A stretch of 50,327 nt of DNA from Solirubrobacteraceae bacterium (GTDB taxonomy: Bacteria > Actinomycetota > Thermoleophilia > Solirubrobacterales > Solirubrobacteraceae): contig JADGPP010000015.1 in the NCBI GenBank assembly GCA_017882375.1, forward strand, positions 1 through 50,327, written 5' to 3'. Positions 1 to 50,327 of the stretch are shown one piece after another; position 1 is the first letter of the stretch; each line of letters begins with the position of its first letter. Below the pieces are notes generated by a model. It worked only from the letters and a program-made list of their open reading frames with translations. It was not told where the DNA came from and searched no databases. The position numbers and the translations under genes were made by a program.

Positions 1-1
1 C

Positions 2-205
2 AAACCGATCCCGATGCTGCTGCCGGGCGTGACCGACGGCCGCTTCTTCAGCCGGCTGGGCATCCAGACCTATGGCTTCCTGCCGATGCAGCTGTCGCCC
101 GAGCTGCCGTTCATGCAGCTGATCCACGCCGAGAACGAGCGGCTGCCCGCCGACGCCGTCGAGTTCGGCACGACCGCGATCGGGCGGGTGCTCGAGCGTT
201 TCTAG
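2..205 (+). CDS. M20-family metallopeptidase, C-terminal end (partial)
   Basis: Only the last 67 codons are inside the window; the frame is open from base 2 and ends at TAG. The visible stretch, LLPGVTDGRFFSRLGIQTYG followed by a segment ending IHAENERLPADAVEFG, matches the end of M20/M25/M40 zinc peptidases and carboxypeptidases. In that family the TD.RFF motif belongs to the catalytic domain and the conserved His near the end (IHAENER) is a metal ligand. These enzymes hydrolyse N-acyl amino acids or small peptides. The substrate cannot be judged from the tail alone. Confidence 0.75.
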   Translation, partial: KPIPMLLPGVTDGRFFSRLGIQTYGFLPMQLSPELPFMQLIHAENERLPADAVEFGTTAIGRVLERF

Positions 206-246
206 CGCGGAGGCGGTTGTGATGACAGGGCGACCTCGGACGTAGT

Positions 247-489
247 TTGGGTAGTGGGCGCGGCGGCAACTCCGCGGTGGAAGTCACCGTGCTCGGCGAC
301 GCGCACGCCGGCGGCGAGCAGTCGACGTTGGGCAAGGCGCTGCACGACGCCAGCGACTTACTGAAGGTCGCACTTGCCGTGCTGATCGTCGCGCTGGCCG
401 TGCTCGTGCCGCTGGCGATCCTCGCCGCGCTCGTGCTGCTCGGCTGGCGTGCCTCGCGGCGTCGCCTACGCGAGCGCGCGCTGTCCTAG
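247..489 (+). pseudogene. DUF4349-like C-terminal fragment (probable remnant)
   Basis: An 80-codon frame from TTG. Its middle (about residues 38-66) is one strong transmembrane segment, followed by a basic tail (WRASRRRLRERAL). The order short beta segment (AVEVTVLG), Gly/Ala linker, transmembrane helix and Arg-rich tail is that of the C-terminal end of DUF4349 membrane proteins. The long periplasmic domain of that family is missing, and only about 40 bp separate this frame from the upstream gene. I read it as a truncated relic; it could still be expressed as a small membrane protein. No convincing ribosome site is visible. Confidence 0.4.
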
Positions 490-580
490 CGTCCTAGCTT
501 CCGCGCCAGGCAACCGTCACCGCGCAACGAGCGGCCGCGCGCACGAACATCGTGGAGCGTCAGCGGAACTCATAAGAAAA

Positions 581-603
581 ACTGGCTGCGCGGCCAGTAT
601 GAT
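581..603 (+). promoter_or_regulatory. Palindromic operator and -10 box of the P450 gene
   Basis: ACTGGCTGCGCGGCCAGT at 581..598 is a near-perfect 18-bp palindrome (6-bp arms, GCGC centre), typical of TetR-type operators. It runs into a -10 box TATGAT at 598..603. The start codon follows at 639 with a GGAGG ribosome site. A bound repressor would cover the spacer between -35 and -10. The regulator itself is not in view. Confidence 0.5.
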
Positions 604-638
604 TCTGGCGCATTCCGCATCGGCGAACTGGAGGTCTG

Positions 639-1871
639 ATGGCAACGGTTGGGCGCGACATCGACAGCGTGGAACTCACCGAGCGCGAGCTGTGGCTCGA
701 CGGGCCGCCGCTGGAGGTCTTCAAGCAGATGCGCAGCCAGTGCCCGGTGCACTGGACCGAGAGCTTTCAGGAACTGCCGGATGAGGAGGGCTTCTGGTCG
801 GTGACGACGGCCGACGACGTTCATACGGTCAGCCGCGACTGGCAGACCTACTCCTCCGAACTCGGCGGCGTGGTCGTCGCGGCGGCCGGCTTTCCGATCG
901 AGCTCGCGCGCGCGATGTTCATCGGCATGGACCCGCCCAAGCACGACCGGCTGAAGGCGCTGTTCCAGCGCGGCTTCACGCCCAAGCGCATCGCCGACCA
1001 CGAGGACGCGATCCGCGCGATTGCCATCAAGGTGCTCGATGGGCTGGAGGGCCGCGAGACGTGCGACCTCGTCGCCGATGTCGCCCAGCCGGTCGTCTCG
1101 CGCGTGATCGGCAGCTTCATGGGCATCTCCGAGGAGGATGACCTGATCTGGGCGAAACTGATGAACTCGACGCTCGGCGCCGGCGACCCCGATCTGAACC
1201 CCGACGGCTTCGACGGCGCGGTGCACAAAGACATCCCCGAGGTGTTCGAGCGCTGTCGCAAACTGATCGCCGAGCGCCAGCAGCACCCAACCGACGATCT
1301 GACGAGCGTGCTCGTACACGCCGAGCTCGACGGGCAGGGCCTGGAGGAACACGAGATCGTCATGGGCTTCTTCCTGCTCATGGCCGCCGGCAACGACAGC
1401 ACCAAGGCGACCTACTGCAGCGGCATGCGCGCGCTGATCGAAAACCCCGAACAGATGCAGCTCCTGCTCGACGACCCGTCGCTCGTGCCCGCCGCCGTCG
1501 AGGAGTCCCTGCGCATGTTCCCCGCCTTCGCGCACTTCCGCCGCACCGCCACCTGCGATGCAGAGCTGCACGGGCAGAAGATCCGCCAGGGCGACAAGGT
1601 CGTCATGTGGTACGCATCCTCAAACCGCGACGAGACGCGCTTCGACGAACCCGACCGCTTCGAGCTGCGTCGCACAGAAGAGCATCAGGCCTTCGGCGCC
1701 GGCGGCCGCCACTTCTGCCTAGGCACCGCGCTCGCGCGACTGGAGCTGAAGATCCTCATCGAGGAGACCATCAAGCGCTTCCCCAACATCCAGATGATCG
1801 ACCGCCCCAGCCACGTCGAATCGCTGTTCCTCAACCAGCTCAAGACGCTGCCCGTGCGGCTCACGCCCTAG
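639..1871 (+). CDS. Cytochrome P450
   Basis: Haem-thiolate monooxygenase of 410 aa, the usual size of a soluble bacterial class I P450; it would need ferredoxin and ferredoxin reductase from elsewhere. Visible landmarks are the I-helix oxygen-activation motif AAGNDST near residue 250, the K-helix ExxR at E289-R292, and the haem-binding loop FGAGGRHFCLG with Cys360 as axial ligand. There is no signal or membrane segment. The ATG is set by GGAGG about 7 nt upstream. The substrate is not predictable; the general look resembles actinobacterial P450s acting on terpenoid, steroid or fatty substrates. The palindrome at 581..598 suggests ligand-controlled repression. Confidence 0.95.
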   Translation: MATVGRDIDSVELTERELWLDGPPLEVFKQMRSQCPVHWTESFQELPDEEGFWSVTTADDVHTVSRDWQTYSSELGGVVVAAAGFPIELARAMFIGMDPPKHDRLKALFQRGFTPKRIADHEDAIRAIAIKVLDGLEGRETCDLVADVAQPVVSRVIGSFMGISEEDDLIWAKLMNSTLGAGDPDLNPDGFDGAVHKDIPEVFERCRKLIAERQQHPTDDLTSVLVHAELDGQGLEEHEIVMGFFLLMAAGNDSTKATYCSGMRALIENPEQMQLLLDDPSLVPAAVEESLRMFPAFAHFRRTATCDAELHGQKIRQGDKVVMWYASSNRDETRFDEPDRFELRRTEEHQAFGAGGRHFCLGTALARLELKILIEETIKRFPNIQMIDRPSHVESLFLNQLKTLPVRLTP

Positions 1872-1886
1872 CCGACGCTCGACTCC

Positions 1887-1914
1887 CGACTGCCGACTGC
1901 CGACTGCCGACTGC
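1887..1914. repeat. 7-bp tandem repeat, 4 units
   Basis: Four perfect head-to-tail copies of CGACTGC directly after the P450 stop codon. It is a simple-sequence expansion in the 3' region with no coding role seen. Confidence 0.8.
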
Positions 1915-1961
1915 CGTGGGGAGTCGGCCACTCGAGGGCGGGGGTGGTGGTGCTCATTGTG

Positions 1962-2026
1962 CAGACTTGGTGCGCGATGGTATCTACGCGAGGCGCCAGC
2001 GTATATACGTTGGCGCACCGAGTCTG
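1962..2026 (+). repeat. Interspersed hairpin repeat, copy A
   Basis: An imperfect inverted repeat. The outer arms CAGACTTGGTGCGC (1962..1975) and GCGCACCGAGTCTG (2013..2026) match at 13 of 14 positions; inside, GGTATCTAC faces GTATATAC across a 13-nt loop. The 51-bp core (1969..2019) has a same-length relative at 49342..49392 and a variant, inverted relative at 32666..32781. It lies between two convergent genes. It may be a REP-like or MITE-like non-coding element. Confidence 0.7.
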
Positions 2027-2155
2027 TAAAACGAGATACAGCCCGCACGCGTTCTAGCCCAAGGGCTGAGCCGCCCGCCTCTGGCGCCGTCCGGCGGCGC
2101 TATCCGCGCCCGAGCAGGCAAACGCGCGATACGCGCAGGCCGGTGGCGCCGAGGC

Positions 2156-2509
2156 TCACGTACTGCATCGCGCCGCCAAGCCGAACGGGTTGCCCTCGGA
2201 GTCCTTGCAGATCGCCCAGCGCTCGCCGGGGTGCACGACGCTGCCGCCGAGCGCCGGGACCTGCGCGAGCGCGCCGGCGATGTCGGGCACCTCGAAGTAC
2301 GGCAGCGAGAAGGAGTCGCCGGGGCCGCGGCCGCGCGCGTGGACGCCGACCGTCGGCGCCGTGTCGCTGTCCTCGCCGCTCGTCTGCCAGCCCTCGCCCT
2401 GAGACGCCGTGCGTGGCTCAAGCGATGCGCCGAGCAGGCCGCTCCAGAAGCTGCGGGCGCGCTCGGGGTCGTCGGCCGGGAACTCGATCAGCGCGAGCGT
2501 CGAAGGCAT
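2156..2509 (-). CDS. VOC (glyoxalase/bleomycin-resistance) family protein
   Basis: A 117-aa single-module VOC protein. It starts with the typical IEFPADDPERARSFWSGLLG strand-helix unit and ends with the second-half signature WAICKDSEGNPFGL, in which the Asp/Glu-Gly-Asn-Pro-Phe turn is diagnostic. The family uses paired beta-alpha-beta-beta-beta modules to bind a metal or small ligand. Reactions range from isomerisation to antibiotic binding, so no substrate can be assigned. It starts only 9 bp after the end of the secreted glycosidase-like gene at 2519..3472 on the same strand and is probably co-transcribed with it. Confidence 0.85.
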   Translation of the reverse strand: MPSTLALIEFPADDPERARSFWSGLLGASLEPRTASQGEGWQTSGEDSDTAPTVGVHARGRGPGDSFSLPYFEVPDIAGALAQVPALGGSVVHPGERWAICKDSEGNPFGLAARCST

Positions 2510-2518
2510 GGCCTCACG

Positions 2519-3472
2519 TTAGCCCGTCTGGGCTGCCTGGCCGAGGGCGGCATGCTCTTCGGTGAAGGCTTCCTTCAGAGCGCCGGCCAGCGGCGCGGCG
2601 GCGCGCAGTGCATCCTGCGCGCCGTACCACCAGAAGTAGCCGCCGACGTAGTAGCGGAGGCCGGGGTTCAGCGCGTAGGCCCAGCTCATGATCTGCGCGG
2701 CCTTCGCGGCTGAGCCGCGGCTGGCGTGGTGGGGCAGGCCGACCTCGCCGAAGCCGAGGGCCGCGTTGGGGAACAGGACATGCAGTTGCGTCAGGTAGGC
2801 GGCGAGGTCTACGGAGCTCGGCTCGGTGTGTCGGCACTGCGTGGGGTAGTAGGAGAGAAAGACGTAGTCCAGGCCGTTGGCGACCTGCGCCGGGACGTAC
2901 TGCTGAGCGAACTGCACGGGCGTCAGCTCCGCCGGACCGTCGCCGCAGTTGTTCTTGGCGAAGTTGTTGGCGTAGAAGGTGAGCGCGGTCTTTGCTTCCG
3001 CGGCGGTCACCTCTTCGTATGCCGCGGTCAGCTTGGCCGAGACCGTCGCGTAGGGACCTGTCCAGTTGCCGTTGACCTCGTTGCCGATCTCCCAGATGTC
3101 GACGTTCGGTGCGAGCAGGCTGACGTAGGACCGCACGCGTTGTGCAAAGGCGACCGTCGAGATCGCCTTCTCCTCGGAGGAGTCCAGCAGCTCTCCCATC
3201 ACGCCGCTGACGCCATGGATCTGGGCGAGCGCCGGCACGTAGTACTGCGCCGGCTGCTGCGCGTCGAAGTACACGCGCGTCGTCGGTCGGTATGGGAGCG
3301 TGGCGAGCGAGCCGACGATTTCTTCGAGGTGGCCGACTTCGTCGATCGTTATGCCGTAGAGAACCGGGGACGGGCCCGGACGCGTCGCGGCGCTTGGCTG
3401 TGCCGGTGAGGCGGCCACGGTCCACGCCAGCACAGTCGCCACAACGACGATCAGCCGCTGCGCTGGAGCCAT
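2519..3472 (-). CDS. Secreted glycoside hydrolase-like (beta/alpha)8 protein
   Basis: Protein of 317 aa with an N-terminal signal peptide (hydrophobic LIVVVATVLAWTVAA, then an Ala-Gln-Pro cleavage region). The mature part looks like a clan GH-A barrel. DIWEIGNEVNGNW near residue 145 fits the Asn-Glu acid/base strand, and GFGEVGLP near residue 245 places a Glu where the nucleophile of beta-strand 7 would be. Aromatic strands such as FLSYYPTQC and GGYFWWYG fit a sugar-binding cleft. The GH family is not assignable by eye. ATG at 3472 is preferred to an in-frame TTG at 3490, which would only lengthen the basic n-region. Last upstream partner of the VOC gene. Confidence 0.7.
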   Translation of the reverse strand: MAPAQRLIVVVATVLAWTVAASPAQPSAATRPGPSPVLYGITIDEVGHLEEIVGSLATLPYRPTTRVYFDAQQPAQYYVPALAQIHGVSGVMGELLDSSEEKAISTVAFAQRVRSYVSLLAPNVDIWEIGNEVNGNWTGPYATVSAKLTAAYEEVTAAEAKTALTFYANNFAKNNCGDGPAELTPVQFAQQYVPAQVANGLDYVFLSYYPTQCRHTEPSSVDLAAYLTQLHVLFPNAALGFGEVGLPHHASRGSAAKAAQIMSWAYALNPGLRYYVGGYFWWYGAQDALRAAAPLAGALKEAFTEEHAALGQAAQTG

Positions 3473-3562
3473 CGCAAGTCGTATGCGCAATCCGCTTTTA
3501 CGCCGGTCACGCCAAGGGACGGTACCCGAGCCGGCGATCGCCGCCGAATCGGCGCGAACGCA

Positions 3563-4345
3563 TCAGTCGCGAGCAGCTTTTCCGTTAGACGACTGAACGG
3601 TCTGGCGCACCGCGTCGAGAATGTCGATCGGAATCGGCAGGACGAGCGTGGAATTGTGCTCGGTTGCCACCTCGGCCAGCGTCTGCAGCGTGCGCAGCGT
3701 GAGCGTGCCCGGCTCGCTGGCGATCACGCGGGCGGCCTGCGAAAGGCGCTCGGCCGCCTGATACTCACCTTCGGCGGCAATGATCTTGGCGCGTCGCTCG
3801 CGCTCTGCCTCGGCTTGGCGTGCCATCGCCCGCTTCATCGTGTCCGGGAGGTCGACGTCCTTCGTCTCGACCTTCACCACGTTCACGCCCCACGGCTCGG
3901 TGGCCGCGTCGATGATCTGCTTGAGCAGCTCGTTGATGGTTGCCTGATTGGCCAGGAGGTCGTCGAGCTCGTGCTGTCCGAGCGTCGCGCGGAGTGTCGT
4001 CTGCGCGATCCGCAGAACTGCGTGCTTGTAATCGCGGATCGCGACCACCGCCTTGATCGGGTCGACGACGCGGAAGAACACGGCGGCCTCGACACGTATC
4101 GTGACGTTGTCCTTCGTGATCAGATCCTGTGGCGGAATGTCAGCCGTGTCGACCTGCAGGTTCACCCATCGGGCACGCTCGACCAGCGGGATGATCAGTA
4201 CGAGGCCGGGCCCGCGCGCGCCGCGCAGGCGCCCGAGACGGAAGACGACGATGCGCTGATACTCGCGAACGATGCGAATGGCGCTGGCAAGCACGATCAC
4301 AACGAGAACGCCGAGAGAGATGAGCACGACGGCCAATGCGGACAT
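3563..4345 (-). CDS. SPFH/Band 7 slipin (stomatin-like) membrane protein
   Basis: Protein of 260 aa with one N-terminal membrane helix (ALAVVLISLGVLVVIVLAS), then the Band 7 core beginning IVREYQRIVVFRLGRLRGAR with GPGLVLIIPLVE. It continues through DIPPQDLITKDNVTIRVEAA and the coiled-coil region MKRAMARQAEAERERRAKII, and ends in a short tail. This is the bacterial stomatin/slipin layout; such proteins oligomerise in membrane microdomains and often work with NfeD proteases. No nfeD gene lies beside it. An upstream in-frame start would add 29 Arg-rich residues before the membrane helix, so ATG at 4345 is chosen. Confidence 0.92.
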   Translation of the reverse strand: MSALAVVLISLGVLVVIVLASAIRIVREYQRIVVFRLGRLRGARGPGLVLIIPLVERARWVNLQVDTADIPPQDLITKDNVTIRVEAAVFFRVVDPIKAVVAIRDYKHAVLRIAQTTLRATLGQHELDDLLANQATINELLKQIIDAATEPWGVNVVKVETKDVDLPDTMKRAMARQAEAERERRAKIIAAEGEYQAAERLSQAARVIASEPGTLTLRTLQTLAEVATEHNSTLVLPIPIDILDAVRQTVQSSNGKAARD

Positions 4346-4555
4346 GCAACGAGACTCACACGCTCGCCGGCGATTCGCATCCGTATCGGCTGCCTGCGCT
4401 CGCTTCGGATAACTACCTGCGACGGTCCGCAAGGCCGTCGCGTCTCACGTGGGCTTTCGTCGCTTCCGTGGGCGCTCGCCGCTCGCGGAAAACCCGTCGT
4501 CTCCGGCCGGACTATCCCCGATGCGCCCTTCAGGCGGCGACGTTTGACTGAGAGC

Positions 4556-4870
4556 ATGTCCAGTGCCGAGACCCAGCAGATGCCCCACGACCTCGAGGCG
4601 GAAGTTCGCGAGCAGGCGCTCGAGCGACTGAAGAAGCGCCGCGACCTTGGTGCGCACCTCGTGTCCTACCTGATCATCAATGCGGCGCTGTGGGGCGTAT
4701 GGGCGCTCACCGGCGCCGGATACGCTTGGCCGGTCTGGGTGACCGGCGGCTGGGCGATCGGACTGGCGCTGAACGCGTGGGATGTGTACGGACGGCGGCC
4801 GATCACCGAGACCGACATCCGTCGTGAGATGGATCGTCTGCGCGTAAGCGCAGACGCCCGCCGGTCCTAG
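4556..4870 (+). CDS. 2TM-domain membrane protein
   Basis: Protein of 104 aa. An N-terminal charged helix (EVREQALERLKKRRDLGAHL) leads into two closely spaced membrane segments (LVSYLIINAALWGVWALTG and WPVWVTGGWAIGLALNAWDVY), followed by a charged tail RREMDRLR. This is the layout of the small 2TM domain family, also found fused to histidine kinases. Function unknown. The same frame is open far upstream, but that part overlaps the SPFH gene on the other strand and has no coding character, so ATG at 4556 is used. Confidence 0.8.
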   Translation: MSSAETQQMPHDLEAEVREQALERLKKRRDLGAHLVSYLIINAALWGVWALTGAGYAWPVWVTGGWAIGLALNAWDVYGRRPITETDIRREMDRLRVSADARRS

Positions 4871-4978
4871 CGCGCGAGCTCCCGCCGCGGACACCCTCGA
4901 TCGCCGGCCTGCGCGAGCACGCGGCCGCGTGCTGGCATCAGGCCGCGTGTCCGGGCCGGCGCACGACCATCCACGGAT

Positions 4979-6562
4979 GTGTTTACTCCAGCCGACTCGA
5001 TGAGTTGTCATGTTCCAGGGACGTGCCGGGCGCCGGTCGGTGCCCGCGGTAGCAAGCCCGCGGCGCGGCCGTTGCTGCTCTGCGGCGCGCTCTTGCTCTC
5101 GCTGGCGCCGACCGCCCTCGGCCAGGTCGCGAGCAGGGCATCGACTGCCGCGAAGGCTGCCGGGGCTCGCCCGAAGCCGACGACCGTGACGGTCTCAGCC
5201 GACCGCACGCACCCGGGCGCCGCCGTCCCGCAGGGCTTTCTCGGGCTGTCGTTTGAGATGTCTGCGCTGGCGCAGATGGCGCGCTACTCCGATCGCGGCA
5301 ACCTGGTGGCGATGCTGCGCTCGCTCGGGCCCGGCGTGCTGCGCTTCGGCGGCGTGTCGGCAGACACGCGGATCGCCTGGACCGACACGCGCACCCCGCG
5401 CCCGTCGTGGGCGACGAACGTAGTCGACGTGGACGACTTCCACGAGCTGGCCGCGCTGGCGTCGGCGAGCGGCTGGCACATCGTGCTGACGGTCGGCATC
5501 GTGCACTTCGAACCGACGGCGGCCGCGCGCGAGGTCGCAGCGGCGAAGGCGGCGCTCGGAGAATGGCTCTCGGCTATCGAGATCGGCAACGAGCCCAACG
5601 CCTATGCACAGCACGCGATGCGCTCGGAACCGTGGGAACTCTCCCAGTACGTGAACGAAGTCGCCGCATACCGCAGTGCTATCGAAGCCGCCGCGCCGGG
5701 CATCCCGCTGTACGGCCCGGACGTGTCGGGGTCCTCGGCGTTCGAAAGCTGGGGGCCGGGCGAGGCGGTGGCCGAGCAGCCGGCGATACTGACCGGGCAT
5801 CACTACCCGCTCGGCTGCGAACAGCAGCCGCGGCCCTCGATCACGCGGCTGCTGAGCGCGCCGATCCGGCTCAAGGAGGTCGGCTCGCTGCGCCGCTACA
5901 CGACGATCTCCCAGGCGGGCGGCCTGCCGTTTCGCCTGGACGAGACCAACTCGGTCTCCTGCGGAGGCGTCGCCGACATCAGCAACACGTTCGCCTCGGC
6001 GCTGTGGGCGGCCGGCTTCCTGCCGCAGGTCATGGCGTCGGGCGCCATCGGCGTGAACCTGCACGGCAATCCAACCAACTGCAGGGGCTACTCGCCGGTC
6101 TGCGCGCCCGGGCCGCTGGAGCTCTCCACGGGCGAGCTCCAGGCGCAACCAGAGTGGTACGCGCTGCTGCTCGCCAGAGAACTGATCGGGGCCCGGCCGC
6201 TGCCCACCGCGATGAAGGTCAGACCGCCGGTGGCCAACGTGCAGGCGAGCGGCTTCCTCGCGGCGGACGGCAGCCTGCGCTTCGTCGTCGTCGACTACGA
6301 CCCGCTGGGTAAGCCCGACGTCGTTGTGCGCCTACGAGTGGGGACGGGGTACTCGGGGGCGAGCACGTTGTCGCTGACCGGACCTTCCCTGCACGCCTTG
6401 TCGGGTGTGGAGCTCGGGGAACGCGAAGTCGCCCCCGACGGATCGTGGAGCGCAGGGCGGTTGCCGCGCACGAGCAGCAACGGTGGTCTGGTCACGGTGA
6501 AGCTCGCTGCCGCGAGCGCGGCCTTGGTCAGCGTCTCGCCGAGCGTGAGCGCGAGCGGCTGA
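4979..6562 (+). CDS. Secreted GH79-like glycoside hydrolase
   Basis: Protein of 527 aa with an N-terminal signal sequence (RPLLLCGALLLSLAPTALGQ). The mature part begins GFLGLSFEMSALAQM and has LRFGGVSADTRIAWTD, both as in GH79 heparanase/beta-glucuronidase barrels. EIGNEPNAYA near residue 200 supplies the acid/base Glu and FRLDETNSVSCGG near residue 320 the nucleophile Glu. The last ~130 residues look like the beta-sandwich that accompanies the GH79 barrel. It probably cleaves glucuronic-acid or related glycosides outside the cell. GTG 4979 and ATG 5000 are both possible starts; neither has a clear ribosome site. A single gene, read away from the 2TM gene. Confidence 0.85.
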   Translation: MFTPADSMSCHVPGTCRAPVGARGSKPAARPLLLCGALLLSLAPTALGQVASRASTAAKAAGARPKPTTVTVSADRTHPGAAVPQGFLGLSFEMSALAQMARYSDRGNLVAMLRSLGPGVLRFGGVSADTRIAWTDTRTPRPSWATNVVDVDDFHELAALASASGWHIVLTVGIVHFEPTAAAREVAAAKAALGEWLSAIEIGNEPNAYAQHAMRSEPWELSQYVNEVAAYRSAIEAAAPGIPLYGPDVSGSSAFESWGPGEAVAEQPAILTGHHYPLGCEQQPRPSITRLLSAPIRLKEVGSLRRYTTISQAGGLPFRLDETNSVSCGGVADISNTFASALWAAGFLPQVMASGAIGVNLHGNPTNCRGYSPVCAPGPLELSTGELQAQPEWYALLLARELIGARPLPTAMKVRPPVANVQASGFLAADGSLRFVVVDYDPLGKPDVVVRLRVGTGYSGASTLSLTGPSLHALSGVELGEREVAPDGSWSAGRLPRTSSNGGLVTVKLAAASAALVSVSPSVSASG

Positions 6563-6625
6563 GCGCGCTCGGCGCCGGTTGACCGTCGGCCAGGGGGGTG
6601 AAATCGGCTGCGGCCGCGCTTGCGG

Positions 6626-6985
6626 TCACGAGGCGAGCCGATTGGCGAAGAACGACAGGATCTCGTCGCGGGCGGAGATCGTCGGTTGGCCGGCTTCGTC
6701 GATCAGATGGGCCGTCACGACGCTGTGCGGGCTCGCCACCACGTGCTCGAAGAACGCAGGCGTGTCAGGGTTTGCCGCGCTGTCGGGGAGCACGCGTGGG
6801 ATGAAACGCTCGCCGAGCGCCTGCGAGTAGGCCGCGAAGCGCTGCGCCTTGCAGAAGCGGTCTCTCTTGAAGCGGTAGGCCATCACGGTCGACGCACGCC
6901 CGGCGGAAGGTGACGGCGCCCTCCTCGACGTCGGGCACCGCATACTTCGTCTGGGAGATAGCCAACAGCCCGACTGAGCTCTCCC
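6626..6985 (-). pseudogene. Broken dienelactone-hydrolase-like gene, C-terminal remnant
   Basis: The last ~85 codons read VMAYRFKRDRFCKAQRFAAY and finish PHSVVTAHLIDEAGQPTISA plus a final helix. This looks like the C-terminal third of an alpha/beta hydrolase of the dienelactone-hydrolase type, including the catalytic-His region. Upstream of about 6895 the homologous-looking sequence (AISQTKYAVPDVEEGAVTFRR) continues only in another frame, and the nucleophile elbow and N-terminal two thirds are absent. I read it as a frameshifted, truncated relic. The rest of 6563..7261 holds nothing I can support. Confidence 0.5.
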
Positions 6986-7261
6986 CACATCCCGTTCGCT
7001 GTGGGGGTGGCGGCCGGCGCCGCGTCACACGGAACCCGCGATACGGCTATGAGCACCAACCCATCGTTGGCGCGCTCGATACTTGACAGCGGCCCAGGCG
7101 CAGCGAAGAACCGTCTTGAGGTACCCAGCCCTCGCATCTCAGCCTGACTGCCCTCGCAGCCCCGGCCGCCACCTGCACCCCGAACCACAGCCCGAAAGCA
7201 CCGAGACCGACACCACCGGACTCCCGATTACCACTGCCCCACTTGACAACCACCACCCATA

Positions 7262-8758
7262 TCAGCCGTAGAAGCGGGCGATGACCTGCAGCTGGCTGAA
7301 GACGTCGTGGGCCAGGAACAGGATCACGATCACCGCGCCGACGGCCGGTCCCCAGCGCCGGCCGGCGCCGCGCGCGCCGAGGACGAGCGCGGCGCCAAGA
7401 AGTGAAAGCAGTGGCAGCAGGTAGCGGGGTTCGGAGTACGTTCCGGCTTCTTCCGGAACCAGGTACGAACTCGCTCCGATCAGAGCCAGCAAGCCTACGG
7501 CCATGACGGCATAGACACCGAGCTCGATGAGCCGGCGCCGCAGAGTGGCTCGAACCATGATCAGCGCACGGACGGAAAGCATCGCGAGCAGCCCGGCCAG
7601 GATGAGGGCGAGCTGCTCAACCCACACCGGAAAGGACGTGTCGTTCCAGCCGTAGAACCCGACCGATCTGTCGAACCACATCTGGATCGTCGTTGAGATG
7701 CCCGGGAAGTAGTTGGTCATTCCGGGCAGCCGCGGGAGGTAGGACTGCCAGATGTAGCTGATCTCCTTGAGCACCGGCCCTCGCCCGCTGGTGATGTTGA
7801 TGCCGCTGGATATCACCCCCAGGGCCGGGTGATTCGAGATCAGGTTCGACACGACGTACAGGCAGACCGGACTCGCGGCGATCCCGGCCGCGAGCGCGAG
7901 AGAGCGGCAGGCGGTGCGTCTGGAGGTTCGCGCTGCACGGATGGCGAGTACGAGCAGGCCGACGATCACGCCGGGGATCAGCCCTACGAAGTTGATCTTG
8001 GTGAGCATGCCTATTCCGATCACGACGCCGATCGCAACGGCCAGACCCGGTGTCAGCCCGCGGCGGAACCCCCTGGCGAGCAGGTAGAAGATCGCGGCCG
8101 ACACGGCGTAGAGCCCCCCCTCCGGGGTCACTGCGCCGGACATGAACCCGAGCAGCGGCGCAAGCGCGATACACAGGCCTCCGACCGCCCACGCCCATGA
8201 GGCGCCGGGGAGGGCTTCGCGGACGAACAGGTAGACAAACAGAGCGGTCAGCCCCGCCATCAGCGCGGACAGCAGCCTCATTAGCTCGAGGCGGACGAGC
8301 AAGTTGCCGCCCGAGCCCAGGAGGTAGGGAATCGTTTGCAGCGCGTAGTACAGCGGCGGCTCGGAGGTGGCCACGCCGGCGTCGCTCGGCCCGGAGCGCG
8401 GCAGCGGCTGGGCGAGGTCGTGCTCCAAGCGCCGCTGTTCGGCCTGTGTGGCGATCGTGTGGCTTTCAGGGTGCCACTGGACTTCTTCCTGACGAAGGTC
8501 GTGCAGCGCGACTTCCTCCTCTTCGGAGAATGCGCCGTTGCGGGATTTGGGCAGGGTTCGGTTCTCGGCGAGCTGCTGGACGTAGGCGAAGTGGGCCGGC
8601 TCGTCTGGTACCTGAAACGGCGGAGTGATGATCGACCAGCAGGCCGCGTTCAGGAAGGCGATCAGGGCACAGATCCAGGCGGCCCTCGGAATCCGGTGCA
8701 GGACGGTGCGAATCCGACGGACGATCGTCACGCCATCTGCCGCAGGCCGCGGGCTCAT
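7262..8758 (-). CDS. DUF2142-like polytopic membrane protein
   Basis: Protein of 498 aa with about eleven membrane segments. It opens with a first helix, then TPPFQVPDEPAHFAYVQQLA; the Pro-Asp-Glu-Pro-x-His motif in the first external loop is characteristic of DUF2142 and related GT-C glycosyltransferases. A later STTIQMWFDRSVGFYGWND loop and a C-terminal helix bundle fit the same family. Such proteins are thought to transfer sugars from lipid carriers in the envelope. Its start ATG overlaps the stop of the upstream gene (ATGA, 8755..8758), so the two are translationally coupled. Confidence 0.8.
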   Translation of the reverse strand: MSPRPAADGVTIVRRIRTVLHRIPRAAWICALIAFLNAACWSIITPPFQVPDEPAHFAYVQQLAENRTLPKSRNGAFSEEEEVALHDLRQEEVQWHPESHTIATQAEQRRLEHDLAQPLPRSGPSDAGVATSEPPLYYALQTIPYLLGSGGNLLVRLELMRLLSALMAGLTALFVYLFVREALPGASWAWAVGGLCIALAPLLGFMSGAVTPEGGLYAVSAAIFYLLARGFRRGLTPGLAVAIGVVIGIGMLTKINFVGLIPGVIVGLLVLAIRAARTSRRTACRSLALAAGIAASPVCLYVVSNLISNHPALGVISSGINITSGRGPVLKEISYIWQSYLPRLPGMTNYFPGISTTIQMWFDRSVGFYGWNDTSFPVWVEQLALILAGLLAMLSVRALIMVRATLRRRLIELGVYAVMAVGLLALIGASSYLVPEEAGTYSEPRYLLPLLSLLGAALVLGARGAGRRWGPAVGAVIVILFLAHDVFSQLQVIARFYG

Positions 8759-9423
8759 CGCAGCTCCCGAAGGACCAGGAGCGAGGCGAGCGCTGCGACC
8801 GTGATCATGAGCGCAATCAAGATGAGCACGACCCAAGTTCCGCTCGGGGCGTGACCGAGGCCCATGTGACGCGCTACCGACGACGCGAGTGACCACCACG
8901 ACTCGTGACCCGGGCGCAGGTATTCGAGCCGGAGCGCCACGGCGCTGTGGGTCTTGCCGCCGGCGGTGGTCGTCCGGACCACCGCGCCGTTGATCTGCAG
9001 TTCTTCGATGACCGGCCCGAACGCCAGGCAGATCTTCGCATCGGAGATCGTGCGGGGTACGCGCTTGACGGGCACGGTGACGGTTTCGTCGACCCCCCAG
9101 CCGGTTTCTCGATGGCCGCTGGTGACGAGCAGCGGACCCGATAGTGCCTTCAACGTCACTCTGGGACCTGTGTTCGCAGAGGCCGAAACGCGAATCGCGG
9201 ATGTGCCTTGAGGCAGCATCCCGCCCATCTCGCACGTGCTGAAGCCCCCTTTGACGTATGCGACTTCCGGGTGCGCGGGGACCGAATTCGTTCCCACGAC
9301 GATGAGTGGCGAGCGCGACAGCACGACGACCACCGCGCTGGCTAGGAGCGCCAGACCAACGGCAAGCGCTACTCGCACGCTACGCGCCGTGCGAGTAGCT
9401 GACCGAGGACCCCTAGCAGGCAC
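8755..9423 (-). CDS. Two-helix membrane protein coupled to the DUF2142 gene
   Basis: Protein of 222 aa: a basic N-terminus, a first membrane helix (VALAVGLALLASAVVVVLS), an extracytoplasmic domain of about 140 residues rich in beta-strand, then a second helix (WVVLILIALMITVAALASLL) and a short tail. I do not recognise the domain. It has two cysteines (FSTCEMGG and KICLAFG) that could form a disulfide. Its GTG lies 6 nt after a TAGTCT -10 box (9430..9435, minus strand), the leaderless layout seen elsewhere here. It is the first gene of a two-gene operon, so it probably assists the DUF2142 transferase. Confidence 0.7.
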   Translation of the reverse strand: MPARGPRSATRTARSVRVALAVGLALLASAVVVVLSRSPLIVVGTNSVPAHPEVAYVKGGFSTCEMGGMLPQGTSAIRVSASANTGPRVTLKALSGPLLVTSGHRETGWGVDETVTVPVKRVPRTISDAKICLAFGPVIEELQINGAVVRTTTAGGKTHSAVALRLEYLRPGHESWWSLASSVARHMGLGHAPSGTWVVLILIALMITVAALASLLVLRELR

Positions 9424-9714
9424 GGGGGGAGACTACACGCCGTCTTGGCATGCGGTGGTGGCGGAGGCGTCTGGGCCCGACTCGGGGCGGCACTCGTGAC
9501 GCTGTCGGTGTGAAACCGCATCGGGCACCTGCTCGCCCGAACCGACTCCCGCGTCGGGGCGACCCGGTATCAACGCGTGGCTGAGCGACCACACGAAGGG
9601 GGAATGCGCCTCCTCCAACAGGCACTCTTGCCCCGCCGGGCCCCAGCTTCACCACCGGATGGACTGACGACACGCTGTTGTTGCCGTCTTGTTGCTCGAC
9701 TGGCCAGCCCTTGT
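9424..9714. other. Divergent intergenic region
   Basis: Between the operon start at 9423 and the direct repeats at 9715. Apart from the leaderless -10 box of the operon I see no gene, tRNA or strong hairpin; the short frames here have no family features. Confidence 0.5.
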
Positions 9715-9778
9715 AGCGGCCTCCCTGGTGTGGAAGCGGCCTCCCTGGTGTGGTACTGTCAACCGGCCCCAAGGGGGC
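9715..9778 (+). promoter_or_regulatory. Twin 19-bp repeats, -10 box and leader hairpin upstream of the Lys-rich peptide gene
   Basis: AGCGGCCTCCCTGGTGTGG occurs twice, at 9715..9733 and 9735..9753, with starts 20 bp apart, close to two helical turns. A TACTGT -10 box follows immediately at 9754..9759. A GC-rich stem (GCCCC facing GGGGC) lies in the leader before the ribosome site. The layout suggests two adjacent activator or repressor sites. Confidence 0.5.
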
Positions 9779-9800
9779 TCATCCAGCAAAGGAGGGATAG

Positions 9801-10055
9801 ATGAAGCGCATCAAGATGGTGGCGCTTGGCGTAGTGGCGATCCTCGCCTGCTGCGCACTGCTGATTGCGACGGCGGTGCAGACAGCGGGGGCCCACAAGC
9901 AGACCGCTAAGGTCGCGAATGCTGCGCAGCACTCAGCAGCTACGACAGCCAAGACGAAAAAAGAAAAATCGAAAAAAGAAAAATCCAAAAAATCCAAAAA
10001 ATCCAAAAAATCTAAAAAATCTAAAAAATCCAAAAAATCTAAAAAAGGGAAATAG
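9801..10055 (+). CDS. Small secreted peptide with Ser-Lys-Lys repeat tail
   Basis: Protein of 84 aa preceded by a strong AAAGGAGGG site. Residues 1-32 form a signal peptide or membrane anchor (basic start, then VALGVVAILACCALLIATAV). Residues 33-50 are Ala/His/Thr-rich. The rest is almost only Lys and Ser: seven SKK units in a row after two spaced ones. The tail is encoded by 9-bp units TCCAAAAAA or TCTAAAAAA, so it is very A-rich against the GC-rich surroundings. The product would be a strongly cationic exported tail able to bind polyanions such as DNA, teichoic-acid-like polymers or membranes. I know of no named family for it. Confidence 0.7.
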   Translation: MKRIKMVALGVVAILACCALLIATAVQTAGAHKQTAKVANAAQHSAATTAKTKKEKSKKEKSKKSKKSKKSKKSKKSKKSKKGK

Positions 10056-10065
10056 CCTTCGCAAC

Positions 10066-10110
10066 AGACGAGGGTGCGGCGCGCGTGAGCACCGCCCACT
10101 CTCGTCTTTC
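10066..10110 (+). terminator. Probable intrinsic terminator of the Lys-rich peptide gene
   Basis: Outer stem AGACGAG (10066..10072) with CTCGTCT (10101..10107), inner GGTGC/GCACC pairing, then a short T run. It sits 11 bp after the stop codon. Confidence 0.65.
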
Positions 10111-10664
10111 TGGGCTGCGTCACGTCAAGTCAGCTGGCGCGACCCAGTAACAACGTCGCCCTCGGCTCGGGCAGCGAACCTCCTCACGGCTCGTCCCTTT
10201 GGCTCGCGGGCGGTATTCAGTCCGTTCGAGCCCTCGAGTCTGACCACACCAGAACGCCGGATGCGCGTCCGAGGTACTGGCCTCGGCTTATCGTCCAGTA
10301 GGCGGAAACGGGCACGCCATCCCGGGTCAGACCCGGTGGGTCGCTGCACATCTGCGGGGAAGCGGACTTCAAGCCAGCACGGCCACGAGAGACTGCTCCG
10401 TAGGCTCGCAGCTCACCGCGCTCGCTCTTGGCTCGAAGCGGCCGTGTCGCGCTCACGCGTGTATCTGCACAACCGCCATGCTGGGGCAACGGCGGCCCAA
10501 ATACGGTCCCCGCCACGCCTGGGCGATCCGGTCTATTGGCCTATGGGCCCTAACGCGACAGGGATCGGCATGCCAAGCTCAGACGCGCCCCTAAATCGCC
10601 GAGCGGGTTGAGCCCGCTCCGATGAGATTTCGCTCATCTATCGCCATGCCCAGGCGGCAAGCGC
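10111..10664. other. Intergenic stretch without a supported gene
   Basis: About 550 bp. Short frames exist on both strands, but none has a recognisable domain, signal peptide or ribosome site. I see no tRNA cloverleaf or riboswitch pattern. Confidence 0.5.
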
Positions 10665-10677
10665 TAGCTTGCGAGAG

Positions 10678-11028
10678 ATGGGGTCTCACTCGCTTCGGCG
10701 CTCGGCGATCGCGGCGATCGCACTGGCGGTAACAGCCGCGAGTGTCGCGCTCGCCGGCGGCTCATACGCCCGGCCGGCCACCAGGTCCGAGCGCTCGGCG
10801 ATCGTCGCGGCCCTGAAGGCCAACGACGGGAGCTCGGCGGGGGTCCAGGGTGTGTACGTGTCGCGCTCGGACTCCAGCCTCGCCGTGGTTTGCGTGCGCA
10901 CGCCAGATGCCGGCCTGCGAGCGTTCGTGTTTCACCACACCGGGCACGCTTGGCGCTATCTGACGAGCGGCCCACCGGGCGCTGCCGGCAGCCCGACCGA
11001 CCGGCACCTCGAGCGAGCGTGCCACTGA
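10678..11028 (+). CDS. Small secreted protein of unknown function
   Basis: Protein of 116 aa: a signal peptide (RRSAIAAIALAVTAASVALAGGSYA), then a domain of about 85 residues with an ERSAIVAALKAND helix and strands such as VYVSRSDSSLAVVCVRT. Two cysteines (VVCV and the final ERACH) could pair outside the cell. The family is not recognised. ATG at 10678 is chosen because a -10 box TAGCTT (10665..10670) lies 7 nt before it, the leaderless geometry repeated in this window; an in-frame TTG at 10669 would fall inside that box. Confidence 0.65.
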   Translation: MGSHSLRRSAIAAIALAVTAASVALAGGSYARPATRSERSAIVAALKANDGSSAGVQGVYVSRSDSSLAVVCVRTPDAGLRAFVFHHTGHAWRYLTSGPPGAAGSPTDRHLERACH

Positions 11029-11136
11029 GGCCGAAGCGGCGGCGCCGAGAGCCCAGCGCTGAGAGCCCCGGCGCAGCGCTGCTGAGCTGACCGCCCCCGG
11101 AGGCAGGCTGACCGCCCCCGGGGGCAGGCAGGTGCG

Positions 11137-12111
11137 TCAGTTGGCGACGATCGTGAAGAAGTCGCGGCTGTAGGGCGCGAGCAGGTGGCCGGGGATCCCC
11201 AGCTGCCCCGGCATGACCGGCACGGCGGTCGGCCCACCGCCGTGGTGCACATAGAGATATCCGGCGACCCACTCGGGGTTGATGTCGAGCTCCACGGCGC
11301 GCGCGACGCCGGCGGCCGCCATCGCGCGCCCGAGCGCGGCCGGCGAGAGGCTCGCGCCGGCCGCCCACACCAGCTGCCCTTCGCCGGTGATCCCCAGCGC
11401 CGAGCGGGGAACGTCCGTTCCCCCTCCCAGCGTTCGACCCCAGCAGGCGATCACGCAGCTTGTGGCGGTGGGGGCGACTACGCCATGATCTACCAGCAGG
11501 TGGAGGTTCTGGAGCACGGAGGCGATCTTCAATCCCGGCGCCGGGACACCCTCGTGCCAAGCGGCGATCGCCGTCACCCCGTTGCGGTAGGTCACGATCG
11601 AGGCGAGGCCGGCTTGCAGCGGCACTGCGACACGCCCACCGGAGACAAAGGCGACGGATCCGTAGTCCAGTTTGAAGCCGCCGTTGAAGGCCGCGATCAC
11701 GCGGTGTACCTCACTCGGGGCGATCTGGTCTCCATAGCCCCAGCCTCGGCCTTCGGGCTCGCTTGACCCGGCGTGCAGATCGAGGTGAACCAGCTGCTGG
11801 TTGAAGCGCAGCAGGGTCACACCGGACCGCTCGTCGATCCAAGTCGCAGGCGCACCGCCGACGGTGGCCACCGCGGCCCATCGCGGTCCTAGCTGGCCGG
11901 GTTCGGAGACGATCGGGGCGCCCGACGGACGCCTGCTCACGGTCGCGGCGGGCACGCGGCCAGCATGGCCGCTAGCCGATGACCGCGCGCCATGGGATGA
12001 CTGTGCACCATGATGCGCCTGGGCCGCGCTTGACTGGCTGCCGCAGCCGGCTGCCCCGGCGCCCAGCGCAAGCGTCAGGAGCAGCGCGAGCGCGCGCGCG
12101 TGGCCGCGCAT
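11137..12111 (-). CDS. Lipoprotein with phosphodiester glycosidase (NAGPA-like) domain
   Basis: Protein of 324 aa. The signal sequence ends in a lipobox (LGAGAAGC), so it is probably anchored outside the membrane; a Ser/His/Gly-rich linker of about 40 residues follows. The domain shows VIAAFNGGFKL (the NGGF motif of the family) and RAVELDINPEWVAGYLYVHH near the end, where Asp/Asn of the E-L-D motif belong to the active site. The family includes the mammalian uncovering enzyme that removes GlcNAc from phosphodiesters, and bacterial exopolysaccharide proteins. ATG at 12111 directly precedes the signal peptide; longer in-frame starts add Arg-rich junk. Confidence 0.85.
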   Translation of the reverse strand: MRGHARALALLLTLALGAGAAGCGSQSSAAQAHHGAQSSHGARSSASGHAGRVPAATVSRRPSGAPIVSEPGQLGPRWAAVATVGGAPATWIDERSGVTLLRFNQQLVHLDLHAGSSEPEGRGWGYGDQIAPSEVHRVIAAFNGGFKLDYGSVAFVSGGRVAVPLQAGLASIVTYRNGVTAIAAWHEGVPAPGLKIASVLQNLHLLVDHGVVAPTATSCVIACWGRTLGGGTDVPRSALGITGEGQLVWAAGASLSPAALGRAMAAAGVARAVELDINPEWVAGYLYVHHGGGPTAVPVMPGQLGIPGHLLAPYSRDFFTIVAN

Positions 12112-12332
12112 GACCGTCGAGCGAGGGCGGGCGGGGTCGAGCGCTCCTCGCGCGCGGCACCCGCGGCACCGGTGCTGGTGCGCAGGCAAGCCCGGCCGGC
12201 GATAAGACTGCAGCCCCACGCGCCAACTTTCGATCCGTCGCGTAAGTGCGTCCTAAAGCCGGGGTGAGAGAGGTCTCACGTCTCATTCCCGACATCGGCG
12301 CTGTCCGCTCGACTAGAGTACGGCGCCCGATC

Positions 12333-13175
12333 ATGACCGCCAGCGAAGAGCCCCGCGGGCCGGTCGCACGGCCCGATGGTCATCGGCGCGGCGACGCCGA
12401 TCGTCATCGTGCACGGCGTGAGCGAGCGCGCCGCGTGCGACTGCGACGTCGCCGCGTCGGGGGCCTGACGCTGGTGGCGGCGGGAGCGGTGGCGACGCTG
12501 CTGATCAGCGGCAGCGTCGGCGGCGGAACGGTGCCGACGCGACCCGGCCGTGCCGAGAACGCCCCACCAACGGCCAAAGCGGCGAGCACCCAGCAGCCCG
12601 CAGCCGCGCCGCAGCCTGCGCCTGCGCAGAGTCAGCGGACCTCTGCGGGATCGCTTTCGCAGACCCACGCCTATCCTTCCGCGCGAAGCGCCCAGTTCAA
12701 GTCGCTGATGGCGTCGCTGTGGGCGGGCGTCGTGCAAGGCTCGCTCACGCCGGCGCTCGCCGCGTTCTTCCCGAGGGGCGCCTATCTTCAGCTGAAGGCG
12801 ATACCCTCGGCGGGCTCGGACTGGACCAACCGCCTCGTGCACGACTACGGCCTTGACATCGGCGCCGCGCACAGGCTGCTCGGTCGCGGTGCCCCGCAGG
12901 CGCGGCTCATCGCGGTCGATGTCCATGGAGGCTTCGGGCACTGGATCAGCCCGGACGTCTGTTACAACCGCGTCGGCTACTACGAGATGCCCAATGCGCG
13001 CCTGGTCTATCGCGAGTATGGACAGATCCGCTCGTTCGGCATCGCCTCGATGATCTCTTGGCGCGGCGTCTGGTACATCGTGCACCTCGGTGCGATCCTG
13101 CGCTCGAGTGATGCGGGCGTGGTCGACGAACCATCGCTCGGGCCTGGCTCGGCCGCCTACTCGGGGACCTGCTAG
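12333..13175 (+). CDS. Membrane-anchored extracytoplasmic protein of unknown function
   Basis: Protein of 280 aa. A long Arg-rich cytoplasmic start leads into one membrane helix (GGLTLVAAGAVATLLISGSV), then a Pro/Ala/Gln-rich linker of about 60 residues. A C-terminal globular domain of about 150 residues follows, with FKSLMASLWAGVVQGSLTPA, FFPRGAYLQLK and SFGIASMISWRGVWYIVHLG. I do not recognise the domain; its end with ISWRGVWYIVHLG resembles SnoaL/NTF2-like edge strands, which is only a guess. A TAGAGT box lies at 12314..12319. Divergent from the phosphodiester glycosidase gene. Confidence 0.6.
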   Translation: MTASEEPRGPVARPDGHRRGDADRHRARRERARRVRLRRRRVGGLTLVAAGAVATLLISGSVGGGTVPTRPGRAENAPPTAKAASTQQPAAAPQPAPAQSQRTSAGSLSQTHAYPSARSAQFKSLMASLWAGVVQGSLTPALAAFFPRGAYLQLKAIPSAGSDWTNRLVHDYGLDIGAAHRLLGRGAPQARLIAVDVHGGFGHWISPDVCYNRVGYYEMPNARLVYREYGQIRSFGIASMISWRGVWYIVHLGAILRSSDAGVVDEPSLGPGSAAYSGTC

Positions 13176-13504
13176 CCCCTGAGCGGACGGGCGCGCCCAG
13201 GCGCGGCAGGGCCTCGGAACCGTCACTCCCGCGGGCCGCGCTGCCGCTTCCTCACGGTATATGGAGTGGCTGGAGTGGCCATCGTTGCCTCCTGCGGAGT
13301 CGGGACGCTGAACTGTAAAGTCTTATACCCCCTCGTGGCTTCGATGGACGCCTCCTTCGTCGAGCCCGCGCAGCCGCAGACTTGCGCTTAGCGCGACCTG
13401 CGAGCGTCCGTTGCGCCTCGCTCGAGACGACCGGTTCGGAGGACGGGGAGGTGCCGGCGCCGACGGCACTCGTTTCCGGCGACAGCCATAGCCCGAAAAT
13501 CTCG

Positions 13505-13550
13505 ATGGGCGCGGCGGGTTTCGAACCTGCGACCTCTCGCGTGTGAAGCG
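13505..13550 (-). repeat. attL: orphan 3' half of tRNA-Val
   Basis: Identical over 46 bp to 26122..26167. On the minus strand it reads from the anticodon loop through the variable and T arms to the discriminator A. The 5' half of a tRNA is absent, so no functional tRNA is made here. The crossover most likely lies in or next to the anticodon loop, a common choice of tyrosine integrases. Confidence 0.92.
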
Positions 13551-13653
13551 TTCCGGAAAGGGCCCGAGGAAGCGCAAGAAACGGCACTAGCAAGCCAACG
13601 ACGGTTCGGGTGTTCGTGCCCCGATCCGGGTAGATACCGGCGCTTCCCGGTGG

Positions 13654-13686
13654 ATTTGGCCCACCAACCGGCTCCGGTGGGCCAAA
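13654..13686. repeat. Perfect inverted repeat near attL
   Basis: TTTGGCCCACC (13655..13665) and GGTGGGCCAAA (13676..13686) are perfect 11-bp arms around a 10-nt loop. The 12-mer ATTTGGCCCACC recurs at 19936..19947, upstream of the excisionase and integrase genes, next to a further TTTGGCCC at 19925..19932. Position and reuse fit arm-type recombinase sites; a terminator role is also possible. Confidence 0.5.
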
Positions 13687-13796
13687 CCCAGCGGCATGAT
13701 GTCGAAGCTCGGCAACCCGCTACGTGAGTGCTGGAGGGGACGCGCGCCCTTACAACCGGTGGGCGCGGGCGACCGGCCCGCCCGGCACTAGGTGTT

Positions 13797-13843
13797 TTGA
13801 CCGAGTTTTGTAATGGTAGCTCATGATCTGTGCTACAAAACTC
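13797..13843 (+). promoter_or_regulatory. Promoter inside a nested inverted repeat
   Basis: GAGTTTTGTA (13803..13812) and TACAAAACTC (13834..13843) are perfect 10-bp arms; GTAGC (13816..13820) and GCTAC (13832..13836) add a second, overlapping pair. A TTGACC hexamer (13797..13802) and a CATGAT box (13822..13827) could form a promoter whose -10 sits in the loop. A repressor binding the arms, perhaps the downstream AlbA_2 protein itself, would block it. CTACAAAAC also occurs just upstream of the excisionase gene (near 20366). Confidence 0.45.
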
Positions 13844-13853
13844 ATCGAAAACT

Positions 13854-15578
13854 ATGTCTGCCCAGCTTCCCATCGAGGCAGTTCGCGCGATTGAGGCGCT
13901 CGGAGAAATCGCGGCGGGCGCGAGGGCGGCGGATCTCGAGTCAGACACGCTCGACTTTAAGCGTGAGGACGCGAGCGAGGGCGAGACCGCGAGGATCCTG
14001 CTGGACGCGGCCATCTGCTTCGCAAACGCTCGCGGTGGCATCATCGTCTTGGGCATCGATGACCGACTTGCGGGCACCGATGCATTTCTTGGTGCGGCCA
14101 TCGGCATTGACACGGTACGCGAGCGCATCTACTCGCTCAGTCGGCCCAACATCGTCGTGACGGTCCGAGAGCATGAGCACGAGGGCAAGCGGCTCATCCT
14201 GATCGACGTGCCCCAAGGGATGGAGATGCACTCCGATACCAAGGGCCGCTCCTCTCGTCGTCTCGGAACGGCGTGCGAACCGCTCACGATCGCTCAAGCG
14301 GCGGCTCTCCAAGACGATCGCCGTCGAATCGACTGGTCAGACCAGAAGGGCGATCTCTCCATCGAGGCTGTCTCTACGCCTGCGGTTGAGGCGGCGCGCC
14401 TGATGCTGCGGCGCTACGACGATGATCGGCGGACGCTTGCGGAGGCTTCCACCCCCGACTTGCTCCGTGAGCTCGGGGTCGTGCGAGAGGGCGACCTGCT
14501 TCGAGCCGGCGAGGTCCTGTTCTGCCAGCGCCCCGGAGTGGTCCCGATTGTCTATACGTACCGTGGCTCGCCTGGAGGCGAGGTGCGAAGCAGCTATCGC
14601 GATGTCGCTCCTGGCTTGCTCGCCTATAGGGAGGTCTTGCGGCGCATCCAGGACAACTCGGACGTGACTGAGGTGACGCTCCCCGACGGGCAGCAAGTTT
14701 CGCTCCTGGACTTTCCGCTCGTTGCCGTTCGTGAGGCGCTCAGCAATGCCATGCTGCACCGAGATCACCGGCAGCCAGAGCCGATACTCGTAGATCACTC
14801 GGCCAGCATCTTGGCCTTCGTCTCGCCTGGCCCGCTCGTCGAGGGCGTCACGCGCGAGAACATCCTGCACGTGCCCTCTAAGCCGCGCAACGCGCTGTTG
14901 TCGCGAGTAGCCCGCACGCTCGGGATCGCTGAGGAGATGAGTCGAGGAGTCGATCGCATGTACCGCGAGATGATCAGGCTGGGCAAGCGCCCTCCGGAGA
15001 TCGTCGACTCGCCACCCTTCAACGTACGAGTTGAGCTGATCGGTGGTGCGCCCAACCAAGTCGTCACACGATTCATTTCGTCTCTTCCTTCCGACGCGCA
15101 AGACGACGTAGACGTCATGATCGTGCTCTTTCAGATGCTGGCGCAGCCAACATTGACAGCAGCTCAGATAGCACCCATCCTCCAGCGCACTCCCGCGGCA
15201 ACGGAGGCCACGCTCCAACGCCTCGCAGACCCCCCGCTTGAGCTGATTGCTGCGTCGGACCGCCGCGGCGGGCGAGTATGGCACCTGACCGCCCAAGCGG
15301 CCACTGCCTTGCGGGCGGCGCTGGCATACCGCACTGCGACACAGGACGAGATAGACCGCAAGATCGTCGAGCACGTCAGTGCGAACGGCACGATCGATAG
15401 CAAGACGCTCCAGATCTTTTTCGACCTCGACGTGTACGCGGCGTCCTATCGGCTAAAGACCCTCCGCGGCGCTGGCGTTCTCGCCAAGCTCGGCGACCAG
15501 GAGAGAGGACCAGGTATCCGGTATGGACCGGGTTCATCGTTCCCCGGAAAAAAGAAGCGGCCCGACCAAAGCGGATAG
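13854..15578 (+). CDS. AlbA_2 (Schlafen-like) domain protein with GHKL-type ATP-binding region
   Basis: Protein of 574 aa. Residues ~30-150 form an AlbA_2 domain: ESDTLDFKREDASEGETARI, then CFANARGGIIVLGIDD, the acidic and Gly-Gly motifs of the Schlafen/AlbA_2 fold. Residues ~280-370 fit the HATPase_c_4 region of the same architecture (VAVREALSNAMLHRDHR, then SPGPLVEGVT and LGIAEEMSRGVDRM). The C-terminal ~150 residues look like winged-helix modules. Such proteins are annotated as regulators or RNA-binding proteins, and AlbA_2/Schlafen domains recur in phage-defence loci. An in-frame GTG at 13830 would add 8 residues. It converges on the DUF4062-HEAT gene. Confidence 0.85.
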   Translation: MSAQLPIEAVRAIEALGEIAAGARAADLESDTLDFKREDASEGETARILLDAAICFANARGGIIVLGIDDRLAGTDAFLGAAIGIDTVRERIYSLSRPNIVVTVREHEHEGKRLILIDVPQGMEMHSDTKGRSSRRLGTACEPLTIAQAAALQDDRRRIDWSDQKGDLSIEAVSTPAVEAARLMLRRYDDDRRTLAEASTPDLLRELGVVREGDLLRAGEVLFCQRPGVVPIVYTYRGSPGGEVRSSYRDVAPGLLAYREVLRRIQDNSDVTEVTLPDGQQVSLLDFPLVAVREALSNAMLHRDHRQPEPILVDHSASILAFVSPGPLVEGVTRENILHVPSKPRNALLSRVARTLGIAEEMSRGVDRMYREMIRLGKRPPEIVDSPPFNVRVELIGGAPNQVVTRFISSLPSDAQDDVDVMIVLFQMLAQPTLTAAQIAPILQRTPAATEATLQRLADPPLELIAASDRRGGRVWHLTAQAATALRAALAYRTATQDEIDRKIVEHVSANGTIDSKTLQIFFDLDVYAASYRLKTLRGAGVLAKLGDQERGPGIRYGPGSSFPGKKKRPDQSG

Positions 15579-15682
15579 GCGATCTCGTCGCCGGTCGTAA
15601 AAATCGTGACGCTCACGGCAACCCCAATCGGATCCCGAGCGTACTGCGACAGCAACCCCTGCCTCACCCTGAAAGACTGGTG

Positions 15683-18202
15683 CTACCGTTCTGCTTGGCG
15701 ACGCGAGCGAAGCATCTGCGCAGCCATGCTGCGCGCGGCGCGGCTCAGTGCGCCTGGCCCGGAGGGGTCGTTGGCCGCGAATTCCGCTAGTTCTGCGCGG
15801 GTGCGCTCGCGAAGGTAGCGCGGCGCGAACAGCGCCCGGTCAAGCAAGCAGACGACGTTGTAGAAGTAGCGCCCCGAGCCCGTGTATCGGTCCAACAGGG
15901 ACTTGAGTTCGTCGTCGTCATCGCGCGCGACTGCGCAAGCGACGCCGATCCGCCGGACATCGTCGATCGTGGCGCGCAGGAGCTTTTCGAGGGTCTCGTC
16001 CGACAGCTTGCAATCGAGAGCATAGAGATGGCGGGCGCCCGCCAATGCGGCCTTGGCATTCGGAGACTCGAGGAGTTTGAGCGCCGCGCCGCTGGTTCCC
16101 GGCGAGAGGAGGAGGGCGACGTGCGCGAACTCGACGCCGCCGTCTACCTCACTCAGTCGAAGCACATTCCCCACATCGTCTTGCGTTCCGATGCGCACCA
16201 GGGCACGTGCGGCGGCCTCGCGCACCTCGCGGTAATTCGAGTTGAGCCAGTCGCGCACGAGCGCCGCATCCTCGACTTCGCCATTCTGGACGATTCCTTC
16301 GAGTGCGGCGACCGCGAAGCGCCGCTCATTCCATTCGCTACCAGCAAGGAAATCGCGGATACTCTTGGCCGTCTCCGGGTCGACCTTCTGGGTCACCCCG
16401 GATGCACTCACGGTCGCGAGCTTGGGTGACTGTGCCTGCAGGCTCTCCATCACGTCTACGCCAAGGCGTTTTGTGTAGCGGACGCGCGACTCGTCGGCGA
16501 ACGTCTTGAAGTGGTCGCCTAGATCCCGCCGCACAGTGTCGCGGAACTCGCCCCAGTGTTTTTCCGCTAGGACCTGATATGCGCTGGCCGACCTGATGTC
16601 GAGCCAGTCAATTGATTCGCGAAGAACCTCCACGCCGAGCCTATCGTCGAACGCTCGTCGCAGATCGTCATTGAACTTGAGCCCCTCGCGGCCGGCTAGT
16701 GTCGCATAGGCCGCAGCAATGTCGATTTGGGGATCTTCGACACCGGATAGCGCGCGGAAAGCCGCCGCCGCGACCTCGTCCTCGGCATCATCTAGCTTGG
16801 CCATGAGCGTTGGAACTGCGCGACTCCCGCGCGCCGCGAGCAAATCGATAGCAAGAATCCGAAGCCGCTCGTCGCGAGCCGTCGTCAGCCGCTCCAGGTC
16901 CTCAATGTCGGCGTCGGCCGCAGCGCCGCCCACCGCTGCGATGGTCTCCGAGTCGAGCTCAGCGTCGGCCGTGGCCGCGAGCCCGTACACGGTCGCCGAC
17001 CTTTGTGCTGCGTACATGCGAATCAATCCGGCAAAGGCCGGTTGCTTCGTCGCATCGCGGCTCGCGAGCTCCGTCAGGAACGTTTCGGCGTCTGTGCCGC
17101 CGATCCGAGCTGCGAAGTCGATCATTGCATTGCGCACCGTGTCGCCCAGCCCGTCGACCTGCTTCATTAGTACGTCAAAGATGCGGGTACGGTCGACACT
17201 CACGTCCTCTCGCGCAAGCCAGGCGTCGATGGGCTCGGACCCAAGCATCTCAAACGCGCCGATGCGCGCTGCCTCTTTGTCGTCGGTGCTCGCAATAGCA
17301 AGCAGCTCAGGAGCAGCGTGTGCGGCGTCGTAGCCAAGGAGCGCCCAGCCGGGCGCTACGGAGCGGTTTGCGCACATGGTGCGCAGAACGTGGCGACGCT
17401 CCACGGAAGACAGGGCGGCGTCCGCCCGCATGGCGTACACCTGATTGAGTTGGTGCACGCCGAAGGTCTCGTTCGTGAAGTACCAGCTCTCCCAGGTGGA
17501 CAGCCAGAGCGCCAAGCGAGCAAGCGGGAAACGATCGTCGCGGAACCGCTCCGGCGGAATGGGTGCTCGCTCGGCGGCTTCGGAGAGGAGCTTGCGAAGC
17601 TGGTTACCTGCCTTTTCAGAAGGTTCCCCCTCCGGCGTGGCCCGAGCCTCCTCCTCCGCTGGGGACGCGACGGGCGCGCGCTCTCTTCCCCGCTGATCGG
17701 CATCGAGCACGAGCGAGACGAGATCGCGATAGAGCTGGCCGGCAAAGTCGTAGACGTTGCGGAACTCCTTGACCAGGGCCTCTTTGAACAGGCGTTCGCG
17801 GAACGCGAGGACGGCCTTCAGCCTGTCGCCTGGGTCTGCCAGGTCCTCGGGCGTCAACCGCAGCATGTAGATGCAGATTTGGACGTCGCCATGTTCTTCG
17901 ACACGTCCCACCATGCGCTCGTACTCCTCGACGAAGCCGGATGCTGCCTCCCCGGTCGGGGTCCCGAGCTGCTTTCCGAGAATGCCAATCAGCACATTGC
18001 ATTCGTCGAGCTTCGGGTTGATCACGCTCTGCGGCCGTCCGAAGCTTGGAGGTATGTCCTCCCATCCGATCGGGTCGAATTCAATCCCGCGTGGACTCGC
18101 GATCTTTAGCCGGATCTGCTCGAATTGGTCGCGCGCCGCCCGGCGGTACTCGTCGAGTCCGCCGGGGCTAGCGAGAAAGATGCGGAAGCCGTTGGCCTGC
18201 AA
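15683..18202 (-). CDS. DUF4062 N-terminal domain fused to HEAT-like repeats
   Basis: Protein of 839 aa. Residues 1-165 match DUF4062: FRIFLASPGGLDEYRRAARD, then DPIGWEDIPPSFGRPQSVIN and LDECNVLIGILGKQLGTPTG. After a Glu/Pro-rich linker (~165-205), about 600 residues are alpha-helical with HEAT/Armadillo-style units such as RLRILAIDLLAARGSRAVPT, YREVREAAARALVRIGTQDD and ERRFAVAALEGIVQNGEVED. DUF4062 is a TIR-like N-terminal domain common in STAND NTPases of conflict systems; here no Walker motif is visible, so the sensor arm seems to be HEAT repeats alone. TTG at 18202 is supported by a TATCTT -10 box (18210..18215, minus strand) 7 nt upstream. No membrane segment. Confidence 0.85.
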   Translation of the reverse strand: MQANGFRIFLASPGGLDEYRRAARDQFEQIRLKIASPRGIEFDPIGWEDIPPSFGRPQSVINPKLDECNVLIGILGKQLGTPTGEAASGFVEEYERMVGRVEEHGDVQICIYMLRLTPEDLADPGDRLKAVLAFRERLFKEALVKEFRNVYDFAGQLYRDLVSLVLDADQRGRERAPVASPAEEEARATPEGEPSEKAGNQLRKLLSEAAERAPIPPERFRDDRFPLARLALWLSTWESWYFTNETFGVHQLNQVYAMRADAALSSVERRHVLRTMCANRSVAPGWALLGYDAAHAAPELLAIASTDDKEAARIGAFEMLGSEPIDAWLAREDVSVDRTRIFDVLMKQVDGLGDTVRNAMIDFAARIGGTDAETFLTELASRDATKQPAFAGLIRMYAAQRSATVYGLAATADAELDSETIAAVGGAAADADIEDLERLTTARDERLRILAIDLLAARGSRAVPTLMAKLDDAEDEVAAAAFRALSGVEDPQIDIAAAYATLAGREGLKFNDDLRRAFDDRLGVEVLRESIDWLDIRSASAYQVLAEKHWGEFRDTVRRDLGDHFKTFADESRVRYTKRLGVDVMESLQAQSPKLATVSASGVTQKVDPETAKSIRDFLAGSEWNERRFAVAALEGIVQNGEVEDAALVRDWLNSNYREVREAAARALVRIGTQDDVGNVLRLSEVDGGVEFAHVALLLSPGTSGAALKLLESPNAKAALAGARHLYALDCKLSDETLEKLLRATIDDVRRIGVACAVARDDDDELKSLLDRYTGSGRYFYNVVCLLDRALFAPRYLRERTRAELAEFAANDPSGPGALSRAARSMAAQMLRSRRQAER

Positions 18203-18469
18203 TGAGGTGAAGATAGCCGGACGGACACCGCGGACCGGGCAGCAGCGATGTTTTCACACCAGTATTTGGGTTGATCCGGACCTTTGGGCAACCGCTTCAC
18301 GCTGTCTAAGTCGCGCCAGATTGCGCAGGCACGCCGGGTCGGCGTCGTCTACTACAGGGCCGCCTTAACCGGGGGTCGTCGGCCGTTCTCTCGCTCGCTG
18401 CCGCAGGTGGAGTGGACGTAACCTCGTTACAGACCTGCGCTCGGAGCATCGAAACGCCATGCTTGCTTT

Positions 18470-19687
18470 GTGGGGTTCTTGAAGAATCGACAGCTCGAAC
18501 AAGATGAGATGTGGTTCTCGGCGCCGCTGGACTATGCGGTCTGCCCGAACTGCATCGCTGACGAGGCGTTGCGTAAGGCCGCAGCCGGAAACCTAAACGC
18601 GACGGAGTGCTCCTTCTGCGGCCGGTCCGGTGAGTCGGCCATCGCAACAGATACCGACTTCGTGCTCACCTACATGTCGGAGTGCCTCCAGCGCGAGTGG
18701 TCGAGGGCTATCGACGAATACCTGTACGACTCGGAGTCGCCGACAGGCTATGCCGGGCCGTGCTACGAGACCTACGAAATCCTGGAGGTCGACGACGTCT
18801 TCGCGAACGAGCGCTTCGAAGAGTTCGTTCTGGAAGCCTTCCGAGACACGCAGTGGGCGCAAAGGGACTTCGGGGGGATAAGCGAGGGCGAGGCGCTGCG
18901 ATACGGATGGACCGACCTGGCGGAGACGGTGAAGCACCGGCAACGCTTCTTCTTCTTGCTCGCCGAGGACGAGCACGACGACGGGCCGGGTTCCGTGGTG
19001 CGCTACGGACGAGAGATGCTCGATCAGCTAGGCGAGCTGATCCGCAAGTACGGCCTGATCCGCACGATTCCGGAGGGCACGCTCATCTATCGATGCCGCA
19101 CACACAAATCAGACGAGAAGCCCACTACGGCCAAGGAACTTGGACCGCCGCCCCCGACGACAGCGCTGCAAAGTCGCATGAGCCCGGCTGGCATTCCGAT
19201 GTTCTACGCCGCCGACGAGCCGAAGACGACCCTGGCGGAGACGATCGACGAGGAGCGTTCAGATGAGGACGCAGCGACGATCGCCACCTTCAAGCTTCGC
19301 CAGAACTGCCGTGTCGTCGACCTGCGCGAACTGTCGCCGGTACCGAGCATCTTCGAGTCAGACGTCTCTGCGACGGAACGTCGCCACGAGCTTGGTTTCC
19401 TACACGGCTTTCGCCGTGACGTCAGCGGCCCGGTGACGCGGGACGGGCGCGAGCACATCGAGTACGTGCCCACGCAAGTGGTTGCCGAGTATCTGCGCTA
19501 CGTCTTCAAGGACGGCGACGGCGACGAGATTCAAGGCGTCGCGTGGGAGTCGAGCAAGCTGCCGGGCACACGCAATGTCGTCCTCTTTATGGACGCCAGT
19601 CGGTGCGTTGAGGCCGGCAAGCCGGGCGACGGGTTTTCCGAGCCCCTCATCGAGTTGGTTGACAGCGAGCCGCAGCGAGCCGGCTGA
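18470..19687 (+). CDS. HEPN/RES N-terminal domain plus RES domain protein
   Basis: Protein of 405 aa. A CPNC ... CSFCG pair near residues 25-50 may bind zinc. Residues ~60-170 match the helical HEPN/RES N-terminal domain (SECLQREWSRAIDEYLYDSE, ETVKHRQRFFFLLAED). Residues ~205-390 are a RES domain: LIYRCRT, then RMSPAGIPMFYAADEPKTTL with Tyr and Glu in line with known active-site residues, and a closing VAEYLRYVF and GVAWESSKLPG. Stand-alone RES proteins such as MbcT are toxins that degrade NAD+ or modify proteins with ADP-ribose; the HEPN/RES fusion is less understood. No small Xre-type antitoxin gene is adjacent. GTG 18470 or ATG 18509 could be the start. Confidence 0.85.
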   Translation: MGFLKNRQLEQDEMWFSAPLDYAVCPNCIADEALRKAAAGNLNATECSFCGRSGESAIATDTDFVLTYMSECLQREWSRAIDEYLYDSESPTGYAGPCYETYEILEVDDVFANERFEEFVLEAFRDTQWAQRDFGGISEGEALRYGWTDLAETVKHRQRFFFLLAEDEHDDGPGSVVRYGREMLDQLGELIRKYGLIRTIPEGTLIYRCRTHKSDEKPTTAKELGPPPPTTALQSRMSPAGIPMFYAADEPKTTLAETIDEERSDEDAATIATFKLRQNCRVVDLRELSPVPSIFESDVSATERRHELGFLHGFRRDVSGPVTRDGREHIEYVPTQVVAEYLRYVFKDGDGDEIQGVAWESSKLPGTRNVVLFMDASRCVEAGKPGDGFSEPLIELVDSEPQRAG

Positions 19688-20398
19688 TGCGGCTAGGCAG
19701 TGCGCACTGGTATTACGTACTGGCATCGAGTCAGGGACCTGTCGTTGCCGTGACGGTTTGCTCAGTCGTTCGAGATCGAGTGGCCCAATGCCGGTGGCTA
19801 GCTGTAACGTCGCGGAATCCCAGTGCACAAGCCAAGTCAGGGCGTGCAGCGAGTCTCGCGACAGCAACGCCTGGCTCAGTCCTAAGGCCGGTGTCGATGC
19901 GCTGTGGAGCTCAAAACGCACAATTTTGGCCCGCTATTTGGCCCACCGTATGAGTTGGCGCATCGCCCGGTCGCCCTCTGAACCAGCCAAGATTTGGCTT
20001 ACACATGGGGAAAACCGGGCATGGGCGCGATAGGTTCCATTGGGGCGCAGATATGGCCGCAACACTGGGGATCTCAGGGGTCTTGCTATCCGATTGCTAC
20101 CCAGGGGTCAGCTCTAGCGTCGGTCTTGCTACCCCGGTTCCTCGGCGAGAGCGCTCGGGAACGCCCCTAGAACGCCATCGGCGTGGGCATGTGAGGGGCG
20201 GCCGCTGGCAAGGCCATAACGGGCGGGGAGCGGGCCGAGGCGGCGTCAGAGCGCCCCAGGGAGCCGCCGACGAGCTGGGAAGCCGTCCAAGGCCGCTGGA
20301 AGGGCGGGCGGATTCCTCAAAAGCCCGTATTGACGAGGCGTGGGAAGCAAGTTGCGCCGATTTTCTACAAAACCGCCGGGGTGCGATACATAAGAGGT
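19688..20398. other. Long intergenic region with recombination-type repeats
   Basis: No supported gene. It holds TTTGGCCC (19925..19932) and ATTTGGCCCACC (19936..19947), the latter shared with the inverted repeat near attL. It also holds CGATTGCTACCCAGG (20091..20105), which recurs with one inserted T at 25959..25974 next to attR, and two further TTGCTA(T/C)CC copies at 20082 and 20128. These may be binding sites for the integrase or its accessory protein. Confidence 0.45.
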
Positions 20399-20638
20399 AT
20401 GGACACAAACACTGACAGCCTCAATAGCAACAACACGAATGCCGTCAGTGTTGTCTACGAGTTGGAGCCGTGGATGACGAAGCAACAACTCTCAAATCAC
20501 CTAAGCATGTCGGTGCGCTGGATTGAGATGTGCGTTCGGGATGGAATGCCGATGATGCGCTTCGGCAGTCGCCCGAGGTTCAGGGCGTCCGAGGTAGAAA
20601 ATTGGATAAGCAAGCAAGCGAAAGGAACACGACAATGA
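20399..20638 (+). CDS. Excisionase-like helix-turn-helix protein
   Basis: Protein of 79 aa. After a short polar start it has MTKQQLSNHLSMSVRWIEMC, a winged-helix of the HTH_17/excisionase type, then GMPMMRFGSRPRFRASEVEN WIS with the typical RF.G..RFR.SEVE wing. Such proteins bind attachment sites and bias a tyrosine integrase towards excision, or act as regulators. AAGAGG lies at a good distance before ATG 20399. Its stop overlaps the start of the integrase gene (ATGA, 20635..20638), so the two are translated together. Confidence 0.85.
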   Translation: MDTNTDSLNSNNTNAVSVVYELEPWMTKQQLSNHLSMSVRWIEMCVRDGMPMMRFGSRPRFRASEVENWISKQAKGTRQ

Positions 20639-21735
20639 GTGTCATCAAGAGGACTGGACCGAAAGGCGTCCGTTGGGGCGTGAAGATAAAGGTCAAGGGA
20701 CAGCAGCGTTGGGTCGGCACGTACGACACAAAGACGGAGGCCAAGCAGGTTGAGTGCGAAGAAATGCTGCGGACGGTGCAGCCGTCAGCGAGCGACGCAA
20801 CATGTGACAGCTTCCCCGAGAAGTGGCTTGAGCTTAGGCCGCGAGCGCGGGCTGTTACCAACGATCTCAATCAGGCGGCGCTCAAGAAGTTCTCCGAAGA
20901 CTTCAAGGGGGTACGCCTGCTTGACGTGATGCCGATGGCAGCCGAGGAATGGGCGCTCAATAACAAATGGCGCGTGCAAGCGGTACGAGCCATGTTCAAC
21001 GACGCTATCAAGATGGAATGCTGCGAGCGCAATCCCTTTGCAAATCTCGGCCACCCTAAAAGTCGTGGTCGCCGAGACATAGAAGTGCTCAAAGCCGATG
21101 AGGTGCAGCGACTGGCGGATTGCGCTGTTGAGACTTGGGGCGATGGTCTTGGCCACGAACTAAAGGCGATGATCCTGTTCGCCGCTTACACCGGGCTTCG
21201 TCGTGGGGAGTGTTCTGCGTTGGAGTGGAGCGACATCGATTTCACCGCCAAAAAGGTCACAGTCAATAAGACGGTCTCCAACGACAAGGAAATCCTGCCG
21301 CCGAAGAACAGCAAGCCTAGAAAGGTCGTGCTGCCGCCGATAGCGGAGCAAGCCTTGCGAGAAATACCGCGCCAGCTTCACCGCGACCGGGTGTTTGCGC
21401 CGCCGTCGGCAGAGTTCTATACGAAGAGCACTTGGCACTACTATTGGAACCCCATCCGCGTCAAGTTTGGGAAGCCCAAATACGCATTCCACGAGCTGCG
21501 CCATTACTGCGCTACGTGGCTTGTCTATGTGATGCGCATTAGCCCGCGTCACGCTGCGATGCAGCTCGGACATGCCGACGCGAAGCTCGTGGAAACCCTG
21601 TACGGGCATCCGAACGAGGACGATGAGTTGTCCGAGATAGAGGATGCATTGTGGCGCCCTTCGCCTGAGAACGATGTGACATCACTAGACAAGTACCGCG
21701 AGCAGCAGGGCGAGTCGGGCGAAACCGTCGGCTAG
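20635..21735 (+). CDS. Tyrosine-type site-specific integrase
   Basis: Protein of 366 aa with all core catalytic residues visible: Arg in AAYTGLRRGE (~189), HELRH (His286/Arg289), LGH (His313) and the nucleophile in VETLYGH (Tyr323). A lysine between strands (~220-230, NKTVSNDKEIL) fits the beta-hairpin Lys. The N-terminal ~60 residues look like an arm-binding domain (GVRWGVKIKVKGQQRWVGTY), followed by a short SAM-like core-binding domain. It should catalyse integration at the tRNA-Val anticodon-loop site. The start overlaps the excisionase stop by 4 bp. Codon use is clearly less GC-biased than in the flanks. Confidence 0.95.
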   Translation: MSVIKRTGPKGVRWGVKIKVKGQQRWVGTYDTKTEAKQVECEEMLRTVQPSASDATCDSFPEKWLELRPRARAVTNDLNQAALKKFSEDFKGVRLLDVMPMAAEEWALNNKWRVQAVRAMFNDAIKMECCERNPFANLGHPKSRGRRDIEVLKADEVQRLADCAVETWGDGLGHELKAMILFAAYTGLRRGECSALEWSDIDFTAKKVTVNKTVSNDKEILPPKNSKPRKVVLPPIAEQALREIPRQLHRDRVFAPPSAEFYTKSTWHYYWNPIRVKFGKPKYAFHELRHYCATWLVYVMRISPRHAAMQLGHADAKLVETLYGHPNEDDELSEIEDALWRPSPENDVTSLDKYREQQGESGETVG

Positions 21736-21770
21736 TCCTGCGAAAATGTGGGCAGTTATCTAGTTGGTTA

Positions 21771-21868
21771 TTGACTTTGTAGCAATCCGTGTTAAAATCA
21801 AAAGGTTCTCGGAGACAGCAGATAATAGTGTTTACCCTATTGACTTTATACGCCGAATCAGGTATAAT
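21771..21868 (+). promoter_or_regulatory. Two consensus-like sigma-A promoters in tandem
   Basis: P1: TTGACT (21771..21776), 16-bp spacer, TAAAAT (21793..21798). P2: TTGACT (21840..21845), 17-bp spacer, TATAAT (21863..21868). Both -35 boxes sit in the shared context TATTGACTTT. P2 is a textbook-strength promoter and is 6 nt from ATG 21875, so its transcript would start at or next to the start codon. The region is AT-rich, unlike its surroundings. Confidence 0.8.
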
Positions 21869-21874
21869 ACAAGT

Positions 21875-22225
21875 ATGGTAATGACGATAAGCGGAAAGCT
21901 ACTCGGAGCGAGTAAACAACTACCCCGGTGTCCTGGAGATAGTAACACGCTGCTGATTGAGATGGGAGACACAAAGAGTGGCGAGAAGTTGAAGCTCGTC
22001 TGCCAGGCGACGCCAGAGATGAAGAGTCTGTTTTTGGCGGCTCAGTCGGATACCGCGCCCACCGTGACGCTCTCCGTTCAGGTAAGCCCGCTATCGCTTA
22101 AACGTCTCACTAATGGCCAAGTAGACGCGGCCGTATATAAACTGCTGGTGGTCGGACTGGTTGAGGGCCGACCGGCGGTGCGGCTGCAAGCTACGCAAGC
22201 GGCGAGACAGCCGAGGTCGGTTTAG
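21875..22225 (+). CDS. Unknown small protein under a strong leaderless promoter
   Basis: Protein of 116 aa, soluble, predicted mainly beta (TISGKLLGASKQL, NTLLIEMGD, EKLKLVCQA, TVTLSVQVSPLSL, AVYKLLVVGLVEGRPAVRLQ), with a basic C-terminal tail. The strand pattern could suit an OB-fold or small barrel, but I recognise no family. The ATG coincides with the expected transcription start of promoter P2. The codon use is low-GC at the start. The last 4 bp overlap the end of the convergent glycosyltransferase-like gene. As the first gene after the integrase with a very strong promoter it may be a constitutive element function. Confidence 0.65.
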   Translation: MVMTISGKLLGASKQLPRCPGDSNTLLIEMGDTKSGEKLKLVCQATPEMKSLFLAAQSDTAPTVTLSVQVSPLSLKRLTNGQVDAAVYKLLVVGLVEGRPAVRLQATQAARQPRSV

Positions 22226-23739
22226 TCGCTGGCCTGTATCAGGACCGTGGCACTGCCGTCGCCGAGGTGGCTCCGAAGCAGCTCCGCGCGGGACACCGCC
22301 ACCGGGGCCGGAGCAGCGAACCTCACCACCTTCAGCTTCTGAAGCTTACGTGTCCCCGTCAGGCGGAATCCATAGTGGTTGAGGGTACGTTGCGTCTCGC
22401 GCGACAATGCCTGAGTGTCCCAACCTATGAGGTCAATTTCTCGCACACCGACATTGCCTGAGCCGAGCTGTGGATAGTTCGGCAGGTAGTACGCGAGCGG
22501 CGTCCAGTTGAAGTCGGGGGAGACGACGATTGCTCGCTCGCCGCGACCGGGCGAGACCCCGAGCGCCGACGCAGCGCCGCGATAGTCGGTGCGCTGAACC
22601 GCGGTGTCAGTGTCACCGATGACTACCAAAGCGAGGAAGAGCCCGACAAGCGCGGCTGCCGTGAGAAGGCCGATCCGGTCCATCGCGGCGTAGCCTGCCG
22701 CGAGGATGATGATGAGCGGTGCCCACACCCCGACGAGATTGCGCGCGTCCAAGTAGTCGTTCCCGGCCAGAGCCATGAGGATCGGGAAAAGTACGGCAAA
22801 TGCCGCTACCGAGAGGCCAATCCAGAGTGGGCGTGGGTGAGCTGAGGGTCCGCCTTGCAGGAGAAACAATCCTCCCGCCACTACGAGGATTAGCGCGAGG
22901 GCCACGAGCCCTGCCTTACTGCTCGGCGGTGCCGCTTCGCCGAGCAGGAACCGCGTCGGAATCGCCGTGATCCGCGACGACAGGGGGGTCTGCAAGAAGC
23001 CAGCCTTCCCCTTGATCCCGTGGGCTTGTTCGAGCGCGAGTGGCATGAGCGCTAAGCCAACGACGCCTACAAATGCAACGGCAGCGCAGGCCCGGCGCCG
23101 CGCCTCTTTCTGCGCGACGAGCCAGAGAGCCTCTGGCACGACGAGGAATACCGCGAAGTAGTGGCTGGCAACTGCGAGCGCCGAGAGGATCGCCCAGCTT
23201 GCAAGCACGCGCTTCGTTGGCGTGTCGATGGCCACCATGAAGGTCGCGAACGATGCGAGGCTGAGCAGTGCGAAGAGCGAATACGCGCGGGCTTCCTGCG
23301 AGTACCAGATCAGCCAAGGACTCGCCGCGGTCAATGCCGCGGCAATCAGCGCCGCGTTGCGAGAGATCAGGCGCGTCGTGCTGAGGTAGACGAGCGGGAT
23401 CATGGCGGTCCCGGCGAGTGCGGAGAGCGAGCGCAGACCAGCTTCGTTCAAGCCAAAGAGCTTCGTCCAGATCCAGGCAAGCACGTAGTAAAGCGGTGGC
23501 GTGCTCTCGGTTTCCGGGATCGTGCTGAGCATCCCCGAAAAGCCATGATGCAGGAGGGCGACCGTAACGCTCTCATCAAGATCAAAACTCTGGCTGGAGA
23601 GCGTTGCGAAGCGCAGAACTCCGCCGAGGACAACGAGAGCAACGAGGACGCCCTCTCCGCGAGCGAGCGCAGCGGCACGCGCCGGGAGGCGCGGCCCCTG
23701 CGCGATGTCTTCGGCTGCCACGTGGCTCACGATGAACAC
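22222..23739 (-). CDS. GT39/PMT-like polytopic glycosyltransferase
   Basis: Protein of 505 aa with about eleven membrane segments. The first external loop carries SFDLDESVTVALLHHGFSGM and PETESTPPLYYVLAWIW, the Asp-Glu and PPLYY motifs of GT-C enzymes of the ArnT/PMT type. WLIWYSQEARAYSLFALLSL is another signature. About 100 residues after the last helix are extracytoplasmic. These enzymes move a sugar from a polyprenyl-phosphate carrier to lipids, glycans or proteins. GTG 23739 is the only good start. It lies 86 bp downstream of the CPSxxQC-repeat protein on the same strand, so the two may be co-transcribed and the repeat protein could be its acceptor; that link is inference. Confidence 0.85.
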   Translation of the reverse strand: MFIVSHVAAEDIAQGPRLPARAAALARGEGVLVALVVLGGVLRFATLSSQSFDLDESVTVALLHHGFSGMLSTIPETESTPPLYYVLAWIWTKLFGLNEAGLRSLSALAGTAMIPLVYLSTTRLISRNAALIAAALTAASPWLIWYSQEARAYSLFALLSLASFATFMVAIDTPTKRVLASWAILSALAVASHYFAVFLVVPEALWLVAQKEARRRACAAVAFVGVVGLALMPLALEQAHGIKGKAGFLQTPLSSRITAIPTRFLLGEAAPPSSKAGLVALALILVVAGGLFLLQGGPSAHPRPLWIGLSVAAFAVLFPILMALAGNDYLDARNLVGVWAPLIIILAAGYAAMDRIGLLTAAALVGLFLALVVIGDTDTAVQRTDYRGAASALGVSPGRGERAIVVSPDFNWTPLAYYLPNYPQLGSGNVGVREIDLIGWDTQALSRETQRTLNHYGFRLTGTRKLQKLKVVRFAAPAPVAVSRAELLRSHLGDGSATVLIQASD

Positions 23740-23825
23740 TCAGGGATCGCTCGCATGACCAGACGCAATCCTTCCCGCCAGGGCGGACGATTCAGGTCCG
23801 GCTAGGTGTCGGCTGGCGGGGCGAG

Positions 23826-24944
23826 TCAGTGTTCGCGGGGATGGCGTCCGCTGCTGACGATTGCCGAGCGCGCAGGGCTGGGTGCGTTCGGATCGAACGT
23901 AAGCTCTCGAGTCGGTCGCGCGATCACTGAGCATTGAGTCGCCGACGGGCACGCGATCTGTCCGAGACCGGGCCTTGACGTCGCAAGTTTCGTGCTCGCT
24001 ACGTGCCCTGGAGTCGTTGGATCAAAGGTCACGAGGGCGCCTTCGCTCGTCGCGAGACAGGAGGTCGTGGAGATGCAGTTGAGCGCGTAGATCGGATCGC
24101 CGCTCGTTACCGCGACGGGGGGCGGGCTTCCGACGGCGTGTGGGTTGAATGTCAGCTCGCGGCCATGAACGTCGGTGGCGACACACTCGCTCACGGATGG
24201 ACACGAGAGGCCGATAAGCGCGATGGCTGATTCAGGCGTGGGGTGATCGATCGGGTTTGGCGTAGCGAGCGCTGGCGTTAGCGGGTTGAAGGTCAAGGCG
24301 TTCTCGAACTCGGTGATCGTCGAGCACTGGCTCGTCGATGGGCACGAGACGGTCAGCTGCGCGCCAAGAGCACTGTCCAGCAACACCCTTCGCGGATGAG
24401 CGGGTGAGCTCGGCGAGAACGTGACCACGCGTCCGAGGTTGTCCACGAGCACACACTCGCTCGCTGTCAGGCATACGCCCGCTTGGGGGGTGCTGCGCTT
24501 GTCGACGACGACTCGCCTTGTCTTGCCGGGTCGGCGTGGGTTGAACGTGGCCTCGCCGCCATCCTCATCGAAGACCGTGCATTGCGTTGTCGTCGGGCAG
24601 GAGATGAAGTACGCGTTGAGCGCCGCCGGCCCGTCATGGTCGACCGTGATCGGGTCGGCGACGTGCGCAGCATGAGGATTGAACGTGACGACCCCGCCAT
24701 AGAAGTCGACCGCGCTGCATTGAGTTGCCGACGGGCACGCAAGCCCCTCAAGCGATGCCTTAGCAGTCCCGGTCTGAGACTCGACGGCGCGAGCGTGTCC
24801 GACGGCGAGCGCATTCTGACACCCAAGGAGCGCAAGCGCCGCAACCACGGTCGCCACGCCTGCGCGGGGATAGGCGCGGGCCAATCTCGGTAGTGCAGGC
24901 CCGCGGCCCCGAGCGCTAGGCGCACGATTGTCTGAGCCTCTCAT
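23826..24944 (-). CDS. Secreted protein built of CPSxxQC repeats
   Basis: Protein of 372 aa. A signal sequence (GVATVVAALALLGCQNALA, with a possible lipobox at LLGC) is followed by about eight degenerate repeats of 40-48 residues. Each begins like LACPSATQCSAVDFYGGVVT and continues TFNPH plus a Pro/Val stretch. Each repeat has two cysteines five residues apart (CPSATQC, CPTTTQC, CLTASEC, CPSTSQC, CPSVSEC, CISTTSC). This repeat type is typical of Thermoleophilia-like surface proteins and is probably beta-propeller-like; function unknown. ATG 24944 is supported by a TAGGCT -10 box (24952..24957, minus strand) 7 nt upstream. Confidence 0.8.
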   Translation of the reverse strand: MRGSDNRAPSARGRGPALPRLARAYPRAGVATVVAALALLGCQNALAVGHARAVESQTGTAKASLEGLACPSATQCSAVDFYGGVVTFNPHAAHVADPITVDHDGPAALNAYFISCPTTTQCTVFDEDGGEATFNPRRPGKTRRVVVDKRSTPQAGVCLTASECVLVDNLGRVVTFSPSSPAHPRRVLLDSALGAQLTVSCPSTSQCSTITEFENALTFNPLTPALATPNPIDHPTPESAIALIGLSCPSVSECVATDVHGRELTFNPHAVGSPPPVAVTSGDPIYALNCISTTSCLATSEGALVTFDPTTPGHVASTKLATSRPGLGQIACPSATQCSVIARPTRELTFDPNAPSPARSAIVSSGRHPREH

Positions 24945-24998
24945 CGCTGGCAGCCTACCCGATTGTGCCGGGTTGCACGTGCCATACGGTCGAGCTAC

Positions 24999-25017
24999 TA
25001 TTTCGATAGTCGAAATA
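24999..25017. promoter_or_regulatory. Perfect palindromic operator of the HTH operon
   Basis: TATTTCGATAGTCGAAATA: 8-bp perfect arms with a 3-nt centre. It ends just before the AAGGAG ribosome site of the gene starting at 25028. The first three genes downstream all look like DNA-binding proteins, so autoregulation is likely. It may also affect the divergent repeat-protein promoter about 40 bp away. Confidence 0.7.
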
Positions 25018-25027
25018 AGGAGACTCA

Positions 25028-25288
25028 ATGGAACGGCGAAACGTAGAGGCGCAGGACGCGCGTGAGCATCGGGGACCGGACGCGATTGATCACGCGGTCC
25101 ATTGCTTGCTCACGGTTCGGGACGAGCAGCGACCGTGGAGCGTCCACGAGATCGGCTTGGAGATCGGCGATCAGGTCGATGCCCATGACGCGATACGCCA
25201 CCTTCAAGGCGCGGGCCTTGCCCACGAGCTTGGGGGCTTCGTGTGGGCGACGCGCGCCGCGCTCCTGGCCGAGGCGATGAACGACTGA
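25028..25288 (+). CDS. Small winged-helix DNA-binding protein
   Basis: Protein of 86 aa. After a charged N-terminus the rest (IDHAVHCLLTVRDEQRPWSV, then HEIGLEIGDQ, AHDAIRHLQGAGLAHELGGF, VWATRAALL) has the helix-turn-helix-wing pattern of a compact wHTH in which the GLAHELGGFVWATRAA segment is the wing. AAGGAG is placed 7 nt before the ATG, directly after the palindrome. First gene of a three-gene operon; its stop overlaps the next start (TGATG). Confidence 0.7.
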   Translation: MERRNVEAQDAREHRGPDAIDHAVHCLLTVRDEQRPWSVHEIGLEIGDQVDAHDAIRHLQGAGLAHELGGFVWATRAALLAEAMND

Positions 25289-25530
25289 TGCCTTACCCGA
25301 AGCCTGACCTGACGCTCGCGATCGTCGTTCGCTCGCTGCGCGAGCAGCGCGGTGTCTCGCGGGAAGCACTCGCGGCGGAGGCGGGCATCACGACAGGCTC
25401 GCTGGCGCGGACCGAGCTTGGTTACGCGGCGCCGTCGTGGGACACGATGCAGCGGATCGCGGGCGCGCTCGGCTTGCCCGTGAGCGGGCTCATGGCGGCG
25501 GTGGAGGCTCGCCGCCGAGTGGCGGCGTAG
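25288..25530 (+). CDS. XRE-family helix-turn-helix regulator
   Basis: Protein of 80 aa, almost entirely one Cro/C1-type HTH: IVVRSLREQRGVSREALAAE, AGITTGSLARTELGYAAPSW, DTMQRIAGALGLPVSGLMAA. ATG 25288 overlaps the stop of the preceding gene by one base (TGATG). It is a good candidate for binding the palindrome at 24999..25017. Confidence 0.88.
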   Translation: MPYPKPDLTLAIVVRSLREQRGVSREALAAEAGITTGSLARTELGYAAPSWDTMQRIAGALGLPVSGLMAAVEARRRVAA

Positions 25531-25532
25531 CG

Positions 25533-25949
25533 ATGAGCGAGGACGCGCGGAAGCTCGCAACTCTCGGCGCCGCCGTTCGCGCGATGCGCGCGGAACAACT
25601 CCTGAGCTTGGACGATCTGGCTCTCGCCGCTGCTGTTGACCCAACGCGCCTTGCGGCCTTGGAGCAGGGTCGGCTTGATCCCGACTTTGAGTTGCTGTTG
25701 CGGCTCGCCGAGGCGATGGACATTCGCGCATCCGCGTTCATCGTGGAGGCCGAAGCGCTATCGCGGAGCGACGCCCAACCCTGCCCCGTCGCCGACGCGC
25801 CGAGCGAAGCAATGGGCCGACCTGTGACGGTGCGTTGGAGAAGGCGTCGGTGGTCGTCGCCGGATAAGCGCAACCTGGAAGCCGGGCTGACGCTCACGTT
25901 TGCCGGGAGCAGGCTCGCGCGTTGCTTGACCTCGTGGCTGTGGAAGTAG
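25533..25949 (+). CDS. XRE-family helix-turn-helix protein with basic tail
   Basis: Protein of 138 aa. Residues ~8-75 form a Cro/C1-type HTH (LGAAVRAMRAEQLLSLDDLA, VDPTRLAALEQGRLDPDFEL, LLRLAEAMDIRASAFI). The last ~50 residues are Arg/Trp-rich and low in structure (TVRWRRRRWSSPDKRN), which could be a frameshifted end or a nucleic-acid-binding tail. It starts 2 bp after the preceding stop. Last gene of the element before the attachment site. Confidence 0.8.
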   Translation: MSEDARKLATLGAAVRAMRAEQLLSLDDLALAAAVDPTRLAALEQGRLDPDFELLLRLAEAMDIRASAFIVEAEALSRSDAQPCPVADAPSEAMGRPVTVRWRRRRWSSPDKRNLEAGLTLTFAGSRLARCLTSWLWK

Positions 25950-26121
25950 CGCCGTGGCCGATTTGCTACCCAGGCGCAACGTCCTCGCTACCTTCTTGCG
26001 ACCCGGAGCTTCATTTGGGTCTTCGCGCTGGTGCGTGGTCTTGCGCGGTGATGCGCCGAAAGCCCCTGCTAATCGAGCTATTCTGCGCTCATGTGCGAAG
26101 TGCTGCGTTCTAGCTTAAGCA

Positions 26122-26167
26122 ATGGGCGCGGCGGGTTTCGAACCTGCGACCTCTCGCGTGTGAAGCG
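26122..26167 (-). repeat. attR: 3' half of the intact tRNA-Val
   Basis: The right-hand copy of the 46-bp repeat, lying inside the complete tRNA gene. Integration therefore restored the tRNA rather than destroying it. Confidence 0.92.
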
Positions 26168-26194
26168 AGCGCTCTCCCACTGAGCTACGCGCCC
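26123..26194 (-). tRNA. tRNA-Val (anticodon CAC)
   Basis: 72 nt on the minus strand. The acceptor stem GGGCGCG pairs with CGCGCCC. The D arm is GCTC with GAGC. The anticodon stem CTCGC/GCGAG closes the loop TTCACAC, giving anticodon CAC. The T arm has TTCGAAA in the loop and one A-C mismatch. The discriminator is A and CCA is not encoded. It is the insertion target of the element to its 3' side. Confidence 0.95.
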
Positions 26195-26292
26195 TGAGCG
26201 CCTGAGTCTAATGGGCGCGGTCTGTCCGACGCGGCTCTGCGCGGGAGGCCATCGCGAAACCCCGGCGCCCCTCCGATACCTAGAGTGCGCGC

Positions 26293-27135
26293 ATGCCGGC
26301 TTCACGTTCGCTCAGACCACTTGCGCTGGCCGCGATCGCCGGCGCGCTCGCCCTTGCCGGCGTCGGCTGCGCCAACGCCGGCAAGGGCGCGGCCGGGTTG
26401 TTCAGCCCGCGCACGGCGAACGCGCTGACGGTCGCCACGGCGCAGATCCCCGATCCGGGTTTCTGGGCGGGCACGTTCGCGCACCCGACGGGCGGCTTCG
26501 AGTATGGCTTGGCCAAGCAGCTCGCGGCGCGCTTGCACCTCGCGCACGTCAAGGTGATCGAAGTGCCGTTTCACGAACTCGTCCGCGGTCATCTGGGCGG
26601 CGCGGACCTGGCGCTGTCGGATATCACGATCACCGATGAACGAGCACAGCACCTGGACTTCTCGACGTCTTACCTGAGGGCGCCGCCGTCGATCGTCGTG
26701 CGGCCGGGCACGGAGGTGGCCGACGTCAACGCCGCCCGCGACTTGCACTGGGCCGTGCAGCACGACACGACGTTGAAAGTGGCGCTGGAAAGATCGATCG
26801 AACCGACGACGCAGACGCTCGTGTTCGAGCACCAGCGCGAAGTGCTGGTCGCGCTGGAAGTCGGTCGTGCCAATGCCGTGATGCTCGACCTGCCGGTCGC
26901 GCTGGCGTACGCGCACGAATCGCCGCACAAGTACGCGGTGGCAGCGCAGCTCCAGAGCGAAGCGCAGCTCGGCGTGGCGCTGCCGCAGGGCTCTGACAAC
27001 GTCGAAGCCGTCGACTCGGCGATCCGCGCCCTGAAGGCCGAAGGCGAGATCGACAGGCTCGGTCATCAGTGGCTGCACGCGAACATCGAAGAAGGCGCAG
27101 CCGAAGAAGTGCCCGTGCTGAGGGCCGAGGAATGA
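26293..27135 (+). CDS. Family 3 solute-binding lipoprotein
   Basis: Protein of 280 aa. A signal sequence with lipobox (LALAGVGC) is followed by a type II periplasmic-binding fold: LTVATAQIPDPGFWAG, FEYGLAKQLAARLHL, then VPFHELVRGHLGGADLALSD and ITITDERAQHLDFSTSYL, which is the amino-acid-binding SBP_bac_3 pattern. GRANAVMLDLPVALAYAHES is the second-lobe signature. It would bind a small solute outside the cell, but no ABC permease or ATPase lies nearby. It ends 22 bp before the antiporter gene, so it may serve as a sensor or partner for it. A TAGAGT box (26281..26286) 6 nt before the ATG indicates a leaderless transcript. Confidence 0.85.
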   Translation: MPASRSLRPLALAAIAGALALAGVGCANAGKGAAGLFSPRTANALTVATAQIPDPGFWAGTFAHPTGGFEYGLAKQLAARLHLAHVKVIEVPFHELVRGHLGGADLALSDITITDERAQHLDFSTSYLRAPPSIVVRPGTEVADVNAARDLHWAVQHDTTLKVALERSIEPTTQTLVFEHQREVLVALEVGRANAVMLDLPVALAYAHESPHKYAVAAQLQSEAQLGVALPQGSDNVEAVDSAIRALKAEGEIDRLGHQWLHANIEEGAAEEVPVLRAEE

Positions 27136-27157
27136 GCCGGCGAGCGGGGTGGAAACG

Positions 27158-29062
27158 ATGCTCGCGCTGATCGAGCTGTCCTCGCCGAAAGGCGCGCCGT
27201 GGGAGTTCCTGGTCGTGTTCGCAGTGCTGCTGCTCGGTCCGGTCCTCTTCCGCCGCGCGGGCATCCCGGGGATCATCGGCCTGCTCGTCGGCGGCTACGC
27301 GATCGGCCCGCACGGCCTGTCGCTGATCGGCGCGGGCAACAACACGCTGCCGGACCTCGGACAGCTCGGGCTGCTGTACCTGATGTTCGTCGCCGGCGTG
27401 GAGCTCGATCTCAACCTGATCAACAAGTACCGGCGCTCGACGATCTCCTTCGGCATCCTCACGTTCGCGATTCCGTTCGTCCTCGGCGCGCTTGTCGGCT
27501 TCGCACTCGGCTGGGAAACGCTCGCGGCGATCCTGCTCGGCTCACTGCTGGCCTCGCACACGCTGATCACCTACCCGGCGGTCAAAGAGGCTGGCCTGGC
27601 CTCCGACCCCGCCGTCGCCACGGCCGTCGGTTCGACCGTGCTCACCGACACGCTCGCGCTGATCGTGCTGGCGGGGGTCGCCGGCTCGGTCGCCGGCGGG
27701 CGCTCGAGCGTGGAAGTCGCCGCGCAGGTGGCCGTCGGGCTGGTCGTGCTGATCGGCTACAGCCTGTTCGTGTTGCCGCAGCTGGCCGGCTGGGCGTTTC
27801 GCTGGCTGGGCACCGAGCGCGCCGTGCGATATGTCGTAGCGATCACCGCCTTTCTGTCGGCCGCGACCGTCGCCGAGCTGTTCGGCATCGAGGGCATCGT
27901 CGGCGCGTTCTTCGCCGGCCTGGGGATGAACCGTCTGGTGCCCAACGAGGGGCAGCTGATGGACCGCATCGAGTTCTTCGGCGGCGCCGTGTTCATCCCC
28001 GTGTTCCTCGTGTCTGTCGGCTTTATCCTCAACCCGTCGGTGATGGTCAAAGGCGAAACGCTCGGCCTCGCCGGGCTGTTCATCGTCGCCTGCCTCGGCG
28101 GCAAGGCGATCGCCGCGCAGATCTCCGCGCGGCTGTTCGGCTTCTCGCGCTCGCAGGCCGGCCTCTTGTTCTCGCTCAGCGCAGCGCAAGCTGCGGCAAC
28201 GCTCGCGGCGACCGTGATCGGCTTTCAACTCGGCCTGTTCAGCAGCGCGGTCGTCAACGCGGTGCTCGTGCTGATCTTCGTCAGCGTGCTCGCGTCGACG
28301 ATCGTCGGCACGCGCGCGAGCGCGCGTGCGTCATCGCCCGACGGGCCGAGGCCGCTGGGCACGCGAATCGTCGTCGGACTTGGCGAGCCCGAGCTCGCGC
28401 TCGGGGCGCTGACGCTCGCCCGACGCATCGCGCGCGCCGACGGCGGAGTCGTGCACCCGCTGCTCGTCGTGCCCGAAGCGGCGCCGTTTGCGCCGCGCGA
28501 GGCGCTTGCGCGGCTCAGCGAGGTCGTCGCGGCGGCGGGCGTCGACGGGCAGGCGCTGACGATCGTCGACCGCTCGGTGCTGCACGGCGCGCTGCGCGTC
28601 GGACGCGCGCAGGAAGCGACGCTCGTGCTCGTCGCCGAGCCCGTCCCCGATGACGACGCGCAGTCCACTGCCACGCCGCTCGCCGCCGGAGCGCCGCAGC
28701 GCGCGTGGGAGCGCTCGCCGGCACCGCCCGTCGCGGTCGTGCGCGGCAACGCCGATCGCCTGGGAGTCGTGCGCGTGCGCCTCGACGACGACGAGCTCGA
28801 GTCGCCGTCGATCGCCGCCGAGATGGCGCGGCGCGTCGCGAGCGGGTCGGCGCAGCGTCTCGACGAGGACCACGCCGAGTGGTCTGAGCTGCTCGCGCCG
28901 GGCGACGTCACGTTCGTCTCCAGCGAGCTCGGCGACACGCTCGGCAAGCTACCCGGCGTCGGCGATGGGCTTGTCGTGAGCACGGTCGCCGAGTGGCTGA
29001 TTCGCGAGGAGTCGGCCCGCGACACGCCGCCCGAGGTGCCGGGTGACGCGACGCTCGGCTGA
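27158..29062 (+). CDS. CPA2-type Na+(K+)/H+ antiporter with C-terminal cytoplasmic domain
   Basis: Protein of 634 aa. Residues ~10-385 form a 12-13 helix exchanger: RAGIPGIIGLLVGGYAIGPH, then FVAGVELDLNLINKY and VGSTVLTDTLALIVLAG. The last, with Thr-Asp-Thr in helix 5, is the ion-binding motif region of the family. Residues ~390-630 form a soluble part with a USP-like alpha/beta pattern (ALGALTLARRIARADGGVVH, PLLVVPEA), probably regulatory. The Gly/Ala-rich linker is typical of actinobacteria. ATG 27158 has GGGGTGGA upstream; an in-frame GTG at 27149 is the alternative. Translated close behind the SBP lipoprotein. Confidence 0.9.
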   Translation: MLALIELSSPKGAPWEFLVVFAVLLLGPVLFRRAGIPGIIGLLVGGYAIGPHGLSLIGAGNNTLPDLGQLGLLYLMFVAGVELDLNLINKYRRSTISFGILTFAIPFVLGALVGFALGWETLAAILLGSLLASHTLITYPAVKEAGLASDPAVATAVGSTVLTDTLALIVLAGVAGSVAGGRSSVEVAAQVAVGLVVLIGYSLFVLPQLAGWAFRWLGTERAVRYVVAITAFLSAATVAELFGIEGIVGAFFAGLGMNRLVPNEGQLMDRIEFFGGAVFIPVFLVSVGFILNPSVMVKGETLGLAGLFIVACLGGKAIAAQISARLFGFSRSQAGLLFSLSAAQAAATLAATVIGFQLGLFSSAVVNAVLVLIFVSVLASTIVGTRASARASSPDGPRPLGTRIVVGLGEPELALGALTLARRIARADGGVVHPLLVVPEAAPFAPREALARLSEVVAAAGVDGQALTIVDRSVLHGALRVGRAQEATLVLVAEPVPDDDAQSTATPLAAGAPQRAWERSPAPPVAVVRGNADRLGVVRVRLDDDELESPSIAAEMARRVASGSAQRLDEDHAEWSELLAPGDVTFVSSELGDTLGKLPGVGDGLVVSTVAEWLIREESARDTPPEVPGDATLG

Positions 29063-29109
29063 CGCGCTGGGCTGACGCGCGCCTTCAGCACTCCAAGTGA
29101 TGACCGCGG

Positions 29110-30114
29110 CTAGACCTGCACGATCACCTTGCCGGTGTTGCCGCCGGTGAACAGCAGGTTGAGTGCCTCGGGCGCGTTCTCCAGGCCCTCGACGATGTGC
29201 TCGGAGGATTTGATCTTGCCTTCGGCGAGCCAGCCGGCGACCTCGGCGCGTCCTTCGTCCAGGCGGTCGAAGTAGTCGAGGATCAAGAAGCCCTCCATGC
29301 GCCCGCGCTTGATGATCAGGTTGGCGTAGTTGGCCGGCCCTTTGGCCGTGCCGCGGTCGTTGTAGCCGGAGATGGCGCCGCACAGCACGACGCGCCCGCG
29401 CAGCGCCAGCTGTGCCAGGCACGCGTCGAGGATCTCGCCGCCGACGTTGTCGAAGAACAGGTCGATGCCGTCGGGCGCGGCCTCGCGCAGGCGCGCGCCG
29501 ACGTCGTCTGCCTTGTAGTCGATCGCCTCGTCAAAGCCGAGCTCGTCGACGATCCCCGCACACTTCTTCGGGCCGCCGGCGATGCCGATGACCTTCGCAG
29601 CGCCCTTGATCTTTGCGATCTGCCCGACCGTCGAGCCGGTCGCGCCGGCGGCGCCGCTGACGACCACGACGTCGCCCTCCTTGACCTTGCCGACGTCGAT
29701 CAGCCCGAAGTACGCGGTCATGCCGGTGATGCCGAACAGGCTCAGCGCGAGCATCGGCGCGACGCCGTCGGGCAGCGCCTGATAGCCCGTCGCCTCGCTG
29801 GCGACGACGTACTCCTGCCAGCCGGTGAAGCCGAACAGCAGATCGCCCGGCTTGTATTTCTCGGAGTTGCTGCGCACGACCTCGACGATGCCGCCGCTGC
29901 GCACCACTTCGTCGATCGCGATCGGCGGCAGGTACCCCGGCGCGTCGTCCATCCACGTGCGGATCGTCGGGTCGATCGACAGGTAGCGTACGCGCGCCAG
30001 CGCCTCGCCGGGCCCAGGCTCGGGCGCGTCGACCTCCTCCATCCGGACGGTCTGCTCGTCGACCATCCCCGTCGGTCGCTCGGCCAGTACCAGACGGCGA
30101 TTGCGCTCGGCCAT
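29110..30114 (-). CDS. NADP-dependent MDR oxidoreductase (CurA/prostaglandin-reductase type)
   Basis: Protein of 334 aa without the zinc ligands of alcohol dehydrogenases. The N-terminal domain shows YLSIDPTIRTWMDDAPGYLP, typical of the leukotriene/curcumin reductase branch. The Rossmann part has VVVVSGAAGATGSTVGQIAK, the AxxGxxG motif, followed by KVIGIAGGPKKC. FFDNVGGEILDACLAQL and RGRVVLCGAISGYND complete the pattern. It should reduce activated double bonds of enones with NADPH. ATG 30114 has GAGGGGGAGCAG upstream; a longer frame adds an Arg-rich stretch without coding character. It converges with the antiporter gene. Confidence 0.92.
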   Translation of the reverse strand: MAERNRRLVLAERPTGMVDEQTVRMEEVDAPEPGPGEALARVRYLSIDPTIRTWMDDAPGYLPPIAIDEVVRSGGIVEVVRSNSEKYKPGDLLFGFTGWQEYVVASEATGYQALPDGVAPMLALSLFGITGMTAYFGLIDVGKVKEGDVVVVSGAAGATGSTVGQIAKIKGAAKVIGIAGGPKKCAGIVDELGFDEAIDYKADDVGARLREAAPDGIDLFFDNVGGEILDACLAQLALRGRVVLCGAISGYNDRGTAKGPANYANLIIKRGRMEGFLILDYFDRLDEGRAEVAGWLAEGKIKSSEHIVEGLENAPEALNLLFTGGNTGKVIVQV

Positions 30115-30329
30115 TCCTGCTCCCCCTCTCGTGGATTGCTCCGCGGCGCCCAAACGGCGCCACGCGCGCCATCTTAGACAGCGGCCGCGCCCGCGGTGAT
30201 CAACCGGCGGCGCTGCCGAGGCGATCGGCCTCGGCTTCTTCGCGGAGCGTTCCAACCAAAGCGGGCACTAGTACATCTGTCCATCCAACCCACAAAGTGC
30301 TTGTGTTGCTTCACACTGCGGTCTCGATC

Positions 30330-30412
30330 AACCAGCTGAAAAAGGCAAACTCGTCGTGAGACGAGGGCGCAAAGTCAGGGATCTCGATGAGATAGCTCGG
30401 CCGCCAGCAGAC
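30330..30412 (+). promoter_or_regulatory. Cyclic-di-GMP-I (GEMM-I) riboswitch
   Basis: Family landmarks occur in order. GAAAAAGGCAAAC ends at 30350. A perfect stem CTCGTC/GACGAG with a GTGA tetraloop follows (30350..30365; GNRA class). Then come GCGCAAAGTC (30368..30377) and a small hairpin ATCTC/GAGAT (30381..30393). The closing strand GATAGCTCGGCCGCC (30391..30405) ends it. GCTG (30335..30338) can pair with CAGC (30405..30408) as the base of P1. The aptamer ends about 6 nt before the GGAGGG ribosome site of the pilin gene, with no room for a classical terminator. Control of translation start is the simplest reading. Confidence 0.87.
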
Positions 30413-30428
30413 GCCACGGAGGGCTATC

Positions 30429-30932
30429 GTGTTTTCAGATTCCCCGCAGCGCCTGTACCGCAGCATTCAGCGCCGCTTCGCTGACCGCAGCCCGCGGCAG
30501 CGCTACCAGGATGAGAGCGGCTTCACGTTGGCGGAGCTGCTTGTCGTCGTCCTGATCATCGGCATCCTCGCAGCGATTGCGATTCCGTCCTTCATCGGCC
30601 AGAAGAGCAAGGCGATTGACGTCCAAGCAAAGCAGCTCGTGGGCACCGCGCAGATAGCCGCCGAGGCGGTCGCGAGCGAAAACGCCGGCGCATTTGAAAA
30701 GGTGACACCCGCCGAACTGCACAGGGTTGAACCGACGCTTCGCACGGCCACCAGCAATGCCGAAGCGTATCTGAGCGCCGCGACCGGCAGCAAAACCAGC
30801 TACTCGGCCACCGCCACCGCGACCGACGGCAACGAATACACGATCAGTATGAGCGCAGGTCAGATAACGCGCCAGTGCCTGAGTCCAGTCGCCAAAACAG
30901 GCTGCTCCGGGGCCGAAACAGCCACCTGGTAG
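30429..30932 (+). CDS. Type IV pilin-like protein under c-di-GMP riboswitch control
   Basis: Protein of 167 aa. A long leader of 31 residues ends in Gly, and the prepilin site ESG/FTLAELLVVV follows with Glu at position 5 of the mature chain. Then comes the hydrophobic helix LIIGILAAIAIPSFIGQKSK. The C-terminal ~110 residues are Ala/Thr-rich and small, with two cysteines (RQCLSPVAKTGCSG) that make the usual C-terminal disulfide loop. A prepilin peptidase and assembly machine would be needed, and none is in this window. GTG 30429 has GGAGGG directly after the riboswitch. This is a stand-alone pilin gene, probably switched by c-di-GMP to control surface attachment or twitching. Confidence 0.9.
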   Translation: MFSDSPQRLYRSIQRRFADRSPRQRYQDESGFTLAELLVVVLIIGILAAIAIPSFIGQKSKAIDVQAKQLVGTAQIAAEAVASENAGAFEKVTPAELHRVEPTLRTATSNAEAYLSAATGSKTSYSATATATDGNEYTISMSAGQITRQCLSPVAKTGCSGAETATW

Positions 30933-30949
30933 CCCCCACGACCCGTCAG

Positions 30950-31618
30950 CTAGGAGCCGACTCGCACGGCGACGTGCGGATGCAGCCGGTCGCTGGCTTC
31001 GGAGTAGTTGCGCGCGAGCGCGTCGACTTCGGCTTGCGTGAGCGCCGTGCCGAACGCCGTGGCGCCGCCGAGCTTGTCGTAGGCGGCCAGCAGCTTCTTG
31101 CCGATCTGCGCGAGCGTGAAGTGCCCGTCGTAGATGCTCTCGATGTAGATCGGCGCGTTCTCTCTGGCAAAGCGTGCGCTCACCGGCGGGCCGGACGCGA
31201 TCTGTGCGAGCTCCGCGTCGAGCAGCTTCCAGCCGCGCGCGCTCAGCAGCGCGTAGCTGCCAAACAGGCCCGCGAGCTCTGACGCCGGACCGGTGAGCGA
31301 GCGCGCCTGCGCTTCGCCGAACAGCACCGGCAGCCGCAGCCGCGTGGCCGCTTCGGTCGCCCGCTTGACCTGCCCGGCGCCGGACAGGGTGCTCGTGGTC
31401 GCCGGTAGCCCGTTGGCGATCAGCGGCCACGCCGACTTCGTCGCGGCGACCTCTGCGGCGACGGGTCCCTCGACGCTCTTCAGCGCGCGGCTGGACGCGG
31501 CGAGATCTTCACGCTGGAGCTTCAGCTCCGCGGGCGTCGACTGCCTGCTCGTCCCGCCACAGCCGGCGAGCGCCAGCGCGACGACGCCGCACAGCAGCCA
31601 CGGGGAAACGGCGCGCAT
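30950..31618 (-). CDS. Lipoprotein of unknown function
   Basis: Protein of 222 aa. The signal sequence ends in a lipobox (ALALAGC) followed by Gly-Gly-Thr-Ser. The mature part is predicted to be a helical bundle (LKLQREDLAASSRALKSVEG, VKRATEAATRLRLPVLFGEA, LAGLFGSYALLSARGWKLLD, TLAQIGKKLLAAYDKLGG) with no cysteine after the lipobox. I do not recognise a family. ATG 31618 is preferred to an in-frame TTG at 31636. It lies 49 bp downstream of the FKBP lipoprotein gene on the same strand, which suggests a common transcript. Converges with the pilin gene at 17 bp. Confidence 0.7.
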   Translation of the reverse strand: MRAVSPWLLCGVVALALAGCGGTSRQSTPAELKLQREDLAASSRALKSVEGPVAAEVAATKSAWPLIANGLPATTSTLSGAGQVKRATEAATRLRLPVLFGEAQARSLTGPASELAGLFGSYALLSARGWKLLDAELAQIASGPPVSARFARENAPIYIESIYDGHFTLAQIGKKLLAAYDKLGGATAFGTALTQAEVDALARNYSEASDRLHPHVAVRVGS

Positions 31619-31667
31619 GGGGCGGGCCGAGCTCAAGCGCGCCAGCCTGCAGTTCGGCGCGGCGAAC

Positions 31668-32249
31668 CTAGGTACCGAGCAGGTCGATCACGAACACGAG
31701 CGGCGCGTTCGGCGGGATCGTCGGTGGCGAGCCCGTCTTCCCGTATGCGAGTTCCGCTGGGATGACCAGCTCGCGCCTGCCGCCCACCTTCATGCCCGGC
31801 ACGCCCTGGTCCCATCCGGGAATCACCTGTTTTGCGCCGAGCTTGAACTGGAACGGTTCTTTGCGTTTCCACGACGCGTCGAACTCCTTGCCGCCTTTGT
31901 ACAGGACGCCGACGTAGTTGACCGACACCGTGTCGCCCGCTTTCGCTTCCTTGCCGGTCCCGACGATCAGGTCTTTCTTTTCCAGCGCCGCGGGGGCCGC
32001 CCCGGACGGAGGGGTCACCTTCGGTTCTGTCGCCAGCGGGCCGCTCGTCGGAGTCTTGACCACCGGCGTTTCGCCTGCCTTGACGAGCGTTTCGTCGGAT
32101 TTGTTCTCGTTGCCGACGCCGATCGTGCTGCTCGAGCCGCTGCCGCCGCAGCCGGCGATCAGTCCGGCGGCGGCGAGCGCCGCGACGCCAGCGGTGGCGC
32201 GCGTGCGGGCGCGCTGAAGATATGGGGTGAGGTCGTTGAAGTAGTTCAC
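31668..32249 (-). CDS. FKBP-type peptidyl-prolyl isomerase lipoprotein
   Basis: Protein of 193 aa. Signal sequence with lipobox (AAGLIAGC), a Ser/Gly- and Thr/Pro-rich linker of about 65 residues, then one FKBP domain. The domain reads DTVSVNYVGVLYKGGKEFDA, VIPGWDQGVPGMKVGGRREL, VIPAELAYG and PLVFVIDLLG; Tyr, Asp, Trp and Phe of the hydrophobic pocket are present. It helps fold exported proteins outside the membrane. GTG 32249 lies 8 nt after a TAGGCT -10 box (32258..32263, minus strand), again leaderless. The first gene of a likely two-gene unit with the lipoprotein downstream. Confidence 0.92.
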   Translation of the reverse strand: MNYFNDLTPYLQRARTRATAGVAALAAAGLIAGCGGSGSSSTIGVGNENKSDETLVKAGETPVVKTPTSGPLATEPKVTPPSGAAPAALEKKDLIVGTGKEAKAGDTVSVNYVGVLYKGGKEFDASWKRKEPFQFKLGAKQVIPGWDQGVPGMKVGGRRELVIPAELAYGKTGSPPTIPPNAPLVFVIDLLGT

Positions 32250-32346
32250 GGTCGCGCAGCCTAACGGAGTTGGCGCGCGTGCGTGCCGGCTGTCTCTCGA
32301 CCTCGGCGCGCGACGGGCCGAATGCCGATCGGCGGTAGCATCCGCG

Positions 32347-32624
32347 GTGGACCGTGCTAGGCGGGGAGGTAGCGGTGCCCTGAATCCGCAATCCGCTCTA
32401 GCGGGGCTGAATTCCCTTCTGAGGGATTCGCTCCGGTCGCTCCGTCGTCCGGGGCGTCGATGGTTCGGGTCCCGCGCGGTGTCGGCTTGTGAACCAGGTC
32501 AGGTCCGGAAGGAAGCAGCCTTAAGCGATCCCCGGCAGGCGCAGCGGGCGTTCCCGGACCGGAGTCGTGGGCGGCGATCGGCGATCGGCAGGCGATGTCT
32601 CGACGCGGGGTGCACGGTCCGCTT
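32347..32624 (+). ncRNA. ffs: Signal recognition particle RNA, large (Bacillus-like) type
   Basis: The universal SRP54-binding motif GGTCAGGTCCGGAAGGAAGC is at 32498..32517. Upstream, GTGCTAGGCGGGGAGGTAGC followed by GGTGCCCTG and GCAATCCGCTCTAGC is the Alu-domain start known from the large SRP RNAs of Bacillus. The ends pair: GGACCGTGC (32349..32357) with GCACGGTCC (32612..32620), followed by GCTTTT. The total of about 275 nt is far longer than the 4.5S type. It sits next to dnaX-ybaB-recR (with one gene on the other strand between), as in Firmicutes. The exact ends are my estimate. Confidence 0.93.
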
Positions 32625-32665
32625 TTCGCTCGACAGCGCGTCTTGACGCGGGTGGCCTCTGCGTT

Positions 32666-32781
32666 GTGAGTTCGTTTGCACGCGCAGCGATAGCCATCGT
32701 ATATACGGCGGGTGTGCAGTGAGTTCGTTTGCACGCGCAGCGATAGCCATCGTATATACGGTGTAGCTACCATCGCGCACG
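32666..32781 (-). repeat. Interspersed hairpin repeat, copy B, with an internal 43-bp duplication
   Basis: Two identical 43-bp direct repeats (32666..32708 and 32719..32761), 53 bp apart, each ending in ATCGTATATACGG. On the minus strand the second copy is preceded by CGTGCGCGATGGTAGCTAC (complement of 32763..32781), the same left arm as copies A and C with one changed base in the TATCTAC part. The unit is thus an inverted, partly duplicated relative of the elements at 1962..2026 and 49342..49392. It lies between the SRP RNA and a convergent gene. Confidence 0.75.
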
Positions 32782-32845
32782 CAACACGCGTATGGGAACA
32801 CACACCCCGGCAGTCACGCGAACACACACCAGACAGTCACGCGCG

Positions 32846-34336
32846 CTATGAGCAGTGCTGGAAGATCAGCCACGAGCCGTTGGCGTGGGTCTCGGTGAAT
32901 CCGGGCGGCACGTTCACCGGCCGGTGCGGGTCGTGCGGGTCGAGCACGTAGTCGGCTTCGACCTGCTTGCTCGCCGGGTCGACGTAGATCCCGTCGGTCA
33001 CGCTGGCGACCTGGCCGCTGACGACGTTTGCGGGGCTCGTCTTCAGGTACAGCGCCAGCAGCGGCACGGGCGCGTGGTTGGGCACCTCGACGGGCCCGCA
33101 GCGCAGGCTGATGGAGTGGTCGTCGACGAGCGCGAGCAGGTCTCCTTGAATGCTCTGCTGGCGCGCCAGTTTGTCCAGTTCGCGGTGCGCGCTTTTGTAC
33201 TGCGAAGGCGTGAATGCGACGAGCGCAACGAGCACGAGTGCGCCGCCGGCCATCCACAGGCGTCGGCGCGGGTCGCCGGCGTCGAGTCGCGTCCAGCCGA
33301 ATACGCCGGCGCCGCAGAAGACGCAGAGGATCGCCGCCGTGAGAAAGCCGTAGCGCGTGTTGATCGGCAGCCCGGCGACGGCGACGGCGACGAACACGAG
33401 CACGGCGATCACGCCAGCCACCGCTCCGCCGATCGCCCGGCGGCGCAGCCACAGCAGCGAGAGCACTCCGCCCAGCGCGGCGCCCACGAGCACCGGCGGT
33501 CGCAGGATCTCGCCGATCCGCCGCGGGATGTACTCGGGAACGTTGCCGATGCCCGTGACGCGGTCGAGCGTCTGCGCGGTGTGGCGCGTGTTCGTCAGCG
33601 ACCACAGCGCGTCGCCGGTGATCGCCAGGTCGCTGAGGATCCACACCAGCGGTCCGGCGCCGGTAAGCAGCGTCAGCCCGGCGAGCGCGCGGCGCGAGCG
33701 CGCCGCCGCGTATTGCCAGGCCGGCGTCCTGGCTGCGTGTCCGCGGCGCTCGCCGATGATCAGGTACAGCCAGTACAGCGCCGAGAACGCCCACGCCTCG
33801 GGGCGCAGCAGCCCGGCCAGCGCGAGCAGCGCGAGCACCGTCGCGCCCGCCGGGCGCTCGTCGGCGGCGCGGCGGCGAGCCTCGACGAGCACGGCGCTGA
33901 GGACGAGCAGCAGGTAGGGCACGTCGACGTATGCGCGCACGCCGTAGGAGAGGATCGGCACGCGCGTGAGCAGGATCAGCGCGGCGAGCGCGCCGGCGGC
34001 GCGCCCGAACCACAGGCTCGCCAGTCGATACACGACCCAGCCGCACGCCGCCAGCGCGACGAAGACGAGCCAGACGGTGATTCTTTCCACGGCGCGCGGC
34101 CCGAGCGGATAGAGCACCACCCCGAGCGCCTCGACCAGCGGGTGGGGCGTCGGGGCGATCGGCAGTTCGTATGCGGGAAGTTCGCCGCGCGCGAGCTGGC
34201 CGCCCCACGCCAGCGCGTAGAGCGTGTCGTAGTTGGCGAAGCCGACGCCGGCGATCAAGCGGAGCAGGACGGCCCCGACGAGCACCGCGGGCAGGGCTGC
34301 GAGACGCTCGATGCGAGGCTTGATCGAGGCGGTCAC
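32846..34336 (-). CDS. Polytopic membrane glycosyltransferase-like protein (GT-C type)
   Basis: Protein of 496 aa with ten or more membrane segments. The first external loop has GVGFANYDTLYALAWGGQLA, LPAYELPIAPTPHPLVEALG, an Asp and a Pro-His-Pro motif where GT-C enzymes bind the sugar phosphate; RAYVDVPYLLLVLSAVLVEA and LLRPEAWAF are further family-like helices. The last ~110 residues are outside the membrane. Substrate unknown. The same frame is open to 34741 across dnaX, but GTG 34336 has a TAGCGT -10 box (34345..34350, minus strand) 8 nt upstream and precedes the first helix. Divergent from dnaX. Confidence 0.8.
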   Translation of the reverse strand: MTASIKPRIERLAALPAVLVGAVLLRLIAGVGFANYDTLYALAWGGQLARGELPAYELPIAPTPHPLVEALGVVLYPLGPRAVERITVWLVFVALAACGWVVYRLASLWFGRAAGALAALILLTRVPILSYGVRAYVDVPYLLLVLSAVLVEARRRAADERPAGATVLALLALAGLLRPEAWAFSALYWLYLIIGERRGHAARTPAWQYAAARSRRALAGLTLLTGAGPLVWILSDLAITGDALWSLTNTRHTAQTLDRVTGIGNVPEYIPRRIGEILRPPVLVGAALGGVLSLLWLRRRAIGGAVAGVIAVLVFVAVAVAGLPINTRYGFLTAAILCVFCGAGVFGWTRLDAGDPRRRLWMAGGALVLVALVAFTPSQYKSAHRELDKLARQQSIQGDLLALVDDHSISLRCGPVEVPNHAPVPLLALYLKTSPANVVSGQVASVTDGIYVDPASKQVEADYVLDPHDPHRPVNVPPGFTETHANGSWLIFQHCS

Positions 34337-34406
34337 GAGCGCGCACGCTACCCGCTCGGGCGGGCGCTCGGGTGGGGTCGCGGCCGTGGGTAGACTCAAC
34401 CCGGAG

Positions 34407-36353
34407 GTGTCTGAGCAACCGCAGCCACAACAACAGCAGCAGTCGCTGTACCGCAGGCACCGCCCGCGTACGTTCGCCGAGGTCGTCGGCCAGGAGCCGG
34501 TGGTGCGCACGCTGCGCCACGCCGTCGAGCGCGACAAGGTGCACCACGCGTACCTGTTCGTCGGCTCGCGCGGCACCGGCAAGACCTCGATGGCGAAGAT
34601 CCTCGCCGCGTGCTTGAACTGCGAGCGCGGCCCGACGACGGAGCCGTGCGGCGAGTGCGATTCGTGCCTGTCGATCGCGCGCGCGAGCTCACTCGACGTG
34701 ATCGAGATGGACGCCGCGTCGAACAACTCCGTCGACGACATCCGCGAGCTGCGCGAGAGCGTCGCCTATGCCCCGGTCAGCGGCCGGCGCAAGGTGTACA
34801 TCCTCGACGAGGCGCACATGCTCTCGACGGCCGCTTGGAATGCCTTCTTGAAGACGCTCGAGGAGCCGCCGCCGAACACCGTGTTCGTGCTCGCGACGAC
34901 CGAGGCGCAGAAGGTCCCGGCGACGGTCGTCGATCGCTGCCACCGCTTCGACTTCCATCGCCCGACTGTCGAGCAGATCGCGAGCGTCGTGCGCCGCACG
35001 GCGCAGGCCGAGCAGATCGAGATCCCCGCGGAGGCCGTCTCGGCGCTCGCCCGCTCGGCGACGGGCAGCTTCCGCGACGCGCTCGGCACGCTCGAGCAGC
35101 TGGTCACCTACAGCGGCAACGAGATCGCCCTGGCCGACGTGCTGGCGGTGCTCGGCGTGGCCGACTCGCGGCTGCTCGAAGCGACCGTCGACGCTGTCGC
35201 CGCCGGCGATGCGCGCCGGGCGCTGGGAGTGCTCGCTGAGTGCGCCGAGCAGGGCCGCGACGCGGCGTCGTTCGCCAGCGATCTCGAGGTTCGCGCACGC
35301 GAGCTGCTGGTCGTGCAGACGCTCGGCGAGGTGCCTGCCGAGCTGTCGCTCACCGCGGAGGCCGACGCTGCCCTGCGGGCGCAGGCCGAACGCGTTCCGG
35401 CCGCCGTCGTGGTGCGCCTGCTGGAGGCGCTCGGCGCAACGATGGAGGCCGTGCGCGCGGGCGCCGACGGGCGCACGCGCCTGGAGCTCGCGCTCGTGAA
35501 GGCCGCCAGGCCCGAGGTCGACGCCTCGATGAGCGCGCTGCTGGCGCGCATCGAGCGCCTGGAGGGCGGCGATGTCAGCGCAGTCGCTGCCGAGCGCGAC
35601 GTCGCCCCCGGCGAGCGCAGTGGACCAGTCGCGGTCGCCGAGGCGCCGGCCGCGCCAGCCGCATTGGAACAGCGTGCTCCGGCATCGGACCCTCCGTCCG
35701 CGGCCGCGCGGCCAGAGGCTCGCGCCGAGCCGGCGGCGGCGCAAGCTCCGGTCGAGGTTTCGGTCGCGTCGATCGCCTCCGTGCCAGAGCGCGCGGAGCG
35801 CTCCGCAGCGGTGGCGGGCGAGCAGGCGGGCGAGTCGCAGTCGCCGTCGCAGTCGCAGTCGGCGGCGAGTGTCGCCGAGGGGCTCGCCCCGCTGCTGGCG
35901 TGGTGGCCGGCGGTGGTCGATCTCGTGCGCACCGACAACGCGCTGCTCGGTGCGTGCATCGAGGAGGCGCGGCCGGTGGAGGTGACCGGGGAGGACCTCA
36001 CCGTGGCGTTCTCGGCGACGGCGCCGTTTCTGAAGAAGAAGGCCGAGAACCCCGACAATCGCGCGGCCGTCACGGCGGCGCTGCAAGATGTGACCGGTCG
36101 GCGCTGGCGGCTGTCCTACGAGCTGCAGGATGGGCTCGCGGAGCAGGACGGCGCGCCGCCGTCGAGCGGCAGCGAGGAGGAGTGGCTGAAGCGCTTCATG
36201 GAGGAGTTCGACGCCGAGGAGCTGCCCGGCGAGTGGGCGCCGGCCGGCGGCGAGGCGTCGCCGGAAGACGACGCCAGCAGTGACATCGGCCCCTCCGCGC
36301 ACGGCGGAGAGAATGGTGCGCAGGCTCTGACCAGCGAAGAGAAAGGGGCCTGA
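34407..36353 (+). CDS. dnaX: DNA polymerase III subunit gamma/tau
   Basis: Clamp-loader ATPase of about 648 aa. SLYRRHRPRTFAEVVGQEPV near the N-terminus is diagnostic. Walker A is GSRGTGKTS (~54-62); the zinc module is CLNCERGPTTEPCGECDSC; Walker B is in VYILDEAHML; the sensor-1 and SRC-like region reads ATTEAQKVPATVVDRCHRFD. After the AAA+ and collar domains a long Ala/Glu/Ser-rich linker (~390-520) leads to a tau-like C-terminal domain (PLLAWWPAVVDLVRTDN). No obvious slippery heptamer for a gamma form is seen. GTG 34407 lies 10 nt after a TAGACT box; GTG 34386 is the alternative. It heads dnaX-ybaB-recR. Confidence 0.95.
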   Translation: MSEQPQPQQQQQSLYRRHRPRTFAEVVGQEPVVRTLRHAVERDKVHHAYLFVGSRGTGKTSMAKILAACLNCERGPTTEPCGECDSCLSIARASSLDVIEMDAASNNSVDDIRELRESVAYAPVSGRRKVYILDEAHMLSTAAWNAFLKTLEEPPPNTVFVLATTEAQKVPATVVDRCHRFDFHRPTVEQIASVVRRTAQAEQIEIPAEAVSALARSATGSFRDALGTLEQLVTYSGNEIALADVLAVLGVADSRLLEATVDAVAAGDARRALGVLAECAEQGRDAASFASDLEVRARELLVVQTLGEVPAELSLTAEADAALRAQAERVPAAVVVRLLEALGATMEAVRAGADGRTRLELALVKAARPEVDASMSALLARIERLEGGDVSAVAAERDVAPGERSGPVAVAEAPAAPAALEQRAPASDPPSAAARPEARAEPAAAQAPVEVSVASIASVPERAERSAAVAGEQAGESQSPSQSQSAASVAEGLAPLLAWWPAVVDLVRTDNALLGACIEEARPVEVTGEDLTVAFSATAPFLKKKAENPDNRAAVTAALQDVTGRRWRLSYELQDGLAEQDGAPPSSGSEEEWLKRFMEEFDAEELPGEWAPAGGEASPEDDASSDIGPSAHGGENGAQALTSEEKGA

Positions 36354-36355
36354 GG

Positions 36356-36706
36356 ATGCCCAAGCAGCCGCGCATGCCGAACATGCAGCAGATGCTCCAG
36401 CAGGTTCAGAAGATGCAGCAGGACATGGAGGTCGCCCAGGAGCAGCTGAAGGACGAGATCGTCGAGGCCTCGGCCGGCGGCGGCATGGTCACGGTGAAGA
36501 TCTCCGGCGACCTCAACGTCAAGTCGATCGAGATCGACCCGTCGGCCGTCGACCCCGAGGACGTCGAGATCCTCTCCGACATGGTGCTGGCGGCGGTCAA
36601 CGAGGCGCTGCGCATGGCCCAGGAGCTCGCTGCGCGCAAGCTCGGGGGTGCCTCGGGCGGCCTGGACATGGGCAATCTCGGCGGCCTCGGTCTGCCCGGG
36701 CTGTAG
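36356..36706 (+). CDS. ybaB: YbaB/EbfC nucleoid-associated protein
   Basis: Protein of 116 aa. A helix rich in Met and Gln (NMQQMLQQVQKMQQDMEVAQ) leads into the conserved core IVEASAGGGMVTVKISGDLN and KSIEIDPSAVDPEDVEILSD, then MVLAAVNEALRMAQELAARK and a Gly-rich end. The family makes tweezer-like dimers that bind DNA. It begins 2 bp after the dnaX stop and lies 12 bp before recR, the conserved order in bacteria. Confidence 0.95.
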   Translation: MPKQPRMPNMQQMLQQVQKMQQDMEVAQEQLKDEIVEASAGGGMVTVKISGDLNVKSIEIDPSAVDPEDVEILSDMVLAAVNEALRMAQELAARKLGGASGGLDMGNLGGLGLPGL

Positions 36707-36718
36707 ACGCATCGACCT

Positions 36719-37366
36719 GTGAGCACCTCCTACGCTCCGCCCGTCCAGCGCCTGGTCAGCGAGCTGTCCAAGCTGCCGGGCATCGGCAACCGCACCGCGC
36801 AGCGCCTGGCCTTTCACATCCTGCGCGCCTCCGCAGAGGACGCCGCAGCGCTGGCCGAGTCGATCCGCGAAGTCAAGGAGCGGATCGGCCTGTGCGAGGT
36901 GTGCTTCAACCTCACCGACGAACCTCGCTGTCGCATCTGCCAGGACACGCGGCGCGACCACGGCGTGATCTGTGTCGTGGAGGAGCCCAGCGACGTGATC
37001 CCGATGGAGCGTACGCACGAGTACCACGGCGTCTATCACGTGCTCGGCGGGGCGCTGTCGCCGATCGAAGGCATCGACCCCGAGGATCTGAAGATCGCCG
37101 AGCTGCTGGCGCGCGTCGGCACGGGCGCTGCGGCGGGCGAGGGCGCCAACGGATCCGCCGGCGAGCCCGTGCGCGAGGTCGTCCTCGCGACGAACCCGAC
37201 GACGACTGGCGAGGCGACCGCGCTGCACATCGCCGAGCAGCTTCGCGTGCGCGCTCCGCAGCTCACGATCACGCGCCTGGCCAGCGGGCTGCCCGTCGGC
37301 TCGGACCTGGAGTACGCCGACGAGGTCACGCTCGGCAAGGCCTTCGCCGGTCGCCGCTCGCTCTGA
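36719..37366 (+). CDS. recR: Recombination mediator protein RecR
   Basis: Protein of 215 aa. Residues 1-55 carry the helix-hairpin-helix ([20 protein letters not shown]). The zinc finger is [16 protein letters not shown] followed by QDTRRD, and the TOPRIM domain begins [20 protein letters not shown]. It is about 15 residues longer than usual because of an Ala/Gly-rich insert ([15 protein letters not shown]) in the TOPRIM domain. It acts with RecF and RecO in loading RecA at gaps. GTG start, 12 bp after ybaB. Confidence 0.95.
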
Positions 37367-37433
37367 CCGCGACGACGGACAGACGCACGGCGAATGCGCG
37401 TGCGGCGCGGCGGGGCGCAATATCCTGCGGGGG

Positions 37434-38705
37434 ATGTCCGGTCTGATCGTGATGAAGTTCGGCGGCACGTCGGTTGCCGATGCCGAGCGCATCAAGCGCG
37501 CTGCGCGTCGCATCGTCGACAAGCGCGAGCTCGGCAACCGCGTCGTGGCGGTGCTGTCGGCACGCGGCAAGACGACCGACGAGCTGATCGCGATGGCCGA
37601 GGAGGTCTCCGACGCGCCTGACCCGCGTGAGATGGACATGCTGCTGTCGACGGGCGAGCGCATCTCCTGCGCGCTGTGCGCGATGGCGATCAACGACCTC
37701 GGCCACCGCGCGATCTCGCTGACGGGCTCGCAGGCCGGAATCGTCACCGACGAGTCGCACACCAAAGCGCGGATCATCGACGTGCGCGCTGACCGCATCA
37801 AGGCGGCGCTGGAGGAGAACAACGTCGTGCTCGTCGCCGGCTTTCAGGGCGTCTCGGGCACGGCCCGCAACGTCACGACGCTTGGCCGCGGCGGTTCGGA
37901 CACGACGGCGGTGGCCGTCGCGGCGGCGCTCGGGGCGGAGGTGTGTGAGATCTACACCGACGTCTCCGGCGTGTACACGGCCGACCCGCGGATCGTGCCC
38001 GACGCGCGCAAGCTCGCGACCGTCTCCTTTGAGGAGATGCTCGAGATGGCCGCCTCGGGCGCCGGCGTGCTGCAGCTGCGCTCGGTCGAGTACGCGCGCA
38101 ACCACGGCGTGCGCATTCACTGCCGCTCGTCATTCGAAGAGGCGCCAGGTACCGTTGTCGTCGCAGAGGGAGAAACGATGGAGCAGCCGCTGATCACAGC
38201 CGTCACGCATTCGACATCCGAGGCGCGGGTGACGCTGATCGGCGTGCCCGACGAGCCGGGCGCCGCCGCGCGCATCTTCGCGGCGCTCGCCGACGTCAGC
38301 ATCAACGTCGACATGATCGTCCAGAACGAGCCCTCCTCGGCCGGCGGCAAGGCGGAGATCTCCTTCACGGTGCCGCGCGAGGATCTGCGCGCCGCGCGTG
38401 CGGCCCTGGAGCCACTGACGGGCGATGCGTTCGTCGAACTGCACACCTACGAGCAGATGGGCAAGGTGTCGATCATCGGCGCCGGCATGCGCTCGCACCC
38501 GGGCGTCGCCGCGAAGGTGTTCGACGTGCTCGCGCAGGAGGGCGTCAACATCGACATGATCTCGACCTCGCCGATCAAGATCTCCTGCGTGATCGACCGC
38601 GATCGCGTGGCACAGGCGGTCCAGCTGCTGCACAGCGCCTTCGAGCTGTCCGGCCCGGGCACGGTGGCCGAAGAGAAGCCGTTCAAGGCGCGCCAGACGC
38701 TGTAG
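37434..38705 (+). CDS. lysC: Aspartate kinase (alpha subunit frame)
   Basis: Protein of 423 aa. It starts [15 protein letters not shown], the ATP-binding lysine motif of aspartate kinases; [20 protein letters not shown] completes the kinase core. Two ACT domains follow (~260-340 and ~345-410), with [20 protein letters not shown] and [20 protein letters not shown], the sites of feedback control by lysine and threonine. It catalyses the first step to Lys, Met, Thr and diaminopimelate. A TATCCT box (37421..37426) lies 7 nt before ATG 37434. An internal start for a beta chain is listed separately. No asd gene follows. Confidence 0.95.
38178..38705 (+). CDS. lysC: Aspartate kinase beta subunit (internal in-frame start)
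   Basis: ATG 38178 is in frame with lysC at residue 249 and has AGAGGGAG 7 nt upstream, unlike the leaderless main start. The encoded 175 residues start [20 protein letters not shown], the same place where the beta subunits of Corynebacterium and Bacillus aspartate kinases begin, and consist of the two ACT domains. The enzyme is therefore probably an alpha2-beta2 complex, as in those species. Confidence 0.75.
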
Positions 38706-39181
38706 CTGGCGTAGCGCGAGCGGCTCGGAGCTCGCGACGTACGCGGCGGGCGTCATTCGGCAGCCAAAGCTGCGCAAAGCTATCTCGAGTTTGAAAAAAA
38801 CCGCGCTAACTGCACAAATCGGTCGTAGATGTGCGAAACTGCACATGCTTTCCCAGTCAGGGATGACGAGATTTGCGGACTGTCAGACGACCACGCCACT
38901 ACGTTTCCGGACACTTGCTCGTGCTTCTCACGCCAGTGTTCGGTTACAACTACTCACGTGACGCCTACGTTTTGAGGGGCGTTGGCAGGCATGTGGGCCC
39001 GGTGCTGCGTCCGGATCGTCGTGTTCACCGCGAACGGCCGGCGGATGGCGGGGAGCGCCGGCAGAGGGCGAGCTGGGCCTAGCGGTGACGCGGGTCAGCC
39101 CAGGTCGATCGACCTGGGCGCAAAAGGGGGGCTGGGGGCGGGACTGCCGAGCGTAAGGAGGCGCTCAGCAGTCCCGCGCCG
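38706..39181. other. Intergenic region with AT-rich core and palindromes
   Basis: 476 bp between the convergent lysC and oxidoreductase genes. It contains the repeat AACTGCACA at 38808..38816 and 38837..38845, the inverted repeat ATGTGC/GCACAT (38829..38846), and a perfect 22-bp palindrome at 39098..39119 (half-site GCCCAGGTCGA). No supported gene, though a small RNA is possible. The AT-rich run near 38790 stands out from the surroundings. Confidence 0.5.
39098..39119. terminator. Perfect 22-bp palindrome, possible bidirectional terminator
   Basis: The half-site GCCCAGGTCGA is followed directly by its reverse complement, with no loop. It sits about 60 bp past the end of the minus-strand oxidoreductase gene. 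No T run follows, so the terminator reading is uncertain; a dimeric binding site is equally possible. Confidence 0.4.
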
Positions 39182-40225
39182 TCAGCGTTCCAGCGAACGC
39201 TGAAGCTGCGCCAGCACGCGCACCACGCGCAGGCCGCTGTGACCGTCCGAGCGCGGCGTCTGGCCGGTGCGCACGCACTGCACGAAGTGCTCGCACTCCA
39301 GCCGCAGCGGCTCCGCATTGGGGATGCGCGGTGAGAAGACGTCGCCCGAGCGCGTGATGTACTCGCCCCACGAGCGCGCGTCCTCGTCGAAGCCCTTGTC
39401 GTAGACCGCCAGCTTGCCCTCGACGAGCATGTCGTCGAACGTCGCCATCCTGCGCGCGCCGACGACCGTCAGGCGGCGCTCCTTGTGCGGATCCAGCCAC
39501 GACAGGTGCAGGTGGGCGACGATCCCCGAGGGGAAGCGCAGGTAGCAGAAGACGACATCCTCGACGCCCTCGCGCACGTAGGACGCGCCGTGCGCCAGGC
39601 ACTCCTCGGGCTCTTCGCCGATCAGGTGCAGCACGACCGACACGTCGTGCGCGCCGAGGCTCCACAGCGCGTTCTCGTTCGCCCGCAGCACGCCCAGGTT
39701 CAGGCGGTTGCCGTACAGGTAGTACAGCGAGCCGAGCTCACCCTCGTCGATCAGCTGCTTCAGCCGCGCGACCGCCGGGTGGTACTCGAGCAGGTGCCCG
39801 ACCATCAGCAGCTTGCCCGCGCTCGCGGCGGCCGCGACGGCGGTTTCGGCGTCGGGCGCATTCGTCGCCAGCGGCTTCTCCACGAAGCAGTGCTTGCCGG
39901 CCTGCGCGACGCGCACCGCCAGCTCGGCGTGCGTCGGCACGGGCGTCGCCAGCACGACCGCATCCAGCTCGTCGTCCTGCAGCAGGCGATCCAGCTCGCC
40001 GGTCGCCTGCACGCCAGGAAACGATGCCGCCAGGCGCTCACGCGCGGCGGCGTCGGAATCGCACAGCCAACGCAGCTCACAGCCGGCGATCGCGGCGAAG
40101 TTGCGTGCGATGTTCGGGCCCCAGTAGCCGAGACCGACGACGCCGACTGTCACCTGCCGATCCGCCGCGCCGCTCCCCTGCCGATTCGCCACTCCGCTCC
40201 CTTGCCGATCCGCTTCGTCGCTCAC
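39182..40225 (-). CDS. Gfo/Idh/MocA-family NAD(P)-dependent sugar oxidoreductase
   Basis: Protein of 347 aa. Rossmann start VTVGVVGLGYWGPNIARNFA with GxGxxG; the family motif GKHCFVEKPLATNAPDAETA carries the catalytic Lys of EKP. The C-terminal alpha/beta domain has GNRLNLGVLRANENALWSLG AHDVS and RSDGHSGLRVVRVLA. Such enzymes oxidise or reduce sugars, often UDP-sugars; together with the adjacent UDP-GlcNAc epimerase it fits synthesis of a UDP-ManNAc-uronate or similar precursor. GTG 40225 overlaps the wecB stop (GTGA). It adds a short, repetitive N-terminal tail (two RQGSG units) before the Rossmann fold; a start nearer 40153 is possible. Confidence 0.88.
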   Translation of the reverse strand: MSDEADRQGSGVANRQGSGAADRQVTVGVVGLGYWGPNIARNFAAIAGCELRWLCDSDAAARERLAASFPGVQATGELDRLLQDDELDAVVLATPVPTHAELAVRVAQAGKHCFVEKPLATNAPDAETAVAAAASAGKLLMVGHLLEYHPAVARLKQLIDEGELGSLYYLYGNRLNLGVLRANENALWSLGAHDVSVVLHLIGEEPEECLAHGASYVREGVEDVVFCYLRFPSGIVAHLHLSWLDPHKERRLTVVGARRMATFDDMLVEGKLAVYDKGFDEDARSWGEYITRSGDVFSPRIPNAEPLRLECEHFVQCVRTGQTPRSDGHSGLRVVRVLAQLQRSLER

Positions 40226-41286
40226 AGCGCGCCGATCGCCTGCACGCAGCGCTCCGCCGCCTGCCCGTCGCCGTACAGCGACGGGCGCTCGCTCGGCGGC
40301 TGCGCTGCGAGCGCCGCGAGCGCCGCGCCGGCGTCGAGGTCGACGAGCGTGTTCCAACCGGCCGCGACCGTCTCGACCCACTCGGTGTTCGCGCGCAGCG
40401 TCACGCAGGGCACCCCGGCAAGGTACGCCTCCTTCTGGACGCCTCCCGAGTCGGTCAGCACGGCTCGCGCCTGGCACAGCAGGGCGCTGAACTGGACATA
40501 GCCGAGCGGCTCGGTCAGCCGCAGTCCGTCGATCCGCTCCAGCTCGCCGGCGAGCCCGGCGTCGAGCAGCCGAGCGCGCGTGCGCGGGTGCAGCGGGAAC
40601 ACGACCGGCGCGGGCAGCGCCGCGATGAGGTCGACGAGCGCGCGCAGGCGCTGCGGGTCGTCGACGTTGCCCGCGCGGTGCGCCGTAAGCAGCAGGTACT
40701 CGCCGCCGCGCACGCCGTGCTCGGCAGGGGTGCGCTCGTCCGCGCGCGCGGATGGCTGGCGGCGCATGGCGACGTCGACCATCACGTCGCCGACCACCTC
40801 GACGCGGCCGGCGACCGACTCCGCCTTCAGGTTCGCCGCGGCGGTGTCCGAGGGGCACAGCAGCAGCGCCGACAGATGATCGGTCAGCACGCGGTTGAGC
40901 TCCTCGGGCATGCGGCGATCGAACGAGCGCATGCCCGCCTCGACGTGCACCACCGCCAGATTCGCCTGCGCCGCCGCCAGCGCCCCGGCGAGCGTCGAGT
41001 TGGTGTCGCCGTACACGAGCACGGCGTCGGGAGCGATCTGCTCGAGCAGCGGCTCCAGCGCGGCGAGCATGCGCGCTGTCTGTGTGGTGTTGGAGCCGCC
41101 GCCGATACCCAGCTCGCGGTCGGGGCGCGCGAGGCCGAGCTCGGCGAAGAACACAGCCGACAGCGAGTCGTCGTAGTGCTGGCCGGTATGCACGAGCAGC
41201 TCCTCGTGGCGCTCGCGCAGCGGCCCGGACACGGCCGCCGCCTTGATGAACTGCGGCCGGTTGCCGACGACTGTGAGGATCTTCAC
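40222..41286 (-). CDS. wecB: Non-hydrolysing UDP-N-acetylglucosamine 2-epimerase
   Basis: Protein of 354 aa. It begins MKILTVVGNRPQFIKAAAVS and contains LLVHTGQHYDDSLSAVFFAE, then DAVLVYGDTNSTLAGALAAA and VVHVEAGMRSFDRRMPEELN. These are the signatures of WecB/MnaA enzymes, which interconvert UDP-GlcNAc and UDP-ManNAc for cell-wall and polysaccharide linkers. GLRLTEPLGYVQF and LTDSGGVQKEAYLAGVPCVT complete the GT-B-like fold. GTG 41286 starts in a GTGA overlap with an upstream 35-codon frame whose first 12 codons repeat its own start. The stop overlaps the start of the oxidoreductase gene. Confidence 0.93.
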   Translation of the reverse strand: MKILTVVGNRPQFIKAAAVSGPLRERHEELLVHTGQHYDDSLSAVFFAELGLARPDRELGIGGGSNTTQTARMLAALEPLLEQIAPDAVLVYGDTNSTLAGALAAAQANLAVVHVEAGMRSFDRRMPEELNRVLTDHLSALLLCPSDTAAANLKAESVAGRVEVVGDVMVDVAMRRQPSARADERTPAEHGVRGGEYLLLTAHRAGNVDDPQRLRALVDLIAALPAPVVFPLHPRTRARLLDAGLAGELERIDGLRLTEPLGYVQFSALLCQARAVLTDSGGVQKEAYLAGVPCVTLRANTEWVETVAAGWNTLVDLDAGAALAALAAQPPSERPSLYGDGQAAERCVQAIGAL

Positions 41287-41390
41287 GGGCGCATCCTGGA
41301 CTGATCACACGGGGGGAGGTCGGGAGGGGGGCCTGCCCCCCTCCCGCTCGATTGCTGCGGCCGGTTGCCGACGACTGTGAGGATCTTCAC
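41283..41390 (-). CDS. 35-codon leader frame made by duplication of the wecB start
   Basis: GTG 41390 is 6 nt after a TAGGGT -10 box (41397..41402, minus strand), the leaderless layout used by other genes here. The first 12 codons spell MKILTVVGNRPQ, identical in DNA to the wecB start over 37 bp. The frame then runs Pro/Gly-rich across a strong hairpin and stops at a TGA that overlaps the real wecB GTG (GTGA). It probably arose when the wecB 5' end was duplicated. It may be translated and couple to wecB. A sequencing or assembly artefact cannot be excluded. Confidence 0.5.
   Translation of the reverse strand: MKILTVVGNRPQQSSGRGAGPPPDLPPCDQSRMRP
41321..41346. terminator. Very stable GC hairpin between the repeat copies
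   Basis: CGGGAGGGGGG (41321..41331) and CCCCCCTCCCG (41336..41346) with a 4-nt loop. It lies between the CCG-subunit gene and wecB, both on the minus strand, inside the leader frame. It could stop read-through, attenuate wecB, or mark the rearrangement end. No T run follows on either strand. Confidence 0.5.
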
Positions 41391-41449
41391 GTACTCACCC
41401 TACGCGGCGGTGCCCACGGGGAGCTGGCACTGCGCCGCCCGAGGCGCCT

Positions 41450-42352
41450 TCAGACGGCGGCGCCGACGACGGACGTCGACCAGTCGATCACCGACGTGGG
41501 GCGCACGACGTGGCGCTTGAATCCGAGGTCCTTCGGGTCCAGCCCGAGCGCTAGGCCGACGAGCTGCGGCAGGTGCAGGACGGGCATGTCCAGCTCGCGG
41601 CCCACAGTTTTCGATGCAAGCGGCTGCTGCAGGTCGAGGTTCAGGTGGCACAGCGGACAGGGCGTGACCAGGCAGTCGGCCTCGGCGTCGACGGCGTCGC
41701 CGAGGTGGCGTCCGGCCTGCTTCAGCGACGCCTCCTTGTTCATCGTGATGATCGGAAAGCCGCAGCACTTGCGCATCCCCGCGTAGTCGATCACGGTGCC
41801 GCCGAGCGCCTCGATGACCTGGTGCAGGTAGTCGTCGCGCGGGTGCTCGTCGTCGATCCCCAGCCGCGCTCGCGGGCGAACGATGTAGCAGCCGTAGAAC
41901 GGGCCGACTTTGAGGTTCGACAGCGGGCGCTTGACGCGCGAGCGCAGCTCATCCAGGCCGATCTCCTCGACGAGCAGCCAGAGGAAGTTCTTGTTGGTCA
42001 GGCCCGTCTCGTAGGTCAGGCCCTCGCCGGCGAGCGTCTCGTTGATCTGCGAGCGGTACTCGGCGCTTGCGTCCAGGCGCTGCTGGCACTCGCTCTGCGC
42101 GCCCTGGCAGGTCGAGCAGATGTTCATCATCAGCTCGGCGCCGTCGACCTGCTGGGCGAGCGCGAACGTGCGCGCGTTGAGCGTGTCGGCGAGCTCCTGG
42201 TTGTGCTCGGCGATCACTCCCGCGCCCGAGCAGCACGCGCGGTCGAGCTCGACCAGCTCGATGTCCAGCAGCGGCGCGACCTGCGCCATCGAGCCGTGCA
42301 GCTCGGGGGTGAAGCCGCGGCTGACGCAGCCGGGCCAGTAGGCGACCTTCAT
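41450..42352 (-). CDS. CCG-domain subunit of complex II (SdhE/heterodisulfide reductase B-like)
   Basis: Protein of 300 aa with two cysteine-rich CCG modules: ELDRACCSGAGVIAEHNQ with the upstream YWPGCVSRG and CSTCQGA, and MRKCCGFPIITMN with TPCPLCHLNLD and FYGCYIV. These bind unusual [4Fe-4S] clusters in HdrB and in the SdhE subunit of archaeal/E-type succinate dehydrogenases, which lack the usual haem-bearing membrane anchor. Its ATG overlaps the sdhB stop (ATGA, 42349..42352), so it is part of the same complex. The name sdhE is avoided because it also denotes the flavinylation factor. Confidence 0.9.
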   Translation of the reverse strand: MKVAYWPGCVSRGFTPELHGSMAQVAPLLDIELVELDRACCSGAGVIAEHNQELADTLNARTFALAQQVDGAELMMNICSTCQGAQSECQQRLDASAEYRSQINETLAGEGLTYETGLTNKNFLWLLVEEIGLDELRSRVKRPLSNLKVGPFYGCYIVRPRARLGIDDEHPRDDYLHQVIEALGGTVIDYAGMRKCCGFPIITMNKEASLKQAGRHLGDAVDAEADCLVTPCPLCHLNLDLQQPLASKTVGRELDMPVLHLPQLVGLALGLDPKDLGFKRHVVRPTSVIDWSTSVVGAAV

Positions 42353-43533
42353 TGCTCACTCCCTTCGGAGCTCGGCGGTGTGGCGGCCTCGGGCTCGGCG
42401 CCGCCGTTGGCGATGGATGGCGCAGTCAGTGCGGCCGCGGCCGCCGGCTGGACCTCGACCTCGTCCTCGCCGGCGATGTACAGGTTCAGCTCGTAGCGCT
42501 TCTCGCGGCTCTCGACCTTGTCGTAGATCGCCTGCACGGCCTTCAGATCGTCCTTGGGGATCTTGTGGCCGAAAAGGGCGATCTTCGGATTGAACTTTCC
42601 GCGAATCACCCCTTTGATTACGACGGGCAGCGACGAGAGCAACTCCTTACCTGCCGCCGGAGCGAACTTGCCGAACCACGAGTTGCCGCCGTAGGAGCGC
42701 GGCAGGATCTCGGCCTCATGCAGCAGGCCGTAGTCCTTGATCAGCGTCGTGAAGGCCGCCTCGTGGCGCTCGCCGTTGTTCTGGTCGACGATGTGGTGGT
42801 CGTTGGTGGCGATCCGTCGCAGGCGCATGATCTGACCCATCGGGTTGACGTCCTTGGGGCAGGCATCGACGCACTTGAAGCAGTGCGTGCAGTCGAAGAT
42901 CCCCTGGGGATCCTGCGCGAGGTCGTTGAGCCGCTCGAACTGCTGGTCGTCGCGCGGGTCGCCGACGAAGCGGTAGGCCTTGGCGAGCGCCGCCGGGCCG
43001 ATGAAGCCGGGGTCGACCTCCATCGCCAGGCAGTCCGACACGCACGCGCCGCACTGGATGCAGCCCATCGTCTGCGTGACGTCGACCATGTTCTCGTGCG
43101 GCACGATGTACTCGCGTTCGGGCACCGGCTGCTTGGCGATCAGCCACGGCGTGACGCGCTGCACCTTCTTCCAGTGCACGGCGTCCATGTCGACGATCAG
43201 GTCCTTGATCACGGGCATGTTGCCCATCGGCTCGATCTCGATCACGCCGTCGGAGGCGCCCTTCAAGGCGGCGTCGAGGTGCGTGTGGCAGGCCAGCGCC
43301 GGCTCGCCGTTGACGCGCACGCCGCACGAGCCGCAGATCGCCTGACGGCAGGAGCAGCGGATGCCGATCGAGCCGTCGAAGCGGTCGCGCGCCTGCAGGA
43401 TCGCCTCGAGCACCGAGCGATGGGGCTCGAGCTCCACCGTGTGCTCGTCCCAATAGGGCGCCTCGCCCGACTCCGGGTCATAGCGGCGCACGCGGAAGCT
43501 GAACTGCTCGGGCGGCCTTTGCGTCTCGGCCAT
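42349..43533 (-). CDS. sdhB: Succinate dehydrogenase/fumarate reductase iron-sulfur subunit
   Basis: Protein of 394 aa. The N-terminal ferredoxin fold carries the [2Fe-2S] ligands in IRCSCRQAICGSCGVRVNGE PALAC. The C-terminal domain has CIQCGACVSDC and CTHCFKCVDACPKDVNP for the other clusters. It is longer than the ~240-residue standard because of a ~140-residue extension after the last cluster (ending Ala/Glu/Ser-rich), typical of the actinobacterial form. It passes electrons from SdhA to the membrane subunit. Its start overlaps the sdhA stop by one base (TGATG). Confidence 0.93.
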   Translation of the reverse strand: MAETQRPPEQFSFRVRRYDPESGEAPYWDEHTVELEPHRSVLEAILQARDRFDGSIGIRCSCRQAICGSCGVRVNGEPALACHTHLDAALKGASDGVIEIEPMGNMPVIKDLIVDMDAVHWKKVQRVTPWLIAKQPVPEREYIVPHENMVDVTQTMGCIQCGACVSDCLAMEVDPGFIGPAALAKAYRFVGDPRDDQQFERLNDLAQDPQGIFDCTHCFKCVDACPKDVNPMGQIMRLRRIATNDHHIVDQNNGERHEAAFTTLIKDYGLLHEAEILPRSYGGNSWFGKFAPAAGKELLSSLPVVIKGVIRGKFNPKIALFGHKIPKDDLKAVQAIYDKVESREKRYELNLYIAGEDEVEVQPAAAAALTAPSIANGGAEPEAATPPSSEGSEQ

Positions 43534-45227
43534 CAGTACTTCCTCTCCTCGGGCTGCCACTGGGTGATCGTCACCGGCGAGTAGCTGACCTGCGGGCCGT
43601 CGCCGTCGAGCGTGATGTCGATGTGCTTGAGCCACTGCTCGTCGTTGCGCTCGGGGTAGTCGGTGCGGAACTGCGCGCCGCGCGACTCCTTGCGCTCGAT
43701 CGCGCCGACGACGGTCGTCTCGGCGCAGTCGATCATGTAGCTGAGCTCGATCGCGCCGAGCACGTCCTGGTTGAAGACCGTGCCGCGGTCGTCGATCCAC
43801 GCGTGCTCGGACTCCTCCTTCAGCCGCGCGATCGTCTCGCGCGCGCTCTGCAGTCCCTGCTCGTCGCGGAACACGGCGGCGTATTTGTTCATCATCTCGC
43901 CGAGCTCGTTCTTGATCTCCGACACGCGCCTGCCGTCGCGCGGGCGGTTGATGATCGCGTCGATCGCGTCGGAGTCGCGGCGCAGCTGTGCATGCGTGTC
44001 GATGACCGGCATCGCCATGCTCGCCGCGCGCGCGGCGGCGTGCTCGCCCGAGCGCCGTCCGAAGATCAGCGTGTCCAGCAGCGAGTTCGCGCCGAGGCGG
44101 TTGCCGCCGTGCACCGACACGCACGCGACCTCGCCGGCCGCGTACAGGCCCTCGATCGGCGTCTGCCCGTCGATGTCGGTCTTGACGCCGCCCATGATGT
44201 AGTGCTGGCCCGGGCGGATCGTGATCGGCTCGCGCGTGATGTCCACGCCGGCGAAGTCCTTGCCGAGGTTGACGATCTCGCGCAGCGCCTCCAGCGTGCG
44301 CTTGCGCGGCACCACGGTCACGTCGAGGTAGATGCCTTTGCCGCCGGGCCCGACGCCGCGGCCCTCGTTGATCTCGATCTGCTCGGCGCGCGAGACGACG
44401 TCGCGCGAGGCCAGCTCCATCTTGTTCGGCGCCATCTTCTCCATGAAGCGCTCGCCCTGCGAGTTGAGCAGGTGGGCCCCCTCGCCGCGTGCGCCCTCGG
44501 TGATCAGGATGCCCGTCTCGACCAGGCACGTCGGGTGGTACTGGACCATCTCCATGTCCATCAGCGGCGCTCCGGCGCGATAGGCCATCGCGATGCCGTC
44601 GCCCGTGACGATCAGCCCGTTGGTCGTCGGCTTGTAGGCCTGCCCGGCGCCACCGCAGGCGAGGATCACGTTCTTGGCGGTGAACGCCTCCATCCGTCCG
44701 CTGCGCACGTCGCGCGCGATGACCCCGCAGCAGCGGCCCTGCTCGTCGCGCAGCAGCGAGGTCGTGAACCACTCCTCGTAGCGGTCGACCGTCTCGTGGT
44801 GCTTCATCAGCTGCTCGTAGAGCACGTGCAGCAGCGCCTGCCCGGTGATGTCGGCGACGTAGGCGGTGCGCTTTATCGAGGCGCCGCCGAACGCGCGCAG
44901 GTCCATCTCGCCGCGGTCGTTGCGGTGGAAGGTGACGCCGATGTGCTCGAGGTGCATCACCTCGCCGGGCGCCTCCGAGCACATCACTTCGATCGCGTCC
45001 TGGTCGCCGAGGAAGTCCGAGCCCTTGACCGTGTCGTAGGCGTGCGAATGCCAGTCGTCGTCGACGCTGATCGCCGCGTTGATGCCGCCGGCGGCCGCGA
45101 CCGAGTGCGAGCGGACCGGGTGGACCTTGCTCATGATCGCCACGCTCGCGCCTTCGCGGGCGGCCGCGAGGGCCGCGCGCTGGCCTGCGAGACCGGCCCC
45201 GATGATCAATACGTCGTGTGCTGGCAT
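43533..45227 (-). CDS. sdhA: Succinate dehydrogenase/fumarate reductase flavoprotein subunit
   Basis: Protein of 564 aa. It begins DVLIIGAGLAGQRAALAAAR, the FAD dinucleotide fold; HPVRSHSVAAAGGINAAIS contains the His that binds FAD covalently. The active-site region has VMCSEAPGEVMHLEHIGVTF, TEGARGEGAHLLNSQGERFM and VACVSVHGGNRLGANSLLD. The C-terminal helical domain is complete. It oxidises succinate to fumarate in the TCA cycle. The first gene of sdhA-sdhB-CCG subunit. ATG 45227; an upstream TAGAGT about 65 nt away could be the promoter. Longer in-frame starts add an Arg/Pro-rich stretch of no coding character. Confidence 0.95.
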   Translation of the reverse strand: MPAHDVLIIGAGLAGQRAALAAAREGASVAIMSKVHPVRSHSVAAAGGINAAISVDDDWHSHAYDTVKGSDFLGDQDAIEVMCSEAPGEVMHLEHIGVTFHRNDRGEMDLRAFGGASIKRTAYVADITGQALLHVLYEQLMKHHETVDRYEEWFTTSLLRDEQGRCCGVIARDVRSGRMEAFTAKNVILACGGAGQAYKPTTNGLIVTGDGIAMAYRAGAPLMDMEMVQYHPTCLVETGILITEGARGEGAHLLNSQGERFMEKMAPNKMELASRDVVSRAEQIEINEGRGVGPGGKGIYLDVTVVPRKRTLEALREIVNLGKDFAGVDITREPITIRPGQHYIMGGVKTDIDGQTPIEGLYAAGEVACVSVHGGNRLGANSLLDTLIFGRRSGEHAAARAASMAMPVIDTHAQLRRDSDAIDAIINRPRDGRRVSEIKNELGEMMNKYAAVFRDEQGLQSARETIARLKEESEHAWIDDRGTVFNQDVLGAIELSYMIDCAETTVVGAIERKESRGAQFRTDYPERNDEQWLKHIDITLDGDGPQVSYSPVTITQWQPEERKY

Positions 45228-45312
45228 GGCTCTCTGAGGTCGGCTGGATGGGAAAAGGGGGGTCGCTGCGCCGGGGACTCTATAACGCTTGACCGCTGCG
45301 ACCGCGTCACGC

Positions 45313-46461
45313 TCAGGTGGCGGCACGCAGCGCGCGGCGCACCTCGGCGAGCGTCACGACGCCGCGCAGCACCCCGTCCTGATCGACGGCGACCATCGCT
45401 CCGAGGTGTCCGAGGCCCTCCGCGGCGAGCAGCGATTCCAGCGGTTCGGCCTGGTCGATGCGCACGTGAACGTCCTGCTCGAGCACGTCCACGACAGGCA
45501 GCGCCGGGCGTCCGGCGGAGATCTCCTCGTCCACGCGAGCGGCGCGCACGACGCCGAGGAAGTGGCGCGCCGGGTCGACGACCGCGAACCACGGCCAGCG
45601 GTAGCGCAGGAAGTACTGCTCGTGCGCATCCAGCAGCGTCGCGCCGGCGGGAATCGTCACCGGCTCGCGATCCATGATGTCGGCGACGGTGATGCTCTGG
45701 ATGCGCCGGCCGACGACCCCCTGCACGACCGCCGCGCCGGCGGCCTGGTAGAGGAAGTAGGCGAGCAGGATGCAGGACACCCCGATCGAGCCGTTGCCGG
45801 AGGCCAGCGCCCACAGGCCGAGCGCGCCGAGCAGCAGCGCGAAGCCCTGTCCGGCGCGCCCGGTCGCGTGCGTCGCGCGGTTGCGGTCGCCCGTGCGCCA
45901 CCAGATCGCCGCGTGCGCGATCCGCCCGCCGTCGAGCGGGAAGGCCGGCACGAGATTGAACACGAGCACGAGCGCGTTGATCGTCGCCAGCCAGCTCAGC
46001 CACACCAGCGCCGGCGTCGCGCGCGCATTGCGTTCGGCGACGGCGACTTCGAAGAAGCTCTTGCTGTCGGTCAGCAGCCGGCCGGCGACGACGCAGGCGA
46101 CGATCACGACGAGCGTGACCAGCGGTCCGGCGGCCGCCACGCGGAACTCCGTCTTGGGGTCTCTGGACTCCTCCGTGCGCGTGATGCCGCCGAGCGCCCA
46201 CAGATCGATGCCGGCCACGCGCAGACCGCTGCGCCGGGCGACGAGCGCGTGCCCCAGCTCGTGCAGCACCAGCGAGGCGAAGAACGACAGCACCGAGGCG
46301 ACGGCGACCAGGTAGGCGGTCGTGCGCGAGCCGCCGAGCTGGTCGTGGAAGATCGGCGTGATGAAGATGATGAACACGAACAGCACGACGAACCAGCTGA
46401 TGCCGACGCCCACCCTGATGCCGAAGATGCGGGCGAGCTGGAAGTTCGTGCGTGGCGCCAT
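45313..46461 (-). CDS. M50-family (site-2) metalloprotease with CBS domains
   Basis: Protein of 382 aa. Membrane segments surround HELGHALVARRSGLRVAGID (HExxH zinc site, ~63-67) and the third ligand in NLVPAFPLDGGRIAHA (~170). The C-terminal ~140 residues hold two CBS modules (VADIMDREPVTIPAGATLLD and VRIDQAEPLESLLAAEGLGH), which often sense adenine nucleotides. The layout is that of the SpoIVFB/Rip3-like group that cuts membrane-bound regulators. ATG 46461 has a TACCAT -10 box (46470..46475, minus strand) 8 nt upstream. Divergent from the glycosyltransferase at 46522, with only 60 bp between them. Confidence 0.9.
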   Translation of the reverse strand: MAPRTNFQLARIFGIRVGVGISWFVVLFVFIIFITPIFHDQLGGSRTTAYLVAVASVLSFFASLVLHELGHALVARRSGLRVAGIDLWALGGITRTEESRDPKTEFRVAAAGPLVTLVVIVACVVAGRLLTDSKSFFEVAVAERNARATPALVWLSWLATINALVLVFNLVPAFPLDGGRIAHAAIWWRTGDRNRATHATGRAGQGFALLLGALGLWALASGNGSIGVSCILLAYFLYQAAGAAVVQGVVGRRIQSITVADIMDREPVTIPAGATLLDAHEQYFLRYRWPWFAVVDPARHFLGVVRAARVDEEISAGRPALPVVDVLEQDVHVRIDQAEPLESLLAAEGLGHLGAMVAVDQDGVLRGVVTLAEVRRALRAAT

Positions 46462-46521
46462 CACTGGGAATGGTAGGGCCGAGCGCGTCGACCGGATCCG
46501 GGCCTGTTGTAGCTTGCCGTG

Positions 46522-47532
46522 ATGGCGCGCAGCCCGACAGAGCTCAGCGTCAAGATCGCCGGCAAGGCTCGGCAATATTCGTCTCCTGCCGCGTTGCACG
46601 CGGCGGCTGCGGAGCAGGTCTGGAAGTTGCGCACGCCGCGCACGCCGCAGCGATCCCGCGTTCGCGTGCCCGGCGTCCTCCCCTCCGTCTACTGGCCGAC
46701 GCAATATGAGTGGCCGCTGGCCGAAGGATGGGTTCGGCCGTTGCGTGACGGTATGGGCGGATTCACGTCCGTCGAGCCGCGCGCGATCGATCAGCCGTAC
46801 AAGGGGATCGTCCTGTTTGAGGTCGACTATCGCAACGAGGCGCCAAAGACCGTCGCGGTCGACTACTACGACTACACGTTCATCAACGAGCAGTGCCTGG
46901 CGCAGGTCGCGCTCTACTTCAAGATGCAGCACCTACGATCGGGATACGGCGAGCGCAACGTCGTCCCCGGCGGCTATGTGACAGGCAACCGGTCGCTGTA
47001 TCGGCACTACCGTCGCCTGCGATCGCTGCCGCGAGACGGCGGCAAGGTCGATGTCTACGGACGTTTCGGCACCAAATTCTCCGCCGACATCCGCCGCCGC
47101 GCGGTGGAGCTGCTGCGGGGTCAGACGCGCTTTGAGTTCACCGGGGGCACATCGCTGGTGCCCTACTCGCGAACGCTGCGCGAGGCGGCACAGGCGCGCG
47201 TCTGCATCGACCTGCCCGGAAACGGGCCCTTCTGTTTTCGGCTCGTCGACTACCTGGCCGTCGGCGCCTGCATCGTCGCGCCGCGGCATGCCACGATCAT
47301 GCACGCCGAGCTCGTAGATCGCAAGCACATCATCTATTGTCGCGACGATCTCGAGGACCTGGTCGACCTATGTGCGCACTACGTCGAAGACGATCAGGCG
47401 CGCGAAGCGATTGGCGCCAACGCAGCCACGTTCTTCGACGAGCATCTGCAACCCCAGCAGCTGGCCGGCTACTACCTGCGCACGCTCGACGAGCGCTTGC
47501 GCTTCGAAGGCGCGGACTCGACCGACCGCTGA
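46522..47532 (+). CDS. Glycosyltransferase-like protein (GT-B/exostosin-like C-terminus)
   Basis: Protein of 336 aa. The N-terminal ~150 residues lack a recognised domain. The C-terminal part carries VDVYGRFGTKFSADIRRRAV, VPYSRTLREAAQARVCIDLP and GNGPFCFRLVDYLAVGACIV, followed by HIIYCRDDLEDLVDLC and DEHLQPQQLAGYYLRTLDER, the donor-side pattern of GT-B glycosyltransferases of the CgeB type. There is no signal peptide or membrane helix, so it is cytosolic. ATG 46522 lies 6 nt after a TAGCTT -10 box (46510..46515), which favours it over the GTG three bases earlier. Substrate unknown. Confidence 0.7.
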   Translation: MARSPTELSVKIAGKARQYSSPAALHAAAAEQVWKLRTPRTPQRSRVRVPGVLPSVYWPTQYEWPLAEGWVRPLRDGMGGFTSVEPRAIDQPYKGIVLFEVDYRNEAPKTVAVDYYDYTFINEQCLAQVALYFKMQHLRSGYGERNVVPGGYVTGNRSLYRHYRRLRSLPRDGGKVDVYGRFGTKFSADIRRRAVELLRGQTRFEFTGGTSLVPYSRTLREAAQARVCIDLPGNGPFCFRLVDYLAVGACIVAPRHATIMHAELVDRKHIIYCRDDLEDLVDLCAHYVEDDQAREAIGANAATFFDEHLQPQQLAGYYLRTLDERLRFEGADSTDR

Positions 47533-47552
47533 CGTGTCGGTGACCGGTCGCC

Positions 47553-49250
47553 TCAGACGAGGCTACGGTCGATGATCGCCTCGAAGTCGCTGCCGGCTGG
47601 CAGCGTGCCGTACTCCAGGCCGCCGTCGCCGCCCAAGCGCGACGCGCAGAATGCGTCGGCGACGGCCGCCGGGGCGTTGCGCACGAGCAGCGAGCCCTGC
47701 AGGCACAGCGCCATGCCCTCGACCACCCGGCGGGCTCGCGTCTCCAGCGTGGCCGAGTCGGCGAACTGTCCCTCCAGTGCGTGCACGCGCGCGTCCAGGC
47801 GCTTGTCCGCGCCCTGCGCCTGGTGGAGCTCGTCGAAGAACACCTCGAGCGCGCGCGGCGAGCGCGTCAGCGCGCGCAGCACGTCGAGGCTCATCACGTT
47901 GCCCGAGCCCTCCCAGATCGACGCCAGCGGCGCCTCGCGGTACAGGCGCGGCATGCCCGACTCCTCGACGTAGCCGTTGCCGCCGAGGCACTCCAGCGAC
48001 TCGAACGCGTGGTTGGGCGCGCGCTTGCACGTCCAGTACTTGCCGACGGCCGTCGCCAGGCGCTTGAACAGCTGCGCGTCGGTGTCGTCGTCGCCGCTCT
48101 CGGCGTCCGCGTGCGCTTCGTCGTAGGCGCGCGACAGGCGCATCGCCAGTGCGGTCGTCGCCTCGGACTCCAGGCACAGGTCGGCGAGCACGTTGCGCAT
48201 CAGCGGCTGGTCGATCAGCGTCCTGCCGAAGGCCTGGCGGTGCGCAGCGTGATGCGTGGCGTTGACGACGCCCGTGCGCATGCCGGCCGCCGCGCCGATC
48301 ACGCAGTCCAGGCGCGTATGCCCGACCATCTCGATGATCGTCGGCACGCCACGGCCGGGCTCGCCGACCATGCGCGCCCACGCGCCGTGCAGCTCGATCT
48401 CGCTGGAGGCGTTGGAGCGATTGCCGAGCTTGTCCTTCAGGCGCTGGATGTGAAACTGGTTGCGCTCGCCGTCGGGCAGGATGCGCGGCAGCAGGAAGCA
48501 CGACAGGCCCTCGTCGGTCTGCGCGAGCACGAGAAAGACGTCGCACATCGGCGCCGAGCAGAACCACTTGTGCCCGGTGATCTCGTACTCCGCGCCGGCG
48601 CCGCCGCCGTTGAGCGCGCGTGCGACGGTCGTGTTCGCGCGCACGTCTGAGCCGCCCTGCTTCTCGGTCATCGCCATGCCGGCGATCGCGCTGGCCTTTT
48701 CAGAGACGGGGATCAGCCGCGGGTCATACGTGGTGGCGGTGAGCAGCGGCTCCCACTCGGCGGCGAGCTCCGGCTGGGCGCGCAGCGCGGGTATCGCCGC
48801 GAAGGTCATCGTGATCGGGCAGCAGAAGCCGGCCTCGGCCTGCATCGCGGTCATGTACAGCGCGGCGCGCGCGGTGTGCGCGAACGGCTCATCGCTCGTC
48901 CACGGCAGCGAGTGCAGCTCGTGCTCGACGCCCATCGTCATCAGCTGATGCCACGCCGGGTGGAACTCGACCTCGTCGATGCGGTTGCCGTAACGGTCGA
49001 ACGTGCGCAGCTGCGGCTCGTTCTCGTTGGCCAGCCGGCCCCACTGCTGCTGGGGCTCGCCGCCGACGAAGCGGCCCAGCGCCGATGCGCGCTCGCGCAC
49101 CCAGCCGGCGCCCTCACGCTCGGTGGCCTCGACCAGCGGGAGGTTGCTGGCGAAGACGTCGATCCCCTCCAGCGCGGGCACCTGGTTGAAGACCGTGTGC
49201 GTGCGGTAATGCGAGTCGCCCTCGCGCGGAGTCTGCGAGACGGTTGCCAT
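47553..49250 (-). CDS. aidB: AidB-like acyl-CoA dehydrogenase
   Basis: Protein of 565 aa that follows the E. coli AidB layout throughout: THTVFNQVPALEGIDVFASN, REGAGW, then FCCPITMTFAAIPAL and MTEKQGGSDVRANTTVARAL. Further matches are GHKWFCSAPMCDVFLVLAQT, LKDKLGNRSNASSEIELHGA and MPRLYREAPLASIWEGSGNV. In E. coli AidB binds DNA and FAD and is induced by alkylation damage, with weak acyl-CoA dehydrogenase activity; its cellular role is still debated. ATG 49250. No operon partner on the same strand. Confidence 0.92.
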   Translation of the reverse strand: MATVSQTPREGDSHYRTHTVFNQVPALEGIDVFASNLPLVEATEREGAGWVRERASALGRFVGGEPQQQWGRLANENEPQLRTFDRYGNRIDEVEFHPAWHQLMTMGVEHELHSLPWTSDEPFAHTARAALYMTAMQAEAGFCCPITMTFAAIPALRAQPELAAEWEPLLTATTYDPRLIPVSEKASAIAGMAMTEKQGGSDVRANTTVARALNGGGAGAEYEITGHKWFCSAPMCDVFLVLAQTDEGLSCFLLPRILPDGERNQFHIQRLKDKLGNRSNASSEIELHGAWARMVGEPGRGVPTIIEMVGHTRLDCVIGAAAGMRTGVVNATHHAAHRQAFGRTLIDQPLMRNVLADLCLESEATTALAMRLSRAYDEAHADAESGDDDTDAQLFKRLATAVGKYWTCKRAPNHAFESLECLGGNGYVEESGMPRLYREAPLASIWEGSGNVMSLDVLRALTRSPRALEVFFDELHQAQGADKRLDARVHALEGQFADSATLETRARRVVEGMALCLQGSLLVRNAPAAVADAFCASRLGGDGGLEYGTLPAGSDFEAIIDRSLV

Positions 49251-49341
49251 GCGATGAAGTCAAGCAGATACAGCGACCTGCGGGCGGACCTGGGCTGGGT
49301 CGAGGGAGCGGGCGGGTGTGTGGGTGTTGATTTTTGTTGTG

Positions 49342-49392
49342 CGTGCGCAGTGGTATCTACGGCGGGCGGCTGTGTAAATACGATGGCGCACG
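49342..49392 (+). repeat. Interspersed hairpin repeat, copy C
   Basis: 51 bp: CGTGCGC then GGTATCTAC on the left, a 13-nt loop, GTAAATAC and GCGCACG on the right; the arms are imperfectly complementary over 19 positions. Length and loop size equal copy A (core 1969..2019). It sits in the divergent region between aidB and icd, immediately before the 66-bp repeats. Confidence 0.75.
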
Positions 49393-49588
49393 CTGCGTGC
49401 GAAGCGCAACCACCTCCGCGCGTCCCCGTGCAGGCGCTCGTCGCCGCGCCGGGCGACGCTGCGTGAAGCGCAGCTGCCTACGCGCGTCCCTCTCGCCGGC
49501 GCTCGTCCGCTGCGCTGGGCGGCGCTGCGTGAAGCGCGGCTGCCTGCGCGCGTCCCCCGTGCAGGCACTCGCCGCGCCGCGCCGGGCC
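49391..49588. repeat. 66-bp tandem repeat, three units
   Basis: Units 49391..49456, 49457..49522 and about 49523..49588 each start CGCTGCGTG(C)GAAGCGC-like sequence, contain GCGCGTCCC and end in GGGCG(A/G). They differ by scattered substitutions. CTGCG TGAAG CGCAG inside units two and three can form a small hairpin. They occupy the upstream region of icd, 60-260 bp before its start. A frame is open through all units (66 is a multiple of 3) but shows no coding character. Confidence 0.75.
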
Positions 49589-49650
49589 GTCGGCTGGCGG
49601 GTCGATAGCATCGGCCGCCCCGCCCGCGACCCCGCAAGGACTGCCTGCCA

Positions 49651-50327
49651 ATGGCCAAGATCAAGGTGAAGAACCCGCTCGTGGAGCTCGACGGCGACGA
49701 GATGACGCGGATCATCTGGTCGTTCATCAAGGACCAGCTGATCGTTCCCTACCTCGACGTCGACCTGCGCTACTACGACCTCGGCATCGAGAGCCGCGAC
49801 GCCAGCGACGATCGCATCACAGTGCAAGCGGCCGAAGCGATCAAGCAGCACGGCGTGGGGGTCAAGTGCGCGACGATCACGCCCGACGAGGCGCGCGTGA
49901 AGGAGTTCGGCCTGAAGGAGATGTACAGCTCGCCCAACGGCACCATCCGCAACATCCTCGGCGGCGTGATCTTCCGCGAGCCGATCGTCATCGACAACGT
50001 GCCGCGCCTGGTGCCCGGGTGGACCAAGCCGATCGTGATCGGCCGCCACGCCTTCGGCGACCAGTACCGCGCGACCGACATGCTCGTCCCCGGCGAGGGC
50101 TCGCTGACGCTCACCTACACGCCCAAGGACGGCGGCGAGCCGATCGAGCTCGACGTCTACGAGTTCCCCGGCCCGGGCGTCGCGCTGGCGATGTACAACC
50201 TCGACGACTCCATCCGCGACTTCGCCCGCGCCTCGCTGCGCTACGGCCTGGACCGCGGCTTTCCCGTCTACCTGTCGACCAAGAACACGATCCTCAAGCG
50301 TTACGACGGGCGCTTCAAAGACCTCTT
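49651..50327 (+). CDS. icd: NADP-dependent isocitrate dehydrogenase, N-terminal part (partial)
   Basis: The first 225 codons are inside the window and the frame runs off the right edge. The protein begins [20 protein letters not shown] and shows [40 protein letters not shown] (the Ser/Asn substrate-binding region) and [17 protein letters not shown]. This is the homodimeric type II isocitrate dehydrogenase also found in eukaryotes. It decarboxylates isocitrate to 2-oxoglutarate and makes NADPH. ATG 49651 has AAGGA about 10 nt upstream. Repeats fill its upstream region. Confidence 0.95.

Follow-up and report, generated by a model that had tools for sequence, protein, structure and literature searches.

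The window analysed here, a stretch of 50,327 nucleotides from a Solirubrobacteraceae bacterium, carries at three intergenic sites (A, B and C) a repeat that an earlier note on this DNA had described as a 51-bp hairpin. The locus raises the question of what is conserved in this repeat, whether it is a hairpin, a mobile element, or a set of sites for a DNA-binding protein, and which protein that could be.

The repeat unit and its copies in the window

The three sites share a 20-bp core, which consists of YGTANATACSATNGC, then TAT or GCA, and then CG, and can be written as YGTANATACSATNGC[TAT/GCA]CG. Each core stands first in a unit of about 47–52 bp, where it is followed by an A-rich tract and then by an ACACACC/C-rich end. 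What had been read as a hairpin of 51 bp is composed of two inverted 20-bp cores, each opening a unit of about 50 bp, while the pair of units measures about 115 bp. The GT-rich stretch that had been noticed in the flanks is real, and corresponds to the C-rich unit ends as read on the complementary strand; the suggestion that the conserved element is nearer 90 bp did not hold against the measured length of the pair. When the window was searched with GTGCGCNNTGGTATCTACG, allowing up to three mismatches, five matches were found versus 0.15 expected, and none of 100 shuffled sequences scored as high. The layout of the arrays is polar, with one GTATATAC head followed by one to four body units, and their parts in the window are as follows.

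1969..1988, minus strand: array A, body-type core CGTAGATACCATCGCGCACC (unit 1937-1988)
2000..2019, plus strand: array A, head-type core CGTATATACGTTGGCGCACC (unit 2000-2051), 31 bp from its partner
32618..32845, no strand: array B, inserted stretch of 228 bp, from the SRP RNA gene to the stop codon of the convergent gene
32688..32707, minus strand: array B, head core CGTATATACGATGGCTATCG, second, duplicated copy
32741..32760, minus strand: array B, head core CGTATATACGATGGCTATCG, 53 bp from the duplicate
32762..32781, plus strand: array B, body core TGTAGCTACCATCGCGCACG, 21 bp from the head
49274..49605, no strand: array C, inserted stretch, within the gap that separates the start of the AidB-type acyl-CoA dehydrogenase gene from the promoter region of isocitrate dehydrogenase
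49342..49361, minus strand: array C, body-type core CGTAGATACCACTGCGCACG (unit 49310-49361)
49373..49392, plus strand: array C, body-type core TGTAAATACGATGGCGCACG (unit 49373-49424), 31 bp from its partner

The core coordinates confirmed that copies A and C each measure 51 bp end to end, and also that copy B is internally duplicated, as one unit is repeated over 53 bp with identical cores. Array C is devoid of a GTATATAC arm. Its right flank (CGCTGCGTG..GAAGCGC, without a core) is present in three tandem repeats with a 66-bp period at positions 49385-49587, which are located between array C and the isocitrate dehydrogenase gene. Elsewhere in the window, a c-di-GMP-I-GGC riboswitch aptamer was detected on the plus strand (30335-30409), with a score just over the gathering threshold.

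Number, placement and spacing of the cores

A search of the whole genome with GTANATACSWTNGCKMYC, allowing up to two mismatches, returned 165 matches versus 8 for a reversed control pattern, which rules out that the repeat has no further copies. When the sequence around the matches was read, 152 cores were counted at 61 places; as two of these places were weak, they were discounted, which leaves about 150 cores at about 59 places, so that the many copies predicted from the window were borne out. The places are nearly all intergenic. Using gene positions from a simple codon-usage gene caller, 15 were assigned to convergent, 28 to tandem and 4 to divergent settings, and 12 were at contig ends. 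A bias to convergent gene ends was thus seen only in part, while the clear signal was the avoidance of divergent gaps (Fisher P=3.5e-4). In the purQ-purL gap of contig C1 (L029, 4936-5107), there is a variant core, GCGTATAACCATGGCTATACGC, which on its own comes close to a palindrome and adjoins an AT-rich stretch, and one-base-shorter cores resembling it were observed at C47, C106 and C132:20967, and in G011. On C1, the region between 32613 and 35036 was considered as a candidate gene for the binding protein and rejected, because it is purL.

The distances between inverted cores were 21 bp in 26 non-MITE cases, while the others were mostly 31, 32, 42 or 63 bp; tandem cores were spaced by 51–55 bp, with a mode of 53. 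The eight spacings other than 21 bp that were kept for the phasing test fitted a 10.5-bp period when taken as independent (Rayleigh R=0.97, P=5e-4). Hence, the core spacings are whole helical turns. The polarity of the arrays was also evident, since exactly one arm was GTATATAC in 28 of 35 non-MITE central pairs, and extra units lay on the side away from the GTATATAC head in every MITE copy and in 12 of the 14 arrays that could be scored. Array B, where the head is duplicated, is one of the two exceptions to this rule of extension.

The identity of the two arms within pairs was lower than after random re-pairing (P=0.016), and therefore the hairpin is not the conserved feature. Array A folded far better than its shuffles (z -5.2), arrays B and C weakly better (z -1.2 and -1.5), and one array outside the window folded worse than its shuffles; altogether, three of the five arrays that were folded did not stand out. 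The description of the repeat as a hairpin does not generalise, and the idea that a hairpin, in RNA or as a cruciform, is what has been conserved was rejected on the basis of arm identity and folding. The observed layout would be expected of protein sites arranged on one face of the DNA rather than of a selected hairpin, and the previously proposed protein-binding site centred on GTATATAC gains support as a candidate site.

Mobility and distribution among relatives

About 17 contigs contain near-identical copies of a MITE bounded by the terminal inverted repeat (TIR) GAGGCTTGATGCGGGTT, which was found at both ends of complete young copies, for example on C60 and C116. The TIR copies were mostly preceded by TA, mainly as CTA, with the target TA located in CTAG. 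The MITE copies were often situated at a stop codon, and many of them were at contig ends. The TIR was not seen at window copies A and C, and the TA target was not visible at the window copies; copy B contains one TIR-like stretch, CTTGACGCGGGT, near 32644-32657. In three diverged relatives of the MITE (on C51, C3 and C132) the array was kept while the ends had decayed. In agreement with this, flank positions 61-119 were at a background identity of 0.30 versus 0.94 for the invariant core positions, which is partly an effect of ascertainment, as the copies were found via their cores. The copies in genome G017 have other ends, CTAAAGAGG..CCTCTTTAG, around the same core. The conservation of the cores despite the decayed ends suggests that occupancy by a protein has been maintained, although this observation is only partly independent of the core-based collection. 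No autonomous partner with the TIR GAGGCTTGATGCGGGTT was present among the five IS630-like loci of the genome, the assembly of which is fragmented, and neither the search for the MITE in plasmids or phages nor that for the TIR in IMG/VR gave a match. In one place (L046, C63:1379-2262 of G000), an apparent IS transposase gene terminates immediately next to an array, and this IS seems to be inserted in the flank of the head unit.

The comparison with relatives showed that copies B and C are lineage-specific insertions, absent from most relatives. The gap that contains array B is 228 bp here versus 8–91 bp in 14 relatives, in none of which there was an array. In the gap between the SRP RNA and the next gene in G023 (L130), one degenerate core, CGTATGACGATGGCTATCGC, which escaped the scan owing to a 2-bp deletion, is located at the position of array B, and therefore the B insertion may predate that split. 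The gap with array C is 400 bp here versus 44–220 bp, array-free, in nine relatives that have the gene pair; two other relatives have longer gaps at this locus, which are also free of arrays. Together with the TIRs and the TA target, these empty sites bear out the MITE-like mobility surmised from the window. Of 232 genomes of the order, three contained the inverted pair; these belong to one genus and have 39, 5 and 2 pairs, while weaker related matches occurred in a few further species. The R1 matches in G014, G016 and G018 contained no array on reading. Outside these, the search for the core pair in 84,980 GTDB genomes returned only Hymenobacter palindromes, which were judged unrelated, and the search in IMG/VR returned none. 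The Hymenobacter matches come from nine genomes (L077-L085) with a palindrome matching GCNAWNGTANNTACNNNGTANNTACNWTNGC, apparently an unrelated repeat.

A candidate protein for the arrays

When the neighbourhoods of arrays were compared, one clear array position was common to three species (G000, G011 and G017). It is directly upstream of a small gene (C53:24795-25076 in G000), whose protein product, P0001, is almost invariant in its C-terminal half across the three species. On its own, P0001 gave weak matches to BrnA_antitoxin, RHH_10 and CopG_antitoxin, which were below the Pfam cut-offs (best E 0.015). On Thermus plasmids, the gene for a BrnT toxin is followed by one for a CopG family antitoxin, with which the last 50 residues of P0001 share 62–64% identity. 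The assignment of P0001 to the ribbon-helix-helix (RHH) DNA-binding proteins is based on this homologue, which is above the Pfam cut-offs (CopG_antitoxin 3.5e-14, BrnA_antitoxin 1.9e-6). Because no BrnT-like gene was found in the array loci examined, P0001 looks like an orphan antitoxin-type RHH protein, as judged by homology.

The promoter of Thermus brnTA also carries the core sequence GTATATACCAAAGCATATAC. The stretch GTATATGCTTTGGTATATAC is located 27–39 bp before brnT, and its complement begins with GTATATACCAAAGC, an exact fit to the core pattern; in the 8 kb searched, chance would give 0.04 such matches, even if one mismatch is allowed. On a second Thermus plasmid, with different flanks, GTATATACCAAAGC is kept with one change, while the core was absent upstream of two Deinococcus homologues that are accompanied by BrnT. 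The similarity to the BrnT-BrnA type II toxin-antitoxin operon of Thermus thermophilus (CopG_antitoxin, PF12441/PF14384) thus includes the RHH domain and GTATATACC-A-N-N-GC directly upstream of the operon, whereas here the RHH gene has no adjoining toxin, and the operator-like core is present at about 59 places as multi-site arrays.

Taken together, the sequence comparisons indicate that the repeats are probably arrays of operator sites for an orphan BrnA/CopG-type RHH repressor, which were spread by a MITE targeting TA in CTAG. P0001 would bind the cores as dimers on GTANATAC boxes, and with neighbouring boxes whole turns apart, the RHH dimers could contact each other and assemble on one face of the DNA. 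The array before the RHH gene would serve in autorepression of this gene, which is usual for type II antitoxins. Carried in the TA-target MITE, this array would have spread to gene ends, and P0001 would then occupy the dispersed arrays, bending or coating the DNA there. Such occupancy may serve to insulate or block transcription, to organise the chromosome, or to restrain the element.

The alternatives differ in how they account for these observations. If the repeat were an RNA-level element, such as a bidirectional terminator or a pause or processing site that works as a hairpin at gene ends, this would agree with the location of arrays between genes, with the avoidance of divergent promoters, and with the good folding of array A. 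However, other arrays are not all better than shuffles and their arms are mismatched, the A-tract is on the wrong side for an intrinsic terminator, the direct-repeat units have no shared stem, and no Rfam family matches. Such an element is very unlikely, and no support was found for the processing or pausing site that the earlier note had listed. That note had also raised a REP-like origin, and BIMEs are indeed repeats scattered between genes, in inverted and in tandem copies, of which some bind proteins (PMC2817692); the dispersed, intergenic arrays resemble them in their inverted pairs and tandem copies. A REP/BIME mobilised by a RAYT (TnpA_REP) transposase has nevertheless next to no likelihood, because six genomes of the genus were searched for a RAYT gene and gave no match to Y1_Tnp (PF01797), as against 5 of 14 control genomes with matches. 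In contrast to REP sequences, the single units here have neither a conserved REP stem-loop nor an imperfect palindrome tagged with GTAG/CGTC, and the arms are less symmetric than expected by chance.

The two remaining explanations concern the mobility and the identity of the binder. A purely selfish MITE or BOX-like repeat, in which the cores serve mobility only by binding a transposase or a host factor, and in which older copies have lost recognisable ends, would be consistent with the burst of near-identical copies with a TIR and a TA target, with the absence of most insertions from relatives and the patchy distribution, and with the number of body units, which varies between copies as in BOX. 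On the other hand, the cores are intact while the ends decay, the core is the same in copies from different species although their ends differ, the array is kept before the RHH gene in three species, and the IS630-like genes include no transposase with these TIRs; we regard this explanation as conceivable but rather unlikely. The cores could also be sites for another lineage-specific DNA-binding or nucleoid protein, since the helical phasing and polarity require just some cooperative binder, in which case the RHH gene and the Thermus match would be coincidental. This appears improbable, because it would take two coincidences independent of each other: no array position other than the RHH promoter was found to be shared, and an RHH homologue from another phylum has the same core in the promoter of its own operon.

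An operator array for P0001 would be in line with other members of the RHH group. The repressors MetJ, omega and ParG use several short palindromic boxes per operator, on which dimers bind side by side or in phase, and MatP is an RHH-containing chromosome organiser. The difference is that the putative operators described here are carried across the genome by a mobile repeat. In its architecture, to which the comparison is confined, this repeat resembles pneumococcal BOX, an intergenic and mobile boxA-boxB(n)-boxC element with end modules and variable tandem middle modules (PMC3049150), while the sequences are unrelated and what is conserved here is the phased operator-like cores rather than a fold of the RNA. 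RUP and similar MITEs with IS630/Tc1-like TA targets are likewise non-coding, have TIRs next to TA and insert at gene ends, whereas here no matching transposase was found and the internal array is better conserved than the TIRs.

The individual parts, which are BrnA-type antitoxins, TA-target MITEs, BOX-like modular repeats and protein-binding BIMEs, are already known, while their combination into an orphan antitoxin operator, phased arrays and a MITE was not found in the open-licence literature that was searched. It brings together orphan antitoxins, helically phased operator arrays and MITEs, three subjects which are mostly treated separately. We tentatively suggest, as one possibility, that a toxin-less antitoxin-type repressor may have become a genome-wide binder, whose network of sites was built by a mobile repeat of its own operator in phased, polar arrays, and that these arrays may act as boundaries or architectural anchors at gene ends. 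If the binding is true, the repeat would clearly exemplify how a mobile element can spread the binding sites of one named regulator. The stages in between, in the form of young MITEs, decayed copies and empty sites, could then be read within one genus, and it would be possible to test directly how a bacterial regulatory or architectural network arose.
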